Source: an uncultured Bacteroidales bacterium (GTDB lineage: Bacteria > Bacteroidota > Bacteroidia > Bacteroidales > Bacteroidaceae). From it: 64,000 bases of DNA. The position numbers and the translations under genes were made by a program. The stretch lies in assembly GCA_902776455.1 (NCBI GenBank), contig CACYQI010000005.1, positions 47,919-111,918 of the forward strand. Direction: 5' to 3'. Positions 1-64,000 of the stretch are shown here, piece after piece. Below the pieces are notes generated by a model, which saw only the letters and a list, made by a program, of their open reading frames with translations, did no database searches and was not told the origin of the DNA. How positions within the stretch are numbered: the stretch's first letter is position 1; each line of letters starts with the position of its first letter.

Positions 1-2046
1 CCAGCTGCCGAGCCACTGGCGCTTGAAGATGCCTATCTCAGTCTGGTTGGAGGCGTACTGTCCGCCCAGGATGCCTTTGAAGCAGATGGCGTGGCGAATG
101 GTAAACTCGGGTCGGTCTTTGTCGATAGGCCAGCGGTCCTGCTTGGTGTTGATGTAGGTCTGTCCGGGGCAGAAGCGTACTTCGGCGTTCCATTCGGTGG
201 TGCGCATGCGGTAGTCTTCGGTGCCGTCGTTGACGTGGATGAAGTGGAGGTCGCCGCAAGGCTTGTTGCTCTCGGCAATGAGGTTAGTGTTGAAGTTCAG
301 TCCGTAGTCTGTCTCCCAGACGAAGCCGAGCCGCTGCTTGTTGTTGCGGTAGAGCATGTTGACCGTCTCGGTCTTGAAGTTGACGAAGAGGTTGTCCTTG
401 CTGTTCTTCAGGAAGCGGTCGGAGACGGAGGTGACGTCGTAGCTGCTCTCGAAGACTATCATGCGCTGTGGGAACTCGAAGTAGGAGTTCTTCTTCTTGT
501 TGAAGCAGTAGGTGGCTGTGGCTCCGTAGTAGTTGCCGCCCGACTTGAAGCCGTGTGTGTAGTGGGCTTCGAGGAAGAGGTGCTTGTTGAAGGCTGCTGT
601 GGTCTGTCCGCCGGCGCGCAGTCGGAAGCCGTCGTAGAAGTTGCTGGAGAAAGTGCTGATGACGGGGCCGATGTCGAACTTGCTTGGCTTTCCAGGCTTG
701 GAAGTCTCGATGAAGTTCTCGAAGAGCGTCTTGACGATAAGCAGCGGGATGCGCATGTTCTTCGACTTCGACATGGCGGTCATGAAGTCGCCCAGTCCGC
801 CCTCCTTCTGCGAGAGTTTCACGGCTCGGTACTTGTCCCAGAACTCGTCGTCCTGGTTGCGTGCGTCGGCCATGCGTTTTATTTTGGCTGTTCCCTTGAA
901 GAGGTTCTTGTGCAAGGGGTCGAAGCTGTAGTCGGAGAGGCGTGTGTTGCGCACCACGAGCAGGCTCTTGGAGAGGAGCGTCATCTCGGCCCACATGTCG
1001 TCGGTGGTCAGCGCCCATTCGTTGTTGGGCAGCTTGCTATAGACCTGGTCGATGTGGAGCGAACTGACGAAGTTGACGTCGCTCTTCGGCGGAATGCTAA
1101 GCTGGCACTTTTTGACGTGCAGGGTGGAGTCCTTGAGGATGTATATCTCGCCGTTGAAGCCGATGTCCTGCGGGTTGTTGGGCGTGAATTGCAGGTGGTA
1201 GCAGGAGTCGCGGTCAACGAGTACGGTATCGACGATGTAGTATCTGTAGAAGGCTGTTGCGCCTGCTCCGATAGGGCTTAGGAAGGGGAACTTCAGCAGC
1301 TTGATGTAGTTGTCGTAGATATCGACGTCCTGAAAGACTTCCTTGAGCGTGGTGTTCACCATTTCGCCGGTGGCAAAGAGCTGGTTGAGGCCGGTGCTCT
1401 GTTCGCCGGTGATGATGTCCTTCTCCGTCTTCGGGTCTTTGCGATAAATGTGCTGTATGACCGTCTCGTCGAGGGAGATAGGCACGACCATCTTGCCGTT
1501 ATAGGGACTAAGCTCTGCCTGCTGGGTGAACTTCACCTTGCCGACGTCGGTGCTGTCCAACTCCTTGACTTTGTAGTCGTTCAAGGCCATCGACAGCTTC
1601 TGGTACTTGTTGTACATGTAGAAGTCGTGGTTCTCGAGCTTGGAGTCCTTTTTGGCTTCAATCACGCGCTTCATCAGTTCGACTGCGGGATTATCCTTTC
1701 TGACGTAGCGCCTCTTTTCGGCCTTGATGACCACCTCTTGGAGCGACTTAGTGTCGGGCTTGAGCTTGATGGTGAGGCGGCTGGGTGTTGCCTTGGTGAC
1801 GTTGACCTTCTCCTCCTTGTAGCCCATGCAGGAGAAGGTGAGCGTAGCGCCGTTGATGCGTGCAATGGAAAAGAGGCCGTCGAGGTCGGCTATGGTGGAG
1901 ACTTTGCGTTCCTTGTAGGTGACACCGGCAAGCGAGAGGCTGTCGCCGGTGGAAGCATCGAGGACGATGCCCGTAATCTTCTGTCCTAAGGCATTCAGGG
2001 TGAATGCCATAAGCAGGGCAAGGGTTGCAAAGAGTTTTCTTCTCAT
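1..2046 (-). CDS. DUF5686/carboxypeptidase-regulatory-like outer membrane protein (3' end outside window)
   Basis: The start codon at 2044-2046 opens a signal peptide (MRRKLFATLALLMAFTLNA, cleavage near LGQ). The mature N-terminus is a carboxypeptidase-regulatory-like beta-sandwich: residues about 22-110 contain ITGIVLDASTGDSLSLAGV and a GYKEEKV segment. The remaining ~570 visible residues are rich in beta strands and aromatics, and they match what I know of the DUF5686 family, a Bacteroidota outer-membrane beta-barrel group of about 800 residues. The reading frame stays open to base 1, so the C-terminus is missing only because the window ends. It is last in a minus-strand run after the FAD oxidoreductase (75-base gap), so co-transcription is likely. 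The precise function is unknown. The family assignment is fairly secure; its link to the lipid-like genes upstream is inference. Confidence 0.8.
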   Translation of the reverse strand, partial: MRRKLFATLALLMAFTLNALGQKITGIVLDASTGDSLSLAGVTYKERKVSTIADLDGLFSIARINGATLTFSCMGYKEEKVNVTKATPSRLTIKLKPDTKSLQEVVIKAEKRRYVRKDNPAVELMKRVIEAKKDSKLENHDFYMYNKYQKLSMALNDYKVKELDSTDVGKVKFTQQAELSPYNGKMVVPISLDETVIQHIYRKDPKTEKDIITGEQSTGLNQLFATGEMVNTTLKEVFQDVDIYDNYIKLLKFPFLSPIGAGATAFYRYYIVDTVLVDRDSCYHLQFTPNNPQDIGFNGEIYILKDSTLHVKKCQLSIPPKSDVNFVSSLHIDQVYSKLPNNEWALTTDDMWAEMTLLSKSLLVVRNTRLSDYSFDPLHKNLFKGTAKIKRMADARNQDDEFWDKYRAVKLSQKEGGLGDFMTAMSKSKNMRIPLLIVKTLFENFIETSKPGKPSKFDIGPVISTFSSNFYDGFRLRAGGQTTAAFNKHLFLEAHYTHGFKSGGNYYGATATYCFNKKKNSYFEFPQRMIVFESSYDVTSVSDRFLKNSKDNLFVNFKTETVNMLYRNNKQRLGFVWETDYGLNFNTNLIAESNKPCGDLHFIHVNDGTEDYRMRTTEWNAEVRFCPGQTYINTKQDRWPIDKDRPEFTIRHAICFKGILGGQYASNQTEIGIFKRQWLGSW

Positions 2047-2121
2047 GTCTGTGTCTTGGTTTTCTTCTGTTGTCTCGCTTCTGTCTGTCGGGCGTTGCAG
2101 CCGTTGTTTCCAGCGCGGAAG

Positions 2122-3510
2122 TCATGCTATTTTGCTGCATGTCTCGAAGGCCGTCATGGTGACTCCCTCGATGCCGGGAAGGATGATGCTCTGCCCGGTG
2201 AGCAGGAGGTTGGGCAGCGGTGTGCTGACAGAGTGGAAGCTCAGCATCGGTACGCGGCAATCCTTGCGCATGCCGAAAGCGGAGCCTTCGGGACTTCCCA
2301 GGTAGTCGCGGTAGGTGAGTGGCGAACTGGTGTAGCATTGTTCGATGAGTTCGCCAAGTTGGGGGATGTATTGCTCAGCCAGAGCGATGCATTGCTGTGC
2401 TTTGTTCCGGCAGAAGCTTTGGTAGTCGTCGCCCCGATGGCCGACCTTTGTATCCGCCCAAGCCTCGCATTCGTGCCACGGCATGGGTGTGAGGAGGTCG
2501 ATTTGTCGCAAGCTGTCGGAGTCGTTCTCCGGCATTCTTGCGCTAATCATAACGCCTTTCACGGGTTCGTTCTCTTCCGTCATGGTCCAGACATTCGGCT
2601 TGTCATAGACGAAGACGTTGTGGGCGAAGTAGGGCAAGGCGTCGGGCTTGATACTGAGCTGCGCGGTGAACATGCCGCAGGTGTTCTCTGCAGCTGCCAT
2701 CCGTCTGCGGAAGGCCTTGCGTACCGAAGGGCAGTCTTCGAGCATCCGGCAGAGAGTGGCAGGATGAATGTCGGAGATAAAGTACTCAGCCTCATAGGTT
2801 TGTCCGTCGGCACAGACGGCGCTGACTATGCGTCCGTCCTTTTCTGTGAGTCGCACCACCTTGCTTCCTGTCAGCACCTTGCCTCCTGCCTGCTGAATGG
2901 AGCCGATGAGTTTGTTTACCAGCAGGTTGCCGTCGCCCTTGAGTCGCCAGCTGCTTTCGATGAAGCTGGAACAGGTGTGGGCGAAGTTGAAGAGCGGGAG
3001 CGACTCGCGCCGGAGTTCCGTCTTCATGGCAGCAGCACTGACCACGTTGAGTAGCAGTTCGTCGGAGAACGTCTGCCGGAGGTAGTCGTAGGCAGATACT
3101 TCCATGTCTGCGGCCGTGATGTGCTGCAGGCGATGGACGAAGCCGAAGAGTGCTTCCCGTTGATGCGGGAAGTCTTTGGCCAGTCCCTCTGCAAAGGCAT
3201 CGTAGCCTTGGCTGAAGGCGAAGTGCCGGCCGCCTATGATGACGCGGTCGAACTGCTCGTCCATTCTTTGCCAAGGCAAGTCCATGAGTCCGAGTTGGCT
3301 GAAGGCTTTGTGCATAGTCTGCCCAGGAGCCAGCCCGCCCACATAGTGCAGTCCTGTATCGTAGTGCAGTCCGCCTCTGCGGAAGCTCTGCATGCAGCCG
3401 CCGGGTTGGTTGGAGCTTTCGAGCACGAGCACCTTAAGACCGCGCCCGGCAAGCAATGTGCCGCAAGCCAGTCCGCCCAGTCCGCTGCCGATAATCAGGA
3501 CGTCGTTCAT
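2122..3510 (-). CDS. CrtI-like NAD(P)/FAD-dependent oxidoreductase
   Basis: A 462-residue protein opening with a dinucleotide-binding fold (IIGSGLGGLACGTLLAGRG then a terminal-acid strand VLVLES, residues 5-33) followed by the NQPGGCMQSF stretch typical of phytoene desaturase / all-trans-retinol saturase relatives. The C-terminal FAD-contact segment (LLLTGQSIILPGIEGVTMTAFETC, about 432-456) is also present. These enzymes oxidise or reduce polyene or other long hydrophobic chains. It sits downstream of an ACP and a ketosynthase, which suggests that it acts on the acyl product of those enzymes. The 147-base gap to the ACP is filled with AT-rich AATTCATAATT repeats. The superfamily is certain; the substrate is unknown. 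Confidence 0.85.
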   Translation of the reverse strand: MNDVLIIGSGLGGLACGTLLAGRGLKVLVLESSNQPGGCMQSFRRGGLHYDTGLHYVGGLAPGQTMHKAFSQLGLMDLPWQRMDEQFDRVIIGGRHFAFSQGYDAFAEGLAKDFPHQREALFGFVHRLQHITAADMEVSAYDYLRQTFSDELLLNVVSAAAMKTELRRESLPLFNFAHTCSSFIESSWRLKGDGNLLVNKLIGSIQQAGGKVLTGSKVVRLTEKDGRIVSAVCADGQTYEAEYFISDIHPATLCRMLEDCPSVRKAFRRRMAAAENTCGMFTAQLSIKPDALPYFAHNVFVYDKPNVWTMTEENEPVKGVMISARMPENDSDSLRQIDLLTPMPWHECEAWADTKVGHRGDDYQSFCRNKAQQCIALAEQYIPQLGELIEQCYTSSPLTYRDYLGSPEGSAFGMRKDCRVPMLSFHSVSTPLPNLLLTGQSIILPGIEGVTMTAFETCSKIA

Positions 3511-3656
3511 TTAATTCATAATTATTAATTCATAGTTCATAATTGTTCCCTCGTTTATGTGTAAGGCATGTCTCCGTTGTGAACTTTATGGCCTGCGAGG
3601 TTGCAGGGCGTAGCCCGATTATGAATTATGAATTGTGAATTATGAATTGACTCTTT

Positions 3657-3899
3657 TTACTTCTGGTGCTGCTCGATGTAGTCGTAGAGTTGCGCGAAGG
3701 TTTTGATGGTGGGAAGCTCTGCCTTGGAGATGAGCACGCCGTACTTTGTCTGTACGATGCCAATGAGGTCAACAAGGCTCAGGCTGTCAAGCTCGAGCGT
3801 CTGATAGATGGGTGCATCGGGGGTGATGGTAGCCTCGTCGATTTCAAACTCTTCTGCCAGTTCGGCGTTAATCTCAGCGATGATTTCTTCTCTTGTCAT
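3657..3899 (-). CDS. acyl carrier protein
   Basis: An 80-residue, highly acidic protein of normal ACP length. The phosphopantetheine attachment motif is LELDSLSLVDL with Ser39 as the attachment residue. Helix I is EEIIAEINAELAEEFEID. The protein carries acyl chains as thioesters for the neighbouring ketosynthase, whose stop codon lies 45 bases upstream. It is distinct from a typical housekeeping AcpP in sequence and in location: there is no fabF/fabD/plsX context here, which points to a dedicated secondary acyl pathway. Phosphopantetheinylation is family knowledge; the dedicated role is inference. Confidence 0.9.
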   Translation of the reverse strand: MTREEIIAEINAELAEEFEIDEATITPDAPIYQTLELDSLSLVDLIGIVQTKYGVLISKAELPTIKTFAQLYDYIEQHQK

Positions 3900-3944
3900 A
3901 TTGATTGGTTTTTAATGTGTGTTGCGTTGGTTATACATTATATA

Positions 3945-5162
3945 TTATATATTCTTCACGATGAGGGTGGAGTTGGTTCCTCCGAAGCCGAAGCTGTTGG
4001 AGAGGAACATGTCGAAGTGCTGTTGCTTTGTCTCAGCGGGGATGTTGAGGCAGGCGGTGATGTCGTCGGGCTTCTCGAAGTTGATGTTGCCGGCGATGAA
4101 GTCGTTCTTCATCATCAGTACGGAGTAGATGATTTCGCTTGCTCCGGCCATCCACATCTCGTGTCCTGTCTGGCTCTTGGTTGAGGTGACGGGCACGGTG
4201 CGTTCGCCGAAGAGCTGTGCAATGGCCTGTGCTTCGCGCTGGTCTCCGATGATGGTGCTGGTGGCATGTGCGTTGATGTAGCCTATCTGCTTGGGGTCGA
4301 TGCCTCCGTTGCGCAGGCAGAGTTCGAGGGAGCGTGCCGGTCCTTCGACGTTGGGTGTTGAGATGTGGTCGCCGTTGCCCGAGAAGCCCCAGCTTACGAT
4401 TTCGGCGATGATGTTTGCTCCTCGCTTGACGGCGTGTTCGTAGCTCTCGAGGACGACGGTAGCGCCGCCGCCGCTGGGCACGAGTCCGTCGCGGCTTGCG
4501 TCGAAGGGTCGGCTGGCTTTTTCGGGCTGGTCTTCGCGGATGGAGAAGGCCTGGATGCCGTCGAAGGAGGCGATGCCGTACATGTTGTTTTCTTCTGCTC
4601 CGCCGCAGACGACGCATTCCTGCAGTCCTTGTGCGATGAGCATGGCTCCGAGTCCGATGCTTTGCGAGCCGGAGGCGCAGGCTGCGGAGGCGGTGAGGTT
4701 GATGCCGCGAAGCTTGAAGAGGCAGGCCAGGTTCATGGTGATGTTGGAGTTCATGCTCTGGAAGATGGCTCCGCTGCCGCAGGCTACGGTGCTGTTGGCC
4801 TGGCGGAACTTGTCGAGGCTCTGCATGGTGGCTTCGGCTACGGAGTCGTTGCCGTAGATGATGCCCACTTCGTGTGTGTTGAGGAAGTCTTCGTCGATGC
4901 CGGCATGGTCGAGGGCTTGCTTGGTGGCGATGTAGCCGTAGTGTGCCTCTTCGGGCATGAAGTTGCGGAGGTTGCGGGGGACGTAGGGCTTGAGGTCCAC
5001 TTTGGGGACGTTGCCTACGAGTGCCGAGCGGAAGCCGGCGTCCTTGCGTTCCTGGCTGAAGATGATGCCACTTTTGCCTTCATAGAGTGCGTCGCGCACT
5101 TCGTCGAGGCTTGTTCCGATGCAGGACCATATGCCCATGCCTGTTATTACTACTCTGTTCAT
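3945..5162 (-). CDS. beta-ketoacyl-ACP synthase (KAS II/FabF-like)
   Basis: A 405-residue thiolase-fold condensing enzyme. The nucleophile Cys162 lies in TASAACASGSQS, the catalytic His299 in INAHATSTIIGD, and Lys329 and His334 in KSQTGHEMWMAG. The GFGGTNSTLIV end is also present. All Cys-His-His residues are intact, so it should be a real elongating ketosynthase rather than a chain-length factor. Compared with housekeeping FabF, the His motif reads NAHATST in place of NAHGTST, and the N-terminus is somewhat divergent. With the adjacent ACP and an acyltransferase-like protein it probably builds or extends a special acyl chain. The product is not predictable from the sequence. Confidence 0.9.
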   Translation of the reverse strand: MNRVVITGMGIWSCIGTSLDEVRDALYEGKSGIIFSQERKDAGFRSALVGNVPKVDLKPYVPRNLRNFMPEEAHYGYIATKQALDHAGIDEDFLNTHEVGIIYGNDSVAEATMQSLDKFRQANSTVACGSGAIFQSMNSNITMNLACLFKLRGINLTASAACASGSQSIGLGAMLIAQGLQECVVCGGAEENNMYGIASFDGIQAFSIREDQPEKASRPFDASRDGLVPSGGGATVVLESYEHAVKRGANIIAEIVSWGFSGNGDHISTPNVEGPARSLELCLRNGGIDPKQIGYINAHATSTIIGDQREAQAIAQLFGERTVPVTSTKSQTGHEMWMAGASEIIYSVLMMKNDFIAGNINFEKPDDITACLNIPAETKQQHFDMFLSNSFGFGGTNSTLIVKNI

Positions 5163-5243
5163 TTACTATTTGACGATTTACTATTTACAATTTGTTTTCG
5201 ATTTGTCTATTTTACAATCATATACAATCAATCTCCCTAATCC

Positions 5244-6404
5244 TTAATCCTTAATCCCCTCCTGCAAGGGAGTTATGTCCTTGCTGAAGCATCTGCGGCG
5301 TTTGTATGTGATTGGGTTGAGAGCCTTCCACTGTGTGAGCACTTTGAGGTTGTCTTCGAGCATGGGGCCTGTCTCTGCGTGGTGGAATCCCATTTCCCTG
5401 AAGATGGGGATGAGGTCGGCGAAGATGAGGGCGTTGATGCCGAGGGCTTGCCAGTCGGGATGGACGGCGATGAGCAACAGTTCCACTTCGTCCTCGTGCT
5501 TCCACTTGAGGGCGCGCAGGAGGTGGTACCAGCCCATGGGGAACATCTTCCCGCCTGCTTTCTGGAGTGCGCGTGCGAGGTTGGGCATGGTGATGCTGCA
5601 GGCGATGAGGTTGCCCTTGTCGTCTTCCACCATCGGGAGCATGCGGAGGTCGAGCATGCGGATGTATTCGCCTACGAAGAAGTCGGCTTCCTCTTCGTTG
5701 TGGGGCGTGTAGCCGAAGAGTTGTCCGTAGGCTTCGTTGAGGAGATGGAATATCTTGCGTCCGTAGCCTTCCTTGAAGACTTCGTGCGGTTTGAGCTTCT
5801 TCACGGTCAGCCCGTACATTTCCCTGACGAGCTTGTCTGCACGGGCAAAGCGCGGGGGCACTTCGTCGGGAATCTCCACCCTCACCTGTACCCAATCGAC
5901 CTTCTTGCCGTATCCGAGGCGCTCCATGTGCTCGGGGTAGTAGGGCGGGTTGTAGATGGTGATGGCTGACCCCAACTGGTCGAAGTCCTCTACGAGCATG
6001 CCTTCCTTGTCGAAGTCGGAGATGCCGAGGGGGCCTTGTATGGAGTCCATCCCTTTACTGCGTCCCCATTCCTCGATGGCATGCAGGAGTGCTGCGGAGA
6101 CGTCGGGGTCGTCCACGAACTCAATCCAGCCGAAGCGGGCGCAACTGCCTTTCCATATCTGGTTGGCCTTGTGGTTGATGATGCCCACTATGCGTCCCAC
6201 GACCTCTCCCTTCTCGCTGTAGGCCACGAGGGGATATACTTCGCAGTGCTGCAAGCCCGGATTGCGCTTCGGGTTGAACCAGTCGCGCACGCCCGATTCC
6301 ATGTCCGGCACATAGTAAGGATTGCCTCGGTAGATCTTCCGAGGGAGTGCCAGGAAATCGTTCATCTGACGTTGGGTCTGTATCGTCTCAATAGTGCATC
6401 TCAT
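5244..6404 (-). CDS. GNAT-fold acyltransferase-like protein
   Basis: A 386-residue soluble protein, first of the minus-strand run that continues with KS, ACP and FAD oxidoreductase. An N-terminal acetyltransferase-like half contains a CoA/ACP-pocket-type strand-loop (EVVGRIVGIINHKAN, residues about 70-85) and a second domain has the ELLLIAVHPDWQALGINALIF segment (about 304-325), which looks like motif A of GNAT enzymes. The family is conserved in Bacteroidota and usually labelled hypothetical or N-acetyltransferase. One thought is that GNAT-type proteins next to a dedicated ACP act in bacterial ceramide synthesis in Caulobacter. That role here is speculation; only the fold and the gene context are supported. 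A clean start with a TATCTTTG promoter box lies 48 bases upstream. Confidence 0.7.
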   Translation of the reverse strand: MRCTIETIQTQRQMNDFLALPRKIYRGNPYYVPDMESGVRDWFNPKRNPGLQHCEVYPLVAYSEKGEVVGRIVGIINHKANQIWKGSCARFGWIEFVDDPDVSAALLHAIEEWGRSKGMDSIQGPLGISDFDKEGMLVEDFDQLGSAITIYNPPYYPEHMERLGYGKKVDWVQVRVEIPDEVPPRFARADKLVREMYGLTVKKLKPHEVFKEGYGRKIFHLLNEAYGQLFGYTPHNEEEADFFVGEYIRMLDLRMLPMVEDDKGNLIACSITMPNLARALQKAGGKMFPMGWYHLLRALKWKHEDEVELLLIAVHPDWQALGINALIFADLIPIFREMGFHHAETGPMLEDNLKVLTQWKALNPITYKRRRCFSKDITPLQEGIKD

Positions 6405-6451
6405 ACCTTGTAGTTATGCTTGCGTGTGCGCGTATGCGCACGATTCGGGTG

Positions 6452-6459
6452 CAAAGATA
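6452..6459 (-). promoter_or_regulatory. promoter -7 box for the GNAT-KS-ACP operon
   Basis: Read on the minus strand this is TATCTTTG followed by CA, a perfect match to the Bacteroidota sigma-ABfr -7 consensus TAnnTTTG. It lies 48 bases upstream of the GNAT-like start codon. Confidence 0.7.
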
Positions 6460-6589
6460 CGAATAATTAACCGAAATCACGTTATGTCATGCCATGAAAT
6501 TTGCTTAATAGTTCTATTTTGTACAAGATAAAGGGATATTTTGCGCAATGAGAAGGTCAAAAAAAAGGGGGGTAGGGAGGTATGCCGTG

Positions 6590-7400
6590 CAGGGGGTGGG
6601 TTTACACAGCACGGAGCATCGGCCTACGCTCCACGGAGGAAAGGCTCACGCTCCACGGAGGAAAGGCCCACGCTCCACGGAGCATTTTTAACATTTCCAC
6701 AGGGGGGTGAAAAACGCAGGCAGTACCGCCGGCGAAACGCCTGTGTTTTTGAGGGTCCCTTCCCCTCCCTTTTAAGGGGAGGGGCCAGGGGTGGGGTGCA
6801 GTCGCCGCGTGTTTCTGAGGGTCCCTTCCCCTCCCTTTTAAGGGGAGGGGCCAGGGGTGGGGTGAAGTCGCCGCCGGTTCCTGAGGGTCCCTTCCCCTCC
6901 CCTCGAAGGGGAGGGGCCAGGGGTGGGGTGAAGTTGCTGCCGGTTCCTCTTTGTTTCCAAGTCCCCACCCCTAACCCCTCCCCTTCGAGGGGAGGGGAAA
7001 GGAAGCGCAGAACCACCTGCCCCAGAGTCGCCACCAAAAGCCCGACTGATACATAAAAAACTATTGCTGTCCGGGGATAATCAAGAGCACCTCTACTTAT
7101 GCGCCAATTATTCGGCTTTCCGGACGAATAGCAGCTCATGGGTGCTATATTAAGTCCCAAAGGGACGAAAGACCACAGACGGGGGCGCAAGCCCCCGGTA
7201 AAGGTACAACGAAAGAGAAAGCCCCGAGGGGGCGACAGAAACAGATGCAAGTTGAAATTAAACAAGTTACATGTTCTGTCGCCTCTTCAGGGCCAGACTG
7301 GTACGCGGACGTCTCGTCCGCGGCAGTTGCTGCAAGCGAGACAGTTGCGAACCGAAGGCCAGACTGGTACGCGGACGAGACGTCCGCGTACCATTACGAC
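6590..7400. repeat. intergenic repeat field A (four families)
   Basis: This 1-kb gap without genes holds, in order: several CTCCACGGAGCAT-type units (about 6605-6690); a 66-base tandem repeat in three copies starting at 6751, 6817 and 6883, each carrying the hairpin-forming CCCCTCCC...GGGGAGGGG core followed by a GGGGTGGGGT tail; an inverted copy of that core at about 6960-7000; a 240-base composite element at about 7062-7300 (see findings); and two divergent copies of a GGTACGCGGACG...CGTCCGCG inverted repeat at 7309-7333 and 7367-7393. Open frames across it are low complexity (PPLAPPLKREGKGP) and I do not regard them as genes. Confidence 0.8.
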
Positions 7401-7465
7401 CTTAAGGTAAACGTTTCTTACTCTGTCTTAACTCTTCGCTTTTCGCTTTCTCTTCCTCTTTCCGA

Positions 7466-9508
7466 TTAGTCGGCCATCTGCTCATCGACAGCCTTTATCT
7501 TCTGTACCAAGAGGTTGAGTTCGTCGCGGAGCTTTTCGACCTTCTTGTTCATGGCTTCGACGAGCGAGTTGCCCTTCTTGCTGCCTGCGTTGAGGAAGCC
7601 GATGTTGTTCTCGTAGGTCTTTATCTCGGCGAGCATCCGCTCGTAGGCCCGCTGCATGCGCTGACGCTCGTCGGAGAGCGAGCTGCCTGCGCTTTCCACC
7701 CGCTGCTGCAGGTTCTGGCGGAAGTTGTTGAGGCGGCGCTGGGCCTGGCTTACGCCGTAGGCATCGTAGATCTTATCGCACAGGGCGCGATACTCCTTGT
7801 AGAGCGTCTCCTTGTCGCGGAAGGGCACATGTCCCACCTCGTTCCATTTCTGCTGAAGCTCCTTGACCTTAGAGATGATGTTCTCGCCTTCTGTGGAGGC
7901 TAACTCCTTGAGCTGTGCGATGATGTCGAGCTTCATCTCCTTGTTGGCCTTCTCCTCTGCGCGGACGTCCGCCGTGGCGGCCTGACGTGCCTCGAAGAAG
8001 TGGTCGCAGGCTGCCGTGAAGCGCTTCCACAGCTCCTCGCTGTACTTGCGGGGCACCGTGCCAATCTCCTTCCACTGCTTCTGCAGGTTGATGAGGATGT
8101 CGCCCGTAGAGCGCCAATCGGTGCTGTCCATGAGCGACTCGGCCTTCTCCACCAGTTCCTTCTTCTTGGCAAGGTTGGTGCCCAGCTCTTCCTTCAGGTT
8201 CTTGAAGAAAGTGTTCTTCTTCTCGAAGAAGGCATCGCAGCCCTGGCGGAAGCGCTCGAAGATGGGGGTGTTCATCTTCTGCGGGGCGAAGCCGATGGTC
8301 TTCCACTCCGCTTGCAGTTCCTTTATCTTCTGTGTGATGGCGTCCCAGTCGGCGAAAGTCTTGAGTCCGTCGGTCTCTATGGCCTCAATCTGCTCGCAGA
8401 GAGCGGTCTTCTTCGACAGGTTCTCCTCCTCGCGAGCCTTGATGGCCTCGAAGTGCGCCTGGTGCTTCTTGTTGATGACGGTAGAGGCTTCCTTGAACTT
8501 CGCCCAGATGTCTTCGCGTATCTCCTTGGCTACGGGGCCGGTCTCCTTCCATTCCTGGTGGAGCGCCTGCAGCTGGTTGAAGGCCTGCAGCACGTCGGGG
8601 TTGTCGGCAAGGGCTTCTGCCTGAGCTATGAGACGCATCTTCACCTCAAGGTTCTTGCGGAAGTCGTAGTCGCGAAGCTCGTGGCCGAGCTTGAGAAGGT
8701 CGTAGAACTGCTCGACGTAGAGCTGGTAGTTCTTCCACAGCTCGGTGGCGCGCTCAGCCGGAACAGCCTTGATTTCCTTCCACTCCGCCTGCAGCGACTT
8801 GAACTCGTCGAAGTTCTTGTTAGCTTCCTCGGGCGTGGAAGCAAGTTGCTGGATGCGTTCCAATATCTCGAGCTTGCGCTTCAGGTTGTCCTGCTTCTGC
8901 TGCTCCATGGCCTCCTGAATGGCGGCGCGGCGCTCGCGGATGGTCTGCATGGCTGCACGGAAGGCAGGCTCCGCCGCATCAACCTCCGGCATGAACTTGT
9001 CCTCCTCGCCGCCTGCCTCGACAAACGCACGGAAGGCTTCCTGCACCTCAGCATTGTGGAATTTGTAGAAGAGCTGCTTCAGGAGGTTAAGCTCCGTCTT
9101 GTCGCCCGGCTCGTCGCTCTCGGCGATTTCCCGGACGCGGGCAACCACCTCTTCCTTCGTTTGGAAGGTCTGCTGCACGATCTGCTGCTCGGCCTCCGTC
9201 ATCTCCTCAGGCTCTTCGGCCTCAGGTTGCTCGACCTTAGGCTCCTCAGCCACAGGTTGTTCGGCCACAGGCACTTCGGCCTTCGGCTCCTCAGCCACAG
9301 GTTGTTCGGCCACAGGAACTTCGGCCTTCGGCTCCTCGGCTGCAGGTTGTTCGGCCACAGGCACTTCGGCCTTCGGCTCCTCGGCTGCGGGCTGTTCGGC
9401 CACAGGCTGCTCGGTTGCGCTTTCTGCCACGGGTTCTGTCACTTGCTCGTTTGTAATCTCAGAAGACTGCTCAAGGGCAGTAGTCTCATTCGTCTCTAAA
9501 GAGTCCAT
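7466..9508 (-). CDS. DUF349 repeat protein
   Basis: A 680-residue, charged, helical cytoplasmic protein. Residues about 25-110 are a low-complexity tail of near-identical 14-residue units (VAEQPVAEEPKAEV). The rest contains five DUF349 repeats, each recognisable by LQxxWKEIGxVP followed by an aromatic, acidic helix (for example ELQAEWKTIGFAPQKMNTPI, LQKQWKEIGTVPRKYSEELW and LQQKWNEVGHVPFRDKETLY). The C-terminus (about 600-680) is a predicted coiled coil. DUF349 proteins are widespread in Bacteroidota and Actinobacteria; no biochemical function is established to my knowledge. It is monocistronic by position: a terminator precedes it and repeats follow it. Confidence 0.85.
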   Translation of the reverse strand: MDSLETNETTALEQSSEITNEQVTEPVAESATEQPVAEQPAAEEPKAEVPVAEQPAAEEPKAEVPVAEQPVAEEPKAEVPVAEQPVAEEPKVEQPEAEEPEEMTEAEQQIVQQTFQTKEEVVARVREIAESDEPGDKTELNLLKQLFYKFHNAEVQEAFRAFVEAGGEEDKFMPEVDAAEPAFRAAMQTIRERRAAIQEAMEQQKQDNLKRKLEILERIQQLASTPEEANKNFDEFKSLQAEWKEIKAVPAERATELWKNYQLYVEQFYDLLKLGHELRDYDFRKNLEVKMRLIAQAEALADNPDVLQAFNQLQALHQEWKETGPVAKEIREDIWAKFKEASTVINKKHQAHFEAIKAREEENLSKKTALCEQIEAIETDGLKTFADWDAITQKIKELQAEWKTIGFAPQKMNTPIFERFRQGCDAFFEKKNTFFKNLKEELGTNLAKKKELVEKAESLMDSTDWRSTGDILINLQKQWKEIGTVPRKYSEELWKRFTAACDHFFEARQAATADVRAEEKANKEMKLDIIAQLKELASTEGENIISKVKELQQKWNEVGHVPFRDKETLYKEYRALCDKIYDAYGVSQAQRRLNNFRQNLQQRVESAGSSLSDERQRMQRAYERMLAEIKTYENNIGFLNAGSKKGNSLVEAMNKKVEKLRDELNLLVQKIKAVDEQMAD

Positions 9509-9557
9509 CGTTGTGTATTTGTGTTTGTTAAAAAGCTATAGTGGGGACAAAGTTCGC

Positions 9558-9589
9558 AAAAAAAGCCCTAACCTGCAAGGAAAGGGCTT
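9558..9589 (-). terminator. rho-independent terminator after corA
   Basis: On the minus strand AAGCCCT and AGGGCTT arms enclose a 13-base loop and are followed by seven T residues (9558-9564). It lies 64 bases after the corA stop codon and before the DUF349 gene. A T-run on the plus side as well makes it formally bidirectional. Confidence 0.75.
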
Positions 9590-9652
9590 GTTTTTTTTAT
9601 CTGTTAATTGAAAAACATCTTTGAATTGTGAATTATGAATTGTGAATTGAGG

Positions 9653-10579
9653 CTAAATCCACGTTTTGCGCTTGAAATACCACATGAAGAGCACGGTGAC
9701 GCCAACGGAGAGGAACATGGCAAGCGGGAAGCCCCAAGTGGCATGCTCCATGCCGTTCACGAGGTTCATGCCGAAGAGGCTGGCAATGAGCGTCGGGAAC
9801 ATCAGGATAATGCTGATGCTCGTCAGCATTTTCATCACCGAACTCATGTTGTTGTTGATGATGTTGGCGTAGGTGTCCATCGTGGAATCAAGGATGTTGG
9901 CGTAGATGTTGGTAGTCTCGCGGGCCTGACTCATCTCGATGCCCACGTCCTCAATCATGTCGGCATCAAGTTCGTCGATAGGGAGCTTGAACTTCAGCTT
10001 CGAGAGGAGATTCTCGTTGCCGCGGATGGAAGTGACGAAGTAGGTGAGGCTGTCCTGCAGTCGGCTCAGCGAGATGAGGTCGGCATTGCTGACGTTGCGG
10101 TCGAGGTGCTGCTTGGCCTGGTCGATGCGCGTGCTGATTTGCTTGAGCCTTTTCAAGTACCAGACGGCGCAACAAAGGAAGAGGCGGAAGATCATGTCAA
10201 CGGAATCGACGAAGCCAAGGCCGCGTTTCTGCTGGTAGGAGACGAAGTCTATCATCATGTTCGTCTCGAAGTTGCAGACCGTGATGAGCACGTCGCCCTT
10301 CATGATGATACCGAGCGGAATCGTGGTATAAGGGGTTCGGCTCTTCGTCTCCTTCACGTAGGGAATACGCAGGATGATGAGCACCCAGCCCTCATCAATG
10401 TCGTAGCGGGCACGTTCGTCCGTATCGGCAATGTCGCTAATGTAGTAGTCGGGAATGTGGAGCGTTTGCTCCAGGAAGTTGACGTCTTCTTCAGTCGGGC
10501 AAGTCACTTGCACCCAGCAGCCAGGCCGCCATTCTTCAATGGTACGCAGACCATTCGAAGTGTTCCAGTATGTTCGCAT
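9653..10579 (-). CDS. corA: CorA-family magnesium/divalent cation transporter
   Basis: A 308-residue protein with a long acidic cytoplasmic N-terminal domain and two C-terminal membrane helices (about 245-265 and 280-300). The signature GMN motif lies at the end of the first helix (FPTLIASLFGMNLVNGMEHA), and the positively charged RKT near the C-terminus is typical of the pore mouth. The protein forms inner-membrane pentamers for Mg2+ (or Co2+/Ni2+) uptake. The GMN loop is GMNLVNGME where the E. coli protein has GMNFEFMPE. A relative of ZntB is possible but less likely given the intact GMN and the Bacteroidota context. The two tRNA-Gln genes lie upstream in the same orientation. Confidence 0.88.
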   Translation of the reverse strand: MRTYWNTSNGLRTIEEWRPGCWVQVTCPTEEDVNFLEQTLHIPDYYISDIADTDERARYDIDEGWVLIILRIPYVKETKSRTPYTTIPLGIIMKGDVLITVCNFETNMMIDFVSYQQKRGLGFVDSVDMIFRLFLCCAVWYLKRLKQISTRIDQAKQHLDRNVSNADLISLSRLQDSLTYFVTSIRGNENLLSKLKFKLPIDELDADMIEDVGIEMSQARETTNIYANILDSTMDTYANIINNNMSSVMKMLTSISIILMFPTLIASLFGMNLVNGMEHATWGFPLAMFLSVGVTVLFMWYFKRKTWI

Positions 10580-10750
10580 CGTTTGGGTTCCTCCTCTTGT
10601 TTAGATTGGGGTACATGCACATAAGTCCTCGGCTCCTCTTGGGAGTTTGTGCATGCCGCGATGCTTACTCCGGAGCGCTAAGAATTGTAATTATCCGCGT
10701 GATAGTCGTCCATTGTATATATGAAAAGCTTTGTTTCTGATTGATTAGTG

Positions 10751-10821
10751 TTGGGCTACCCGGACTCGAACCAGGAAAGGCAGGACCAGAATCTGCAGTG
10801 TTACCATTACACCATAGCCCA
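10751..10821 (-). tRNA. tRNA-Gln (anticodon CTG), copy 1
   Basis: The minus-strand sequence folds as a cloverleaf: acceptor TGGGCTA/TAGCCCA, D stem GTGT/ACAC, anticodon loop TTCTGGT giving anticodon CTG (reads CAG), T arm with the GGTTCGAGTCC box. The discriminator base is A and no CCA is encoded. The base pair next to the anticodon loop is an A-C mismatch. Confidence 0.93.
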
Positions 10822-10839
10822 ATAAAATAAGTTTCTCTG

Positions 10840-10910
10840 TTGGGCTACCCGGACTCGAACCAGGAAAGGCAGGACCAGAATCTGCAGTGTTACCATTACA
10901 CCATAGCCCA
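10840..10910 (-). tRNA. tRNA-Gln (anticodon CTG), copy 2
   Basis: Identical over its full length to the copy at 10751-10821, separated from it by 18 bases. It is first in the transcript, behind the -7 box at 10944-10951. The pair looks like a recent tandem duplication kept for gene dosage. Confidence 0.93.
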
Positions 10911-10943
10911 ATCTTGAAATGCCACGTTTGACATTTGCGGCTG

Positions 10944-10951
10944 CAAAGTTA
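10944..10951 (-). promoter_or_regulatory. promoter -7 box for the tRNA-Gln pair
   Basis: Minus-strand TAACTTTG followed by CAGC matches TAnnTTTG. It lies 33 bases before the first tRNA-Gln, a normal leader length for a tRNA transcript. Confidence 0.65.
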
Positions 10952-11066
10952 CGTTTTTTTTTAGAACTGACAAAGGTTTCGGCCAAAAAAACTTAAATAA
11001 TTCTCATTTCTGTGTCCTTCTGCCGTTATTTTCAACTTTCAACTTTCAACTTTCAACTTTTATTCG

Positions 11067-11074
11067 TACCTTTG
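11067..11074 (+). promoter_or_regulatory. promoter -7 box for rsfS-ftsH-cdsA
   Basis: TACCTTTG followed by CACG, a perfect TAnnTTTG box 43 bases upstream of the rsfS start. It is directly preceded by four copies of the short repeat CAACTTT (11033-11061). Confidence 0.7.
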
Positions 11075-11117
11075 CACGCGCTTTGATACGCCTGAACATT
11101 TATCTATATATAAGCGA

Positions 11118-11480
11118 ATGAAGAAAGAGAAGGACGTGCTGGTCGAGGCCGTTGTGGCCGGACTGCAAGACAAGAAGGGGCGCGACATCGTAGTCTGCGA
11201 CCTCACGAACATACCCGATGCCGTTTGCCGCTACTTTGTCATCTGCTCGGGCGGTTCGCCTCTGCAGATTCAAGCCCTTGCCCATTCGGTGGGCGATGTG
11301 TGCCGCGAGAAGGCTGCCGCCAAGCCGTTGGCCGTGGACGGGCTGCGGGGGTCTGTCTGGGTGGCGATGGACTATGCCGACGTCATCGTACACATCTTCC
11401 TGCCGGAACTGCGCGCGTTCTACGATATCGAACACCTCTGGGCCGATGCCGACCTTCGACAAATTCCTAATCTCGACTGA
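11118..11480 (+). CDS. rsfS: ribosome silencing factor RsfS
   Basis: A 120-residue protein of typical RsfS length. Family features are DIVVCDLTNIPDAVCRYFVICSG at residues about 22-44, SVGDVCREK, and the C-terminal WVAMDYADVIVHIFLPELRAFYDIEHLW (about 75-103), which includes the conserved D-Y-x-D-V-I-V-H-x-F motif. RsfS binds ribosomal protein L14 and blocks subunit joining during starvation. It is first in a plus-strand operon; ftsH starts 3 bases after its stop codon. In Bacteroidales this rsfS-ftsH-cdsA order is common. Confidence 0.93.
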   Translation: MKKEKDVLVEAVVAGLQDKKGRDIVVCDLTNIPDAVCRYFVICSGGSPLQIQALAHSVGDVCREKAAAKPLAVDGLRGSVWVAMDYADVIVHIFLPELRAFYDIEHLWADADLRQIPNLD

Positions 11481-11483
11481 CTT

Positions 11484-13457
11484 ATGAGCAACGACAAAAG
11501 CAAGAAGAACAAGAAACGCAGGCCGCAGCCGAGCCTGACCTGGTTATATCTGGTCATAGCCATCACGTTGGGCTACATGCTGATGAGCGGGGACAATACG
11601 CTCCTTTCAGGCCCTTCCTCGCGCAACGCCACTTACAGCGAGTTCAAGAGCTACGTGGAGCAGGGCTATGCTTCGCGCATCATCGTCAACAAGAAGGAAG
11701 GCTCGCTCGAGATGTACGTGGAGCCGAGCCACATACGCGATGTCTTTAAGGGACAGAAGGTTGACAGCGGAACGAGGCCCTACGTGGTGGTTCAGTTTCC
11801 TTCTGCCGACAAGCTGGAGGACTTCGTCAGCGAGCAGCAGGCACAAGAGCATTTCTCCGGCGAGATAGAGTACCGTCAGGGCGACGACGGCTTCATGCAT
11901 TTCTTCTGGAGCTTCGGGCCGCTCATTCTCATAGCCTTCTTCTGGATATATCTCATGCGCGGCATGGGCCGGATGGGCGGCGGCGAGGGCGGGCCGATGG
12001 GCATCTTCAATGTGGGTAAGAGCCGCGCAAAGCTCGTGGAGAAGGACGAGGAGAACAAGGTGACGTTTGCAGACGTGGCCGGACAGGCGGGCGCAAAGCT
12101 CGAGGTGCAGGAAATAGTGGAGTTCCTCAAGAACCCTACCCGCTACACCGAACTGGGAGGCAAGATACCCAAGGGCGCCCTGCTTGTGGGGCCTCCGGGA
12201 ACGGGTAAGACGCTGCTTGCCAAAGCCGTGGCAGGCGAGGCCGACGTGCCGTTCTTCAGCATGTCGGGCAGCGATTTCGTGGAGATGTTCGTGGGCGTCG
12301 GTGCCAGTCGTGTGCGCGACCTCTTCCGCCAGGCCAAGGAGAAGGCGCCATGCATCATCTTCATCGACGAAATCGACGCGGTGGGACGTGCCCGCAGCCG
12401 TGGTGTGCAGATGGGAGCCAACGACGAGCGCGAGAGCACCCTCAACCAGCTCCTGACCGAAATGGACGGCTTTGGCACGAACAGCGGCGTCATCATCATG
12501 GCTGCCACCAACCGTGCCGACATCCTGGACAAGGCCTTGCTGCGTGCCGGACGCTTCGACAGACAGATACACGTCGAGCTGCCCGACGTCAACGAGCGTA
12601 AGGAGATTTTCCAAGTTCACTTGAAGCCCATCAAGACCGACACGTCGCTCGACATCGATTTCCTTGCCCGTCAGACGCCTGGCTTCAGCGGTGCCGACAT
12701 CGCCAACGTATGCAACGAGGCGGCCCTCATTGCTGCGCGAAACGGAAAGAAGGCTGTTGACAAGGACGACTTCCTGGCTGCCGTGGATCGCATCATAGGC
12801 GGTCTGGAGAAGAAGAACAAGGTGATGACGGCCGAGGAGAAGCGCACCATCGCTCTCCACGAGGCTGGTCACGCCACCATCAGCTGGCTGTTGCAGTACG
12901 CCAACCCCCTCGTTAAGGTGACCATTGTGCCGCGTGGCCGTGCCCTGGGTGCTGCCTGGTATCTGCCCGAAGAGCGACAGATAACGACGCGCGAGCAGAT
13001 GCTCGACGAGATGTGTGCCACGCTGGGCGGACGTGCTGCCGAGGAACTCTTCTGCGGGCAGATAAGCAGCGGCGCGATGAACGACTTGGAGCGCGTCACG
13101 AAGCAGGCTTACAGCATGATAACCTACATGGGCATGAGCGACAAACTGCCCAATCTCTGCTACTACGACAACCAGGAATACGGCTTCCAGCGCCCGTACT
13201 CCGAAGCCACGGCACAGCTCATCGACGAGGAGACAAAGGCTATGATTGCCGAGCAGTACGCTCGTGCGAAGGACATCCTCTCGAAGAATGCCGAAGGCCA
13301 TGCGGCGCTTGCACAGTTGCTCGTGGAGCGCGAGGTCATCTTCGCCGAGGACGTGGAGCGCATCTTCGGCCCGCGTCCCTGGACAAGCCGCAGCGAAGAG
13401 CTGCTGACAGACAATGCCAAGAGCGAAGAGCCTGACAATAAAGAGATAACGACATAA
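11484..13457 (+). CDS. ftsH: ATP-dependent zinc metalloprotease FtsH
   Basis: A 657-residue inner-membrane AAA+ protease. Membrane helices lie at about 16-35 and 137-159 with the small extracytoplasmic domain between them. Walker A is GPPGTGKT at 236-243, Walker B is [11 protein letters not shown], and the second region of homology is [21 protein letters not shown]. The zinc site HEAGH occupies 459-463, and the third ligand should be the acidic residue in the [10 protein letters not shown] segment. All catalytic residues are intact. The protein degrades misassembled membrane proteins and short-lived regulators. cdsA follows 10 bases after its stop. Confidence 0.96.
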
Positions 13458-13467
13458 AGGAAAGAAC

Positions 13468-14322
13468 ATGCATAACCTCATCATCCGCACTTTGACGGGT
13501 GCCGTCTATGTACTGCTGCTCGTGGGTTGCACGTGCTACAGCCCTGTCAGTGCCTTCTTCTTCTTTGCCATCGTAGCCGCAGCCACGCTGTGGGAGTTTT
13601 CTACGGTGATGAATGCGCACTACGGTGCCTCCATGCCTCGCTCCATCAATGCAATGGCGGGAGTGGTCTTTGTGGCAGCCGTATGGCTCAGCGCCATTGC
13701 AAGCCCGCAGACGGCCCAGATGTTTTCGCTCTACGGACTCCTTATTATATATATTATGGTAAGCGCGCTCTATCGTCGCACTCCCGAGCCGCTGAAGGAC
13801 TGGGCGCTCTGCTTTGCCTCGCAGATGTACATCGCCTTGCCCTTTTCCCTGCTGCCCCTGCTCAGCATCGTCTATGACGCAAACACCGGTGCAATGGCCT
13901 ACAACTGGATTTATCCCCTTGCCCTTTTCATCTTCATTTGGGTGAACGACACCTTTGCCTACCTCTGCGGATGGTCGTTGCACAAGTTCTTTCCGGCCAA
14001 GCTCTTCCCCCGCATCTCGCCCAAGAAGTCGTGGGTGGGCAGCATCGGCGGCGCGCTTTTCACCCTTGCCGCTTCGGTAGTGGTCTGGTGGTGGCAGCCC
14101 GAGACGATGCCCTTGCTGCGTTGGCTCGGCTTTGCGCTGACCGTCGTAGTCTTCGGCACGTGGGGCGACCTGGTGGAGAGCCTCATCAAGCGTCAGCTGG
14201 GCATCAAGGACAGCGGCAACGTCCTTCCCGGCCACGGCGGCTTGCTCGACCGCTTCGACAGCGCCCTGCTCGCCATCCCGGCATCGGTCGTCTATTTCAT
14301 CCTGGCTAACCCCTTCTTCTGA
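13468..14322 (+). CDS. cdsA: phosphatidate cytidylyltransferase
   Basis: A 284-residue polytopic membrane protein. The CDP-diglyceride synthetase signature is complete near the C-terminus: SLIKRQLGIKDSGNVLPGHG with GLLDRFDSALLAIP following (residues about 230-265). It converts phosphatidic acid and CTP to CDP-diacylglycerol, the branch point for phosphatidylethanolamine and phosphatidylglycerol. It is last in the rsfS-ftsH-cdsA operon. A repeat element starts within 15 bases of the stop codon. Confidence 0.94.
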   Translation: MHNLIIRTLTGAVYVLLLVGCTCYSPVSAFFFFAIVAAATLWEFSTVMNAHYGASMPRSINAMAGVVFVAAVWLSAIASPQTAQMFSLYGLLIIYIMVSALYRRTPEPLKDWALCFASQMYIALPFSLLPLLSIVYDANTGAMAYNWIYPLALFIFIWVNDTFAYLCGWSLHKFFPAKLFPRISPKKSWVGSIGGALFTLAASVVVWWWQPETMPLLRWLGFALTVVVFGTWGDLVESLIKRQLGIKDSGNVLPGHGGLLDRFDSALLAIPASVVYFILANPFF

Positions 14323-14835
14323 GAACTTCCAGAGGCCGACTTTCGACCTTCATCAGCAGTCTTATAAGCCCACTATAGGCCGCCTTTCGAGCCTCATCCA
14401 AAGGGATGTCGAAGAGTCGGCCCGTAGGGGGGTGTTTCACGCAACGTGCAGTGTAGGCTTACGCTCCACGGAGCATCGGGCTGCACTCCACGGAGCATCG
14501 GCTTACGCTCCACGGAGCACAGGCGAGAGGGTACGGATATGAGCGGGAAGGGAAGCACGCTTCCTCTCCCCTCCCCTCGAAGGGGAGGGGTAGGGGGTGG
14601 GGTAGCCAAGTTGCTTGTATTCATTGAGTCACAGACCCCACCCCTAACCCCTCCCCTTGGAGGGGAGGGGAACCGCGGCTCACACTCCACGGAGGATCTG
14701 CTCACGCTCCACGGAGCATCGGGCTACGCTCCACGTTGCATCGGCCGACACAGCGTGCTGTGTAAAACCGCCCCTCTCGTCTGTGGCCTTTCGCCCCTTT
14801 GGTGCTTATATAGCAGACCCTAATAGAAACGAATG
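14323..14835. repeat. intergenic repeat field B
   Basis: It holds a 110-base element at 14335-14450 that is nearly repeated at 16095-16210 (shared core TTTCGACCTTCATC...AAGCCCACTA...CATCCAAAGGGATGTC), then CTCCACGGAGCATCGG units at about 14455-14520 and 14685-14745, and two facing copies of the CCCCTCCCC...GGGGAGGGG element at about 14565-14610 and 14635-14675. A degenerate end of the composite element lies at 14775-14825 (CGTCTGTGGCCTTTCG). No gene is seen. Confidence 0.75.
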
Positions 14836-14863
14836 AAGGGCATTGCCTCACGGCAACGCCCTT
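14836..14863 (-). terminator. hairpin terminator downstream of rpsP
   Basis: AAGGGC-A-TTGCC and GGCAA-C-GCCCTT arms with a 4-base loop make a strong stem. It lies about 130 bases after the rpsP stop. The T-tract on the minus strand is broken (CATTCGTTTC), so termination is likely but not certain. Confidence 0.55.
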
Positions 14864-14993
14864 GCATTTCTTGCGCTCTTTTCGCACCAGGGAAAAGCTC
14901 AGACAAGTCTGGCTTCTGTCGTCTGGCTCAGCGAAGCGGGCGCGTTTGGTTGGTTGGAAAAAGTCTAATTGAAATAATGGTTTGTGATTGATT

Positions 14994-15572
14994 TTAAGCC
15001 TCTGCGGGAGTTTCTACTGTTTCACCCTCAGTAGCTTGGGGAGCCTCTGCGGCTTCCTCAGCAGCCTCTTCTGCCTTAGCAGCAGCTTCAGCTTCAGCCT
15101 TGGCAAGTGCCTCGGCAGCCTTCTTCTCAGCTACTTTCTTCGCAATCTCTTCGCTGACCTTCTTCTCAGCCTTCATTCGTTCTGCCTCGGCAGCCTTCTT
15201 GTCGGCTTCGTTCTTAGCGACCAGCTTGTTCAGGCCATTCTTCTTGTCAGCCTTCCAAGCATCGAATTTTGCCTGGCATGCTGCTTCGTCGAATGCACCC
15301 TTCTTAACGCCTCCGCGCAGGTGCTTCATAAGATAAACGCCTTCGTCGGAGAGGATGTTACGAACCGTGTCGGTGGGCTGTGCGCCACACTCTACCCAAT
15401 ACAGGGCACGATCGAATTTCAAATCTACAGTGGCAGGATTGGTGTTCGGGTTGTACGTGCCAATCTTCTCTGTAAACTTACCGTCACGCGGTGCTCTTAC
15501 ATCAGCGATTACGATGCTGTAGAAGGCATAGCCTTTACGGCCGTGACGCTGCAATCTGATTTTTGTTGCCAT
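14994..15572 (-). CDS. rpsP: 30S ribosomal protein S16 with long C-terminal extension
   Basis: Residues 1-85 are a standard S16 ([31 protein letters not shown]...KIGTYNPN). The protein continues to 192 residues with an alanine/glutamate/lysine-rich helical tail ([20 protein letters not shown] and further). S16 is normally about 80-90 residues; long charged tails are usual in Bacteroidota, so this is a lineage trait rather than a fusion to a known domain. Function: assembly and stability of the 30S 5' domain. Transcribed alone from a TACCTTTG box. Confidence 0.95.
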
Positions 15573-17323
15573 AATTTTAATTAAACTTTTAATATAGGTT
15601 TGAAATGTGCCATTAACTCGTAATGGCGGCGCAAAGGTACGACAAAAAGTGAAAAGTGAAAAGTGAAAAGTAAAAAATTATTTGCTATCTTGTTGTTTTT
15701 TGTGCTTTTCGCGCCACGAACACGCTGTTTGTCCACGCCCTTCTCGTGTTTTCTGGGGTTCTGAGCATCGAAGCAAGGGGTCGGTCCTCGTTTTGTGATA
15801 TCTTCAGAACACCGAGGGAAAAAGATTTTCTGTTGTCTGTTTGATAAGCACCGAACCAAAGGTCGATGCAAGTCAAGGCGCGAAAGAACACAGACGGGAG
15901 TGTAAACCCCGGGCAAGGAACATGTCAGTAAAAAGAAGCCCCGACGGGGAGACAGAACATCCAATTGGTTAGGGAACAGCATATTGTGAGTTCTGTCGCC
16001 CCGTCGGGGCTTCTTTTATTGTCGCAATCCTACCGGGGGCTTGCGCCCCCGTCTGTGGTCTGTCGTCTCTTCGAGACTAATGGTAATCTCCCATGAGCTG
16101 CTTTTCGACCCTCATCAGCAGTCTTACAAGCCCACTACAGGCCGCCTTTCGACCTTCATCCAAAGGGATGTCGGAGAGCCGGCCCGTGAGGGGGGTGTTT
16201 CACACAACGTGCTGTGTGGGCTTACGCTTGCTGGAGCATCGGCTTACGCTCCACGGAGCATCGGCCGACACAGCAGCAAGCGTAAAAGAAGGGGCTTGCA
16301 GGGAGGTCTTCCCTCCGAGTGGAGGGGAGCCGCGGGTAGGCTTCCTTCCCCCTCCCCTCGCAGGGGAGGGGTCAGGGGTGGGGTAGCAGTCTTCGCTTTT
16401 CTCCTTTGAATTCTTGAAATGACTCCCCACCCCCACCCCCTCCCCTTCGAGGGGAGGGGAGCCGCGTAGCTTGTCATTTTGTCAAAACATTTCGCAACGG
16501 CACGCGTTTTAAGGCACTTTTTTTGTCGCTGTGGCACTTTGGAGCCTAAAACGCAAGAAATGGGCTTAAATCGAATCGCACTTGATAATCAGTCTGTTAC
16601 AAAGCAGGATTTTTGCGTCCTCTGTTAAGGAAGTGTCACCGGAGCGTGCTTTCATGTCAAACAAAGCAGGGTTTTTCATAAAAAACGCCACGAAGTGATG
16701 AATGATTCCACGTGGAGGAAAAGTCGATGCTCCGTGGAGTGTTGGCCTACACTCCACGGAGCATCGATTCGCGCCCCCAGCCGCATCCCCGGAAGCCCCT
16801 GCCTTTTCGCTTGTTTTTTGTCAAGATTTTTATTTGTTATCATTGCAGTCCGCTAAATAAGCACCGAAGGTGCGAAAGACCACAGACGGGGGTGTAACCC
16901 CCGGGACAAGTGCATCAACAAAACAAAAGCTCCGAAGGAGCGGCAGAATATCCAACTTGTTTAATTTCAACTTGCATCTGTTTCTGTCGCCCCCTCGGGG
17001 CTTCTTTTGTTGTCGCACTACAACCGGGGGCTTGCGCCCCCGTCTGTGGTCTTTCGTCTCTTCGAGACTTAAGATAGGCCCCCATGAACAGCTTTTCGTC
17101 AGGAAAGCCGAATAATAGGCGCATAAGTAGAGGTGCTCTGAATTTTCCCCTGACAACAATAATTTTCCATAGCAGCCCATGCCCGAGGACATTCCTCCCC
17201 TTTAACTATCCTTCAAGGTAGAAGAGCATTCTCCCTTCCCCTCCCCTACAAGGGGAGGGGTTAGGGGTGGGGTCTGTTTCCCTCCCTTCCAAAGGTGTTA
17301 GCGTTTAGGGGTGGGGTCTGTCC
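15573..17323. repeat. 1.75-kb intergenic repeat field C
   Basis: No gene is seen in this gap between the divergent flanks rpsP and the OPT transporter. Contents in order: GTGAAAA-type short repeats at 15648-15675; a composite element copy (about 15855-16085) with inverted ACAGACGGGGG/CCCCCGTCTGT ends; the 110-base element at 16095-16210; CTCCACGGAGCAT units at 16225-16275; two CCCCTCCCC-type elements at about 16345-16385 and 16420-16460; a 130-base element at about 16535-16670 also found near 27.3 and 48.7 kb; more CTCCACGGAGCAT units at 16705-16770; a second composite copy in reverse (about 16860-17165); and CCCCTCCCC-type elements at 17235-17275. Confidence 0.75.
15632..15639 (-). promoter_or_regulatory. 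promoter -7 box for rpsP
   Basis: Minus-strand TACCTTTG followed by CG, a perfect TAnnTTTG match 60 bases upstream of the rpsP start codon. Confidence 0.65.
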
Positions 17324-19309
17324 CTACACCTTCGCACGCATGCTCGCGCGTACCATATATATAATAAGTATGCAGTACATGCCGAGGCTCAGCAACTCGG
17401 AAGAGGGGTTCTGCCACCAGTCGGCATAGTCGAAGCTGATGTTCTGCCACTTCAGTCCCGCGCTGAGCACGCCCATCAAGGCACCGCCGGCGATGAAGCC
17501 GCTGGCAAGCAGTGTGCCGCGCTCCCCGCTGGCTGCATTGACAGAAGCGTCTTTGCTGCGCGTCGTCACGAACCAGTTGATGGCGCCACCCACGAGCAAC
17601 GGCAAGTTAAGCTCCAGAGGGATGAACATGCCGAGAGCAAAGGCGAGGGCCGACACGCCGAAGGCATTCAGCAAGAGCGCAATAAGAGCACCGATACCAT
17701 AGAGCAGCCAGGGCGCTCCGTTGCCGCTCATCAGCGGCTCGATGACGGCGGCCATCGCGTTGGCCTGCGGTGCTGAAAGCGTGCCGTCGGTGAAGCCGTA
17801 CGTCTTGTTCAGTATCATAATCACGCCCGCCACGGTAGCGGCGCTGACCAGTGTGCCGAGGAACTTCCACGTCTCCTGCTTTCTCGGCGTCGAGCCAAGC
17901 CAGTAGCCAATCTTCAGGTCCGTGACGAAGCCGCCCGCCATGCTCAGAGCGGTGCAGACCACGCCGCCCATGATGAGCGCTGCCACCATGCCGCTTGTGC
18001 CGCTCAGGCCTACGCCGACCATCACGACACTTGCCAGAATGAGTGTCATCAACGTCATGCCGCTCACGGGATTCGTGCCGACGATGGCGATGGCATTGGC
18101 GGCCACGGTGGTGAAGAGGAAGGTGATGATGCTCACGACAAGTATGGCAACGATGCTGAAGACGATGTTGCCGCCCATCACATCGAAGTGGAAGAAGAGG
18201 AACGTCAACAGGAGAGCCAGGACGATACCGAAGGTGATGAACTTCATGGGCAAGTCGCGTTGAGTGCGACAGGCAGTCTCCCCCGTCCCCGATGGGGTGT
18301 GACCTGAAGTCTCCCCTCGGGGAGATTTAGAGGGGGCCGCCAGCTTCACGGCCTGAACAATAATCTTGCGGCTCTTCACGATGCCTATGACGCCGGCCAT
18401 TGCGATGCCGCCTATGCCGATGCTCTTTGCGTACTTGAAGATGACTTCGGGAGTGGCAGCAGCTGCCGCGATGCCCTCTGCCACCTCAAGCTCAGGGAAG
18501 AACAGGCCGATGACCGGCACGATGACCCACCATACGAGCGCCGAGCCGCAGCAGATGATAAAGGCGTATTTCAGTCCGACTATGTAGCCCATGCCCAGCA
18601 CGGCAGCACTCGTGTTGCACTTCAGCACGAGCTTCGCCTTCTCGGCCACTGTGTCGCCCCAGAGCACGGCACGGCTTGTGAAGTTCTCATGCCAGAGGCC
18701 AAACGTGGCGACGGCAAAGTCGTAGAGTCCGCCCAGCAGTCCTGCTATCATCAGCGGCTTGGCCTGAGCGCCACCCTTCTCGCCGCTCACCAGCACTTGG
18801 GTGCCTGCAGTGGCCTCCGGGAAAGGGTATTTGCCGTGCATCTCCCCTACGAAGTACTTGCGGAAGGGTATGAGGAAGAGGATTCCCAAGATGCCTCCGA
18901 GCAAACTTGCCAAGAAGACTTCGAGGAAGTTGACGGTCATTTCGGGGTACTTCGCCTGCAGGATGTAGAGCGCAGGCAGGGTGAAAATGGCTCCGGCCAC
19001 TATGACGCCGCTGCAGGCTCCGATGCTTTGTATCATCACATTCTCGCCGAGTGCGTTCTTGCGCCTTGTGGCACTGCTCACGCCCACTGCAATGATGGTG
19101 ATGGGAATAGCGGCTTCGAAGACCTGGCCTACTTTCAGTCCCAAGTAAGCAGCTGCCGCGCTGAAGACGACAGCCATTAGGATGCCCCAGCAGACCGACC
19201 AAAGGTTGACTTCCCTCGGCGTGCTTTCGGCCGGCATCATCGGTTTGTACACTTCGCCTTCACGCAGTTCGCGGAAAGCATTTTCAGGCAATGATTTCTG
19301 ATAATCCAT
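17324..19309 (-). CDS. OPT-family oligopeptide transporter
   Basis: A 661-residue polytopic membrane protein. Family features include FSAAAAYLGLKVGQVFEAAIPITI in the first helices, the NVMIQSIGACSGVIVAGAIFTLPALY segment and the C-terminal FIPLELNLPLLVGGAINWFV. It is expected to use proton-coupled uptake of peptides or metal chelates. Between helices, at residues about 322-350 (nt about 18259-18343), there is a basic, proline-rich stretch (SKSPRGETSGHTPSGTGET) whose DNA has the intergenic-repeat form CTCCCCTCGGGGAG...GAGGGGG. I read this as a repeat inserted in frame into a loop. Transcribed alone from a TACCTTTG box. Confidence 0.9.
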   Translation of the reverse strand: MDYQKSLPENAFRELREGEVYKPMMPAESTPREVNLWSVCWGILMAVVFSAAAAYLGLKVGQVFEAAIPITIIAVGVSSATRRKNALGENVMIQSIGACSGVIVAGAIFTLPALYILQAKYPEMTVNFLEVFLASLLGGILGILFLIPFRKYFVGEMHGKYPFPEATAGTQVLVSGEKGGAQAKPLMIAGLLGGLYDFAVATFGLWHENFTSRAVLWGDTVAEKAKLVLKCNTSAAVLGMGYIVGLKYAFIICCGSALVWWVIVPVIGLFFPELEVAEGIAAAAATPEVIFKYAKSIGIGGIAMAGVIGIVKSRKIIVQAVKLAAPSKSPRGETSGHTPSGTGETACRTQRDLPMKFITFGIVLALLLTFLFFHFDVMGGNIVFSIVAILVVSIITFLFTTVAANAIAIVGTNPVSGMTLMTLILASVVMVGVGLSGTSGMVAALIMGGVVCTALSMAGGFVTDLKIGYWLGSTPRKQETWKFLGTLVSAATVAGVIMILNKTYGFTDGTLSAPQANAMAAVIEPLMSGNGAPWLLYGIGALIALLLNAFGVSALAFALGMFIPLELNLPLLVGGAINWFVTTRSKDASVNAASGERGTLLASGFIAGGALMGVLSAGLKWQNISFDYADWWQNPSSELLSLGMYCILIIYMVRASMRAKV

Positions 19310-19344
19310 GGTTTATGAGTGATAGGTTTATGACTTATTGCGTA

Positions 19345-19352
19345 CAAAGGTA
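19345..19352 (-). promoter_or_regulatory. promoter -7 box for the OPT transporter
   Basis: Minus-strand TACCTTTG 36 bases before the OPT start codon; it faces away from the nitrilase promoter at 19397-19404. Confidence 0.65.
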
Positions 19353-19396
19353 TAAAATAATTCTTAATTCTCCCTTCTTAATTCCCAAATTCTTTG

Positions 19397-19404
19397 TACT
19401 TTTG
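19397..19404 (+). promoter_or_regulatory. promoter -7 box for the nitrilase-family gene
   Basis: TACTTTTG followed by CAC matches TAnnTTTG and lies 19 bases upstream of the chosen start at 19424. This placement excludes the longer frame from 19394, because the box would lie inside it. Confidence 0.7.
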
Positions 19405-19423
19405 CACTCAAAAGTGCTACGAG

Positions 19424-20218
19424 ATGAAGGTTTCATTGATACAGATGGACGTTGCCTGGCTTGATGCTGCGGCCAATCGCGAAAGGGCGGAGCGGCTGAT
19501 GCGCTCGGCAGAGAAGAGCGATGTCTATGTCCTGCCCGAGATGTGGAACACGGGTGTCACGACCCAGCCGGCGGGCATAGCCTCCCCCGAGCCTTCCAGA
19601 GAAGGCGGAGACGGCGGAGAAACTTTGCTGTGGATGCAGCGGATGGCCGACGAACTGGATGCGGCTGTGGCCGGAAGCGTTGCCGTAAGGACGTCCGACG
19701 GCTCGTACCGGAACCGCCTCTACTTCGTCATGCCGCAAGAAATCGTAAATAGTAAATTGTCAGATTGTAAATGGTATGACAAGCACCACCTCTTTTCCTA
19801 TGGCGGCGAGACGGACTGCTACACTCCTGGCAACGAGCGAGTGACGGTGGAATGGCGTGGTGTGCGCTTCCGCCTCTCTGTCTGCTACGACCTCCGCTTC
19901 CCGCTCTGGCTGCGCAACAGGGACGACTACGATGCCCTCATCTGCGTGGCGTCGTGGCCGGCAGCGCGTGTCCATGCCTGGAACGTCCTGCTTCAGGCGA
20001 GGGCGATAGAAAACCAGTGTTACGTGTTGGGGGTAAACAGGATAGGCAAAGACCCTGCTTGCGAATACGTCGGCGGAACGGCTGTCGTCGATCCCTTCGG
20101 CTTTGCCATCACTTGTCCCGAAGGCGAAGCGGCTGTGCTGACGCAGACGCTCGACCTGAAACGCCTCAAAGCCTTCCGCGACAAGTTTCCCGTCCTGAAG
20201 GAACAGGACGTGTGCTGA
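19424..20218 (+). CDS. nitrilase-superfamily amidase (Nit2/omega-amidase-like)
   Basis: A 264-residue protein with the complete catalytic triad Glu39 (LPEMWNTG), Lys120 (WYDKHHLFSYGGE) and Cys154 (SVCYDLRFPLW). The PEMWNTG and KHHLF signatures fit carbon-nitrogen hydrolases of the omega-amidase branch, which remove ammonia from alpha-keto-glutaramate or succinamate. I start at 19424 because a promoter box occupies the longer upstream frame. Two odd segments stand out. Residues 106-116 (EIVNSKLSDCK) are encoded by GTAAATAGTAAATTGTCAGA, which is the AT-rich repeat found between other genes, and residues about 50-65 (GIASPEPSREGGDGGE) come from a GC-rich palindrome. Neither segment touches the triad. 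Confidence 0.88.
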   Translation: MKVSLIQMDVAWLDAAANRERAERLMRSAEKSDVYVLPEMWNTGVTTQPAGIASPEPSREGGDGGETLLWMQRMADELDAAVAGSVAVRTSDGSYRNRLYFVMPQEIVNSKLSDCKWYDKHHLFSYGGETDCYTPGNERVTVEWRGVRFRLSVCYDLRFPLWLRNRDDYDALICVASWPAARVHAWNVLLQARAIENQCYVLGVNRIGKDPACEYVGGTAVVDPFGFAITCPEGEAAVLTQTLDLKRLKAFRDKFPVLKEQDVC

Positions 20219-20447
20219 AAGCAGACGGCAAGCGCGTATAAGTGTTTCAGAAACAGGGGGAATACCTGCTTTGGCACTAAGGTCTTTAGGCTCTTTAAGG
20301 ACTTTAAGGACTTTAGGGACTTTAGCATCGGCTCACGCTCCACGTTGCATCGGCTCACGCTCCACGTTGCATCGGCTCACGCTCCACGGAGCATCGGGCG
20401 ATGCTCCACGTTGTGTAAAAGTCCCCCTCTGCGGGAGAGCTGGCAAA
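20219..20447. repeat. repeats between the nitrilase gene and rel
   Basis: A GGACTTTAAGGACTTTAGG tract at 20277-20325 (inverted relative at 43700-43750) followed by four to five CACGCTCCACG...GCATCGG units (20330-20415). These two genes converge here; no clear terminator hairpin is visible apart from the repeats. Confidence 0.7.
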
Positions 20448-22772
20448 CTAAAACCTCTTCACCTCTTCTATCTCTTCTATCTTCTTCAGGTCGTGACAGA
20501 TAGCCTGCACGTCCCTAACGTCGTGGACGCTGAGTTTTATCTCGGCCGTGAAGAGTCCGTCGCCCGTTTCGATGTTGAGCCGGTTGATGTTGACGTTGAG
20601 TTGCTGCGAGAGGATGCCCGTTATCTGGTGCAGCACGCCCACGCGGTCGAAGCCTTCGATGTGGAGAGTGGCAGGGAAGGAGAGTCCGCCATGCGTGTCC
20701 CAGTTGGCAGCAAGGATGTGGTTGCCGTCGTTGGCTTTCAGTCGTTTGGCCACGTCGCACTGCCGCTTGTGGATGACGATATGGTGGTTCTCGTCGATAT
20801 AGCCCAGCACGTCGTCGCCGGGAATGGGGTGGCAACTGTCGCAGATGATGTAGCGGCCGATGGTCTCCTCGTTGAGGATGAGGGGTTTCTTCTTGTCGAT
20901 GACAATCTCCTCGCCGCCTCCTTGCGGGGATGCTTTCTCGCCTTGAGCGCCCTCCCCCTTGGGGGAAGTGGTGGCGGACTGCTGGTCTTGGGCTTTCGGA
21001 CCTTTCTTCTTGAAGAAGGGCAGGTAGTTCCTCCACTTCTTTTCGCCTTTTGTCTTCGAGTTGATGACGTTGAGGTCGGCGTCGCCCAGCGTGATGATGT
21101 GGGAGCCGATGGCTGAGAGCAGTTCCTCGCGGGTAGCCAGGTCGTGGTATCGGCACAGCTTGGCGATGTTGATGCTGTTAGGCTCCTTCTCGTGAGCGGC
21201 GAAGAAGTCGTTCAGCAGCTCCTCGCCTTCCTTCTGCTTCTCGCGTTCCTCGCGGCGCAGGATGGCCTGAATCTTGCCCTTGGCCTTTGCGGTGGTGGTG
21301 AAGTCGGTCCATCGCTTATCGACCTTCTGGTTCTTCGACGTGAGGATTTCCACCTGGTCGCCGCTCTGCAGGACGTGGCTTATGCCGACGAGTTTATGGT
21401 TGACCTTCGCTCCGATGCAGTGGGTGCCGAGGAACGTGTGGACGCTGAAAGCGAAGTCGAGAACGGTGCATCCGGCAGGCATCGTCTTGAACTCTCCCTT
21501 GGGAGTCACTACGAAGATTTCGCTCGCAAAGAGGTTGAGCTTGATGGCATCGAGGAAGTCGATGGCGTTGGGCTGCGGGTCGTCGAGGATTTCCCTGATG
21601 GTGTAGAGCCACTTGTTCAGCTCGTACTCCTTGTTCTGAAGGTCTTCGTTTTCCTCGTCGTCGTTAGTCGAGTCGCCCTCCTTGTACTTCCAGTGGGCTG
21701 CAAAACCGTGTTCGGCGATGTCGTCCATGCGTCGGCTGCGTATCTGCACCTCCATCCAGTTGCCCGCGTCGCTCATCAGAGTGGTGTGGAGAGCCTGATA
21801 GCCGTTGGCCTTGGGCGTGGAGAGCCAGTCGCGCAGACGCTCGGGTCGCGGCTTGTAGATGCTGCAGGCGGCGGCATAGATCTTGAAGCACTCGGCTATC
21901 TCGTCCATGCCTTCGTCCACTTCGAACACGATGCGGACGGCCAGTATGTCGTAGATCTCCTCGAAGGTGACGTGCTTCGTCTGCATCTTGTTCCAGATGC
22001 TGTAGGGCTTCTTGATGCGTTCCTTGATTTCGTAGCGCAGGTGGAGGGCGTCGAGCTTCTGCCGGATGGGGACGGTGAAGCTCTCGAACGAGGCGATGAG
22101 GCTGTCGTGCTCGGCATCCAGCTGCTCTTGTATCTTCTGATACTCCTCAGGATGTTCGTAGCGGAAACTGAGGTCTTCCAGTTCCTCCTTCACTTTGTTC
22201 AGGCCGAGGCGATGTGCCAGAGGGGCGTAGATGTAGAGCGTCTCGCCCGCTATCTTATATTGCTTTCCGGGGAGCTGGCTGCCGAGGGTGCGCATGTTGT
22301 GCAGGCGGTCGGAGATCTTGATGAGGATGACGCGGATGTCTTCGCTCATGGTGAGCAGGAGTTTCTTGAAGGATTCGGCCTGCACCGACGCTTTGTCGCC
22401 GAAGATGCCGCCCGAGATTTTCGTCACGCCATCGACGATTTGCGCTATCTTCTCCCCGAAGATGTTGGCGATGTCCTCAACCGTATAGTCCGTGTCCTCC
22501 ACCACGTCGTGCAACAGCGCCGAGCAGATGCCGGTGCTGCCGAGGCCAATCTCCTCACACGCAATCTGTGCCACGGCGATGGGGTGCATGATGTAGGGTT
22601 CGCCGGAGAGACGGCGCACGCCCTTATGAGCCTCCTTGGCGAAGTTGAAGGCCTTGTCGATGATTTCGGTATGCTTGCGGTGGTGGGACGCGAGATACGT
22701 GTCTATCAAGTGCTGATAGGCTTGGCCAACCATCCTCTCGTCTTCCTGTTCCCGAAGATTCTGTTCTTCCAT
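20448..22772 (-). CDS. rel: bifunctional (p)ppGpp synthetase/hydrolase (Rel/SpoT type)
   Basis: A 774-residue alarmone enzyme. The N-terminal HD hydrolase has His88-Asp89 and the Glu92-Asp93 pair in LLHDVVEDTDYT, the form expected for an active hydrolase rather than a RelA-type dead one. The synthetase domain follows (RLRDWLSTPKANGYQALHTT near residue 320-340), then TGS (about 425-490, FVVTPKGEFKTMPAGCTVLD) and the C-terminal ACT domain (about 700-774). A linker at residues about 595-620 (TTSPKGEGAQGEKASPQGGG) is encoded by repeat-like GC palindromes and is probably an inserted element. The gene lies in a minus-strand block with the transglycosylase gene 49 bases upstream. Confidence 0.93.
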   Translation of the reverse strand: MEEQNLREQEDERMVGQAYQHLIDTYLASHHRKHTEIIDKAFNFAKEAHKGVRRLSGEPYIMHPIAVAQIACEEIGLGSTGICSALLHDVVEDTDYTVEDIANIFGEKIAQIVDGVTKISGGIFGDKASVQAESFKKLLLTMSEDIRVILIKISDRLHNMRTLGSQLPGKQYKIAGETLYIYAPLAHRLGLNKVKEELEDLSFRYEHPEEYQKIQEQLDAEHDSLIASFESFTVPIRQKLDALHLRYEIKERIKKPYSIWNKMQTKHVTFEEIYDILAVRIVFEVDEGMDEIAECFKIYAAACSIYKPRPERLRDWLSTPKANGYQALHTTLMSDAGNWMEVQIRSRRMDDIAEHGFAAHWKYKEGDSTNDDEENEDLQNKEYELNKWLYTIREILDDPQPNAIDFLDAIKLNLFASEIFVVTPKGEFKTMPAGCTVLDFAFSVHTFLGTHCIGAKVNHKLVGISHVLQSGDQVEILTSKNQKVDKRWTDFTTTAKAKGKIQAILRREEREKQKEGEELLNDFFAAHEKEPNSINIAKLCRYHDLATREELLSAIGSHIITLGDADLNVINSKTKGEKKWRNYLPFFKKKGPKAQDQQSATTSPKGEGAQGEKASPQGGGEEIVIDKKKPLILNEETIGRYIICDSCHPIPGDDVLGYIDENHHIVIHKRQCDVAKRLKANDGNHILAANWDTHGGLSFPATLHIEGFDRVGVLHQITGILSQQLNVNINRLNIETGDGLFTAEIKLSVHDVRDVQAICHDLKKIEEIEEVKRF

Positions 22773-22821
22773 AAGTAGCCTCTCCTATATCCTTCCGAGG
22801 GAAGGAACTTGTTGTGGGTGG

Positions 22822-24084
22822 TTAGTTAACTCTGATTTTCTGTCCGGCCCGTATGTTGGAGCCTCTGATGCCGTTGAGCCGTTTGAGCTGGGACACAGTG
22901 GTGTGGTTGCGTCGGGCTATGGCTCCGAGCGTGTCGCCCCTGCGTACCGTCACCGACTTTCCCCTGCCTCCCCGGCCCTTCTTCCTGGGTTGTTCAACGA
23001 CAGGCACTTCCTCTGTCAGCAGCACCTCCGTCACGGGGACGTAGATGGAGTCGCCAGCTTCGATGAAGGCATTGATGGCCGCCGTCGGCATCCGCAGGGT
23101 GCAGGGGTGTGCGTCGCCAGGGACGAGCGAGGTGCGATACTGCGGATTGAGCGCCCGCAGCTCTTCGCCGCTGATGCCGCACAGTTCCGTGATGCGCTCC
23201 AAACGGACGTTTCGGTTCACTTGTATCGTGTCGGTACCCATCGGCAACTTCGTGTTGACGGGGCAGATATTGTGGTCGCAGTAGTAATTCATAATGTAGT
23301 TGGCGGCGATGAAGGCAGGGACGTAGCCTCGTGTCTCAGCAGGCAGATAGGGGCAGATGCTCCAGTAGTCCTTCGTTCCTCCTGCCCGCTTGATGGCTTT
23401 CAGGATGTTGTTCGGCCCGCAGTTGTAGCTTGCGATGGCCAACGTCCAGTCGCCGAAGATGCTGTAGAGGTCGTGGAGATAGCGTGCAGCGGCATAGCTT
23501 GCCTTGATAGGGTCGCGTCGCTCGTCGATGAGGCTCGTTACTTCCAGCCCGTACTGCTTGCCCGTTCCGATCATGAACTGCCAGAGGCCGACCGCACCTG
23601 CACGGCTGACGGCGGTGGGATTGAGTGCGCTTTCGATGATAGGCAAGTAGCGGAGTTCCAGGGGAAGCTGGTAGCTTTCGAGCGCTTCCTCGAAGATGGG
23701 ATTGTAGAAATTGCTGGCGCCCAGCAGGACGGCCACAGTGGCGCGAAGTCGTCCGCTGTAGAGGTTGATGTACTTCTGCACGATGTCGTTGTAGGGCATG
23801 TCTATGACGTTGGGCAATCTGCTGAGCCGATGGGCGTAAGTCTGCGGGTCGAACTGCGGGTTTTCGCCAGTCGTTTCGCAGCTTTCGTCGAAGGCAAGGA
23901 AGTTGCGCGTCTGCCAGTCGAGGAGCAAGCTGTCAATCTCTTGCGTCTGAAGTCCTTCGGGAAGGGCGAGCGTCGTCTCGTCGATGTAGTCTTCGTAGTC
24001 TTCCTCTTCCTGTGCCGAGAGGTGGAGCGCGGAGCAAGGGGCAAGGAGCAAGAGGAGGGTGGGGAATATGTTGCGGATGTTCAT
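22822..24084 (-). CDS. MltD-like lytic murein transglycosylase with LysM
   Basis: A 420-residue exported protein. The signal peptide is followed by an SLT catalytic domain (about 130-270) with the family-1 motif: catalytic Glu in IIESALNPTAVSRAGAVGLW, then GLEVTSLIDERRDP and ASYNCGPNN. A single LysM lies at the C-terminus (about 375-420, VRRGDTLGAIARRNHTTVSQ). It cleaves peptidoglycan glycan strands to 1,6-anhydro ends. The signal-peptide DNA (24035-24062) is made of the GCAAGGGGCAAGGAGCAAGA-type repeat seen intergenically at 49.8 kb. DUF5683 lies 12 bases upstream. Confidence 0.9.
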   Translation of the reverse strand: MNIRNIFPTLLLLLAPCSALHLSAQEEEDYEDYIDETTLALPEGLQTQEIDSLLLDWQTRNFLAFDESCETTGENPQFDPQTYAHRLSRLPNVIDMPYNDIVQKYINLYSGRLRATVAVLLGASNFYNPIFEEALESYQLPLELRYLPIIESALNPTAVSRAGAVGLWQFMIGTGKQYGLEVTSLIDERRDPIKASYAAARYLHDLYSIFGDWTLAIASYNCGPNNILKAIKRAGGTKDYWSICPYLPAETRGYVPAFIAANYIMNYYCDHNICPVNTKLPMGTDTIQVNRNVRLERITELCGISGEELRALNPQYRTSLVPGDAHPCTLRMPTAAINAFIEAGDSIYVPVTEVLLTEEVPVVEQPRKKGRGGRGKSVTVRRGDTLGAIARRNHTTVSQLKRLNGIRGSNIRAGQKIRVN

Positions 24085-24096
24085 TACTGTAGTTGT

Positions 24097-24810
24097 TTAG
24101 AAGTTAAGTACGCATTGTATGCCGGGAGTGGTGCTGCGGTGGTGCATGTCGAAGCGTTCTGTCTCAATCATCGTCGGCTGGAGTCGCAGGCTGAGGTCGC
24201 GTGAAAGTTCGAAGGTCGAGAGTTCTGCATCGACGTAGGCATCGATGACCGAGAGGAGATAGACGCCTCCGAAGGCGAAGATGCTGAGGTCGCGGAAGCG
24301 TCGGAACGTGTCCTTCTTGCTTCTGAAGATGCCTTTGAAGCGTTCTTCTTTACCCGCGATGTTGTAGTTCGGCGGCAGCATCTTCTCGTAGCTCTTCGTG
24401 TTGGGGTCGCTGTCCATGATGTCGAGGTAGGCTTGCGAATAGTCGGAGAGCATTTGTCCGTTCCAAGTGAGCGCGTAGATGCAACCGAGGAAGCCTCCGT
24501 AGATAATGGGGAGTTTCCAGTATTTGCGGTTGTAGAGCTGTCCTGCTCCTGGCAGCACGAGCGCGAGCCACAGGGCGCGGATGGGCTGGGGCTTGAAGGA
24601 GGGGAGTTCTTCTCCGTTCAGTTTCTGCTCGAGGATGTCGCCTGTGATGGCGAGGATGGCAGTCGTGTCGATGGCTACGGAATCGGTCTTCAGGGCGTCG
24701 ATGGCAGCATCGATGGAGTCCGGCAAGAGCACAGTCTTCCCTTCCTGCGCCGAGATGGGGAGCAAGGAGCATGCTGCAAGGAGCAAGAGGAAAGCGTGCC
24801 GTAGAGTCAT
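24097..24810 (-). CDS. DUF5683 membrane protein
   Basis: A 237-residue protein with a signal peptide (MTLRHAFLLLLAACSLLPIS-AQ) and, from residue about 77, the DUF5683 core: RALWLALVLPGAGQLYNRKYWKLPIIYGGF, then a membrane helix and RFRDLSIFAFGGVYLLSVIDAYVDAEL. It shares one base with parB (TGATG, parB stop / start here), so the two are translationally coupled. The parA-parB-DUF5683-transglycosylase-rel order recurs in Bacteroidales. The function is unknown; the context suggests envelope work coordinated with chromosome segregation, which is inference. Confidence 0.82.
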   Translation of the reverse strand: MTLRHAFLLLLAACSLLPISAQEGKTVLLPDSIDAAIDALKTDSVAIDTTAILAITGDILEQKLNGEELPSFKPQPIRALWLALVLPGAGQLYNRKYWKLPIIYGGFLGCIYALTWNGQMLSDYSQAYLDIMDSDPNTKSYEKMLPPNYNIAGKEERFKGIFRSKKDTFRRFRDLSIFAFGGVYLLSVIDAYVDAELSTFELSRDLSLRLQPTMIETERFDMHHRSTTPGIQCVLNF

Positions 24811-25712
24811 CAGTCGCGGAGTTTGTCGAGCATTTCAATGATTCGTTCCAGTTCTGCCTCGCCGTTGAAGGGGATGCTTATCTTCCCTTTGCCGCTTTCG
24901 GAGCAGGTCATTTCGACGCGTGTCTTGAAGATTTTGCGGAGGCCTTCGCGCAGGACGTTGTAGTCGGCACTGAGGTTGGAGCCTTTCTGCCTGATGCGTG
25001 TGCCCGTCTTGGTCTTGACGGAAGCGCCTTCGCTGAGTTGTTTCACCATGTCCTCTATCTTGCGTACGCTCATGTGGTCTTTCTTCATTTCGGCGAACAC
25101 CTTGAGTTGCGCCTCGGGGTCCGAGAGGGCGAGCAGTGCGCGGGCATGGCCCATGTCTATCTCTCTGTTGCGGATAGCCATCTGCACGCTGGCGGGCAGC
25201 TTGAGCAGACGCAGATAGTTGGCGATGGTGGCACGGTTCTTGCCGACGCGCTCGCTGAGCTGGTCTTGCGTCAGGTTGTGCTGTTCGATGAGGTTCTGGT
25301 AGGCCAGAGCCACTTCGAGGGCGGTGAGGTCCTGCCGCTGTATGTTTTCCACGAGCGCCATCTCCATCATGTTTTCGTCGTCGACCGTGCGGATGTAGGC
25401 GGGGATGGTGGTGAGTCCGACGCGTTGGCTTGCCCGCCAGCGGCGTTCGCCTGCGATGATGACGTAGGTGCCGTCGCCCATGTCGCGCAGCGTGATGGGC
25501 TGTATGACGCCTATATGCCGTATGCTGTTGGCGAGTTCCTGCAGGCTGTCGTCGTCGAAGTCGCGTCGTGGCTGGTTCGGGTTCGGGCGTATGCTGTCCA
25601 TGCTCACTTCGCCGAGGTTGGAAGAGCCGTCCAGGTGGATGTCTTCCGTCTGGAGCAAGGCATCGAGGCCTCTGCCAAGTGCCTGTCCCTGATATTTCTT
25701 CTTGATGGCCAT
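24810..25712 (-). CDS. parB: ParB/Spo0J chromosome-partitioning protein
   Basis: A 300-residue protein. N-terminal ParA-stimulating peptide region KKKYQGQALGRGLDALLQ (residues 3-20); CTP-binding/clamp domain with RPNPNQPRRDFDDDSLQELA and AGERRWRASQRVG; HTH LTQDQLSERVGKNRATIANY (about 165-185) for parS recognition; and a C-terminal dimerisation segment. It spreads from parS as a CTP-dependent clamp to segregate origins. No parS is recognised in this window. The parA stop lies 112 bases upstream across an AT-rich repeat. Confidence 0.94.
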   Translation of the reverse strand: MAIKKKYQGQALGRGLDALLQTEDIHLDGSSNLGEVSMDSIRPNPNQPRRDFDDDSLQELANSIRHIGVIQPITLRDMGDGTYVIIAGERRWRASQRVGLTTIPAYIRTVDDENMMEMALVENIQRQDLTALEVALAYQNLIEQHNLTQDQLSERVGKNRATIANYLRLLKLPASVQMAIRNREIDMGHARALLALSDPEAQLKVFAEMKKDHMSVRKIEDMVKQLSEGASVKTKTGTRIRQKGSNLSADYNVLREGLRKIFKTRVEMTCSESGKGKISIPFNGEAELERIIEMLDKLRD

Positions 25713-25824
25713 CGAAGTAATTTACTATTTGACGATTTACTATTTACGATTTGTTTCCTATAGGGTGATTCAGCTGTTTAGCGCTCTGGAGTCCTCCCCA
25801 CAGAGGGGGAGCTGGAGGGGGTCT

Positions 25825-26586
25825 TTATTTCTTGTTGATTATTTCTTGCGCCAGGGCGAGGTGTGCTTTCGAGCCGGCGGCGTCGGCGTCGTAGAGGATG
25901 GCGGGCACGCCGTGACTGGGCGCCTCGCTGAGCTTGACGTTGCGCTGGATGACGGTCTTGAAGACGAGTTCGCGGAAGTGACGCTTCACCTCTTCGTAGA
26001 TCTGGTTGGCGAGGCGCAGACGGCTGTCGTACATGGTCAGCAGGAAGCCCTCTATCTCGAGACGCGGGTTCATGCGTGTCTTCACTATCTTGATGGTATT
26101 GAGCAGTTTGCTGATGCCTTCGAGGGCGAAGTACTCGCATTGCACGGGGATGATGACGCTGTCGGCGGCCGTGAGGGCGTTGACCGTGATGAGTCCGAGG
26201 CTGGGGCTGCAGTCGATGAGGATGTAGTCGTAGTCGCCTACGATGGGGGCGAGCAGGTCCTTCAAGATGCGTTCCTGGTTCTTGAAGTTCAGCAGTTCGA
26301 TTTCGGCTCCCACCAGGTTGATGTGCGAAGGCACGATGTCGAGGCCTTCGATGTCGGTGGTGTATATGATTTCGCGTATGTCAACCTGTCCGAGCAGCGC
26401 GTTGTAGATGGAGTGTTCCAGTTTGCTCACATCCACTCCCATGCCGCTCGACGCATTGGCCTGCGGGTCGGCATCGACGAGCAGCACTTTCTTCTCGAGC
26501 GTGGCAAGCGATGCTGCAAGGTTCATGCTCGTGGTGGTCTTGCCCACACCGCCCTTCTGGTTGACGATTGCTATGGTTTTGCTCAT
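25825..26586 (-). CDS. parA: ParA/Soj chromosome-partitioning ATPase
   Basis: A 253-residue deviant Walker A ATPase: [19 protein letters not shown] (residues 10-28), Walker A' DADPQANAS, and Walker [18 protein letters not shown]. The length and the parB partner fit the chromosomal Soj type rather than a plasmid ParA with an extra DNA-binding domain. First gene of the minus-strand segregation block. Confidence 0.95.
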
Positions 26587-28258
26587 CTCTTATTTTACGG
26601 TTTAACGATTGACGACTTATTTAATGTACAATTTAGCAATGTACAATGTACAATTGATGTACAATTTGTTTATTTTGCTTCTTACCCCTTGTCTTTTCCT
26701 CCCTCCAAAGGGGGCTAAGAGTGGGGGCGTAGAATTTTTATTTTGCAAATATACGCCAATTGTTTGAAATAAGCCCTTTTTTGAGCCGCCATTCTGCTTA
26801 AAATGTTGATAACCGATTGTTTTTGTTGATAACTGGACGTAATTATTCGCAAAAAGTGGTGTGTAACGCAAGTTCCGCCAGCTGTGGAAAGAAGTCGAAA
26901 GTAGCTTTTTTGCTTGCCCCGCCGGTACGCAGACGTCTCGTCTGCGGTCAGAGCCATTGGCGTGACACCTACGTATCTGAGCGGTAAGGAACACAGGCGC
27001 CCTCTCCCCTCCCATTGAAGGGGAACAGACCCTACCCCTGACCTCTCCCTGAAGTCATAGGCAGCAAGTCCGAAAATTCACGACACAATTTCCACCTTCT
27101 CCATAGGGCAATCGCCTCCCCTGCACGCCGTCCTTTTTCACGCTCCACGTTGTGTAAGCCGATGCTCCACGTTGCATCGCCTTTTCCTCCACGTTAACTT
27201 ACCCCTTTCCCCTTTCAATTTTCCCCTTCATTCTTTGTTTTGTTTGTCGGCATGCCATGCTGACCTAACACTTTCTTAACTCCCTTCGGCAAAAAGCCCC
27301 TTTCTAACCCGCTGATTCCCAGTAGCGATTAAAAATATGCCCATTTCCCGCTTTTTCCGGCCCTTAGTACCGTAGCAGCAAAAAAACGCCGCCAGAGCGC
27401 GACCCGATGCGAAAACTTCTGACAAACGCCCCTTTCGGCTGCGGCAAAAAGAGAAAGGAATCTCGCACAGAAAACAGAAATCAGAAAAAAATCTCACGAG
27501 GAGAGGCTAAAGGGTAATGGAAGTTCTGCCGGGAAGCTTTGACCGCAGGCGAGACGCCTGCGTACCAACCAATCCAGTCGGCCTGCCCGCGGTTCCCCTC
27601 CCATCGAAGGGGAGGGGTTAGGGGTGGGGTAGTATCTCGCACAGAAAACACATAAAAGTAGAAAGTCTTCTCACAATGAGAGGCTTCAGCCTCTTTTCCC
27701 CTCCCCTCGAAGGGGAGGGGTTAGGGGTGGGGACATTGTTACAGATATTCCCTTGTTCGAGCGGGTTTGCAATCCGCCAGAACGGGTGCAAACTATTGTT
27801 GTCCGGGGAAAATCCAGAGCACCTCTACTTATGCGCCTATTATTCGGCTTCCCTGATGAAAAGCAGTTTAAGGGGGCTTGCCAAAAGTCTCGAAGAGACG
27901 ACAGAACACAGACGGGGGTGTTAACCCCCGGTAGTAGTGCGGCAACGAAAGAAGCCCCGACAGGGCGACAGAGTTCTTAATGTGTTGTCCACTAACTTAT
28001 TGGACTTTCTGTCGCCCCTTTAGGGCTTCTTTTTCCCGCCATGTTCCTTACCGGGGGTTTCACCCCCGTCTGTGGTCTGTCGCGCCTTCGGCGCTTATTT
28101 ACCGGACACTAATAGATGCAAACAGCCCCTCCCACTTAGGGGAGGATAAGAGGGTGCTGTAGAAGGCCTCTCCCAAATCCTCCCCTAAAAGGAAGGACTT
28201 CTTGTGGGGAGGGGGAGTAAGCCTGTAGTCAGACCGGGAACTTCCCGCCAGAAACAGA
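26587..28258. repeat. 1.7-kb intergenic repeat field D
   Basis: No gene is seen. It starts with AT-rich ACAATTTAGCAATGTACAAT-type repeats (26610-26660), a CCTCC...GGGGG element (about 26690-26725), the parA promoter box, two TGTTGATAA words (26804, 26824), a CGCAGACGTCTCGTCTGCG palindrome (26927-26945) with a relative at 27541-27565, CTCCACGTTG units (27140-27200), an inverted copy of the 130-base element (about 27235-27345), CCCCTCCC-type elements (27595-27635 and 27700-27735) and a full composite element copy (about 27785-28105). Confidence 0.75.
26746..26753 (-). promoter_or_regulatory. possible promoter -7 box for parA-parB
   Basis: Minus-strand TATATTTG followed by CAAA fits TAnnTTTG, 160 bases upstream of parA. 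The AT-rich surroundings make chance matches likelier than at the other boxes. Confidence 0.45.
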
Positions 28259-28294
28259 ACATCCCGCACTCCTTTGGGATGGAATGCGGGATGT
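28259..28294 (-). terminator. terminator of the gldKLMN transcript
   Basis: Ten-base perfect arms ACATCCCGCA/TGCGGGATGT with a 16-base loop, followed on the minus strand by TCTGTTTC. It lies 39 bases after the gldN stop codon. Confidence 0.7.
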
Positions 28295-28332
28295 CCTTGT
28301 ATCGTTTCGGCGGGGCTTTTCCGCTGCCGCTG

Positions 28333-29412
28333 CTATCTTCTCTGGCGGCGGGCACTGACGCGCGGAGAAGTGTTGGCAGGAGCCTCGCTCTTCTCCTTCT
28401 TGGTAGCGCTTTCGCTGGAACCGCTCTTGGCTGTTGCTTCGGTGCGTGCCTGCTTCGACTTCTTTCCTCCGAAAAGCAAGCCCTTCGGCTTCTCTTCCTT
28501 CGTTTCCATTTCGGCCTCAAGGCTGTCCTTCTTCGTGGTGTCGGGCAGGAAGCCGTTGCCCCAGACGTTCTTCTCGAAGTCGCTGATCTGCTTCTCTATG
28601 CGTGTCTGCTCTGCCACCATGTCGCTGTCGGTCGGGCAATAGTTCTGTAGCACCTTGCCCTGCATGTTGTTGGTCTTGTAGATTTTGCCCTCGTAGCGGT
28701 TCATGGCGAAGAAGTCGTCGGCCGTCATGTTGGTGACGTTGTTGAGGTTGCTGGCCATCATGGGCAACTTGGCGAGCCAGGGAGCCACATCGTCGTAGCG
28801 AATCCAGAAGAGAGGATAGGGAGTGGCGTCGCTGCTAAACTCGTCTGCGCCTCGCATGAGGATGGGGCAGAGGGCCGTCACCTTGGTGGAGAAAGTGCCG
28901 GTGCGCTGGTCCATGTAGATGCTCTCCTTGAGGTAGTAGCGCGTTGCCTCGGCGCTCGGCACGTCGCTGTCGGCAACGGTCAGCTTTCCTCCGTTTTCTT
29001 CGTAGTAGATGCCGTAGCGCTCCAGCATGTCCTTCACGGCCAGCTTGTCCTTCTCGTCGAACGACTCGTTGCCGTCGAGCTTGTAGGTGTAGGCCGTGAC
29101 GCGACCCGTCAGGATGAGGCGGAAGAGGTAGGTGAAGAGGTTCACCTGCTTGCCCATCGGCTCAACGGGGTAGTACATCGGAGCGTTCTTGTCCTTCGTC
29201 AAATCGAGCTGCCGGTAGATGTCGCGCTTCCATACTACATCATCGGGCATAGAGACCGTGGTGGGGAACATGAGCGACGCGCGGTCGCTGCCTGCGGGCT
29301 TGGCTGCCTGCTCGGTCTTCTCAGGAGTCGGGACTCGACGCTTTGCCGGCTGAGCTTGTACGGCACTTGCCACCAGGAGCGTGACCGTTATGAGAGAAAG
29401 TATGCGTTTCAT
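28333..29412 (-). CDS. gldN: T9SS/gliding protein GldN (PorN)
   Basis: A 359-residue exported protein with a signal peptide ending at AVQAQ. The GldN core runs from VVWKRDIYRQLDLTKDKNAP (about residue 58) through LFTYLFRLILTGRVTAYTYK, KESIYMDQRTGTFSTKVTAL and YPLFWIRYDDVAPWLA to DFFAMNRYEGKIYKTNNM. A lysine/glutamate-rich, probably disordered tail follows (about 305-359). GldN forms the periplasmic ring with the lipoprotein GldK in the type IX secretion machine. Last gene of the block; gldM ends 74 bases upstream across GTTATTACG-type repeats. Confidence 0.93.
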   Translation of the reverse strand: MKRILSLITVTLLVASAVQAQPAKRRVPTPEKTEQAAKPAGSDRASLMFPTTVSMPDDVVWKRDIYRQLDLTKDKNAPMYYPVEPMGKQVNLFTYLFRLILTGRVTAYTYKLDGNESFDEKDKLAVKDMLERYGIYYEENGGKLTVADSDVPSAEATRYYLKESIYMDQRTGTFSTKVTALCPILMRGADEFSSDATPYPLFWIRYDDVAPWLAKLPMMASNLNNVTNMTADDFFAMNRYEGKIYKTNNMQGKVLQNYCPTDSDMVAEQTRIEKQISDFEKNVWGNGFLPDTTKKDSLEAEMETKEEKPKGLLFGGKKSKQARTEATAKSGSSESATKKEKSEAPANTSPRVSARRQRR

Positions 29413-29486
29413 TGCTATTATTACGTTATTACGTTATTTCGTTGTTACGTTATCTCGTTATGACGTGGGTTACGCCATGCTTTGTT

Positions 29487-31052
29487 TTATTTGATGATGA
29501 CCTCCATGACGCTGTTGAGCGTACGCTCTATGCCGTCGGGACCTGTGGCATGAATGTCTCTGATGAAGAGGTGCTTGTTGCGAGCCAGCCCGCGCATCTG
29601 AGCCTTCTGCTGGTCGGAGAACTTCGCGCCGTTGCTCTTGTAGGGCACAGCATTGCCCATTGCGTCGAAGAGAAGCATCTCGAAGCTGCTCACACGGAAG
29701 GCGATGTTCAGCAAGCCGTCGTCGATGGCCGCGCCGATGCCTTCGGTGCCCATGAGTATCTGCTTCGAGAGGCCGCCGCCCGTGAAGTGCTCTTCGCCCC
29801 CGCCGTCAGCTGCATAGGCAATGAAGGCCGTAGGGTCGGGCAACTTTCGCACGCGGAACGTGAACTTGCCCATCTCCTGCATGCGCCCTTCGCTCTCGGC
29901 TGCAACGGTGATGACGGCTTCCGTGCCAGGCGTCGTAGGCTTGGCTATGTACTTGCCCTCGCCTTTCTGCTCGAAGCTGCCGCCTGTCATGCTCACGCGC
30001 AACTTGCTGCTCGGGATGCCGGGCACCGAGACGCTCATCGGGTTGTCGTAGCCCGCATAGAGCACATTCATGATGTCTGCGCTCACCGTCGCACTGGGAG
30101 CCACGACGCTGTACTTCTGAGAGAAGTCGCGACGTACCTTCTCTCCCGAGCCGTTCAGCATTTCGATGTAGCCGCTGAACGTGAAGTCGCCCGTCTTCGT
30201 ACACACGGTTTCGTACAGACCCTTGTCGCTCTGTATCTGCTTGCCGCCGATGTAGATGGTCGGGCGACGCGTCGTATCGACGGCAGCCATGATGATCTGT
30301 GCACTGAAGCGACCGCCTTGCACCACGGTCTGAGCATTGGGAATGACGTAGGCATTCAGCTGGTTGACGCGGATGTCCTTCACGTCAACATTGCTGATGA
30401 GGTTGTGGAGCACTTCGCCTTCGGCCGTGCGCACATCATTCTGCAACTTGGTAAGCAGCGTTACGGCTGCAGCTGTAGGCATGTTCTCGAAGGCATATTC
30501 CTGCCAATTCTTGCCGAGGACCTTTCCCTTGGTTGGCACTTCGGTGGAAAGATTGCTGCTGATAATCTCTCGTTTCTCCTTGTCCGTCACCATCTTCACG
30601 ATGCGTTCGCGATAGTTGTTGATGGCATTGAAGAGTTCTTTGCCGCGTCCCGTGCCAGGAGCAAGCATTACCTGCGTGCTGGCTTCCAAGTCTTCGCGGT
30701 TCTTTATGTTGTTGACGTCAGCTTCCTTGCCGTCGCTCTTACGAACGATGGCCTCCTTCAGCTCCTCTGCAAGATTGTAGAGTGAGTCGCTCATGCCACG
30801 AACATATTGTGCCTTCTCGTACCATTGTTTCACCTTCGCAGGGTTGTTCTTCATCTGCTGGTCGAAGGTGCTGTAGATGCCCATGTTGGATTTGGAGGCA
30901 TTGTCGGTACTCTTCTTCAACCCGTCTGCCACAAGAGAGAAACCTTCGAGTACGTCGGTCGATACGTTGAGTGCCAGCATGGCCAACAGCACCAGGTACA
31001 TCAGATTTATCATCTTCTGACGGGGCGATATCCTTTTCTTCTTTATAGGCAT
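29487..31052 (-). CDS. gldM: T9SS/gliding motor protein GldM (PorM)
   Basis: A 521-residue protein with a single N-terminal membrane helix (KMINLMYLVLLAMLALNVST, residues 13-32), preceded by a basic cytoplasmic head, and a long periplasmic shaft of beta domains, ending in the conserved C-terminal region around GLARNKHLFIRDIHATGPDG. Helix residue Glu after LNVSTDVLEGF is part of the proton-motor coupling region with GldL. Together they power T9SS and gliding. The gap to gldL contains a TATTCTGAATG-type repeat (31059-31112) also found at 63.86 kb. Confidence 0.94.
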   Translation of the reverse strand: MPIKKKRISPRQKMINLMYLVLLAMLALNVSTDVLEGFSLVADGLKKSTDNASKSNMGIYSTFDQQMKNNPAKVKQWYEKAQYVRGMSDSLYNLAEELKEAIVRKSDGKEADVNNIKNREDLEASTQVMLAPGTGRGKELFNAINNYRERIVKMVTDKEKREIISSNLSTEVPTKGKVLGKNWQEYAFENMPTAAAVTLLTKLQNDVRTAEGEVLHNLISNVDVKDIRVNQLNAYVIPNAQTVVQGGRFSAQIIMAAVDTTRRPTIYIGGKQIQSDKGLYETVCTKTGDFTFSGYIEMLNGSGEKVRRDFSQKYSVVAPSATVSADIMNVLYAGYDNPMSVSVPGIPSSKLRVSMTGGSFEQKGEGKYIAKPTTPGTEAVITVAAESEGRMQEMGKFTFRVRKLPDPTAFIAYAADGGGEEHFTGGGLSKQILMGTEGIGAAIDDGLLNIAFRVSSFEMLLFDAMGNAVPYKSNGAKFSDQQKAQMRGLARNKHLFIRDIHATGPDGIERTLNSVMEVIIK

Positions 31053-31120
31053 TGCTTTCTGAATAGTCGGATTATTCTGAATGCTCTGAGTATTCTGGTT
31101 TATCGGAATACGGTGAGCTT

Positions 31121-31984
31121 TTACTTCTCGCTTTGTGTTGCGCCGGGCACACTGCCCATGTTGATGGTGAGGGCGCCGATCATGCGGGCATAGACGTTGT
31201 TGAGTTCCTCAATCTGCTGGGCCATGCGGCGCGTTTGCTCATCGATTTGCTCGATGGTTCCTACCTGCTTGCTGATGTTGCGCAGCTGGAGTTCGTAAAC
31301 AGTGGCAATGCCGGTGAGCGAACGGTTGAGGTTCTCCATCTCTTCGCTATCGGTGGTCATGCGCTCAGCCTGTTTTCTGACGCGCGACAGGACGTCGGTG
31401 AGTTCGGTAAGCTCTTCGGCGTAGTTCTTGACAGCCTCTTCGATGGCAGCGGGATCTGTAGCCTTGATTTGGTTGGGGTCCACGGCGGGGCCGCCGTTCT
31501 GTATCTGTTCGAGGGCGAGCTGTGCCTGTGCTGCGGCCTGACCTGCTGCGGCGAGGTTGGCTGCAGCTGCGCTCAAGCCTGTGCCTGCTGCCAGTGCATC
31601 GGGGTCGATGTTACCGTTGGCAGCGACTGTGCCGCCAGCCACGATGGGTGCTCCTCCACCGATGACGATGGGACCTTCCGGCACTTCGGCTCCTTCGGGC
31701 AACGGAGTACCGCCTGCCACGACGATTGCCTGCCCTCCGCCCACTGCGTTGCTTGTCTCGCCGCTGGGCACTTTCTCGTAGGTCTTCTCGAAGCCTGAGA
31801 TGAAGAACACCAGCACTTCCGTTATCATGCTGACGAACAGAATCTCGTTAGCACCGGGGATGTGTGTCAGTTTGAACAAGGCACCTAAGACGACGACTGC
31901 AGCACCCCAGCTGTAGGCATAGTTCATAAATACTTGGCCGGACGGGGAGTCCATCCATTTTTGAAGTTTTGCTATAGGATTCAT
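31121..31984 (-). CDS. gldL: T9SS/gliding motor protein GldL (PorL)
   Basis: A 287-residue protein. Two N-terminal membrane helices (about 18-37, VFMNYAYSWGAAVVVLGALF, and 45-62, EILFVSMITEVLVFFISGFE) carry the conserved Glu in SMITEVLVFFISGFE thought to be the proton-path residue. The cytoplasmic part is glycine/alanine-rich and then coiled coil (about 185-280). It forms the pentameric stator-like base of the GldLM motor. gldK ends 52 bases upstream. Confidence 0.93.
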   Translation of the reverse strand: MNPIAKLQKWMDSPSGQVFMNYAYSWGAAVVVLGALFKLTHIPGANEILFVSMITEVLVFFISGFEKTYEKVPSGETSNAVGGGQAIVVAGGTPLPEGAEVPEGPIVIGGGAPIVAGGTVAANGNIDPDALAAGTGLSAAAANLAAAGQAAAQAQLALEQIQNGGPAVDPNQIKATDPAAIEEAVKNYAEELTELTDVLSRVRKQAERMTTDSEEMENLNRSLTGIATVYELQLRNISKQVGTIEQIDEQTRRMAQQIEELNNVYARMIGALTINMGSVPGATQSEK

Positions 31985-32036
31985 GATGTTTGTATCTTTT
32001 CTGTTGAATGATTTGTTTTGATGGGGAAGAAGTGTT

Positions 32037-33572
32037 TTAGCGTCGTGTCTTGCGTGTGCTGAGCGTTTGTCCTGTGGAGGATGTCTTTGGACTCTTGCTC
32101 TTTCCGCCTTTTGCGGCGTTGCTGTTGCTGCCGTTTGCTTTGTTTGTGCCGGACTTGTCGTTGACCATGGTGCGGACGCAACGGAAGCCGATGAAGCATC
32201 GCGGCTGGTTCTGGTATTCGTAAGAGCGCCATGCGCTGCGTATCATGCTCTCAGGGTCTTTCCAGGAGCCTCCACGCACGGACTTCTTCTTCAGGCGGTA
32301 GGGGTCTTCCTTGGCTGCGTTGTAGGAGAGTTCCGGGTTCATGTCTGCCATGCTTTCCACGCCGGCTTCTGTATAGACGGTGCTGGTCCATTCGGCCACG
32401 TTGCCTGCCATGTCGTAGAGTCCGTTGCTGTTGGCGCTGAAGATGCCGCACTTGCTGGTGATGAGCGAGCCGTCCTGGGTGTAGTTGCCCCGGTCGGGTT
32501 TGAAGTTGGCATAGAAGCATCCTTTGTCGCTCTTCACCTCTTTGCTTTCCCAGGGGAACGGGTTGCCTTCTTTGCCTCGTGCTGCGTACTCCCATTCCAC
32601 TTCGCTGGGCAGGCGGTAGCGCTGTATTTGCTTGGCGTAGCCTCCCAGTCCTTTCATGAGGAAGTTGGTGCGCCATGCGCAGAAGGCATTCGCTTGTTCC
32701 CAGGTGATGCCTACTACGGGATAGTCGTCGAAGGCAGGGTTGGAGAAGTAGAGCTTCATGTAGCGCTCGTTGTTGGCGTTCTGGAAGTCGTTGACCCAGC
32801 AAGTGGTGTCGGGGTATATATTAACAATGTATGTGTTGAGGAAGTCCCACGGTCCGGAGAGCGGGCGCGTGATGGTCTGTCGCTGGATGTGTCCGTCGTC
32901 GTCTATCCATGCTGTGTCCTTGCTGATGATGACCTGCTCGGTGGGGACGGCGTGGTCTGTGTTGAGGTCACGCTCTTCGGGGTTGAGGCGGTACTTTCGC
33001 TGTGCGGCAGCCACGTAGTCGTAGATTTCGTAGCGATAGTTCATCTGGCTTGCGTCGAGCATCTTAGTGCCGTCGATGGGATGGATGACATAGACGCTCT
33101 GTATTGCGCGGTCTTCATCCTCGTTGGCCTTTCGCCAGGGAATGTTTTTGCTCCAGTCGAGGTGAGGCGTGATGGGGTTTCCTTCCTTGTCCTCCTCGAT
33201 TTTGTACGTTTCGTCGCCTCCGTAGGCTGGGTCGGCGAGTCGCTCGCGGATGATGCTGTCGCGCACCCAGTTGACGAACTGTCGGTACTTGGCGTTGCTC
33301 ACCTCGTGCTGGTCCATCCAGAATCCGTCCACGCTGATGTCGCGCAGGGGGAAGTCGGTGCCCCAGAGAGTATCGTTCTTTTCGAGACCGATTTTGAGGG
33401 AGCCTTTGTGAACGGCAACCATGCCGAAGGGGGTAGGCTCTGAGACGGCAGAGCCTTTGACACCGGTGATTTCGCCGCCTACGGCGTTAGCCGATGAGCT
33501 GGAGCCGAGGCAGGAGGCCAGTGCCATGCAGCCTATGGCCGCACCTACTAAAAACAGACTTGTTGTCTTCAT
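32037..33572 (-). CDS. gldK: T9SS/gliding lipoprotein GldK (PorK)
   Basis: A 511-residue lipoprotein: signal peptide with lipobox LASC (MKTTSLFLVGAAIGCMALASC). A formylglycine-generating-enzyme-like fold covers about 50-480, with DISVDGFWMDQHEVSNAKYR, YPVVGITWEQANAFCAWRT, RYRLPSEVEWEYAARG, NGLYDMAGNVAEWTS and SVRGGSWKDP. Terminal residues are a basic serine/threonine-rich tail. GldK is the outer-membrane-anchored ring partner of GldN; the enzyme fold is not known to be catalytic in this family. The gap before it holds an unusual CCTAGG array. Confidence 0.94.
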   Translation of the reverse strand: MKTTSLFLVGAAIGCMALASCLGSSSSANAVGGEITGVKGSAVSEPTPFGMVAVHKGSLKIGLEKNDTLWGTDFPLRDISVDGFWMDQHEVSNAKYRQFVNWVRDSIIRERLADPAYGGDETYKIEEDKEGNPITPHLDWSKNIPWRKANEDEDRAIQSVYVIHPIDGTKMLDASQMNYRYEIYDYVAAAQRKYRLNPEERDLNTDHAVPTEQVIISKDTAWIDDDGHIQRQTITRPLSGPWDFLNTYIVNIYPDTTCWVNDFQNANNERYMKLYFSNPAFDDYPVVGITWEQANAFCAWRTNFLMKGLGGYAKQIQRYRLPSEVEWEYAARGKEGNPFPWESKEVKSDKGCFYANFKPDRGNYTQDGSLITSKCGIFSANSNGLYDMAGNVAEWTSTVYTEAGVESMADMNPELSYNAAKEDPYRLKKKSVRGGSWKDPESMIRSAWRSYEYQNQPRCFIGFRCVRTMVNDKSGTNKANGSNSNAAKGGKSKSPKTSSTGQTLSTRKTRR

Positions 33573-33582
33573 AGCTGAGTAT

Positions 33583-33716
33583 TTATAGGATATCCTAGGG
33601 GTTTCTAGGTTTTCCTAGGGTTTTTTCTAGGTTTTTTTTCTAGGGTTTTCTAGGCTTTCCTAGGTTTTCCTAGGGTTTCCTAGGTTTTCCTAGGCTTTTC
33701 TAGGGTTTCTTTGTTT
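33583..33716. repeat. CCTAGG/TCTAGG array between porP-like gene and gldK
   Basis: Eleven copies of CTAGG in 134 bases, spaced 8-13 bases apart and separated by T-runs (unit about TTTTCCTAGG). The tract occupies essentially the whole space between the PorP/SprF-like stop codon and the gldK start. Confidence 0.9.
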
Positions 33717-33723
33717 TCTTTTT

Positions 33724-34662
33724 CTATAGCAGTCGGACGGACTTGTGCAGGTTCTTTCCTTTCTTATATATATCGAGTTCGTGCTGATATCCGATGAGTA
33801 TTTCGTGTGTTCCGTTGAGTGCTCCCACTCCTCCGGTGTAGATTTCGTAGGAGTATCCGATGTTGATTCCGTGGAAGTCGAAGCCGAGGAGTACGCCTAC
33901 GCTGATGGTCGGGCTGTACATGATGCCGCCGTAGATTTTGTGCTTGTTGCCGTCGTAGAGGAGTCGGGCGTTGATGTCGCCTCTCCAGAACATGAGGTCG
34001 GAGCGCAGCATGGCGTCCATGGCGAGTTTGTAGCGCGGTTGGCGGAAGCTGAGGGTGTAGCCTCCTTGCACCATGAAGGTGGGTTCTATGCTCACTTCGT
34101 GCGTCTTGTCGTCGCCGAGCTTGAGGGTTGGCCCGAGCAGATGGATGGCGCTGACGCCTGCGTACCAGAGCTTTTTGTAGGTGTAGCGCAGTCCGATGTC
34201 GAGGTCGAAGGCGTTGCCTTTCACGTCGCTTGTAGCGAAGGCGGGGTCTCCGGTTTCGTTGAGGTCGAGCTTAGAGCCGTTGAATCCTACCATGAGTAGT
34301 GCCGGCCGTATGCCGATGCTTGCGCGTCCGCCGAGGAATTTCTGGTGGAAGGCGTACTGCAGCTGTATCTTCTTGTTCGTGAAGGCGCCTATGTTGTCGT
34401 TGAGGAACGCGGCGCCCACGCCGTGTTTCGGCCCGATGAAGAAGAGCGGCATGTCGGCGTTGAAGACCATAGTCATGGGAGCTCCTTCGAAGCCGACCAT
34501 CTGCATGCTGACGCCCGCCTGTACGTTCAGTTTGCTGTCCAGCCCCGCCGCTGCGGGGTTGTAGTAGGACTGCAGCGCCCAAGTGTTGGTAAACGCCGCG
34601 TCGAACTGTGCCCTTGCCGTGAGGGACACGATGAGCATACCTATCCAGAGCAGTCTTTTCAT
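33724..34662 (-). CDS. PorP/SprF-family T9SS membrane protein
   Basis: A 312-residue outer-membrane beta-barrel. I start at 34660-34662, which gives a clean signal peptide (MKRLLWIGMLIVSLTARAQ); a longer frame upstream adds 24 residues and has no support. The family motif follows the cleavage site: FTNTWALQSYYNPAAAG. Further segments HGVGAAFLNDNIGAFTNKKI and IYGGIMYSPTISVGVLLGFD are typical strands. PorP/SprF proteins accompany gldKLMN and help anchor or secrete surface adhesins. It is first of the T9SS block here. Confidence 0.88.
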   Translation of the reverse strand: MKRLLWIGMLIVSLTARAQFDAAFTNTWALQSYYNPAAAGLDSKLNVQAGVSMQMVGFEGAPMTMVFNADMPLFFIGPKHGVGAAFLNDNIGAFTNKKIQLQYAFHQKFLGGRASIGIRPALLMVGFNGSKLDLNETGDPAFATSDVKGNAFDLDIGLRYTYKKLWYAGVSAIHLLGPTLKLGDDKTHEVSIEPTFMVQGGYTLSFRQPRYKLAMDAMLRSDLMFWRGDINARLLYDGNKHKIYGGIMYSPTISVGVLLGFDFHGINIGYSYEIYTGGVGALNGTHEILIGYQHELDIYKKGKNLHKSVRLL

Positions 34663-35188
34663 CCTGTCTATTATAACGATGTGGATTGCCGGTTTATTGT
34701 GTCGGGGCACGCATAATTTCGTAGAAAGGTACAATTTTTATTCCTTTTTGCCCAAATCGGCCGTTAGAATGTGTTCCGGCGTGCTGTTTCTGCCTGACAT
34801 GACGACGGCGGAAATGCCGGCTCCGCAATTCTCCTGCGATGCTTCCCGAAGGAGGGGGGGAGCGATGCTTTGCGGAGGTTTTGTAAAGATTTTTTTCGTT
34901 GTTTTCGGTTTCGGCGAGCCGTTTTCCGAGATGCTCCACGGAGAATCGGCTTACACTCCACGGAGAATTGGCCTACACTCCACGGAGAATCGGCTTACGC
35001 TCCACGTTGTTTCGGCCCACGCTCCACGGAGCATTTTCGAGGAAAACAGGCGGCGCGGGCAAGTGCCTCATAGTGAAGCTGTTGAGCGGGCTGCCTGGTT
35101 TACCCGCCGACGCGCTTCCTTTGCGGAGCTGCGGCCTGCGGGGTGATGTCGTGAAAAATTCGGGGTGTAAGCGTTGCCGCCGGAGTGT
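34663..35188. repeat. intergenic stretch upstream of the T9SS block
   Basis: Contains a possible minus-strand promoter and, at 34928-35035, five tandem-like units of CTCCACGGAGAATCGGCCTA. The remainder (35040-35188) is GC-rich without a recognisable gene or hairpin. Confidence 0.65.
34724..34731 (-). promoter_or_regulatory. possible -7 box for the T9SS block
   Basis: Minus-strand TACCTTTC, one mismatch (final base) to TAnnTTTG, 62 bases upstream of the PorP/SprF-like start. Confidence 0.4.
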
Positions 35189-35884
35189 CTAAGGTTTTCT
35201 GAAGTCTTCCCAGCCGTCGATGTCTTCGAGGAAGGTGGCGTTCTGCTTCGGAGCGGCATTCTGGTACGCTTCCTTGCTGACCTCGTTGTAGGTCGAATCG
35301 TTTCCGAGGAAGTACTGTATGCCGCTGGAGACCATCTCGTTGTTCTGGATGGCGAACTTCTCGCGTGTCTCGCCTTTGGCGGCTGGCATGCTGTTCTTCA
35401 GCCTGATGAACTGCGAGATGAGGGCGCCGTCGCGGTTGGAGCCGTTGCGCATGATGATGCCGTCGGGCGTGATGCCGAGGCCGATGCGCTCGTGGTCAAC
35501 GAAGGTGATGAGGTTCAGCGTGTCCTTCGCATAGGAATAGATGGCGGCATAGGGCGGGTCGCTGCGCAAGAGCACTTCGGGCACTTCGTCGCCGTCCAAG
35601 TCGGTGGAGATGAAGAGGATGGGCAAGTGCTGCTTGTAGTCCAGCGCTTTCCTCTTGTGTACTTCGCTGGTGCTTTCTATCAGCTTCCAGGCGGCCGAAA
35701 GCGCCTCCTTGGAACAGGGCAGGGGCACCTTGGCAAGTTCGGTGTACTCCAAGCTGTTGTCCGTCAGGATGGTTGTCAGGGAGTCGCCCTTCCCCTTTTT
35801 GCCATCTTTCGACTGGAAGTAGTCGCAGCTCGTTGGCAGCAATGTGGCTGAAGCCAGTACTATGGAATAGAGAAACCTTCTCAT
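35189..35884 (-). CDS. hypothetical lipoprotein
   Basis: A 231-residue protein whose start (MRRFLYSIVLASATLLPTSC) gives a signal peptide with a lipobox-like LPTSC, so it is probably lipidated at Cys20. A charged linker DYFQSKDGKKGKGDS follows, then a compact domain of alternating strands that resembles repeat-in-the-envelope proteins with FISTDLDGDEVPEVLLRSDP; the DLDGD stretch looks like a calcium-binding or FG-GAP-like loop. No family is recognised with confidence. Transcribed alone from TAACTTTG at 35916-35923. Confidence 0.75.
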   Translation of the reverse strand: MRRFLYSIVLASATLLPTSCDYFQSKDGKKGKGDSLTTILTDNSLEYTELAKVPLPCSKEALSAAWKLIESTSEVHKRKALDYKQHLPILFISTDLDGDEVPEVLLRSDPPYAAIYSYAKDTLNLITFVDHERIGLGITPDGIIMRNGSNRDGALISQFIRLKNSMPAAKGETREKFAIQNNEMVSSGIQYFLGNDSTYNEVSKEAYQNAAPKQNATFLEDIDGWEDFRKP

Positions 35885-35915
35885 GGGTTCTGCGGTTTTT
35901 ACGGTTATGCGAAGG

Positions 35916-35923
35916 CAAAGTTA
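35916..35923 (-). promoter_or_regulatory. promoter -7 box for the lipoprotein gene
   Basis: Minus-strand TAACTTTG followed by CC, 32 bases upstream of the lipoprotein start codon. Confidence 0.6.
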
Positions 35924-36029
35924 CGACTTCTTTTTCTTCTGACCAAAGAAAGTAGTGGAATTTTTACCCGAAAGGCACGATAAACAATAAAAAGTAGGGA
36001 AAGTTCACCTACTTTCGTCTTTTTTTCAC

Positions 36030-36037
36030 TATCTTTG
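36030..36037 (+). promoter_or_regulatory. promoter -7 box for glyS
   Basis: TATCTTTG followed by CAGC, perfect TAnnTTTG, 238 bases upstream of the glyS start; no closer box is visible. Confidence 0.6.
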
Positions 36038-36275
36038 CAGCCGAAATTTACTTTATTTAAGTTTCGGGAGTTATAAGATGAAGTTAAAAAGGGAGTTAAG
36101 CGCTTTGCGCAGGAAGTTAAGCCAGCAAGCTGGCTGGACGACAGCTTCGGATGCTGGCTGCCTATATGGTATTGTCCTTTTATAACTTCCACGAGCGCAG
36201 CGAGTTTACTTCCACTTTAACTTCCACTTTAACTTCAGAAACTTCAGTTACTTTAAAATACATAAGATAAAAGAA

Positions 36276-37829
36276 ATGGCACAGCAAGAAGATGTATTCA
36301 AGAAAATCGTATCGCATTGCAAGGAGTACGGTTTCGTTTTCCCCTCAAGTGATATCTACGACGGCTTGGGCGCCGTCTATGACTACGGCCAGAACGGCGT
36401 AGAGCTGAAGAACAACATCAAGCAGTACTGGTGGCAGAGCATGGTGCTGCTGCACGAGAACATCGTGGGCATCGACGCCGCTATCTTCATGCACCCCACC
36501 ACTTGGAAGGCCAGCGGACACGTGGACGCCTTCAACGACCCCCTCATCGACAATCGCGACTCGAAGAAGCGCTATCGTGCCGATGTCCTCATCGAAGACC
36601 AGCTCGGCAAGTATGAGGATAAGATTCAGAAGGAGATAGAAAAGGCCCGCAAGCGCTTCGGCGACAAGTTCGACGAAGTACAGTTCCGCGCCACCAACGA
36701 GCGTGTGCTCGAGAACCAGGCTAAGTTCGACAACCTCCACCACCGCTACCAGGAGGCCATGAACGCCGCCGGAGGCATCGACCTCGAAGGCCTCAAGCAG
36801 ATCATCCTCGACGAGGAAATCGTCTGCCCCATCAGCGGTACACGCAACTGGACCGACGTCCGCCAGTTCAACCTCATGTTCAAGACCGAGATGGGCAGCA
36901 CCGCCGACGGCGCCTCCACCATCTACCTCCGCCCCGAAACGGCGCAAGGCATCTTCGTCAACTACCTCAACGTGCAGAAGACCGGCCGCATGAAGATTCC
37001 CTTCGGCATCGCACAGATAGGCAAAGCCTTCCGCAACGAAATCGTAGCACGCCAGTTCATCTTCCGCATGCGAGAGTTCGAACAGATGGAGATGCAGTTC
37101 TTCATCCAGCCCGGCACCGAGCTGGACTGGTTCGCCAAGTGGAAGGAAACACGCATGAAATGGCACCAGAACCTCGGCTTCGGCGCTGAGAACTACCGCT
37201 TCCACGACCACGACAAGCTCGCCCACTACGCCAACGCAGCCACCGACATCGAGTTCCGCATGCCCTTCGGCTTCAAGGAAGTGGAAGGCATACACAGCCG
37301 CACCGACTTCGACCTCTCGCAGCATGCCAAGTACAGCGGCAAGAAGATAGAGTACTTCGACCCCGACCGCAACGAAAGCTACACGCCGTATGTCATCGAG
37401 ACCTCCATCGGAGTGGACCGCATGTTCCTCTCCATCATGTGCCACAGCTACGAGGAACAGCAGCTGCCCGACGGACAGACACGCACCGTGCTGCACCTGC
37501 CCGCAGCCCTCGCACCGGTGAAGCTCGCCGTCTTCCCTCTCACAAAGAAGGACTGCATGCCCGAAAAGGCTCAGGAAATCATCAACGACCTGCGCTTCCA
37601 CTTCAATTGCAAGTACGAAGAAAAAGACCAGATAGGCAAGCGCTACCGCCGCATGGACGCCATAGGCTGCCCCTATTGCGTCACCGTCGATCAGCAGACG
37701 CTCGAAGACAACACGGTGACTCTCCGCGACCGCGACACGATGGAACAGCGCCGCGTCAATATCAGCGACTTGCGCAGCATCATCGAGGACAAGGTGAGCA
37801 TCACCTCTCTCCTCAAAAAACTGCTCTGA
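36276..37829 (+). CDS. glyS: glycyl-tRNA synthetase (homodimeric type)
   Basis: A 517-residue class II synthetase of the alpha2 (GlyQS) type used by Bacteroidota. The N-terminus has KKIVSHCKEYGFVFPSSDIY and GLGAVYDYGQNGVELKNNIK; motif 2 region is GIAQIGKAFRNEIVARQFIF with RMREFEQMEMQFF; motif 3 is ETSIGVDRMFLSIM; and the C-terminal anticodon-binding domain (about 415-517) begins LAPVKLAVFPLTKK. It charges tRNA-Gly. The FKBP-like lipoprotein starts 7 bases after the stop codon, so the two are one operon. Confidence 0.96.
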   Translation: MAQQEDVFKKIVSHCKEYGFVFPSSDIYDGLGAVYDYGQNGVELKNNIKQYWWQSMVLLHENIVGIDAAIFMHPTTWKASGHVDAFNDPLIDNRDSKKRYRADVLIEDQLGKYEDKIQKEIEKARKRFGDKFDEVQFRATNERVLENQAKFDNLHHRYQEAMNAAGGIDLEGLKQIILDEEIVCPISGTRNWTDVRQFNLMFKTEMGSTADGASTIYLRPETAQGIFVNYLNVQKTGRMKIPFGIAQIGKAFRNEIVARQFIFRMREFEQMEMQFFIQPGTELDWFAKWKETRMKWHQNLGFGAENYRFHDHDKLAHYANAATDIEFRMPFGFKEVEGIHSRTDFDLSQHAKYSGKKIEYFDPDRNESYTPYVIETSIGVDRMFLSIMCHSYEEQQLPDGQTRTVLHLPAALAPVKLAVFPLTKKDCMPEKAQEIINDLRFHFNCKYEEKDQIGKRYRRMDAIGCPYCVTVDQQTLEDNTVTLRDRDTMEQRRVNISDLRSIIEDKVSITSLLKKLL

Positions 37830-37836
37830 GAATAAG

Positions 37837-38484
37837 ATGAACCGCAAACTTTCAGCCATCCTCCTCTGCCCGCTGCTCCTCCTGGCCTCTTGCAAGGACA
37901 GCGACCGCAGCTACGATGTCCGCCACGACTGGCAGGCACGCAACGCCCAGTGGTTCGCCGAGGTGTACGACGCGGCACAGGCTTCCATAGCACAAGCCAA
38001 GGCACAATATGGCGGAGAATGGGAGAAGCACTGCGATTGGCGCGTCTATCGGACGTTGCTGAAAAGCCAGGACGTGCAGGGACCGGCTACCGACTACATC
38101 GTCTGCAAGATAAACGAGCGCGGCAACGGCGACTGGAGTCCGGCCTATACCGACAGCGTACGCCTCTACTACCGCGGCTGGATCATGGACGAAAACTATC
38201 CGGAAAGCAAGACAAACATGACCGTCTTCAGCCAAACCTACTACGGCGACTTCGACAAGACCACGGCGGCTCCTATCGCCATGCCTGTCCTGAGCACCGT
38301 AGAAGGCTTTATGACCGCCGTACAGTACATGGTCAAAGGCGACGACTGGCTGGTCTATATCCCTCAGCAACTGGCATATAAGGACTTGGCTTCCGATGCC
38401 ATCCCTGCCTACAGCACGTTGCTCTACCACCTCCGCATAGAGCTTGTACACAAGAGCGGCACAGGCATGTCCGAGTGGAGATAA
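37837..38484 (+). CDS. FKBP-type peptidyl-prolyl isomerase lipoprotein
   Basis: A 215-residue protein with signal peptide and lipobox LLASC (MNRKLSAILLCPLLLLASC, Cys19). The C-terminal half is FKBP-like: DSVRLYYRGWIMD, VEGFMTAVQYMVKGDDWLVYIPQQLAY and STLLYHLRIELV (about 106-205). Several FKBP pocket aromatics remain (Tyr, Trp, Tyr), so isomerase activity is possible but not certain. Cell-envelope folding factor by family. Bacteroidales often carry it directly after glyS. Confidence 0.87.
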   Translation: MNRKLSAILLCPLLLLASCKDSDRSYDVRHDWQARNAQWFAEVYDAAQASIAQAKAQYGGEWEKHCDWRVYRTLLKSQDVQGPATDYIVCKINERGNGDWSPAYTDSVRLYYRGWIMDENYPESKTNMTVFSQTYYGDFDKTTAAPIAMPVLSTVEGFMTAVQYMVKGDDWLVYIPQQLAYKDLASDAIPAYSTLLYHLRIELVHKSGTGMSEWR

Positions 38485-38630
38485 CGGCATTTACCATTTA
38501 GCCATTCAGTCATTTACCATTTAACCATTTAGCCATTTGCCATTTATTACTACCCTGCGCAACAATAGCCACGGGTAAATAGAAAATGGTAAATGGCTAA
38601 ATGGTTAAATGGTATATGTGCGATGGCGGA
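38485..38630. repeat. AAATGGTAAATGGC-type repeats
   Basis: ACCATTTAACCATTTAGCCA-type units (38495-38545) face their inverse AAATGGTAAATGGCTAAATG (38583-38612). Together they form a large AT-rich hairpin between the convergent FKBP and tyrA genes and may act as a terminator. Confidence 0.75.
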
Positions 38631-39404
38631 TTACCTAATGTTGCCTCGAATCTTAGTCAAGTAAGCGTTGAGCGCCTCCTCGTCGCGGTTGTCGATAATC
38701 TGTATTAAATCTTTCAGTTCGGAGCGAATGCCTTCGACGTGTGCCTTGGTGCGAGGGTTGAAGAGTATCTCGCGCAGCAGCGTGTCGTCCTCGCTTAGGA
38801 CGCCTTTCGCTATTGTCAGATGGCGCTTGAACGTCGTGCCGGGAGCGTCCTGATGCTTCATTACGGCCGAGAAGACAAAGGTGCTCACGAAGGGTACCGA
38901 CAGGCTGTAGGCCATCGCCTCGTCGTGTTCGTCGAAGCTGTACTCGTGGACATTCAGCCCGAGACGGCGGTAGAGGTCGAGGAAAAAGATGCGTCCCATG
39001 TAGTCGCCCTCGTTGATGACGATGGCATTCTCCGAGGAGAGTGCCCCGAGGTTGGCAAACGTGGGGCCGAACATCGGGTGCGTCGAGACGTAGCGTCGGC
39101 CGGTCTGCTCGTAGAAGTCCTTCAGGCCGGTCTTCACCGAAGAGATGTCCGAGATGATGCAGTCCGAGGGGAGATAGGGGATGACCTGCCGGAAGACGTC
39201 GGTGGTGTACTTCAGTGTGACGGCGTTGATGACGAGTTCCGGGCGGAAATCGCGTATCTCGTCGAGCGTTGTGAAACGTTGCGTGTTGTAGAGAAAACGC
39301 ATTCGGCGCGCATCAATCTCATAGACGGCGCACTCATGATCGAAGGAAAGGACGTCGGTAAAGAAGCTTCCCATCTTGCCGGCGCCAAGGATAAGGATTC
39401 TCAT
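38631..39404 (-). CDS. tyrA: prephenate dehydrogenase
   Basis: A 257-residue NAD(P)-dependent enzyme: Rossmann start MRILILGAGKMGSFFTDVLS, substrate/cofactor segments DISSVKTGLKDFYEQ and YVSTHPMFGPTFANL, and DEHDEAMAYSLSVPFVSTFV. It oxidatively decarboxylates prephenate to 4-hydroxyphenylpyruvate. I start at 39402-39404 (MRILIL); the longer frame beginning MVNPKM uses an ATG that belongs to the AAATGGTAAAT repeat. Last gene of the aromatic operon; no chorismate mutase domain, which sits on the gene upstream. Confidence 0.92.
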   Translation of the reverse strand: MRILILGAGKMGSFFTDVLSFDHECAVYEIDARRMRFLYNTQRFTTLDEIRDFRPELVINAVTLKYTTDVFRQVIPYLPSDCIISDISSVKTGLKDFYEQTGRRYVSTHPMFGPTFANLGALSSENAIVINEGDYMGRIFFLDLYRRLGLNVHEYSFDEHDEAMAYSLSVPFVSTFVFSAVMKHQDAPGTTFKRHLTIAKGVLSEDDTLLREILFNPRTKAHVEGIRSELKDLIQIIDNRDEEALNAYLTKIRGNIR

Positions 39405-39531
39405 CTTAGGATTTACCATTTAATCATTTACCATTTACCATTTACCATTTGCTGTTTTACCATTTGGCCATCTCCATTTCGCTTGTCTTTCAGATGCAAT
39501 TAAATGGTAAATGGCTAAATGGTAAATGCTT
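39405..39531. repeat. AAATGGTAAATGGC-type repeats inside the aromatic operon
   Basis: Second field of the same AT-rich family as 38485-38630: TTACCATTTAATCATTTACC at 39412-39445 and its inverse at 39500-39527, filling the space between the DAHP synthase/chorismate mutase gene and tyrA. Confidence 0.75.
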
Positions 39532-40596
39532 TTACTTGTTGATTATCTCCATTTGCTGGCGGACGCTCTCTTCGTGAATGTGCTCGAAGATGTTCTTGAT
39601 GCATTGCGTGTCGATGCCGAGCAGCGAACCTTGTGCACCCCGCTTGTCGAGTATCTCGCTGTAGCGGCGTGTCTGCACGATGGTCATGCCGCTCTCCTTC
39701 TTGTATTCGCCGATGCTGCGGCACACCTTCATGCGCTTGGCGAGCAAGTCGATGAGTTCGTTGTCGAGTTCGTCTATTTCCTGTCGGAGGCCTTTGAGTC
39801 GGTCGGGATGCTCCGAGGTGTCGCGGAAGACGAGGCGCGACACGATGAAGTCGAGCACTTCGGGTGTCACCTGTTGCGAAGCGTCGCTCCATGCCTTGTC
39901 GGGGTCGCAGTGGCTCTCCACGATGAGGCCGTCGAAGCCCAGGTCCATCGCTTCCTGGCAGAGCGAAGCAATCAGGTCGCGTCGGCCGCTGATGTGGCTC
40001 GGGTCGCACACGATGGGCAGCAGCGGCAGCCGGCGCTTCAGCTCGATGGGAATCTGCCACATCGGTTCGTTGCGGTACAGCTTCTTCTCGTAGCTGCTGA
40101 AGCCCCTGTGGATGGCGCCAAGCTTCTGTATGCCAGCACCGTTGATGCGCTCCAATGCGCCTATCCAAAGCTCGATGTCGGGGTTCACGGGGTTCTTGAC
40201 GAGGACCGTCGTGTCGGTGCCTCTCAGCGCGTCGGCAAGGGCTTGCACGGCAAAGGGGTTGGCCGTGGTGCGTGCTCCTACCCAGAGGATGTCGATGCCA
40301 TACTTGAGGGCCAGCTCCACGTGCTCAGGCGTTGCTACTTCCGTGGCTGTGAGCATGCCCGTCTCCTTCTTCACGTTTTCCATCCAGGGGAGTGCCGGTT
40401 CGCCGTGACCTTCGAAGCCTCCGGGCTTCGTGCGCGGCTTCCACACTCCTGCACGGAAGATGTGGCAGCCTTTGCCAGCCAGCTGCTTGGCGGTCGTCAT
40501 CACTTGTTCTTCTGTCTCGGCACTGCAAGGACCGGCGATGATGAAGGCACGTTCCTGGTCGCTTGGCAGGTTCAGGGGGGTCAGATTCAGTTCCAT
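39532..40596 (-). CDS. bifunctional DAHP synthase / chorismate mutase
   Basis: A 354-residue fusion. Residues about 1-255 are a type I-beta DAHP synthase: RAFIIAGPCSAETEEQVMTT, FRAGVWKPRTKPGGFEG, LKYGIDILWVGARTTANPFA, LVKNPVNPDIELW and LPIVCDPSHISGRRDLI. Residues about 265-350 are an AroQ chorismate mutase: RLKGLRQEIDELDNELIDLL and the RYSEILDKR end. It supplies the first shikimate step and the chorismate-to-prephenate step, with pheA and tyrA as neighbours. The fusion is typical of Bacteroidales and allows feedback by prephenate. 90% of the operon enzymes needed for Phe and Tyr from chorismate are therefore in one transcript. Confidence 0.94.
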   Translation of the reverse strand: MELNLTPLNLPSDQERAFIIAGPCSAETEEQVMTTAKQLAGKGCHIFRAGVWKPRTKPGGFEGHGEPALPWMENVKKETGMLTATEVATPEHVELALKYGIDILWVGARTTANPFAVQALADALRGTDTTVLVKNPVNPDIELWIGALERINGAGIQKLGAIHRGFSSYEKKLYRNEPMWQIPIELKRRLPLLPIVCDPSHISGRRDLIASLCQEAMDLGFDGLIVESHCDPDKAWSDASQQVTPEVLDFIVSRLVFRDTSEHPDRLKGLRQEIDELDNELIDLLAKRMKVCRSIGEYKKESGMTIVQTRRYSEILDKRGAQGSLLGIDTQCIKNIFEHIHEESVRQQMEIINK

Positions 40597-40674
40597 ATCG
40601 TTTTTCTTTGTTTCGTTATTTCGTTATTACGTTATGTCGTTATCACGATGATTTTATGTCGTTTCACGATGATT
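40597..40674. repeat. CGTTATTACGTTAT-type repeats inside the aromatic operon
   Basis: TTTCGTTATTACGTTATGTC-type units between the aminotransferase and DAHP synthase genes; the same family lies at 29414-29465 upstream of gldN. Confidence 0.75.
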
Positions 40675-41982
40675 CTATTTCGTTGAGACGTCCTGTCCCA
40701 TTAGCTTCTTTACTCTTCGCAAGGCTTCGTCCAGCTTCTCCTCCTTCGCGCAGAGGCTGATGCGGACGTAGCGCTCGCCGTTGCTGCCGAAGATGAAGCC
40801 GGGCGTGATGAACACCCTTGCCTCGTGAAGCACGCGCTCCGTCAGCTCTTCTACATTATTATAAGTGTCGGGGATGCGTCCCCAAAGGAACATGCCCGTT
40901 TGCTGCGGGTCGAACTGGCAGCCAAGGACTTGCATGATTTCCTCCGCATAGCGGCGGCGTGGCGCGTAGGTCTCGACGTTGGCCTGCAGGTGCCATTGCT
41001 CCGAGTTGTCGTATGCCTTGGCAGCAGCCAGCTGGATGGCGCGGAAAGTGCCGCTGTCGATGTTCGACTTCACCTTCAGTATCCACTGGACGAACTGCTT
41101 GTTGCTGGCAAGCATGCCTACGCGCCAGCCCGGCATGTTGTGGCTCTTCGACATCGAATTGAACTCGATGCAGCACTCCTTGGCACGCGGCACTTGGAGA
41201 ATGGAAAGGAGACCAAGACCCTCCCCCAACCCTTCCCTTGCAGGGAGGGGAGCAGATAGTTCTTCTGCTGAAAAAGTAACTTCTCCCATCCCTGCAAGGG
41301 AGGGGTTGGGGGTGGGGGTGGGTCCGTTGGGTCTTATGAAGCTGTAGGGATTGTCGTTCACCACGATGATGCCGTGGCGCAAGGCGAAATCGACGAGCCG
41401 CTCGTAGGTCTCGCGTCTTGCCCTTGCTCCAGTCGGCATGTTCGGGTAGTTCGTCCAAAGGAGCTTCACGCGGCTGAGGTCCATCTTTTCGAGTTGTTCG
41501 AAGTCCGGCTGCCAGTCATTCTCGGGCAGAAGGTCGTAGTTGACAATCTTTGCGCCGAGCAGCTTGGAGAGACTCGTATAGGTGGGATAGCCCGGATTGG
41601 GCACAAGCACCTCATCGCCGGGGTTGACGAAGGCCAGAGTGACATGCAGGATGCCCTCCTTGCTGCCAATGAGCGGCTGTATCTCGGTGCTCGGATCAAG
41701 CTCTACACCATACCAGCGTTTGTAGAAACGCGCCATAGCGGAGCGCAACTCGGGGATGCCTACAGTAGGCTGATAGCCGTGGGCCGTGGGCTTTTGGGCT
41801 TCCTCGCAGAGCGTCTCGACGGTTTCCGGCGAAGGCGGCATGTCGGGGCTTCCGATGGCGAGGCTGATGATGTCCTTCCCTTCGGCGTTCATGGCTGCCA
41901 CTTCCTTCAGCTTGCGACTGAAATAATACTCTGTTACGTCGGCCAGCCTGTCAGCAGGCCTGAAGTTCAATTCATAGTTCAT
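40675..41982 (-). CDS. class I/II PLP aminotransferase of the aromatic operon, with repeat insertion
   Basis: A 435-residue fold-type I enzyme: LVPNPGYPTYTSLSKLLGAK, LLWTNYPNMPTGARA, VVNDNPYSFI, and the PLP lysine in FNSMSKSHNMPGWRVGMLAS. By position it transaminates phenylpyruvate and 4-hydroxyphenylpyruvate, although the sequence is also close to the LL-diaminopimelate/aspartate group. Residues about 222-260, between YSFIRPNG and the IEFNSMSK motif, are encoded by two facing CCCTCCC...GGGAGGGG elements (about 41208-41325), an in-frame insertion of an intergenic repeat; normal family length is nearer 395-400. The start ATGAACTATGAATTGAAC itself lies in an AATTCATAGTTCAT repeat. Confidence 0.88.
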   Translation of the reverse strand: MNYELNFRPADRLADVTEYYFSRKLKEVAAMNAEGKDIISLAIGSPDMPPSPETVETLCEEAQKPTAHGYQPTVGIPELRSAMARFYKRWYGVELDPSTEIQPLIGSKEGILHVTLAFVNPGDEVLVPNPGYPTYTSLSKLLGAKIVNYDLLPENDWQPDFEQLEKMDLSRVKLLWTNYPNMPTGARARRETYERLVDFALRHGIIVVNDNPYSFIRPNGPTPTPNPSLAGMGEVTFSAEELSAPLPAREGLGEGLGLLSILQVPRAKECCIEFNSMSKSHNMPGWRVGMLASNKQFVQWILKVKSNIDSGTFRAIQLAAAKAYDNSEQWHLQANVETYAPRRRYAEEIMQVLGCQFDPQQTGMFLWGRIPDTYNNVEELTERVLHEARVFITPGFIFGSNGERYVRISLCAKEEKLDEALRRVKKLMGQDVSTK

Positions 41983-42199
41983 AATACTCAATTCATTTAT
42001 GTTTCGGGAGTTCTTCGTTGCGGTCTGTAAGGTTCGGGCCGCGTGTACGATAGCATTTCACTACTTCCGAAGTTGAGTTGTTTCATTAGTCTTGTTGCCG
42101 GAGATATGCTGTTATGTTCGTTGCTCCTACATGTAGGAGTGATTGCTCCTTCATGTAAGAGCAATTGCTCCTTCATGTAGGAGCAAAGGACCTCCTTGG
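41983..42199. repeat. 22-base palindromic tandem repeat between pheA and the aminotransferase
   Basis: Three exactly adjacent 22-base units at 42121-42142, 42143-42164 and 42165-42186, each a near-palindrome TTGCTCC-TACATGTA-GGAGCAA. They start 14 bases after the pheA stop codon. The remaining part up to 41983 is non-coding with an AATTCATTTATG repeat at the aminotransferase start. Confidence 0.85.
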
Positions 42200-43033
42200 T
42201 TATACATGCATTCCATATGTGCCAAGTTGCTTGAGTTCGCGAGTTAGGGGAGTGATGGCATTGAGTGCCTGCCGGTAGCGTCGCTCGTCGCCGAAGGTGA
42301 GGTCGATGTAGAACATGTACTGCCACTCCTGCCCGATGATGGGCAGACTCTGTATTTTTGTCAGGTTGAGCTTGTAGAAGGAGAGGACCGACAGGATGGC
42401 GCTCAGGCTGCCTTCCTCGTGGGGGAGGGTGAAGACGAGGCTCGCCTTGTTGATGGAGCCTCTGCTTCTGATGGCCGTAGCCTTCTCGGGGTGAGCCAGG
42501 ACGAGGAAGCGCGTGAAGTTGTGCTTGTTCGTCTCGATGCCATCTTGCAGCACCTTCATGCAGTAGATGTCGGCAGCGTCGCGGTGGCAGATAGCGGCGT
42601 GTCCGTGTCTTTGCTCGCGGCTGATGTCGGCTGCAGCACCTGCCGTGTCGGTCGTTTCCACTATCTTCAGCCCCGGGTGTCGCGAGAGGAACTGGCGGCA
42701 CTGCATGAGTGCGACGGGATGGGAGTTCACCTCCTTGATGTCCTCCCAACTCTCATCGGGCAGACACATGATGCTGTGCTTGATGCGTAGCTTGTGCTCG
42801 CCAACGATGGTCATGCCGCTGTCGCGCAGCAGTTCGTAGTTGTGGAGCAGGCTGCCGGCTATGGTGTTCTCTATGGCCATGATGCCCAGCATGTCTGTCT
42901 CCGCTTTGAGTCGGTCGAACATCTCCTCGAAGGTGTCGCAGCAGACCAGCCGCACCTCTTCTCCCTCGAAGAAGCGATGGGCTGCAATGTCGTGGAAACT
43001 GCCCTCGATGCCTTGTATTGCAATCTGTTTCAT
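42200..43033 (-). CDS. pheA: prephenate dehydratase with ACT domain
   Basis: A 277-residue protein. Catalytic region: MKQIAIQGIEGSFHDIAAHR at the start, GIMAIENTIAGSLLHNYELL, and the TRF catalytic motif in NKHNFTRFLVLA (about 170-181). The ACT domain follows (about 195-275): HEEGSLSAILSVLSFYKLNL with KIQSLPIIGQEWQYMFYIDL, where the usual ESRP phenylalanine-binding motif reads QSLP, as is common in Bacteroidales. It makes phenylpyruvate from prephenate. I use the inner start 43031-43033; an ATG 12 bases earlier directly follows a GGAGAGGGG repeat. First structural gene behind the attenuator. Confidence 0.92.
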   Translation of the reverse strand: MKQIAIQGIEGSFHDIAAHRFFEGEEVRLVCCDTFEEMFDRLKAETDMLGIMAIENTIAGSLLHNYELLRDSGMTIVGEHKLRIKHSIMCLPDESWEDIKEVNSHPVALMQCRQFLSRHPGLKIVETTDTAGAAADISREQRHGHAAICHRDAADIYCMKVLQDGIETNKHNFTRFLVLAHPEKATAIRSRGSINKASLVFTLPHEEGSLSAILSVLSFYKLNLTKIQSLPIIGQEWQYMFYIDLTFGDERRYRQALNAITPLTRELKQLGTYGMHV

Positions 43034-43134
43034 CGTTTTAATCATGCCCCCTCTCCGTTCCCCCTTTTGGGGAGTACCTTGTCGCTCCGAAGCTCTCCCC
43101 CAAAGAGGGAGCGGGGAGGGGGCTATTAAATTAA

Positions 43135-43164
43135 AAGTCCCGCTTCACTATGTGAGCGGGACTT
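43135..43164 (-). terminator. attenuator terminator hairpin upstream of pheA
   Basis: On the transcript AAGUCCCGCU-CAC, loop AUA, GUG-A-AGCGGGACUU: thirteen pairs with one bulge, then UUUAAUUUAA. The 5' arm can instead pair with the upstream copy GUGAAGCGGG at 43213-43224, which sits directly after the leader peptide stop codon. Confidence 0.85.
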
Positions 43165-43225
43165 CCTTTTTATCTTGTTTGTTACCTTATACCTTATTTA
43201 TATATATACGACGACCCGCTTCACC

Positions 43226-43285
43226 TTATTCGCTAAAGTAAAAGTAATAATAGAAGCCGAAGTAAAACTTGTTGCTGTGAGTCAT
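43226..43285 (-). CDS. Phe/Tyr-rich leader peptide of the pheA operon attenuator
   Basis: A 19-codon frame, MTHSNKFYFGFYYYFYFSE, with five Phe and five Tyr codons in eleven consecutive positions. It lies between a perfect TATCTTTG promoter box (transcript start near 43360) and a strong terminator, upstream of pheA, aminotransferase, DAHP synthase/chorismate mutase and tyrA, which together make phenylalanine and tyrosine. The UAA stop is immediately followed by GGUGAAGCGGG, a near copy of the terminator 3' arm. A ribosome stalled for lack of charged tRNA-Phe or tRNA-Tyr would leave that strand free to pair with the terminator 5' arm (antitermination); a ribosome that reaches the stop would cover it. 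The arrangement is read directly from the sequence; in vivo function is inference from the enterobacterial pheA/trp paradigm. Confidence 0.88.
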   Translation of the reverse strand: MTHSNKFYFGFYYYFYFSE

Positions 43286-43365
43286 CGCGTTATTCTCTGT
43301 TTCTGATTTGCTGTTTCGGAGTTTCTTGTCTGTCCCGATTCCTTGTTTTCTTTCGTTTTGCGATG

Positions 43366-43373
43366 CAAAGATA
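43366..43373 (-). promoter_or_regulatory. promoter -7 box for the attenuated aromatic operon
   Basis: Minus-strand TATCTTTG followed by CATCG. A TTGG lies 19 bases upstream of it, the usual spacing to a -33 element. It gives a leader of about 325 bases before pheA. Confidence 0.75.
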
Positions 43374-43440
43374 TGCCTTTTCTTTCATTCTGCCAAGAAA
43401 AAGGCAAATTATTTTATCAAAATGTAGAAAAAACAAAGAA

Positions 43441-43480
43441 AAGCACAGAGACAGGCGAATGTCCGCCTGCCCCTGTGCTT
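43441..43480 (-). terminator. terminator after the small peptide gene
   Basis: Arms AAGCACAG-CAGGCG and CGCCTG-CTGTGCTT with a 3-by-3 internal loop, followed on the minus strand by TTCTTTGTTTTTTC. It ends the surface-protein transcript before the aromatic operon promoter. Confidence 0.8.
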
Positions 43481-43513
43481 CAATCTTCCTCCCCTAAAGG
43501 GAGCAAAGGCTCT

Positions 43514-43687
43514 TTACCATTCCTCGTCCCAGAGGTTGACATCAGAGGTCTGTTCCTCCTTAACGAGAATTTGGTTGGAGTTTGAGATAGAAGCACCGCC
43601 TCTGTTGATATCCAGTGACTCTGCCATCATTTGGCAAGTGCTGAGTTGAATGGTCAGTGTCTCGGGAATAATATATGTCTTTTTCAT
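43514..43687 (-). CDS. 57-residue peptide of a small Prevotella-type family
   Basis: A short frame, MKKTYIIPETLTIQLSTCQM at the start and LVKEEQTSDVNLWDEEW at the end. The layout (MKK-x-Y-I-x-P-x-x-x-x-x-x-L, then a serine/asparagine-rich middle with Ile-Asn-Arg-Gly-Gly-Ala-Ser, then an acidic tail ending in W-D-E-E-W) matches a family of 55-75-residue orphan peptides I know as very frequent in Prevotella, often beside large surface proteins. Function unknown. A second ATG two codons upstream (43691-43693) is possible. It is 3' of the 1.37-kb-residue surface protein, separated by an AAGTCCTTAAGGTCC repeat, and is followed by a terminator, so the two are probably co-transcribed. Confidence 0.78.
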   Translation of the reverse strand: MKKTYIIPETLTIQLSTCQMMAESLDINRGGASISNSNQILVKEEQTSDVNLWDEEW

Positions 43688-43754
43688 TGTCATCTTCTTG
43701 TTTTAAAGTCCTTAAGGTCCCTAAAGTCTTTAGAGACCCTAAGGTCCTTGTTTC

Positions 43755-46700
43755 TTATTTCAGTATTTTCTTTCCGTTCACGATGTTAATGCCCTTCTGA
43801 GCCTTGCTCAGGCGCTGACCTGCAACATTGAAGATAGAGGTAGATTCTTCATTATTCACCCTTAATTCTTCATTTATTCCTGTTGCATCGTCTTCCTCGA
43901 AGCCATAGAAGGCCTTGACACCGCCACCACCTGTATTAGTAGCTACCTCAAGGTAAGCCTTGCCTTCAGGAATTGTGACAGAAGCATCTACAGGATAGAA
44001 GCCAACTCCATTAAATTTCTTTGCAAGAGCATAGATGCCTTCGCCACCTGTTACAGTACCATCAGAAGCCTTAAGCAGATTCCCTGTTGCTGCAGTTTGT
44101 GCTGTAGCAGTAGCAGTTTGTGTGAAGTTGACTCCATTTTCCTTCTTCAGCAACAAAGCTTCACCATGTTTTGCAGAAGTGACGGGTTCCAAGTGAACCA
44201 CGCTTTCTTTTTCAGACTCAGTTACAGCAAATGCTTCGAAAGAGGCACCTGTGAAGTCATAATCATACTTAGCTACCATTGTAGCATAGCCAGCTTCAGC
44301 AGTAATGGCAAGGTCCTGAGTCGGGAGAGCCTCATCTGCCATTATCTTCAGAATGGGGTACTTGCCGCCACAAGTGAACTTCCAATCGTTGGTGAAGTCC
44401 CAGCCAAGAGTGGTCTCATAGAAGTCCTTTGTTGTTGCATCAATCCAACTAATCTGCTTGCCATTCGAGTCATCCTTTTGATTCAAAATTTTCTCGCCTG
44501 TACTGTAAACTGTGCTTTTCAGCGTATAATTGTCGGCAAATGTTACAGGGCGATCATTCCAATCAGCTTTAATGATAGCATAGGTGGAACTGCCAGTTAT
44601 AGTCGGAGCGGCAACCATATTGTTGCGAACCTCAGGATTTGGGCTTACAGCTGCATCAATACGGGAAATCAAGCCACTGGCATCTCCGCTTGGATTGCTT
44701 ACCGTACCCACAAAGAGGTTCTTTTCAATGGTAGCAACCTTGATTGTGCCAACAAGACCACCTGCCTGATATTGATCTGAAACAATCGTTGCGTTTGAAT
44801 AGTTATTTCTCACCTCTGTTCCATCTATAGCATTTGCCACAATAGCTGCTACATGGTCATGACCTGTTATTGTGGAATTCACGACAGCGCATTTCTGAAT
44901 GGTAGATGCAGAAGCTGTGCCTACGAGTCCGCCTGTATTCTGTTTGGTCGTGACTGTAATGGTGGCCCCATCAAGCACCGTATTCTGAATAGTTGCATTC
45001 TTGACGTAGCCGAATAAACCTACATGGTCTTGTGTCGAACTAGTATATGAGATATTTGACACAACATTTCCTTTCCCATCGAAAGAACCTGCGTACTTGT
45101 TAGCTTCTGTGCCAATGGGTGTATAAGCAACACCGCTCATGTTGATAGCACCTGTCAACTGTGCTACCAAGTCTGTCATTCCGCTATTGACATTAGAGGC
45201 GAATGCCATCAATTCATCGGCATTTGAGATATTGGCTACCATCCATTTGAGGACAGGATAATATCCTTCTGCGTGGAAAGTCCAGTCATTTGTCATATCC
45301 CAACCCATTGTAGAAGTATAGAAGTTTGCTGTCTGCATATCTTCAACGTCAGTGGTCTTGCCTTCATAACCATTGAGATTATCGAAGTTCATTGTCTTGC
45401 CGGCTTTCAACTCTGCATCTGCATCGTTATGGGTTGACTTAAAAGTAGTGGTTTCAGAAACTCGGTTGTTAGTCCATGTTGTTCCTGTTCTATCAGGACA
45501 GAGCGGAGTAATGTTTGTTTTTCCTGTCGTGATAGATGTTGCTGCCATAATGTTGTTTTGCACCTTTGTCGAATTGTCCGTCTCTATACGAGAGATAAAG
45601 CCTCCAACATCGCCAGTGTCATTACCGGCCTTAACTGAACCGAGGAATATGCTCTTCTCGAGTGTGAGTCCGTTTGATGTTCCTACAAAGCCTCCAGCCT
45701 GATAGTAAGAAGAATTAACCTCTGCATCGGAATAACAGTTGGAGATGGTCGTGGTTCCTTGTGTATTGCCTGCAATTGAACCTACATGGTCAAAACCCGA
45801 AACCTTAGAACCACCCGTTACGGCAACACGATTGATGGTTGTTTTATTTGCATTACCCACGATGATAGCCGTGTTTTGTGTGTAATTTGCAGAAAGAGAG
45901 ACATTCGCTTTATACATACCAAGGTCGTGGATGCTTGCATTCTCTGTTCTACCGAAAAGAGCAACTTGCTTTAAACCGAGATTAGAAATACTGAAATTCT
46001 TCAGCCAATGACCTTGTCCATCAAACTCTCCCTTAAAGATGATACCGCTGTTGCCTATGCTGAAGCCTTGGAAACCTGAACCATTGAGATCAATGTCTTG
46101 TGTCAGCTTGACCTTGAAATTACCATCTTCTTTCTCGTCCATTCTTGCAGCCAGCCATTTGAGATGCTGTGGTGTGCTTGCTTGATAGTAATCACCATTT
46201 TTGCTCATATAGTTAGACTGAATGGTTCCGCAAACAGAGCAGAAACCATCAACATAACTGTGTGAAGCAAGAGCCGTTAGGTTCTCCATCTTCTTTGCAC
46301 CACATACAGTACATATGGATTCATTGCCGCCAGGCGTTGTGCAGGTTGCTGCCACAGTACCTACTGGAGTCCAGTTATGCTCAGCACAACCATAGTTGGC
46401 TCCTACAACATGGAACTCGCCAAGTTGCGTCCAGCCTGTACTCTTCATGGAGTTTAAAGTCAACTTAATGTATTTGAAAGCATCCGATGTGTTGGTGGGT
46501 GTGAACTCATAAGTGGTATAATTTACATTTTTAACATAATTACGGGCTGCCGCATCTGCATCTGTCACTTCGTGAATAGTAACCCAATTGGTATTATCGT
46601 TAGAGCCTTCAACCTTCCAAGTCTTTGGAGCACGGTTGTTCCAATCGCCATCATCGTGAGTAGAGAAAGAATAACTCTTCACTGGATAAGACTTACCGTC

Positions 46701-47861
46701 AGAGGTCTCGATTGTTATCCAACTGCCAGAAAGATTATTACCTTCCATCTTTTCCCCTAATTGCCAATCCACTGCATTCTTGGTCATTGTCTCACCGTCT
46801 CTGTCAGTTGTAGAACTGTCATAGTATCCCTCTTTCCAATTATAGGTTACAACAGACTGTGTTTCAAATAAAAGCTGAAACTCAGAGATCTGCATATCTC
46901 CTTCGGGTTTGTCAATTTCCAGCCTAAAATACCGATAAGCCGTACCCACTGTAGATTTGTCGCAGAAAAAACGCTGAGTGAAGTAATTTCGCTGCTGTAC
47001 ATATGAGTTCTCGCTATAACTTGACAACTCAACCCAGCCTGATGCGGCATCGCGAGCAAGATCGCTGGTTGCGCCATACAGCGTCCATTTCTTTGGCATA
47101 CGTCCATGTATTTCTGTGTCGTTTGCCGTGATAATATCATATCCCCAGACATAAATGGGAGCAGAAGCATTGAACAGGGCATAGCAATCTGTACCTCCCT
47201 GAGTGTTCCACTTGGTGGTGGTCAAACCATCGAAAGCTTTCTCTGTGCCTTCACCGTTATTATATTTCTTGCCGGCAGTACATGTGAAAGTCACTTGGGG
47301 TGTCGGGTCTGTGATATAGGTCTTGAAGCAGAAATCACCCATCTGCATATATTCTCCGGATTGACGAATCTCTTCAACAACAATCTTGAAGTATCTGTAG
47401 CTAGACCCTCCTGCCTGAGACATAGTGAAGTCTGTCTGAAGATAAGAATTCTTGTTGGCACTGATAGGAAATTCATTATTTGATGGGCAATTCTTTTGGT
47501 CGAGAAGAACCCAGCCATCGCTACCAGTGGCAGCAGCGGCAGCGGCGTCAGTAGTAAAATTACCACCATAAATTTTCCACTTCTTCCATTGGCGACCATT
47601 ACTCTCAGGAGTGTCATTGGCTTCTGTCAGAGTGTACTCGCTGGGAATAAGGGCGCTTGATGTCTTGAAGATAATCCATTTAGGATCTCCCGTGCTTAAA
47701 CCTTGTCCCCATTTTGTTGTTCCTGTTCCATCTAGAAGTTTACCAGCCCATTCGTTACTGTTCGAATCCGTCTTAGTGGAATTCAAATGGGTGTAGGTTA
47801 ATTGTGCCATGCTTTCCGATACGGTCCATAGCAACGCAGCAAGCGTTAATAGTTTCTTCAT
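43755..47861 (-). CDS. large secreted surface protein: discoidin-like domains, GLUG repeats, T9SS C-terminal signal
   Basis: A 1368-residue exported protein (signal peptide MKKLLTLAALLWTVSESMAQ). Residues about 20-500 hold three F5/8 type C-like domains (for example APIYVWGYDIITANDTEIHG and SFSTHDDGDWNNRAPKTWKV). Residues about 510-560 carry two Cys-x-x-Cys pairs (SICTVCGAKK, GFCSVCGTIQ). Residues about 570-1190 are beta-helix GLUG-type repeats in two blocks (GEFDGQGHWLKNFSISNLGL, GSFDGKGNVVSNISYTSS). The last ~25 residues, IFNVAGQRLSKAQKGINIVN-GKKILK, are a short T9SS-type sorting end. The linker before it (NEELRVNNEE) is encoded by an ATTCTTCATTATTCACCC repeat. Base use is visibly AT-richer than its neighbours, which suggests acquisition. 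Probably an adhesin or glycan binder. Confidence 0.85.
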   Translation of the reverse strand: MKKLLTLAALLWTVSESMAQLTYTHLNSTKTDSNSNEWAGKLLDGTGTTKWGQGLSTGDPKWIIFKTSSALIPSEYTLTEANDTPESNGRQWKKWKIYGGNFTTDAAAAAATGSDGWVLLDQKNCPSNNEFPISANKNSYLQTDFTMSQAGGSSYRYFKIVVEEIRQSGEYMQMGDFCFKTYITDPTPQVTFTCTAGKKYNNGEGTEKAFDGLTTTKWNTQGGTDCYALFNASAPIYVWGYDIITANDTEIHGRMPKKWTLYGATSDLARDAASGWVELSSYSENSYVQQRNYFTQRFFCDKSTVGTAYRYFRLEIDKPEGDMQISEFQLLFETQSVVTYNWKEGYYDSSTTDRDGETMTKNAVDWQLGEKMEGNNLSGSWITIETSDGKSYPVKSYSFSTHDDGDWNNRAPKTWKVEGSNDNTNWVTIHEVTDADAAARNYVKNVNYTTYEFTPTNTSDAFKYIKLTLNSMKSTGWTQLGEFHVVGANYGCAEHNWTPVGTVAATCTTPGGNESICTVCGAKKMENLTALASHSYVDGFCSVCGTIQSNYMSKNGDYYQASTPQHLKWLAARMDEKEDGNFKVKLTQDIDLNGSGFQGFSIGNSGIIFKGEFDGQGHWLKNFSISNLGLKQVALFGRTENASIHDLGMYKANVSLSANYTQNTAIIVGNANKTTINRVAVTGGSKVSGFDHVGSIAGNTQGTTTISNCYSDAEVNSSYYQAGGFVGTSNGLTLEKSIFLGSVKAGNDTGDVGGFISRIETDNSTKVQNNIMAATSITTGKTNITPLCPDRTGTTWTNNRVSETTTFKSTHNDADAELKAGKTMNFDNLNGYEGKTTDVEDMQTANFYTSTMGWDMTNDWTFHAEGYYPVLKWMVANISNADELMAFASNVNSGMTDLVAQLTGAINMSGVAYTPIGTEANKYAGSFDGKGNVVSNISYTSSTQDHVGLFGYVKNATIQNTVLDGATITVTTKQNTGGLVGTASASTIQKCAVVNSTITGHDHVAAIVANAIDGTEVRNNYSNATIVSDQYQAGGLVGTIKVATIEKNLFVGTVSNPSGDASGLISRIDAAVSPNPEVRNNMVAAPTITGSSTYAIIKADWNDRPVTFADNYTLKSTVYSTGEKILNQKDDSNGKQISWIDATTKDFYETTLGWDFTNDWKFTCGGKYPILKIMADEALPTQDLAITAEAGYATMVAKYDYDFTGASFEAFAVTESEKESVVHLEPVTSAKHGEALLLKKENGVNFTQTATATAQTAATGNLLKASDGTVTGGEGIYALAKKFNGVGFYPVDASVTIPEGKAYLEVATNTGGGGVKAFYGFEEDDATGINEELRVNNEESTSIFNVAGQRLSKAQKGINIVNGKKILK

Positions 47862-47902
47862 TTGCATTTTGTTTTGTGTTTGATTTTGTTTGTTGTTTAT
47901 TG

Positions 47903-48031
47903 TTATGTTGTTTGTTTTTCTCTTATGAATCCGTCGGCGATGTAGAGGTCGCCATAGAGGTAGAGGCCGAGTTTGCAGACAGGGTTCTTCACGATGTCTG
48001 TACTGCCATGATAGACGACAATCTCCTTCAA
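47903..48031 (-). pseudogene. DUF3990-like remnant
   Basis: A 42-codon frame that starts at a TTG overlapping the stop of the DUF3791 gene and reads LKEIVVYHGSTDIVKNP before degenerating. DUF3990 proteins begin with a Val-x-Tyr-His-Gly-Ser motif of an ADP-ribosyltransferase-like fold, run to about 150 residues and normally follow DUF3791. Only the N-terminal motif is left here, so the gene is a remnant. A small number of residues supports this, so confidence is moderate. Confidence 0.6.
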
Positions 48032-48267
48032 CGTCTGTCCTCCCATTCTTTCAGGCATTCTGCGATTCCTTCTGCTATGTTGTCGCGGCTTTCGGTGTGC
48101 AGGGCTTCGTAGTGCGGGATGATATACCGTTCTATCAAGTCCACCTGCTTCATGCGCTGATACACTTCCTTGTAGGATGTGTTCAGCAAGCGGGCTGTGG
48201 CTTCGATGCAGGTGCTGACGAAGGCCATGACGACTTGTGTGCGCGATATTTCGACTACTTGCTTCAT
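48028..48267 (-). CDS. DUF3791 protein
   Basis: A 79-residue helical protein, MKQVVEISRTQVVMAFVSTC through ARLLNTSYKEVYQRMKQVDL to RDNIAEGIAECLKEWEDRR. This fits DUF3791, a small family that is usually encoded with DUF3990 in one unit, and whose function is not known to me (a toxin-antitoxin-like or transfer-associated pair has been suggested by context). The start at 48265-48267 is preferred over an upstream in-frame ATG because the promoter box TAACTTTG at 48307-48314 leaves only ~40 bases of leader. Confidence 0.72.
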   Translation of the reverse strand: MKQVVEISRTQVVMAFVSTCIEATARLLNTSYKEVYQRMKQVDLIERYIIPHYEALHTESRDNIAEGIAECLKEWEDRR

Positions 48268-49103
48268 TTGTGTATATGTGCGGCGCGTTTTCGCACAAAG
48301 CGAGGGCAAAGTTACGAAATATAATTGAGATAGGAGGGCCTTTTCTTAGTTAAATAATGTTAATATGCAAAGAATTGAAGAAAATCTGCTGAATTTTGCC
48401 TTTCGTTTCGTGAGTAAGGAGCTTTTGGGGCACTTTTATTCCTGCGGAGCAATACGCGATGCGGAGTTTTGTCCTTTGGCTCTTTGGCCCCATAGGAATA
48501 CAGTCCCGATGGAGTAAAAGCGCGGGGAAAGTTCTCGAGTAGCGTTCTGTGTTGTCTGCCTTTATTTTCCTTTTGTCAAGGTTTTTCTGATTGGGGCGCG
48601 TTCTGGCGGCGTTTTTCGGTCGCGGCGGCACTTTTCTACTCCGAAGGCGAGAAATGGCCTTAAATCGAATTTGCGGTGATTATCAAGGAGATACAAAGGC
48701 GCGTTTTTTGGCGGAGTGTTAAGAAAGTGTTACATCGGCACGGAATGCAGACAAACGGAACAAAGAATGGAGTTGAAAATTGAAAGTTGAAAGGGGAAAT
48801 TCTACGTGGAGGAAAAGGCGACACTCCGTGGAGAGTTGGCCGATTCTCCACGGAGTGTTGGAAAATGTTCTGTGGAGCGTCGCCCGAAGCGGCGTTTTCC
48901 GGCGATTTTTATGTAAAGTTTTTGGAGGGCTTTCTCTGGCGTGGCATGCCTTTCGGCGCTCTGCGGAAATGGCGGAAATGGCTGAAAGGGGCCATCAGTC
49001 CCTGTGCGGTTTTTCTTTTTGCGGAACGATGGGGCTGCAAGTTCGATACGGCGGAAGAGAAAAGAATTATCGCGTTTTTCTTGTATTATTCCAGGATTAA
49101 TCG
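48268..49103. repeat. intergenic stretch with a 130-base element and CTCCACGGAG units
   Basis: After the DUF3791 promoter comes about 300 bases without a recognised feature, then a copy of the 130-base element (about 48640-48770; shared words GAAATGG-CTTAAATCGAAT and GTTAAGAAAGTGTTAC), a TTGAAAATTGAAAGTTGAAA tract (48773-48790), and ACTCCGTGGAGAGTTGGCCG-type units (48820-48875). The rest up to the antitoxin promoter is unremarkable; an open frame running into the antitoxin from 48787 has no coding character. Confidence 0.65.
48307..48314 (-). promoter_or_regulatory. promoter -7 box for DUF3791
   Basis: Minus-strand TAACTTTG, a TAnnTTTG match 39 bases before the DUF3791 start. Confidence 0.55.
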
Positions 49104-49111
49104 TAACTTTG
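49104..49111 (+). promoter_or_regulatory. promoter -7 box for the PIN toxin-antitoxin pair
   Basis: TAACTTTG followed by CACAG, 23 bases before the antitoxin start. Confidence 0.65.
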
Positions 49112-49134
49112 CACAGGAAAAGGAGGACTTGCTT

Positions 49135-49344
49135 ATGCTAAACAATGCTCAAATAGAACTGCTGCAAGCTTTGTCTGCTATGCATACTGACGAGGATTTG
49201 CTGTCTCTGAAACGTGCCCTTTCAAGTTTTTTTGCCAATCGTGCCGAGGCACAGATGGATGAACTTTGGGAAAGCGGTGCTTGGAATGAGCAGACGCTTA
49301 GCGACCTGCGGACTGCCCATTACAGAACTCCTTACGGCAGATGA
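49135..49344 (+). CDS. probable antitoxin of a PIN toxin pair
   Basis: A 69-residue acidic, helical protein (MLNNAQIELLQALSAMHTDE ... DLRTAHYRTPYGR). The ATG at 49135 follows a strong AGGAGG ribosome site and the promoter box above, which decides this start over the much longer open frame. It overlaps the PIN gene by four bases (ATGA). Small helical partners of this kind precede COG1569-type PIN toxins in Bacteroidota. Antitoxin function is inference from gene pairing. Confidence 0.75.
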   Translation: MLNNAQIELLQALSAMHTDEDLLSLKRALSSFFANRAEAQMDELWESGAWNEQTLSDLRTAHYRTPYGR

Positions 49345-49757
49345 GACACGTTGTACTTGACACTAACTGCCTCATTCAGATGCTTTCACGCCACAGCGAT
49401 GCGTATCTTGGATGGAGAGCCTTCCGAGAAGAGCGCTATGTGCTTTGTGTCAGCAACGACATCATATCGGAATATACGGAAGTAATCGGTCAACTTGCAA
49501 CTCCTGAGGTTGCGGAAAACGTTGTAAATGCCATTCTCCATGCACCAAACACGAAGAGGTTTGATCCCTATTTCCGCTTTGGTCTAATCGCGGAAGACTC
49601 GGACGATAATAAATTCGTGGATTGTGCCATTATTGCGAATGCAGACTATATTGTCAGTGACGATGCGCACTTTAATGTGCTATCTCATACTCCATTCCCT
49701 TCTTTAAGAGTTCTTCATCTCAAAGAATTCCTGGCTGACATTCAGTCTTGTAACTGA
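49341..49757 (+). CDS. PIN-domain toxin (putative toxin component, PIN family)
   Basis: A 138-residue PIN nuclease: first acidic residue in VVLDTNCLIQML (Asp7), second in SEYTEVIGQL (Glu45), and the DSDDNKFVDCAIIANADYIV (about 92-112) stretch carrying the remaining metal ligands, then SDDAHF. All expected acidic residues are present, so the nuclease should be active. PIN toxins usually cut tRNA or mRNA. It is translationally coupled to the antitoxin by overlap. Confidence 0.88.
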   Translation: MRHVVLDTNCLIQMLSRHSDAYLGWRAFREERYVLCVSNDIISEYTEVIGQLATPEVAENVVNAILHAPNTKRFDPYFRFGLIAEDSDDNKFVDCAIIANADYIVSDDAHFNVLSHTPFPSLRVLHLKEFLADIQSCN

Positions 49758-49988
49758 AGTTTCAGAAGCTTTGCTTCCTTTTGGAGCAAGGGGCAAGGGG
49801 CAAGGAGCAAGAGGATAGCATTAACGCCTGTCTTCCCAGAGTCCCTTTGTTTCCTATTTAGCCTTCTTATCATTCCTCTTGCCCCTTGCTCCTTGCCCCT
49901 TGCTCCTTAGAAACCGAGGAAGTGCAAACTTCCGAAAGTTGAATCTTGTAAGTAATCAGAAAGGTCTTCTGATCGGGGAGCGGTCGGG
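49758..49988. repeat. GCAAGGGGCAAGGAGCAAGA inverted repeat
   Basis: GGAGCAAGGGGCAAGGGGCA at 49785-49815 faces TGCCCCTTGCTCCTTGCCCC at 49879-49908, able to form a long hairpin between converging genes. The same family occurs inside prmA. Confidence 0.85.
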
Positions 49989-50933
49989 TTATTGCTTGTC
50001 CTTTTGTGCCAGCTGCCAGGCGTTATAGACGTTGTGCCAGATGCTGTAGAAGCCTCCTGTGAGCGATGTGAGGGGGTCGAGGAAGGTGTATCCTATCCAG
50101 ATGGCGAGGACGGTGTTCTTCTGTCCGCAGGCTTGTGCGGCGCTGACGGCATCGGCGTAGCGTCGGCCTACGAGCCGGCCTGCTGCGAACTGCACGATGC
50201 AGGCCAGGAGCGAGCCGGCGAGGATGAGCAGGCAGGGCAGCCACGTCACGTCGGCATGTACGAGGATGCGGGTCGTGACGGCTATGGCGAGCGACAGGGA
50301 CACGAGCCAGAGGTAGAAGGGAAGGTCGGAATGCGAGGTGATGAAGCGCGTGAGGGCGGGTGAGAGGTGACGGAGGAGGAAGGCCGCCAGCAGGGGGCCG
50401 ATGAGCAGGGGGAACACTCTGCGGACGATGAGCCAGAAGGACAGCCAGAAACCCATGCCGCCTGTGGGGTTGACAAGGGGCACAAAGGCGGGGATGAGAA
50501 GTGCTGCCAGGAGGTTGACCATCATGGTGTAGGCGGTCAGGGTGCCTACGTTCCCTCCGAGTTTTGCTGTGACGACGGCTGCTGCCGTAGCGGTGGGGCA
50601 GAGGAAGCAGAGCATGGTGCTTTGCAGAAGCAGTCGCGATGTGTCGTCTCCTGCGCTATGGTGTAGCAGGCACAGCAGGGCTGCGATGCTTGCCTGAAAG
50701 AGGAGCAGCCATCCTTGCCAGCCTCGGAGCCGCATGTCCTGAAGGCGTATGCGGCAGAAAGTGAACGTCAGCATGAGGAAGATGAGCGTAGGCTGGACAT
50801 AGCCGACGGCTTCAGTCGTCATGTGGCGGGCTGTCGATGAGAGGGGCAGGTTGCGGCAGAAAAAGTAGGCTGTCGAACCCATCATCATGCTCAACGGCAG
50901 CGCCCAGTTCTTGAAAAACCTCTTGACTCTCAT
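49989..50933 (-). CDS. bile acid:sodium symporter-family transporter
   Basis: A 314-residue membrane protein with about ten hydrophobic helices. Family features include PTLIFLMLTFTFCRIRLQDM in the second helix region, CFLCPTATAAAVVTAKLGGN in the fourth (the place of the BASS substrate-crossover motif), and SAAQACGQKNTVLAIWIGYT with LDPLTSLTGGFYSIWHNVYN near the C-terminus. BASS proteins transport bile acids, pantoate or organic acids with Na+; the substrate is not readable. Unusually many tryptophan and arginine residues lie at the cytoplasmic turns. Transcribed from TAATTTTG at 50956-50963. Confidence 0.85.
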   Translation of the reverse strand: MRVKRFFKNWALPLSMMMGSTAYFFCRNLPLSSTARHMTTEAVGYVQPTLIFLMLTFTFCRIRLQDMRLRGWQGWLLLFQASIAALLCLLHHSAGDDTSRLLLQSTMLCFLCPTATAAAVVTAKLGGNVGTLTAYTMMVNLLAALLIPAFVPLVNPTGGMGFWLSFWLIVRRVFPLLIGPLLAAFLLRHLSPALTRFITSHSDLPFYLWLVSLSLAIAVTTRILVHADVTWLPCLLILAGSLLACIVQFAAGRLVGRRYADAVSAAQACGQKNTVLAIWIGYTFLDPLTSLTGGFYSIWHNVYNAWQLAQKDKQ

Positions 50934-50955
50934 ATTCCTGCTTGTCTTTGCTGCA

Positions 50956-50963
50956 CAAAATTA
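50956..50963 (-). promoter_or_regulatory. promoter -7 box for the BASS transporter
   Basis: Minus-strand TAATTTTG followed by TGC, 23 bases before the start codon. Confidence 0.5.
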
Positions 50964-51027
50964 TGCAAAATACTTCGCTTTACGGCTTTTTGTAGGAAGA
51001 AAATTTCGCTATGTGGCGTCTTTTTAC

Positions 51028-51035
51028 TACTTTTG
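51028..51035 (+). promoter_or_regulatory. promoter -7 box for mntA-hepT
   Basis: TACTTTTG followed by CAGC, 18 bases before the mntA start. The box excludes the longer TTG-initiated frame at 51033. Confidence 0.7.
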
Positions 51036-51053
51036 CAGCGCAATAGTAAAAGT

Positions 51054-51347
51054 ATGACTACCCAACTGATGACCCAGAAGATGGTTGACTACTTCAAGAC
51101 GCAGCCGGTAGTGAAGGCTTGGCTGTTCGGTTCCTTTGCGCGGGGCGAGGAACGGGCAGACAGTGACGTGGATATACTGATTTCGCTTGTACCCGGCACT
51201 CGTCTTGGCTTGAAGTTCTTCCGCATGAACTTGGAACTGGAAGAATTGCTGGGGCGTCCTGTCGATTTGGTTATAGAAGGCGACTTGATGCCTTATGCCG
51301 AAAAGACAGCGAACCGTGACAAAGTATTAGTATATGCGAGAGCCTGA
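51054..51347 (+). CDS. mntA: MNT-type minimal nucleotidyltransferase antitoxin
   Basis: A 97-residue pol-beta-fold nucleotidyltransferase. Motif GSFARGEERADSDVDILI (residues 26-43) has the Gly-Ser pair at 26-27 and the metal-binding Asp38 and Asp40. With the HEPN protein it forms the MntA/HepT (type VII) system in which MntA inactivates the toxin by AMPylating a tyrosine. Its 3' end overlaps hepT by 14 bases. Catalytic residues are intact, so an active antitoxin is expected. Confidence 0.88.
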   Translation: MTTQLMTQKMVDYFKTQPVVKAWLFGSFARGEERADSDVDILISLVPGTRLGLKFFRMNLELEELLGRPVDLVIEGDLMPYAEKTANRDKVLVYARA

Positions 51348-51678
51348 AAGAGACATCTCACGTTTGGAACATATCCTTGTTGCTATAGAAAACATAGAGG
51401 AATATGTCAAGGGGATAGACGAGGAACAGCTGGTGGCAGACAAACTACGTCTTCATGCCACGATTTATAACGTTCAGATTATAGGTGAAGCTGTTTATAA
51501 GCTTACAAGAGAATTCAGAGCATCTCATCCAGAGACACCCTGGGCAATCATTGAGAAGATGCGTCATGTCCTCGTACATGACTATTTCAAGATTAATTTC
51601 GATGTGCTTTGGGATGTGGTGACCAAGGATGTTCCGCCCCTCAAGCAGCAAATAAAGAGTTATCTGGACGAGGTCTGA
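51334..51678 (+). CDS. hepT: HEPN-domain RNase toxin HepT
   Basis: A 114-residue all-helical HEPN protein. The catalytic RX4HXY motif is complete: Arg77, His82 and Tyr84 in KMRHVLVHDYFKIN. Tyr84 is the residue expected to be AMPylated by MntA. HepT proteins cleave tRNA or mRNA. The overlap with mntA ensures coupled translation, which fits a toxin-antitoxin unit. Confidence 0.9.
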   Translation: MREPERDISRLEHILVAIENIEEYVKGIDEEQLVADKLRLHATIYNVQIIGEAVYKLTREFRASHPETPWAIIEKMRHVLVHDYFKINFDVLWDVVTKDVPPLKQQIKSYLDEV

Positions 51679-51719
51679 TAAAAGAATAACTACATAAAAC
51701 AGAATATAATACACGAAGA

Positions 51720-52253
51720 ATGAACCTATACATCAGATATTTCGACGACGAGACGCTCGTCTATAGTGTGGAAGAGGCGCTCCATTTTCTTTCCTCCCTC
51801 GACGACGTGGAGGTGACGGAGGATATGGCAGCAGAGCTTGAGAAGTTCATGCAGAGCAGTGCCATGTACCCGAAACACATCAAGGTGCGTTCCCGCAGCT
51901 TCTTCATCGCCATCAAGACGACGGCAAAGGACATGGAGGAGTTCAAGGCCAAGGGCGCCAGTCAGATGAAAGAGGAGAAGGCTGCCCAGAAAGAAGCCTT
52001 GGCGAGCTACAGCCAGCCGCAGCCCGGATGGTACGCCGCAAAGATAACCTTCAAGCGCGTCCTCTTGAATCCCGAGACCCAGAAGTGGCATTATTTCGAC
52101 ACACCCTTCATCTGCAAGGTGTGGTCCAACAGCCCGCAAGAGTGCTACAACAGGGTTGTCAGCCACTTGCGCAATCGCCAGGAAATCGACCCCCGCAGCC
52201 AGTTCCCCAGCATCAAGAGCGCGAACTTCCAGTACGACTACTTGGGAGAGTAG
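51720..52253 (+). CDS. conserved hypothetical protein
   Basis: A 177-residue soluble protein (MNLYIRYFDDETLVYSVEEA ... FQYDYLGE). No signal peptide or membrane helix. Two visible parts: an acidic N-terminal alpha/beta half (1-75) that resembles a small ferredoxin-like domain, and a lysine/glutamate-rich hinge (about 78-98) followed by a Trp/Tyr-rich half (PGWYAAKITFKRVLLNPETQ). I do not recognise the family. GH25 lysozyme follows at once; an ATG overlapping the stop (TAGATG) exists but is not the one I favour for that gene. Confidence 0.7.
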   Translation: MNLYIRYFDDETLVYSVEEALHFLSSLDDVEVTEDMAAELEKFMQSSAMYPKHIKVRSRSFFIAIKTTAKDMEEFKAKGASQMKEEKAAQKEALASYSQPQPGWYAAKITFKRVLLNPETQKWHYFDTPFICKVWSNSPQECYNRVVSHLRNRQEIDPRSQFPSIKSANFQYDYLGE

Positions 52254-52421
52254 ATGACCCTTAGCCTCCATGGGAGGGAAAGAAACGGTCGGATGGTAAA
52301 CAGTAAGATGTTCAACGTGACTTCACTTTCAGCGCTCCGAGAAGGCAGACGGGTAGCTTCCGCGTCCAGGCAAGGCGATGAGGCTTCGGCCCGCCTTCGT
52401 CAACGCGCGGCGGCTTGCGGC

Positions 52422-53228
52422 ATGTTCCCTGGAAGAGGGTGGGTCGTACTTCTGTGCTTCTTCCTTCTGGCAGCCACAGCGTCAGCCGATAGGCGGAAAG
52501 ACGGCAGCAAGGTTGACCCCATCTTCGAACTCCCCATGCCCGACCTCCTGCCGCTGGTGCCGCAGCCCGACAGTCCGCTGCCGCCCGTCCGCGAGATGCG
52601 TCCGCCCATCCGCCACACCGTGAACCTGCAGCAGCAAGGCATCGACGTCTCGCACTACCAGGGGCGCATCAACTGGGAAGAAGTGGCGCATTCGGGCGAC
52701 GTGGCCTTCGTCTATGTCAAAGCAACAGAGGGTTCGGGCTATGTTGACGACTGCTATGTTCGCAACCTCTACGGGGCGAAGCGCGTAGGCATCCCGGTCG
52801 GCGTCTATCACTTCTTCAGTCCCACGGCCAGCCCATTGGTGCAACTCGAGAACTTCCGCACGAATGTTGACCCTCGCCAGCAGGACCTGATTCCCATCGT
52901 TGATGTCGAGAAGCGCGGCCGCGGCTCGCTGGCACAGTTCCAGAGCAGGCTGCGAGCCTTCCTCGAAGGCGTGGAGCGCATGTTCGGCGTCAAGCCCATC
53001 ATCTATACAGGTGTCAACTTCTACGCCAAATACCTCGAAGGCCGCTTCACCGGCTACCGCTTCATGGTGGCACGCTACGCCGACGAGTTCCCCGGACTGA
53101 GCGACGACGTCCCCATCGTCCTTTGGCAGTACTCGTGTACGAGCTATGTCGATGGCATCAAGGGACACGTTGACCGCAGCGTCTTCCTCGACCGCTACAC
53201 CGTGGCCGACATCATGCTGCCGTATTAG
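52422..53228 (+). CDS. glycoside hydrolase family 25 lysozyme
   Basis: A 268-residue exported protein. I start at 52422 because it gives a signal peptide (MFPGRGWVVLLCFFLLAATA); the frame is open back to 52254, but that part has no protein character. GH25 signature: QQGIDVSHYQGRINWEEV with the DVSHYQG motif, AFVYVKATEGSGYVDDCYVR, VGVYHFFSPTA, LIPIVDVEKRG (catalytic Asp/Glu pair DVE), KPIIYTGVNFYAKYL and IVLWQYSC with HVDRSVFLD at the end. It hydrolyses peptidoglycan beta-1,4 bonds. The DNA between 52254 and 52421 has repeat-like words (GGATGGTAAACAGTAAGATG). Confidence 0.9.
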   Translation: MFPGRGWVVLLCFFLLAATASADRRKDGSKVDPIFELPMPDLLPLVPQPDSPLPPVREMRPPIRHTVNLQQQGIDVSHYQGRINWEEVAHSGDVAFVYVKATEGSGYVDDCYVRNLYGAKRVGIPVGVYHFFSPTASPLVQLENFRTNVDPRQQDLIPIVDVEKRGRGSLAQFQSRLRAFLEGVERMFGVKPIIYTGVNFYAKYLEGRFTGYRFMVARYADEFPGLSDDVPIVLWQYSCTSYVDGIKGHVDRSVFLDRYTVADIMLPY

Positions 53229-53291
53229 TTGAGAGTGGAGAGTTGAGAGTTCAGAGTGGAAAGTTCATCGTAAAACGTCGTATAAGAAAAG

Positions 53292-53924
53292 GTGTACATC
53301 GCTATAGCAGGAAACATAGGCAGTGGTAAGACCACGCTGACAGAGATGCTCGCCCGGCACTACCGCTGGGAGCCGAAGTACGAGCAGGTGACGTTCAATC
53401 CCTACCTCGAGGACTACTACAAGGACATTGAGCGCTGGTCGTTCCCCATGGAGGTGTTCTTCCTCAAGGAACGCTTTCGCGACATCATCGAGATGCAGAA
53501 GAGCGGCAAGGACACCATTCAGGACCGCTCCATCTACGAGGGCGTCTATGTCTTCGCAGCCAACAACAAGCGCATGGGCAACCTTAGCGACCGCGACTTC
53601 GAGACCTTCATGGAGCTTTTCGACCACATGACCGACATCGTCCGCTACCCGGACCTCATGATTTATCTGCGTGCCAGCATCCCTCACCTCGTGGCCAACA
53701 TACAGAAGCGCGGCCGCGACTGCGAGCAGACCATACAGCTCGAGTACCTCAGCGGCCTGAACGAACTCTACGAGGACTTCATATACCGTAAGTACAAAGG
53801 CAAGGTGCTGACCGTCGAGGTAGATAACATCGACTACCAGCACAACCCGAAGGACTTCAAGGACATTACAGACAAGATAGATGCTCTGCTCTACGGCATG
53901 TTCCCACTCGAGGTTAATTCATAA
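53292..53924 (+). CDS. deoxynucleoside kinase 1
   Basis: A 210-residue kinase with a GTG start: MYIAIAGNIGSGKTTLTEML (P-loop GNIGSGKT, residues 7-14), the ERWSFPMEVFFLKERFRDII substrate segment, the DRSIYE catalytic motif (QDRSIYEGVYVFA) and a LID stretch KRGRDCEQTI. It phosphorylates deoxynucleosides (dAdo/dGuo or dCyd) for salvage. A paralogue lies directly downstream. The space before it contains GTTGAGAGTGGAGAGTTGAG repeats (53228-53270). Confidence 0.9.
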   Translation: MYIAIAGNIGSGKTTLTEMLARHYRWEPKYEQVTFNPYLEDYYKDIERWSFPMEVFFLKERFRDIIEMQKSGKDTIQDRSIYEGVYVFAANNKRMGNLSDRDFETFMELFDHMTDIVRYPDLMIYLRASIPHLVANIQKRGRDCEQTIQLEYLSGLNELYEDFIYRKYKGKVLTVEVDNIDYQHNPKDFKDITDKIDALLYGMFPLEVNS

Positions 53925-53998
53925 TTTTCAATTCATAATTCATAATTGAGAGCGGTAGCAAATTCTTCATTCTTCACTCTTCATTCTTCATTATTATT

Positions 53999-54619
53999 AT
54001 GCACATCGCCATAGCCGGAAACATAGGGTGCGGCAAGACCACCCTGACCAAGTTGCTCGTCAAGCGCTACGGATGGACACCACGCTACGAGCCTGTTGAG
54101 ACGAATCCCTACCTCGACGACTTCTATCAGGACATGAACCGCTGGAGCTTCAACCTGCAGGTCTATTTCCTGAACAAGCGTTTCCGCGACGTCGTCGAAA
54201 TATCAAAGAGCCAGGACACCATCATTCAGGACCGCACCATCTTCGAGGACGCACGCATCTTCGCCCCGAACCTCCATGCACAAGGCTACATGAGCGACCG
54301 CGACTTCAAGAACTACAGCGACCTCTTCGACCTGATGATGTCGCTCGTGGGGCTGCCAGACCTGCTTATCTACATACGCAGCAGCATCCCCAACCTCATA
54401 GCGCAAATCGCCAAACGCGGTCGTGACTACGAGCAAAGCATACGCATCGACTACCTCAACGGCCTGAACGAGCGCTACGAAGCCTGGATAAAGGACTACC
54501 CCGGCAAACTCCTCATCGTGGATGGCGACACGCTGAAGTTCGAGGCAAACACAGCCGACTTCCAGCGCATTACGGAGCAAATCGACGCCAAGCTCTACGG
54601 TCTCTTCCCCGAAGAATAG
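53999..54619 (+). CDS. deoxynucleoside kinase 2 (tandem paralogue)
   Basis: A 206-residue kinase: P-loop GNIGCGKTTL, NRWSFNLQVYFLNKRFRDVV, QDRTIFEDARIFAPN and KRGRDYEQSI. Same architecture as the upstream copy at roughly half identity by eye. Tandem pairs of dAdo and dGuo kinases working as heterodimers are known in Lactobacillus; an equivalent here is inference. The two genes are separated by AATTCATAATT and ATTCTTCATTC repeats (53922-53998). prmA starts 13 bases after the stop. Confidence 0.9.
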   Translation: MHIAIAGNIGCGKTTLTKLLVKRYGWTPRYEPVETNPYLDDFYQDMNRWSFNLQVYFLNKRFRDVVEISKSQDTIIQDRTIFEDARIFAPNLHAQGYMSDRDFKNYSDLFDLMMSLVGLPDLLIYIRSSIPNLIAQIAKRGRDYEQSIRIDYLNGLNERYEAWIKDYPGKLLIVDGDTLKFEANTADFQRITEQIDAKLYGLFPEE

Positions 54620-54632
54620 GGAGCGGTGGGTT

Positions 54633-55700
54633 ATGAAGTACTACGAAGTCAAGTGCACATTGCAGCCCTTCAGCGAGACGGCTGTTGACCTCCTCTCGGC
54701 AGCACTCGCCGAGATAGGCTTCGAGTCGTTCTCCCCGACCGAAGACGGCCTGTTGGCTTATATCCAGCGGAACGAGTGGAGCGAAGCAGCGATGCAGGAA
54801 GTCGTCGGGAACTTCTTTCTGCCCGATGTCGAAATCCGTTATGAGCTGGCCGAAGCTCCCGACGAAGATTGGAACCAAGTCTGGGAGGAAGAAGGGTTTC
54901 AGCCTATTATAATACCAGAAGCCTCTCTCGTTTCCTCCCAAAGAGGTGTGAACAGCGAAGAGGCTACACACGTCATCTCTCCTTTGGAAGGGCAGGGGGA
55001 GACTGCTCTGATAGTGGTTCACGACGTGAAGCACACCGATGTGCCGCCTGCCCATTACGACATCGTCATCACGCCCCGCATGGCTTTCGGCACGGGAAGC
55101 CACGAGACGACGCGCCTCATCTTGCGCACTTTGGCCCAACTCGACCTGAAGGACAAGCACGTCATCGATGCAGGAACCGGCACTGGCATACTGGCTATCA
55201 TGGCCATCAAACGTGGAGCGGCAAGCGTCTTTGCCTACGACATCGACGAATGGAGCATGGAGAACACGAAGGACAACCTGCTGCTGAACCATGTTCCAAC
55301 GATGGGGCAAGGAGCAAGGAGCAAGGGGCAAGAGAATAGAAATCAGAGTCGGGACGGCAGCCGCGACAGTATTCTCTTGCCCCTTGCCCCTTGCTCCTTG
55401 CCCCCTTCCCCTCGGGTAGAGGTTGCCATAGGCGACAGTTCTGTGCTCGAAGGGCAGGCGAAGGCCAACCTCCTCATTGCCAACATCAACCGCAACATCC
55501 TGCTTCAGGACCTGCCGCGCTTTGCGAAGGCTGTCAGGGAGAAAGGGAGGATGATACTGAGCGGCTTTTATCTCTCGGACGTTCCCGTCCTTGCAGAAGC
55601 CGCTGTGCAACAAGGCTTCAGCCTGCTGAAAACGGAAAGTGAGGGAGAATGGGCAATGCTTCTATTCGAAGCGGATGCTCTTGGCGGGCGTGATGTTTGA
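54633..55700 (+). CDS. prmA: ribosomal protein L11 methyltransferase with two repeat-derived insertions
   Basis: A 355-residue SAM-dependent methyltransferase; family members of this group are usually nearer 290. Conserved parts: HYDIVITPRMAFGTGSHETT, motif I KHVIDAGTGTGILAIMAIKR, FAYDIDEWSMENTKDNLLLN, and LLIANINRNIL (motif IV). It methylates L11. Two stretches do not belong: residues about 97-125 (nt about 54921-55007, ASLVSSQRGVNSEEATHVIS) just before the catalytic domain, and residues about 224-259 (nt about 55306-55409), where GCAAGGAGCAAGGGGCAAGA and its inverse, the same family as at 49.8 kb, are read in frame between motifs II and III. The 3' end overlaps the convergent permease gene by 39 bases. 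Confidence 0.9.
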   Translation: MKYYEVKCTLQPFSETAVDLLSAALAEIGFESFSPTEDGLLAYIQRNEWSEAAMQEVVGNFFLPDVEIRYELAEAPDEDWNQVWEEEGFQPIIIPEASLVSSQRGVNSEEATHVISPLEGQGETALIVVHDVKHTDVPPAHYDIVITPRMAFGTGSHETTRLILRTLAQLDLKDKHVIDAGTGTGILAIMAIKRGAASVFAYDIDEWSMENTKDNLLLNHVPTMGQGARSKGQENRNQSRDGSRDSILLPLAPCSLPPSPRVEVAIGDSSVLEGQAKANLLIANINRNILLQDLPRFAKAVREKGRMILSGFYLSDVPVLAEAAVQQGFSLLKTESEGEWAMLLFEADALGGRDV

Positions 55701-56903
55701 CACCACGAAGCTCGGCACAATCATGGCCAAGGCGCTGACGACAAACGTGCCGATGTCGATGGCTGCCACCCACCACCAGTTCACCAGCATGGGCACGGCT
55801 TCGATGTAATAGACCTCGGGGTCGAGGGTGACGAGGCCGGTGTGCTTCTGCACGAGTATCAGGGTGAAGGCCAACAGGTTGCCAATCACGATGCCGCGCA
55901 AGATAATCAACAAAGCATAGTTAAGGAAGAGGTGGCGCACTTGGCTGTTGCGTGCTCCGAGAGCCTTCATGATGCCGATGAAATTGGTGCGTTCCAGGAT
56001 GATGATGAGGAGTCCGCTCACTGCCGTGAAGATGGAGACGCAAATCATCAGGATGAGGATGACGGCGATGTCCATGTCGAGCAGTCCGAGCCAAGCGAAT
56101 ATCTGCGGATGCTCCATGCGGATGCTCATGCTGGAGTAGTAGGCGCCGTAGGCATCCTGCTTGTGGTTCACCTCGTTCACCACTCGCAACAGCGTCTCGT
56201 CCAGCAGGTTGAAGTCCTTCAGCCTCAGTTCTGCACCCGCATATTGCTGCGAGTCCCAGCCCAGGAGGCGGTGGATGGTGAAGAGGTCGGTGTAGGCAAA
56301 ATTGTTGTCGAAGTCGGTGAGGTTGGTGCGATAGATGCCAGCCACGGTGAACTTCCTTGCCCTTACGGTCTGTTCGAAGAAGTAGGCGTAGATGGTTTGG
56401 CCTACTTCGACCTGCATTTCTCGTGCCGTTGAGTGCGAAATGACCAGTTTGCCCGAGCTTGCAGAGTCTGTGAACTCGGGCATTTCGCCGCTTATGATGT
56501 GGTTGCGGATGAAGCTTTCGTCGTAGTCCTGCCCAACGCCTTGAATGGCGATGCCGCGGAAGTTGGCGTCGGTCTTCAGCATGCCGGGCTTCGTGCAGAA
56601 GCGTGCCACTGAGGCCACGTTGGGGATGGCGGCGAGGCGGGCCGTCAGGGAGTCGTCGATGACGATGGGGGCGGCATCCTGCTGACCGAAGCTCTTGTAG
56701 TTGAGCACCTTGATGTGTGCGCCGAAGCCCATCACCTTGTCCTGCACCTCGTGCTGAAACCCTTGGACGATAGCCACGCTGACGAGCATGACGGCCAAGC
56801 CGATGGCGACGCCTGTGGTGGCGATGCCAGTGGCCAGACGCGAAGCGCGTCCGCTGCTCCCGCCTTGGGAGAAGAGTCGTTTAGCTACGAACCAGGTGAA
56901 CAT
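55662..56903 (-). CDS. LolC/LolE-like ABC permease (FtsX fold)
   Basis: A 413-residue membrane protein: helix 1 at about 22-45 (TGIATTGVAIGLAVMLVSVA), a large periplasmic MacB-like domain (about 46-270) and three C-terminal helices (VILILMICVSIFTAVSGLLI, LLIILRGIVIGNLLAFTLIL, WWVAAIDIGTFVVSALAMIV). This is the lipoprotein-releasing or MacB-type export architecture. No ATPase gene is adjacent, so its partner must be elsewhere. It ends inside prmA. Confidence 0.88.
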   Translation of the reverse strand: MFTWFVAKRLFSQGGSSGRASRLATGIATTGVAIGLAVMLVSVAIVQGFQHEVQDKVMGFGAHIKVLNYKSFGQQDAAPIVIDDSLTARLAAIPNVASVARFCTKPGMLKTDANFRGIAIQGVGQDYDESFIRNHIISGEMPEFTDSASSGKLVISHSTAREMQVEVGQTIYAYFFEQTVRARKFTVAGIYRTNLTDFDNNFAYTDLFTIHRLLGWDSQQYAGAELRLKDFNLLDETLLRVVNEVNHKQDAYGAYYSSMSIRMEHPQIFAWLGLLDMDIAVILILMICVSIFTAVSGLLIIILERTNFIGIMKALGARNSQVRHLFLNYALLIILRGIVIGNLLAFTLILVQKHTGLVTLDPEVYYIEAVPMLVNWWWVAAIDIGTFVVSALAMIVPSFVVSNITPAKSIRFE

Positions 56904-57006
56904 GAGCCTCCTCCAAACCTCCCCCTAAAGGGAGAGGCTTCTTTTTTTGTTATGGTGTACAACAGGCTTCATCTGCATTTTCAAGTCCTTCCCTTTAGGG
57001 GAGGAT
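56904..57006. repeat. CCTCCCC...GGGGAGG element between permease and aminotransferase
   Basis: TCCTCCAAACCTCCCCCTAA (56909-56930) and CCTTCCCTTTAGGGGAGGAT (56988-57008) are divergent facing copies of the GC-rich family. Confidence 0.6.
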
Positions 57007-58209
57007 TTAGGAGAGGCTGCTTCCCGGATACGCTTCCAACGCCTTTCTGAGCACGAAGAGCGCGCGGGTGAGGTCTTCCTTCTTGAGGACGTAGGCCAGA
57101 CGGACCTCGTTCTTGCCGGCTCCGGGCGTGGTGTAGAAGCCTGCGGCGGGGGCCAGCATGACGGTCTCGCCCTCGTAGTTGAAGTCGCTCAGGCACCAGG
57201 CACAGAACTTCTCGGCATCATCGACGGGCAGCTTCGCTACGGTGTAGAAGGCACCCATCGGGATGGGACTATAGACGCCGGGTATGCGGTTGAGTCCGTC
57301 GATGAGGCATTTACGTCTTTCCACGTATTCGTCATAGACCTCGCGACCGTATTCCTCGGGTTCGTCGAGGCTGGCTTCGGCCGCAATCTGTCCGATGAGC
57401 GGGGGGCTGAGGCGTGCCTGACAGAACTTCATCACGGCCTTGCGGACCTCCTGGTTCTTGGTGATGAGCGCCCCGATGCGTATACCGCACTCGCTATAGC
57501 GCTTGCTGACGCTGTCGATGAGCACGACGTTGTTCTCGATGCCCTCCAGGTGGCAAGCGCTGATGTAAGGGCTGCCCGTGTAGATGAACTCGCGATAGAC
57601 CTCGTCGCTGAACAGATAGAGGTCGTACTTCTTCACGAGGTCGCGTATCTGGTTCATTTCGCGACGGGTGTAGAGGTAGCCTGTCGGGTTGTTCGGGTTG
57701 CAGATGAGGATGGCGCGCGTCCTTTCGTTGATGAGTTCCTCGAACTTTTCCACCTTCGGCAGCGAGAAGCCTTCGTCGATGGTCGTCGTGATGGTTCGGA
57801 TGACGGCACCGGCCGAGATGGCAAACGCCATGTAGTTGGCGTAGGCAGGCTCCGGCACGATGATTTCGTCGCCCGGGTTCAAGCAGGCCAGGAACGAGAA
57901 CAGCACCGCCTCGCTGCCGCCGCTCGTGATGATGATGTCCTCGGGCGTGAGGTTGATGTTGTACTTGCTGTAGTAGTTGACCAACTTCTTCCGATAGCTC
58001 AGATAGCCTTGGCTGGGGCTGTACTCGAGGATGGTTCGGTCGATGTTCTTTATGGCATCGAGGGCCGCCTTGGGTGTAGGCAGGTCGGGCTGACCGATGT
58101 TCAGGTGATAGACGTGTATTCCTCTGTCCTTTGCGGCGTAGGCCAAGGGAGCCAGTTTACGGATGGGCGACTCGGGCATCTCAACGCCTCGAACGGAAAT
58201 CTGTGGCAT
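57007..58209 (-). CDS. class I/II PLP aminotransferase
   Basis: A 400-residue enzyme: YHLNIGQPDLPTPKAALDAI, the SGGSEAVLFSFLACLNPGDE PLP-phosphate region, CNPNNPTGYLYTRREMNQIR, LFSDEVYREFIYTGSPYIS, and the PLP lysine in SVSKRYSECGIRIGA. The C-terminal arginine region is AKLPVDDAEKFCAWC-KNEVRLAY. The family covers aspartate/alanine/aromatic aminotransferases; the substrate is not readable. The start has a TACCTTTG box 51 bases upstream. Confidence 0.9.
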   Translation of the reverse strand: MPQISVRGVEMPESPIRKLAPLAYAAKDRGIHVYHLNIGQPDLPTPKAALDAIKNIDRTILEYSPSQGYLSYRKKLVNYYSKYNINLTPEDIIITSGGSEAVLFSFLACLNPGDEIIVPEPAYANYMAFAISAGAVIRTITTTIDEGFSLPKVEKFEELINERTRAILICNPNNPTGYLYTRREMNQIRDLVKKYDLYLFSDEVYREFIYTGSPYISACHLEGIENNVVLIDSVSKRYSECGIRIGALITKNQEVRKAVMKFCQARLSPPLIGQIAAEASLDEPEEYGREVYDEYVERRKCLIDGLNRIPGVYSPIPMGAFYTVAKLPVDDAEKFCAWCLSDFNYEGETVMLAPAAGFYTTPGAGKNEVRLAYVLKKEDLTRALFVLRKALEAYPGSSLS

Positions 58210-58259
58210 AAAGGGGTTGACTATTTAGTGATTTTCGACTTACGATTTCTTTTCGGGTG

Positions 58260-58267
58260 CAAAGGTA
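58260..58267 (-). promoter_or_regulatory. promoter -7 box for the PLP aminotransferase
   Basis: Minus-strand TACCTTTG followed by CACC, a perfect TAnnTTTG match. Confidence 0.65.
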
Positions 58268-58457
58268 CGAAGAAATGCGAGAAGTCACAAACATTTCCGC
58301 GAGAAAAAACGCCGCGTGCTGTGTAAGCCTACACTCCACGGAGCGAAGCCCGATACTCCACGGAGCGTGAGCCGATGCTCCACGGAGTGTTTTTCGAAGC
58401 CCCATAGACCTTTATCATTTTCTTCGTTTTTTGCTTGCTCAGATGCCATTTTTTTCG

Positions 58458-58465
58458 TACTTTTG
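58458..58465 (+). promoter_or_regulatory. promoter -7 box for the AraC-type regulator
   Basis: TACTTTTG followed by CAGC, 26 bases upstream of the chosen start 58492. Confidence 0.65.
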
Positions 58466-58491
58466 CAGCGGCAAAAGCGTTGAACCACAGC

Positions 58492-59202
58492 ATGCAACAA
58501 CAGATTCTCCATCTGCTCTGTACGGCAGGAACGTGCAGGCTCCACTTCTCGGGCCGCGAGCATCAGCTCACGGCGGGCTGTTGCATGATAGCGATGGCAA
58601 GCCATGTGGGTCGCCTCGACCCCTCGCCGGACTGCCAGCTTCTCCAGCTCCTTCTGCCTTCCGAACTGCAGGCCAGCTGCATGCCCGGCAGCAGCTATGG
58701 CGTCTGCGGATGGCTTCATTTGTTCATGCACCCCATCTTCCAGTTGCAGGGCGACGCGCTGGCCGTGGTGGAACACGACTTCAAGGACGTCGCCTTCCGC
58801 AGCCATCACACCCCCGCAGCCTATAGGGAAGAGGCCGTGCTGCAAGGGATGCGGGCACTTTATCTCGACGTCATGAACGCCCACGCCGCGCTCTTCGAGC
58901 ACGAAGAGGCAAGCTTGAGGTCGGCCGACATCATGTCGCGCTTCATCCGCATGCTCGAAGCGGGAACCTACCGGAAACATCGCGACGTAGCTTACTATGC
59001 GGCCGAACTCTGCGTCTCGCCTAAGCACCTCCACAAAGTCTCTACCCAAGTGAGCGGACATACCCCAAGCCATTGGATTAGACAGTTCACCATGATGGAA
59101 ATCAGACACTTGATGATGCACGGCAAGCTCACAGCAAAGGAGGTGGCGGCCAAGCTGAACTTCGACAACGCCTCGCACTTCAGCCGCTATGTCGGCCGTT
59201 AG
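58492..59202 (+). CDS. AraC-family transcriptional regulator
   Basis: A 236-residue protein. N-terminal cupin-like sensor (about 10-125, TCRLHFSGREHQLTAGCCMI ... PIFQLQGDALAVVEHD). C-terminal double HTH: HRDVAYYAAELCVSPKHLHK and TAKEVAAKLNFDNASHFSRY. The usual ending after that (about 15 residues with GxxPxxY) is missing: the frame stops at YVGR-TAG and no continuation is seen in other frames. It may be functional but the last helix is short. The TonB receptor starts 116 bases downstream, with its own promoter, so local control of it is likely. Confidence 0.85.
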   Translation: MQQQILHLLCTAGTCRLHFSGREHQLTAGCCMIAMASHVGRLDPSPDCQLLQLLLPSELQASCMPGSSYGVCGWLHLFMHPIFQLQGDALAVVEHDFKDVAFRSHHTPAAYREEAVLQGMRALYLDVMNAHAALFEHEEASLRSADIMSRFIRMLEAGTYRKHRDVAYYAAELCVSPKHLHKVSTQVSGHTPSHWIRQFTMMEIRHLMMHGKLTAKEVAAKLNFDNASHFSRYVGR

Positions 59203-59259
59203 GGAAAAATCGGTAACACGCTGCGAAATCTGGGTTATGCTGCATTCTTACATTATTAA

Positions 59260-59267
59260 TACCTTTG
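59260..59267 (+). promoter_or_regulatory. promoter -7 box for the TonB-dependent receptor
   Basis: TACCTTTG followed by TGCC, 51 bases upstream of the receptor start. No cobalamin, TPP or other riboswitch-like core is visible in the short leader. Confidence 0.65.
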
Positions 59268-59318
59268 TGCCCGAAATTATAAGGTATTAACTTTGTTACA
59301 TTAACACTCAATCCAAAC

Positions 59319-61226
59319 ATGACCCACCGTACATTATTATTATTAGGGGCAGGCATCATGAGCCTTTCTCTGCAGGCTAACGACCAAGACGAAAGCATTC
59401 AAGACACCACCCGCATGGCCGAAGTGGTCGTCACCGGCAGTCGTGCTGCCACAGACATCCGCCATCTGCCCATGACGGTCAACACCATCGGTCGCGACAG
59501 GCTCTTGGCCAACGAGCGGACCAGCGTGCTGCCCACCATCATGGAGGAAGTGCCGGGAGTCGTCCTGACCAGCCGAGGCATGATGGGCTACGGCGTCAGC
59601 ACGGGCGGCTCGGGCAGCATCAACGTCCGCGGACTCAGTTCCGGAACAGGACAGATGCTGGTGCTCATCGACGGACATCCGCAGTATCAGGGCATCTTCG
59701 GGCACGGCATTGCCGACGCCTACCAGACGATGATTGCCGAGAGGGTAGAGGTGCTTCGTGGTCCAGCCAGCCTGCTCTACGGCTCCAACGCGATGGGCGG
59801 CGTCGTGAACATCGTCACACGTGCTTTGACCCCTGCCCCCGGCTCCAAGTTCTCGCAGCATACCACCATCAATGCTGGTGCCGGAAGTTGGGGAACGGTA
59901 CAGGTGGAAGGCAGCAACCAACTGCGCATCGGCCGCTTCACAAGCACCGTGGCAGCCCAGTATCAACGCTCGGACAACCATCGTCCCCGTATGGGCTTCG
60001 AGCAGTACGGCGGCTTCCTGAGCCTTGGCTACAAGTTGTCCGACCATTGGAAGGCAAGCGCGATGGCCGACGTCACGCACTTCAACGCCAGCAACCCCGG
60101 CCTTGTCACAGCCCCGAAGTACGATAACGACCAGAGCATCACACGCGGTTCGGCCAACCTCGTCGTGGAGAACAACTACGCAACGACAAGCGGCGCCGTC
60201 AGCATCTACAACAACTACGGCAACCACAGCATAGATGATGGCTACGAAGCGGGTAAGGCTCCGCAGATCGACTACTTCCGTTCGCGCGATGCCGTAGCAG
60301 GTATCTCACTCTATCAGAGCGTGATGGCTACCCCCTCAACCCGCATCACGGCCGGATTCGACTACCAGCACATCTACGGACATGCTTGGTATGAGGACAA
60401 GCTGACAGGCGCAACCATCGCGACCGGCTCGCGAAAGATGCAGAGCACCCGTGGCCATGAGGACGAGGTGGCTGGCTATGCCGACGTCCGCCAAGAGATA
60501 ACTAAGTACGTCACTCTCAGCGCAGGACTTCGCTACGACTACCATACAAAAGCAGGCGGCGAGTGGATTCCGCAGGCAGGACTCGTGGTACGACCCATCG
60601 AAACAGGCGAGTTCAAGTTCATGTTCAGCAAGGGCTTCCGCAATCCGACGTATAAAGACCTGTATCTCTATGGCACAGCCAATGCCGACCTCCGTGCCGA
60701 AAGCATGCTCAACTACGAGCTGAGTTGGCGTCAGCGCCTGCTGGAAGGCCGTCTGACCTACGGCATCAACCTCTTCCTCATCGATGGGAAGAACATGATT
60801 CAGGTCGTTGTGCCCAGAACTCCGGCACAGAATGTCGGCGAGTTCCGCAATAAGGGCGTGGAGGTGGAGGCAGCCTGGAAGGTCGATGACCACTGGCGTA
60901 TCAGCACGAACCACAGCTATCTGCACATGGATAACCCCATCGTTGGCGCTCCCGACTACAAGGGCTACATCGGTGCCGACTGCGTCTATGGCAAGTTCAC
61001 GGCAGCAGCAGGCTTCCAGCAACTGGTAGGCCTCTACACGCAAAATGGCGCGAAACCGGTGCAGGAGAACGCCTCTCTGCTCCACATGACGCTCGGCTAC
61101 CGCATCTGCAAGCAGTTGAAAATCTGGGCAAAGGGTGAAAACCTCCTTGCCCAGAAGTACGAAATCAACCTCGGCTACCCGATGCCCAAGGCCACCTTCA
61201 TGGGCGGTGTGACAATCGACCTGTAG
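59319..61226 (+). CDS. TonB-dependent outer membrane receptor (siderophore/cobalamin type)
   Basis: A 635-residue receptor. Signal peptide (MTHRTLLLLGAGIMSLSLQA), TonB box MAEVVVTGSRA, plug with NVRGLSSGTGQMLVLIDGHP and ERVEVLRGPASLLYGSNAMG (residues about 30-165), then a 22-strand-type barrel ending in GGVTIDL with the terminal aromatic-poor form. The lack of a carboxypeptidase-regulatory N-terminal domain and of a SusD neighbour sets it apart from polysaccharide-utilisation SusC receptors. The plug style fits iron-siderophore, heme or vitamin uptake. It is monocistronic and ends at a shared terminator. Confidence 0.93.
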   Translation: MTHRTLLLLGAGIMSLSLQANDQDESIQDTTRMAEVVVTGSRAATDIRHLPMTVNTIGRDRLLANERTSVLPTIMEEVPGVVLTSRGMMGYGVSTGGSGSINVRGLSSGTGQMLVLIDGHPQYQGIFGHGIADAYQTMIAERVEVLRGPASLLYGSNAMGGVVNIVTRALTPAPGSKFSQHTTINAGAGSWGTVQVEGSNQLRIGRFTSTVAAQYQRSDNHRPRMGFEQYGGFLSLGYKLSDHWKASAMADVTHFNASNPGLVTAPKYDNDQSITRGSANLVVENNYATTSGAVSIYNNYGNHSIDDGYEAGKAPQIDYFRSRDAVAGISLYQSVMATPSTRITAGFDYQHIYGHAWYEDKLTGATIATGSRKMQSTRGHEDEVAGYADVRQEITKYVTLSAGLRYDYHTKAGGEWIPQAGLVVRPIETGEFKFMFSKGFRNPTYKDLYLYGTANADLRAESMLNYELSWRQRLLEGRLTYGINLFLIDGKNMIQVVVPRTPAQNVGEFRNKGVEVEAAWKVDDHWRISTNHSYLHMDNPIVGAPDYKGYIGADCVYGKFTAAAGFQQLVGLYTQNGAKPVQENASLLHMTLGYRICKQLKIWAKGENLLAQKYEINLGYPMPKATFMGGVTIDL

Positions 61227-61236
61227 GAAAAACAAA

Positions 61237-61270
61237 AAGCCCCTTCTCTCTGTCACGAGGGAAGGGGCTT
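61237..61270. terminator. bidirectional terminator between receptor and glutaminase-like genes
   Basis: Perfect 10-base arms AAGCCCCTTC and GAAGGGGCTT with a 14-base loop; A-rich before and AT-rich after, so it can serve both converging genes. Confidence 0.85.
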
Positions 61271-61289
61271 ATTGTATCCTAAAAGAAGA

Positions 61290-63842
61290 TTACTTCATCT
61301 TGTCTGCCAGCACCTTCATCCAGTAGCCGCCAATGACGGAGCGGGCCTTGAAGCCTGTCATGCGGCCGGTCTTCGTGTCGTGCCAGTCGGAGATGGGCAC
61401 GCGGCTCGGGGTTTCGTTGATGTACTTGTAGAGCGGAGCGACGAAGGCCTGGAAGTCCTTGTCTGTGTCGGCCATGGCTGCGCTCCACATGATCCAGTCG
61501 CTCTTCGTGTAGTCCTTGCGGACATCAAGCGGCAGGCCGTACTTGTTCTGCTTCTTGAGGTAGTACTTCACCTCAGTCTGCATGGCACCGTTCGGAATGA
61601 TGTTCGTCTTCCAGAGCTTGTCCCAAACCATGTTGTACTTCTGGCTCCAAGTGTCGGCACCAGCGCCGTAAGCGAGTTCGTAGTGGTCCTTCACCTTTGT
61701 TTCCTTCTCCCAAGCGGCAGCCATCTCCTTGGCCTTGGCGTTGTAACGGCTGTAAACGTCGTCCTTACCCATCAGCTTGGCAATCTCGGCATAGCCGGCG
61801 ACGCCCATGATGGCCTTGATGGCGAGGTTACAGTTGCCTGCCCAGTGACCTGCGAAGTCGTCGGTGCAGAGCTGGTTGGCGGGGTGCAGGCCGTTCTCCA
61901 CGAGGTAGTCTGCCCAGTTAGTCATAATGTCGAAGTACTTATCGACGTACGACGTGTTGCCGTCCAGCATGCAGATAGTGGCAGCGAGGGTAATCATGTT
62001 GCCGGCTTCCTCGAGCGGCATGTCGCCACCATAAACCTGTCCGTTGGCACGCGGATACTGGCCGAGGTCGTGTGCGGCGAAGGGCTTGGTCCAGCGTCCG
62101 GAGAGGCTGTAGTCGAAGATAGACGTCATCATGGCCTTCTGAAGCTCAGGATTGTAAGCCAAGAAGATAGGTGCTTCGGGATAAGTCAGGTCAACGGTGT
62201 TGACGCAACCGTTGGAGTTGTTCTCCTTTGAGAACCAAAGCAGGTTGCCGTCCTTGTCTTCGAAGAGCTTGTGGGCAGCCATCATGTGACGGTAAGAACC
62301 GGAGAGAATCTCGGCATACTCCTTGCCACCGGACTTCATGCCGTCGTCGTAGATCATCTTGTCGAACTGGCGGCAGCGGTTCATGATGCCTGCGTAGCGG
62401 CTCTGCATGCTCTTGAAAGCCTGGAAGATGCTGACGCTTCCGCCATGTGCCCAGTAGCCTTTGTAGCGGTTGTAGAAGTACTCGATGTCCTCTATCTCGT
62501 CGTAGCCCATCATCATGAAGCTGGTGGCAGTCTCAACGGAACCGAAGTCGTGGGTGTAGGCAAGCACGGGCATGTCGGCCGCCTTGCGGGCCGTGATGCC
62601 GCGGAACCAGTTCATGCCGCCGCGTCCGCCCTGGCCGCGTCCGCCCTGTACGCGTTGCGGGAGGATTCTTCCGCTTTGGGCAAAGGCGTCTTCTATCTCA
62701 GAGGGCGTACCCATCATCACCTGTCCGTTGATGGCGGGGATGTAGAAGTAGCCCCAGTCGATGCAGATGCCGTCGCCCGTCTTGGCGAGGATGGGCTGCT
62801 CGATGGTGCCGGTGCGGACGTAGCGCACGCCTTCCTCGTTGCCCATCGTGGTGAGGGTTGCCTGCGTGTCCTTATTGACGGCCAGCAGGGGAGAGGCGCC
62901 GAAGAAGATCTGCACGTCGTGCTTCTTCTGGTCGGTAGCCCTTACCTGATAGGAGATGTAGTTGATGGGCATGGAGATGAGGTCGTAGTCGTCGATGAGC
63001 ATGGGTGCTGTGAAGACGAGGTCAAGCTCAACGGGGCCGCACGAGAAGGTGTAGTAGGTGTTGGTGGCAAGCACGTCGATGCTCTTCTGCTCGGCAACTT
63101 TGACGTCCTGTCCCTTAGGCTTGATGTTCTTGTAGAGGCCGAAGTCGGCGTAGGCGCCGCCTGTCGTGTTGTGGCAATGGGCTGCGATGGTGTTGCTGCC
63201 GCTATGCAGGAGTTTCTTGATGTCGCCGTCGGCATGGAGCACCACGCCGTTGACCCAAGTCTCGCCCGTATCGGCCACCTTGGTGCCGTTGACGTAGAGT
63301 TCGAACACATCGTCGTGGCTGTACTTGAGATAGAGGTCTTCCTGAAGGTCGAAGTCGCTGAGTTTGACGTCGCGACGGATGTAGATGTCGCTGCCCTGAC
63401 GCCCCCAGCGGCTGTTGATGTTCTCGCCTTCGCTGCCCCAAGCGGCCTTCTCAGTCTTCCAAGAACTGTCGTCGAACGAGGGTTTTGTCCAGCCTTCGCC
63501 GCTCTGCTTGTCGCGGCTCACCTTGCCTTCCCATGCCTCTTCGTCGGACATCGGGGCAATGGAGGAAAGGATGTAGTCCTGCTGAGCGCCCATGAAGCGG
63601 TAGGTTTGTCCGTCAACGCGGAGCAGGCCGAGGATGGGCTTCTCGTCGTTTGTCCAGTGGCGCGTCGTGCCGTCGGTGAGCTTGTCGTACGGGCTCCAGA
63701 TGGAGAAATAAGGGTCGTTGACAATCAAGGGTACAGAGGGCAGACGGAGGTCGGTTGCCATGTAGGGCTTGAAGAAGTCGGCAGTCTGAGCGCAAGCTGT
63801 GGTAGCTACTGCCATGAGCGCAGAAAGAAATAGTTTTTTCAT
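61290..63842 (-). CDS. secreted glutaminase-like protein (DUF5127/DUF4965 type)
   Basis: An 850-residue exported protein. I start at 63840-63842, giving a signal peptide (MKKLFLSALMAVATTACAQ); the frame is open further upstream through a repeat. N-terminal DUF5127-like region starts DLRLPSVPLIVNDPYFSIWS; a carbohydrate-binding-like insertion with KYSHDDVFELYVNGTKVADT lies near residue 170-250; the C-terminal catalytic-type helical domain (about 480-850) has CRQFDKMIYDDGMKSGGKEY, GNLLWFSKENNSNGCVNTVD and HPANQLCTDDFAGHWAGNCN. Related to fungal glutaminase A and common in gut Bacteroidota; GH-like helical barrel. Enzyme activity here is unproven. Confidence 0.85.
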   Translation of the reverse strand: MKKLFLSALMAVATTACAQTADFFKPYMATDLRLPSVPLIVNDPYFSIWSPYDKLTDGTTRHWTNDEKPILGLLRVDGQTYRFMGAQQDYILSSIAPMSDEEAWEGKVSRDKQSGEGWTKPSFDDSSWKTEKAAWGSEGENINSRWGRQGSDIYIRRDVKLSDFDLQEDLYLKYSHDDVFELYVNGTKVADTGETWVNGVVLHADGDIKKLLHSGSNTIAAHCHNTTGGAYADFGLYKNIKPKGQDVKVAEQKSIDVLATNTYYTFSCGPVELDLVFTAPMLIDDYDLISMPINYISYQVRATDQKKHDVQIFFGASPLLAVNKDTQATLTTMGNEEGVRYVRTGTIEQPILAKTGDGICIDWGYFYIPAINGQVMMGTPSEIEDAFAQSGRILPQRVQGGRGQGGRGGMNWFRGITARKAADMPVLAYTHDFGSVETATSFMMMGYDEIEDIEYFYNRYKGYWAHGGSVSIFQAFKSMQSRYAGIMNRCRQFDKMIYDDGMKSGGKEYAEILSGSYRHMMAAHKLFEDKDGNLLWFSKENNSNGCVNTVDLTYPEAPIFLAYNPELQKAMMTSIFDYSLSGRWTKPFAAHDLGQYPRANGQVYGGDMPLEEAGNMITLAATICMLDGNTSYVDKYFDIMTNWADYLVENGLHPANQLCTDDFAGHWAGNCNLAIKAIMGVAGYAEIAKLMGKDDVYSRYNAKAKEMAAAWEKETKVKDHYELAYGAGADTWSQKYNMVWDKLWKTNIIPNGAMQTEVKYYLKKQNKYGLPLDVRKDYTKSDWIMWSAAMADTDKDFQAFVAPLYKYINETPSRVPISDWHDTKTGRMTGFKARSVIGGYWMKVLADKMK

Positions 63843-64000
63843 AGGGTTTATAATTAATGATATCTGAATGGTCTGAGTGTTCTGAGTGTTCCTCCGGGGG
63901 TCTCGCCTGCTTAGTCCGTCCCAGTACCACCGTGGTAGTACTGGAGTTTTCCCGTGGTAGTACTGCAGTCCCCCCACGGGAGGACTGGCGATGCTCCACG
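63843..64000. repeat. repeats upstream of the glutaminase-like gene
   Basis: TCTGAATGGTCTGAGTGTTC at 63860-63895 (same family as 31059-31112), then a nested inverted-repeat tract around TACCACCGTGGTAGTACTGG with two further copies of GTGGTAGTACTG-AG (63925-63975), and the beginning of a CTCCACG unit at the window end. Confidence 0.65.

Follow-up and report, generated by a model that had tools for sequence, protein, structure and literature searches.

A predicted leader-peptide attenuator with phenylalanine and tyrosine codons upstream of the pheA operon in Bacteroidia

The leader and its surroundings

The 64,000-nt stretch of DNA from an uncultured Bacteroidales bacterium that was analyzed here (hereafter, the window) carries on its minus strand a short leader region followed by four genes of aromatic amino acid biosynthesis, which Pfam names as pheA, an aminotransferase, a DAHP synthase-chorismate mutase fusion (DAHPS/CM) and tyrA (Table 1), in agreement with an initial annotation made from the sequence. 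The end products of these genes are the amino acids named by the codons of the leader, an open reading frame (ORF) with five Phe and five Tyr codons among eleven. This frame, the promoter box ahead of it, the strand that follows its UAA at once, and the exact repeat of GUGAAGCGGG by which strand 2 can pair with the 5' arm of the terminator were all recovered as annotated. The terminator likewise lies where it had been placed (43166-43133), but the 13 pairs first counted become, in the ViennaRNA hairpin, 15 pairs with one bulge.

Table 1. Features of the leader region and downstream genes in the window
Feature	Coordinates	Strand	Basis and remarks
Presumed Bacteroidota-type promoter: TTG (43396-43394) and TATCTTTG (43373-43366)	43366..43396	-	sequence; 20 nt between
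Leader ORF MTHSNKFYFGFYYYFYFSE, followed by UAA	43226..43285	-	sequence; 19 codons
Control codons 7-17 (5 Phe, 5 Tyr, 1 Gly)	43235..43267	-	sequence
Strand 1, UUUACUUUA, overlapping the last Tyr-Phe codons	43234..43242	-	pairing potential with the start of strand 2
Strand 2, GGUGAAGCGGG, antiterminator 5' half	43215..43225	-	11 nt; sequence, pairing, covariation
Strand 3, terminator 5' arm and antiterminator 3' half	43152..43166	-	folding, covariation
Strand 4, terminator 3' arm ending CUUUU, then AAUUUAA	43133..43148	-	folding, covariation
pheA, prephenate dehydratase (PF00800)	42200..43030	-	Pfam
Aminotransferase, class I/II (PF00155)	40675..41991	-	Pfam
DAHP synthase-chorismate mutase fusion (PF00793 and PF01817)	39532..40596	-	Pfam
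tyrA, prephenate dehydrogenase (PF02153)	38631..39419	-	Pfam

The TTG and TATCTTTG are taken by us to fit the Bacteroidota promoter consensus; of 78 leaders, 74 have a TAnnTTTG motif in the 150 nt that precede the ATG, compared with 57 of 1560 shuffles; the motif lies 88 nt away in the window, the median distance being 33. Strand 2 is separated from the terminator by a 48-nt A/U-rich spacer. A 96-nt piece that includes the terminator folds at -24.3 kcal/mol in ViennaRNA (z -3.7; 1 of 200 shuffles as good), and the U tract that follows is interrupted (UUUUAAUUUAA). The fold of the entire 226-nt leader beats 200 of 200 shuffles (z -3.3) and includes an additional helix in which the last Tyr-Phe codons form 9 pairs with the first part of strand 2, a possible 1:2 protector hairpin that had been overlooked. 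Between the terminator and pheA lies a second G/C-rich imperfect palindrome (43056-43132, minus strand), and some close relatives with unusually distant leaders (for instance L002, L006 and L012) have additional sequence at the same place.

A scan of the window at Rfam gathering scores, covering T-box and other leader families, gave three matches, none of them at the leader. The covariance model of Bacteroid-trp (RF01692) had no match in the genome of origin as assembled (87% complete); among 14 control genomes, it found matches in Bacteroides ihuae. A Trp leader directly before trpE was sought and not seen. Elsewhere in the window, a segment at 7153-7198 (minus strand) matches the Acido-Lenti-1 RNA at 37.9 bits for a gathering score of 37, a family that PMC2864571 lists for Acidobacteria and Lentisphaerae; two tRNA genes with equal scores stand in tandem, 18 bases apart, at 10751-10910 (minus strand); and a long palindrome (41220-41330, minus strand; -74.0 kcal/mol) lies in frame within the aminotransferase gene, where it replaces a short NEGER-like loop and lengthens the protein by about 30 residues. 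A similar insert is present in 3 of 59 readable relatives (L094, L107 and L109), while the other 56 have 5-6 residues there.

A run of six Phe/Tyr-type codons is not rare in this genome, so that the evidence lies in context and conservation and not in the run itself; the six-codon pattern gave 9 matches, and its reversed control also 9, and genome-wide run counts were dropped as evidence. The 9 matches fall at 7 places, and four of the six other than the leader were inspected. Two of these four lie in short ORFs (L339 and L344, with the runs MFQLLLSFFYFFF and MYDFVKTFFYFFYSFFI) that are followed by no more than weaker hairpins, of -11.5 and -10.8 kcal/mol, respectively. Runs of four His-type codons (CAY) were too frequent to inform (81 matches, some of them overlapping, against 14 for the reversed pattern).

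Conservation and covariation

Relatives were drawn from a single GTDB genus, for which the name Prevotella used in the initial annotation was not borne out; 101 genomes were searched, 93 had a pheA match, and upstream regions were collected for 90 pheA places in 89 genomes (G039, G042, G047 and G050 being left out). An ORF with at least six Phe or Tyr within 11 residues is present in 78 of these 90 upstream regions, compared with 15 of 948 random windows of related loci, 2 of 450 shuffles and 19 of 90 opposite strands; for at least seven such residues, the count is 76 of 90, and those of the controls 5 of 948, 0 of 450 and 1 of 90. In the same scan, a terminator is predicted in 77 of the 78 leaders. 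A second, largely overlapping set has the leader at 72 of 80 loci, its carriers including Phocaeicola vulgatus, P. massiliensis, P. faecalis and Paraprevotella, and retains the order pheA-aminotransferase-DAHPS-CM-tyrA at 76 of 80. In the last 11 codons of the run of 78 leaders (858 codons), TTY occurs 301 times, TTR 3, TAY 353 and TAR 0, a near-constant pyrimidine at the third base after TT or TA, as is expected if the reading frame is kept.

At 12 of the 90 upstream regions, no leader ORF was found. Six of these (L032, L061, L064, L065, L066 and L070) have TAnnTTTG a few bases upstream of the start of pheA, which looks like the result of a deletion that removed the attenuator and joined the promoter to the gene; the remaining ones have no such motif near pheA in the stretch inspected, and in L048 and L050 at least, another reading frame seems to run close up to the gene. 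Further variation occurs among the carriers. In L023, L025, L034, L036-L039, L041, L042, L052 and L154 (Phocaeicola vulgatus ATCC 8482), the leader stop is placed level with the end of strand 2 or past it, and strand 2 is therefore itself in translated frame (...SNEVKR... or similar), its pairing partner being retained in the members of the genus. In L069, L071, L072, L074-L076, L079 and L080, a Trp codon stands within the aromatic run (e.g. YYWFYFYF), as is also the case in some leaders of separated tyrA genes described below.

Orthologous leaders, to which the initial annotation had pointed as the place where its proposal could fail, keep both the Phe/Tyr run and the complementarity of strand 2 to the 5' arm of the terminator, and compensatory changes are seen between the two. 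In an alignment of 77 sequences evaluated against 500 shuffles, helix 2:3 has 32 double-change cells (9.2 in shuffles) and helix 3:4 has 80 (20.7 in shuffles), values that none of the 500 shuffles reaches in either case. Paired cells amount to 80.6% for 2:3 and 91.7% for 3:4, as opposed to 41-55% and 40-54% in slid registers. In three core columns, strands 2 and 3 change jointly, and strand 4 follows or keeps a G-U pair. The number of additional pair types in 2:3 is no greater than in shuffles (173 of 500), and the changed sequences look like the product of few clades, with fewer independent events than cells counted. The 2:3 duplex averages -15.7 kcal/mol over the genus, compared with -7.3 when strand 2 is shuffled; since it still averages -13.8 kcal/mol when the 5' arms (strand 3) are swapped between species, much of this complementarity is shared by descent. 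Helix 1:2 is paired in 92% of cells without covariation beyond shuffles, a result that neither supports nor refutes the helix because it lies over conserved codons. The consensus fold of the leaders contains the terminator alone.

The leader extends far beyond the genus, to a broad assemblage of bacteria from gut and environment. In a sample of the order comprising 69 genomes, approximately one per family, 33 have pheA, one with its upstream region cut by a contig end, and the leader is present at 30 of the 32 readable upstream regions, the window's own included. Other orders of the class have it at 12 of 13 pheA places. Outside the class, 34 of 47 pheA-bearing genomes of the phylum were examined, and one convincing leader (L244) was found; L250 passes the cut as a weak ORF with a TTG start and was judged a chance occurrence. 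In a wider set of 78 leaders that includes the window's own, G135 twice, family kin and seven tyrA leaders, and in which L250 and L321 are doubtful as leaders, the 2:3 duplex reaches a shuffled fraction of at most 0.05 in 71 and of at most 0.01 in 52.

Leader codons and operon content

Long regions were read at 40 places, mostly from different families, 39 of which have a leader, and in these the composition of the run follows the genes downstream. Where pheA stands alone in the stretch read (G115, G125 and G135), none of the three 11-residue control windows holds Tyr (the Phe counts being 7, 9 and 6, respectively), and the G125 peptide has two Tyr beyond the window, at its very end. At the other 36 places, which have a DAHP synthase gene downstream in the same orientation, every window holds Tyr, from 1 to 5 residues. 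The association between Tyr in the window and operon content has a Fisher p of 1.1e-4 over the 39 leaders; G168, in which pheA has neither adjacent DAHPS/tyrA nor a leader, was left out of this test and labelled OPERON in the tree of PheA. tyrA was located at 21 of the 36 DAHP synthase loci, 17 by tblastn and 4 more by Pfam; among the other 15, the Pfam test was applied to L280 and L288, where the ORF tested is another gene. In the PheA tree, the label 'alone' needs three changes, and well-supported branches force three.

Relatives of these three genomes are in agreement with the contrast. All 17 other places in the family of G115 combine a Phe-and-Tyr leader with a downstream tyrA, aminotransferase or DAHPS gene. 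Of 13 places in the family of G135, 8 (G135 included) have a leader whose run is Phe-only, four of these eight peptides having one Tyr outside the run; the other five places have no clear leader, and at none of the 13 do tyrA/aminotransferase/DAHPS lie within approximately 2 kb. In the family of G125, a Phe-run leader occurs at 2 of 8 places (G125 included), with tyrA/aminotransferase/DAHPS nearby at none of the eight; a search for PDH_C in four genomes of this family gave no match, and they may thus not make Tyr by such a route at all.

The counterpart of this pattern is seen where tyrA has become separated from pheA. PDH_C was found in 9 of the 13 genomes searched for a separated tyrA, one locus (L334) having no readable upstream region because of a contig end. 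At all eight readable loci, tyrA has its own leader with Phe and Tyr, four of the eight also with Trp, and a DAHP synthase gene follows at seven, the eighth ending at a contig edge. We take the split-operon pattern as the strongest evidence that the leader codons serve to be read, and the joint sensing of Phe and Tyr that had been proposed for the window finds support both in this contrast and in the tyrA leaders.

A proposed attenuation mechanism

These observations suggest a ribosome-mediated transcription attenuator of the trp/pheL type that would read the supply of charged Phe-tRNA and Tyr-tRNA, an interpretation to which we assign a probability of about 0.9. Judged from its sequence, the element appears to be a real and conserved attenuator of classical anatomy that most likely responds to both Phe and Tyr. 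If Phe and Tyr are ample, the ribosome translating the leader would pass through the run to the UAA and cover strand 2, leaving strand 3 free, so that 3:4 would form and transcription would stop near 43133. If either amino acid is short, the ribosome would stall near the end of the run, at a codon for Phe or Tyr, and would sit on strand 1; strand 2 would then be free to pair with strand 3 before strand 4 is made, and RNA polymerase would read into pheA-aminotransferase-DAHPS/CM-tyrA, the four genes being presumably co-transcribed. In the absence of a ribosome, 1:2 would form and occupy strand 2, leading to termination.

The scheme was modelled by folding the RNA downstream of an assumed ribosome footprint, with strand 3 made and strand 4 not yet made; folding the downstream RNA alone is the convention in analyses of attenuators. 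When the A site holds any of codons 7-11, the predicted fold contains 6 pairs of 2:3, alongside 1:2 pairs; codons 12-17 give 9 pairs, the Ser and Glu codons 7 and 5, and the stop codon 0. With no ribosome, 1:2 forms with 9 pairs, as does the terminator. Over the genus set, strand 3 is held in the stalled state in 77 of 77 leaders, and once the ribosome is at the stop it becomes free in 61 of them and not in the other 16. Once strand 4 is present, 3:4 beats 2:3 at equilibrium in every modelled state, so that the switch, if it operates, must be kinetic, as is the choice in other attenuators. The downstream-only folds support the two exclusive structures decided by ribosome position that the initial annotation had proposed; when the footprint is held unpaired and the upstream RNA is left free to pair, 2:3 is absent, apart from 6 pairs when codon 7 occupies the A site.

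Part of the evidence could also be accommodated by other explanations, the most serious being that the attenuator is real and senses Phe alone, Tyr codons being tolerated as they lie one base from Phe codons and the pairing needs U/A-rich ones. Such a restriction has a parallel in the aroR leader of Corynebacterium (Phe-Tyr-Phe), which reportedly answers to Phe and not to Tyr (PMC11802643), and at our locus the terminal UUUUACUUU doubles as strand 1 of a possible helix. However, four of the five Tyr codons of the window's leader lie outside strand 1, and Tyr is absent from the control window in 3 of 3 leaders of pheA alone, all of which still have a 2:3 duplex at a shuffled fraction of at most 0.05, while all 36 leaders with a DAHP synthase gene in the vicinity have it; separated tyrA genes, moreover, have leaders with both amino acids at 8 of 8 readable loci. 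Sensing of Phe alone is therefore considered unlikely.

Far less probable still are two explanations that deprive the ORF of a regulatory role. It could encode a small functional peptide, for instance a membrane peptide, with the hairpin serving as an ordinary terminator that yields a small RNA, as might be suggested by a strongly aromatic product found over the class; yet the N-terminal residues and the length of the tail vary, Phe and Tyr exchange with one another, and what is retained is the class of codon and its position relative to strand 2, with a composition that tracks operon content and a helix 2:3 that covaries, all of which makes this proposal very hard to sustain. Conversely, the ORF could be incidental to an RNA switch (T-box, riboswitch or other, responding to a protein or a small molecule) that uses the same terminator. 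Close relatives do conserve sequence after strand 2 as well, but the leader gives no match at the gathering score of any Rfam family, Bacteroid-trp is without a match in the genome as assembled, and the consensus fold offers nothing besides the terminator, so that a switch of this kind appears equally improbable. The attenuator with Phe and Tyr input is retained here as the preferred explanation.

The mechanism itself is known. The E. coli pheL peptide, with its alternative 1:2, 2:3 and 3:4 pairings, is a familiar example, and the E. coli thrL and ilvL leaders illustrate how a single leader can carry codons for several products, although for other amino acids and in another phylum than here. 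The original study of the Corynebacterium glutamicum aroR leader is reportedly that of Neshat in 2014, and the abstract of a 2004 study by Vitreschak is said to mention candidate attenuators in Bacteroidetes/Chlorobi. Leader-peptide attenuation is described for E. coli pheL-pheA and pheST (PMC11802643), which resemble the present case in having product codons in a leader peptide, before pheA in the case of pheL, and regulation by charged tRNA; they differ from it in phylum, and the leader described here has equal numbers of Phe and Tyr codons and stands before a four-gene set that includes tyrA and DAHP synthase. The C. glutamicum aroR leader before aroF (Phe-Tyr-Phe), with its response to Phe and no effect of Tyr (PMC11802643), is similar in placing such residues before a DAHP synthase operon, but three are named there as opposed to ten here, and the phylum is again another.

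Within the Bacteroidota, the closest precedent comes from Flavobacterium psychrophilum, whose pheA is preceded by a structured 5' element that has no Rfam hit and is also present in other genera of the Flavobacteriaceae; the study mentions 'strong clues' to leader-peptide attenuation ahead of amino acid operons (PMC9723704). Phylum and gene are thus the same, and attenuation in the Bacteroidota is less unprecedented than the initial annotation implied when calling it little studied, although the section concerned gives no peptide, Tyr, antiterminator or survey beyond the family (PMC9723704). Bacteroid-trp (RF01692), a Bacteroidota RNA marked as probably cis-regulatory (PMC2864571), is tied to aromatic amino acids by its name, but differs in having no match at the leader or in the genome. 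Leader-like short ORFs are reported for B. thetaiotaomicron, pheA not being named in the text available (PMC7366714), and leader genes have been counted in Bacteroidetes, with no Phe system named in the corresponding part (PMC4833913); the authors of PMC2965389 state that no leader-peptide system was known outside Proteobacteria and Actinobacteria, and the available portion of that work mentions neither 'Bacteroid-' nor pheA. No description of a Phe/Tyr leader in Bacteroidota was recognised in a literature search that left most subscription journals outside its reach, and within this literature the attenuator family, its reach over the Bacteroidia and the match between codons and operon appear to be new.

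Taken across the class, it seems rather likely that these leaders form one ancestral aromatic attenuator family that acts as an OR gate on charged Phe- and Tyr-tRNA (and in some lineages also Trp), in which the pieces of split operons would have kept or gained a leader with re-tuned codons: Phe for pheA alone, and Phe and Tyr, with or without Trp, for tyrA-DAHP synthase. The response to each amino acid would be open to experiment, as the leader is present in named relatives that lend themselves to laboratory work, such as Phocaeicola vulgatus ATCC 8482, and the split operons are natural experiments that tie leader codons to the identity of the product. The Bacteroidia would thereby offer a case of classical attenuation that spans the class and can be put to the test, in a phylum for which the literature searched holds mere hints of it.
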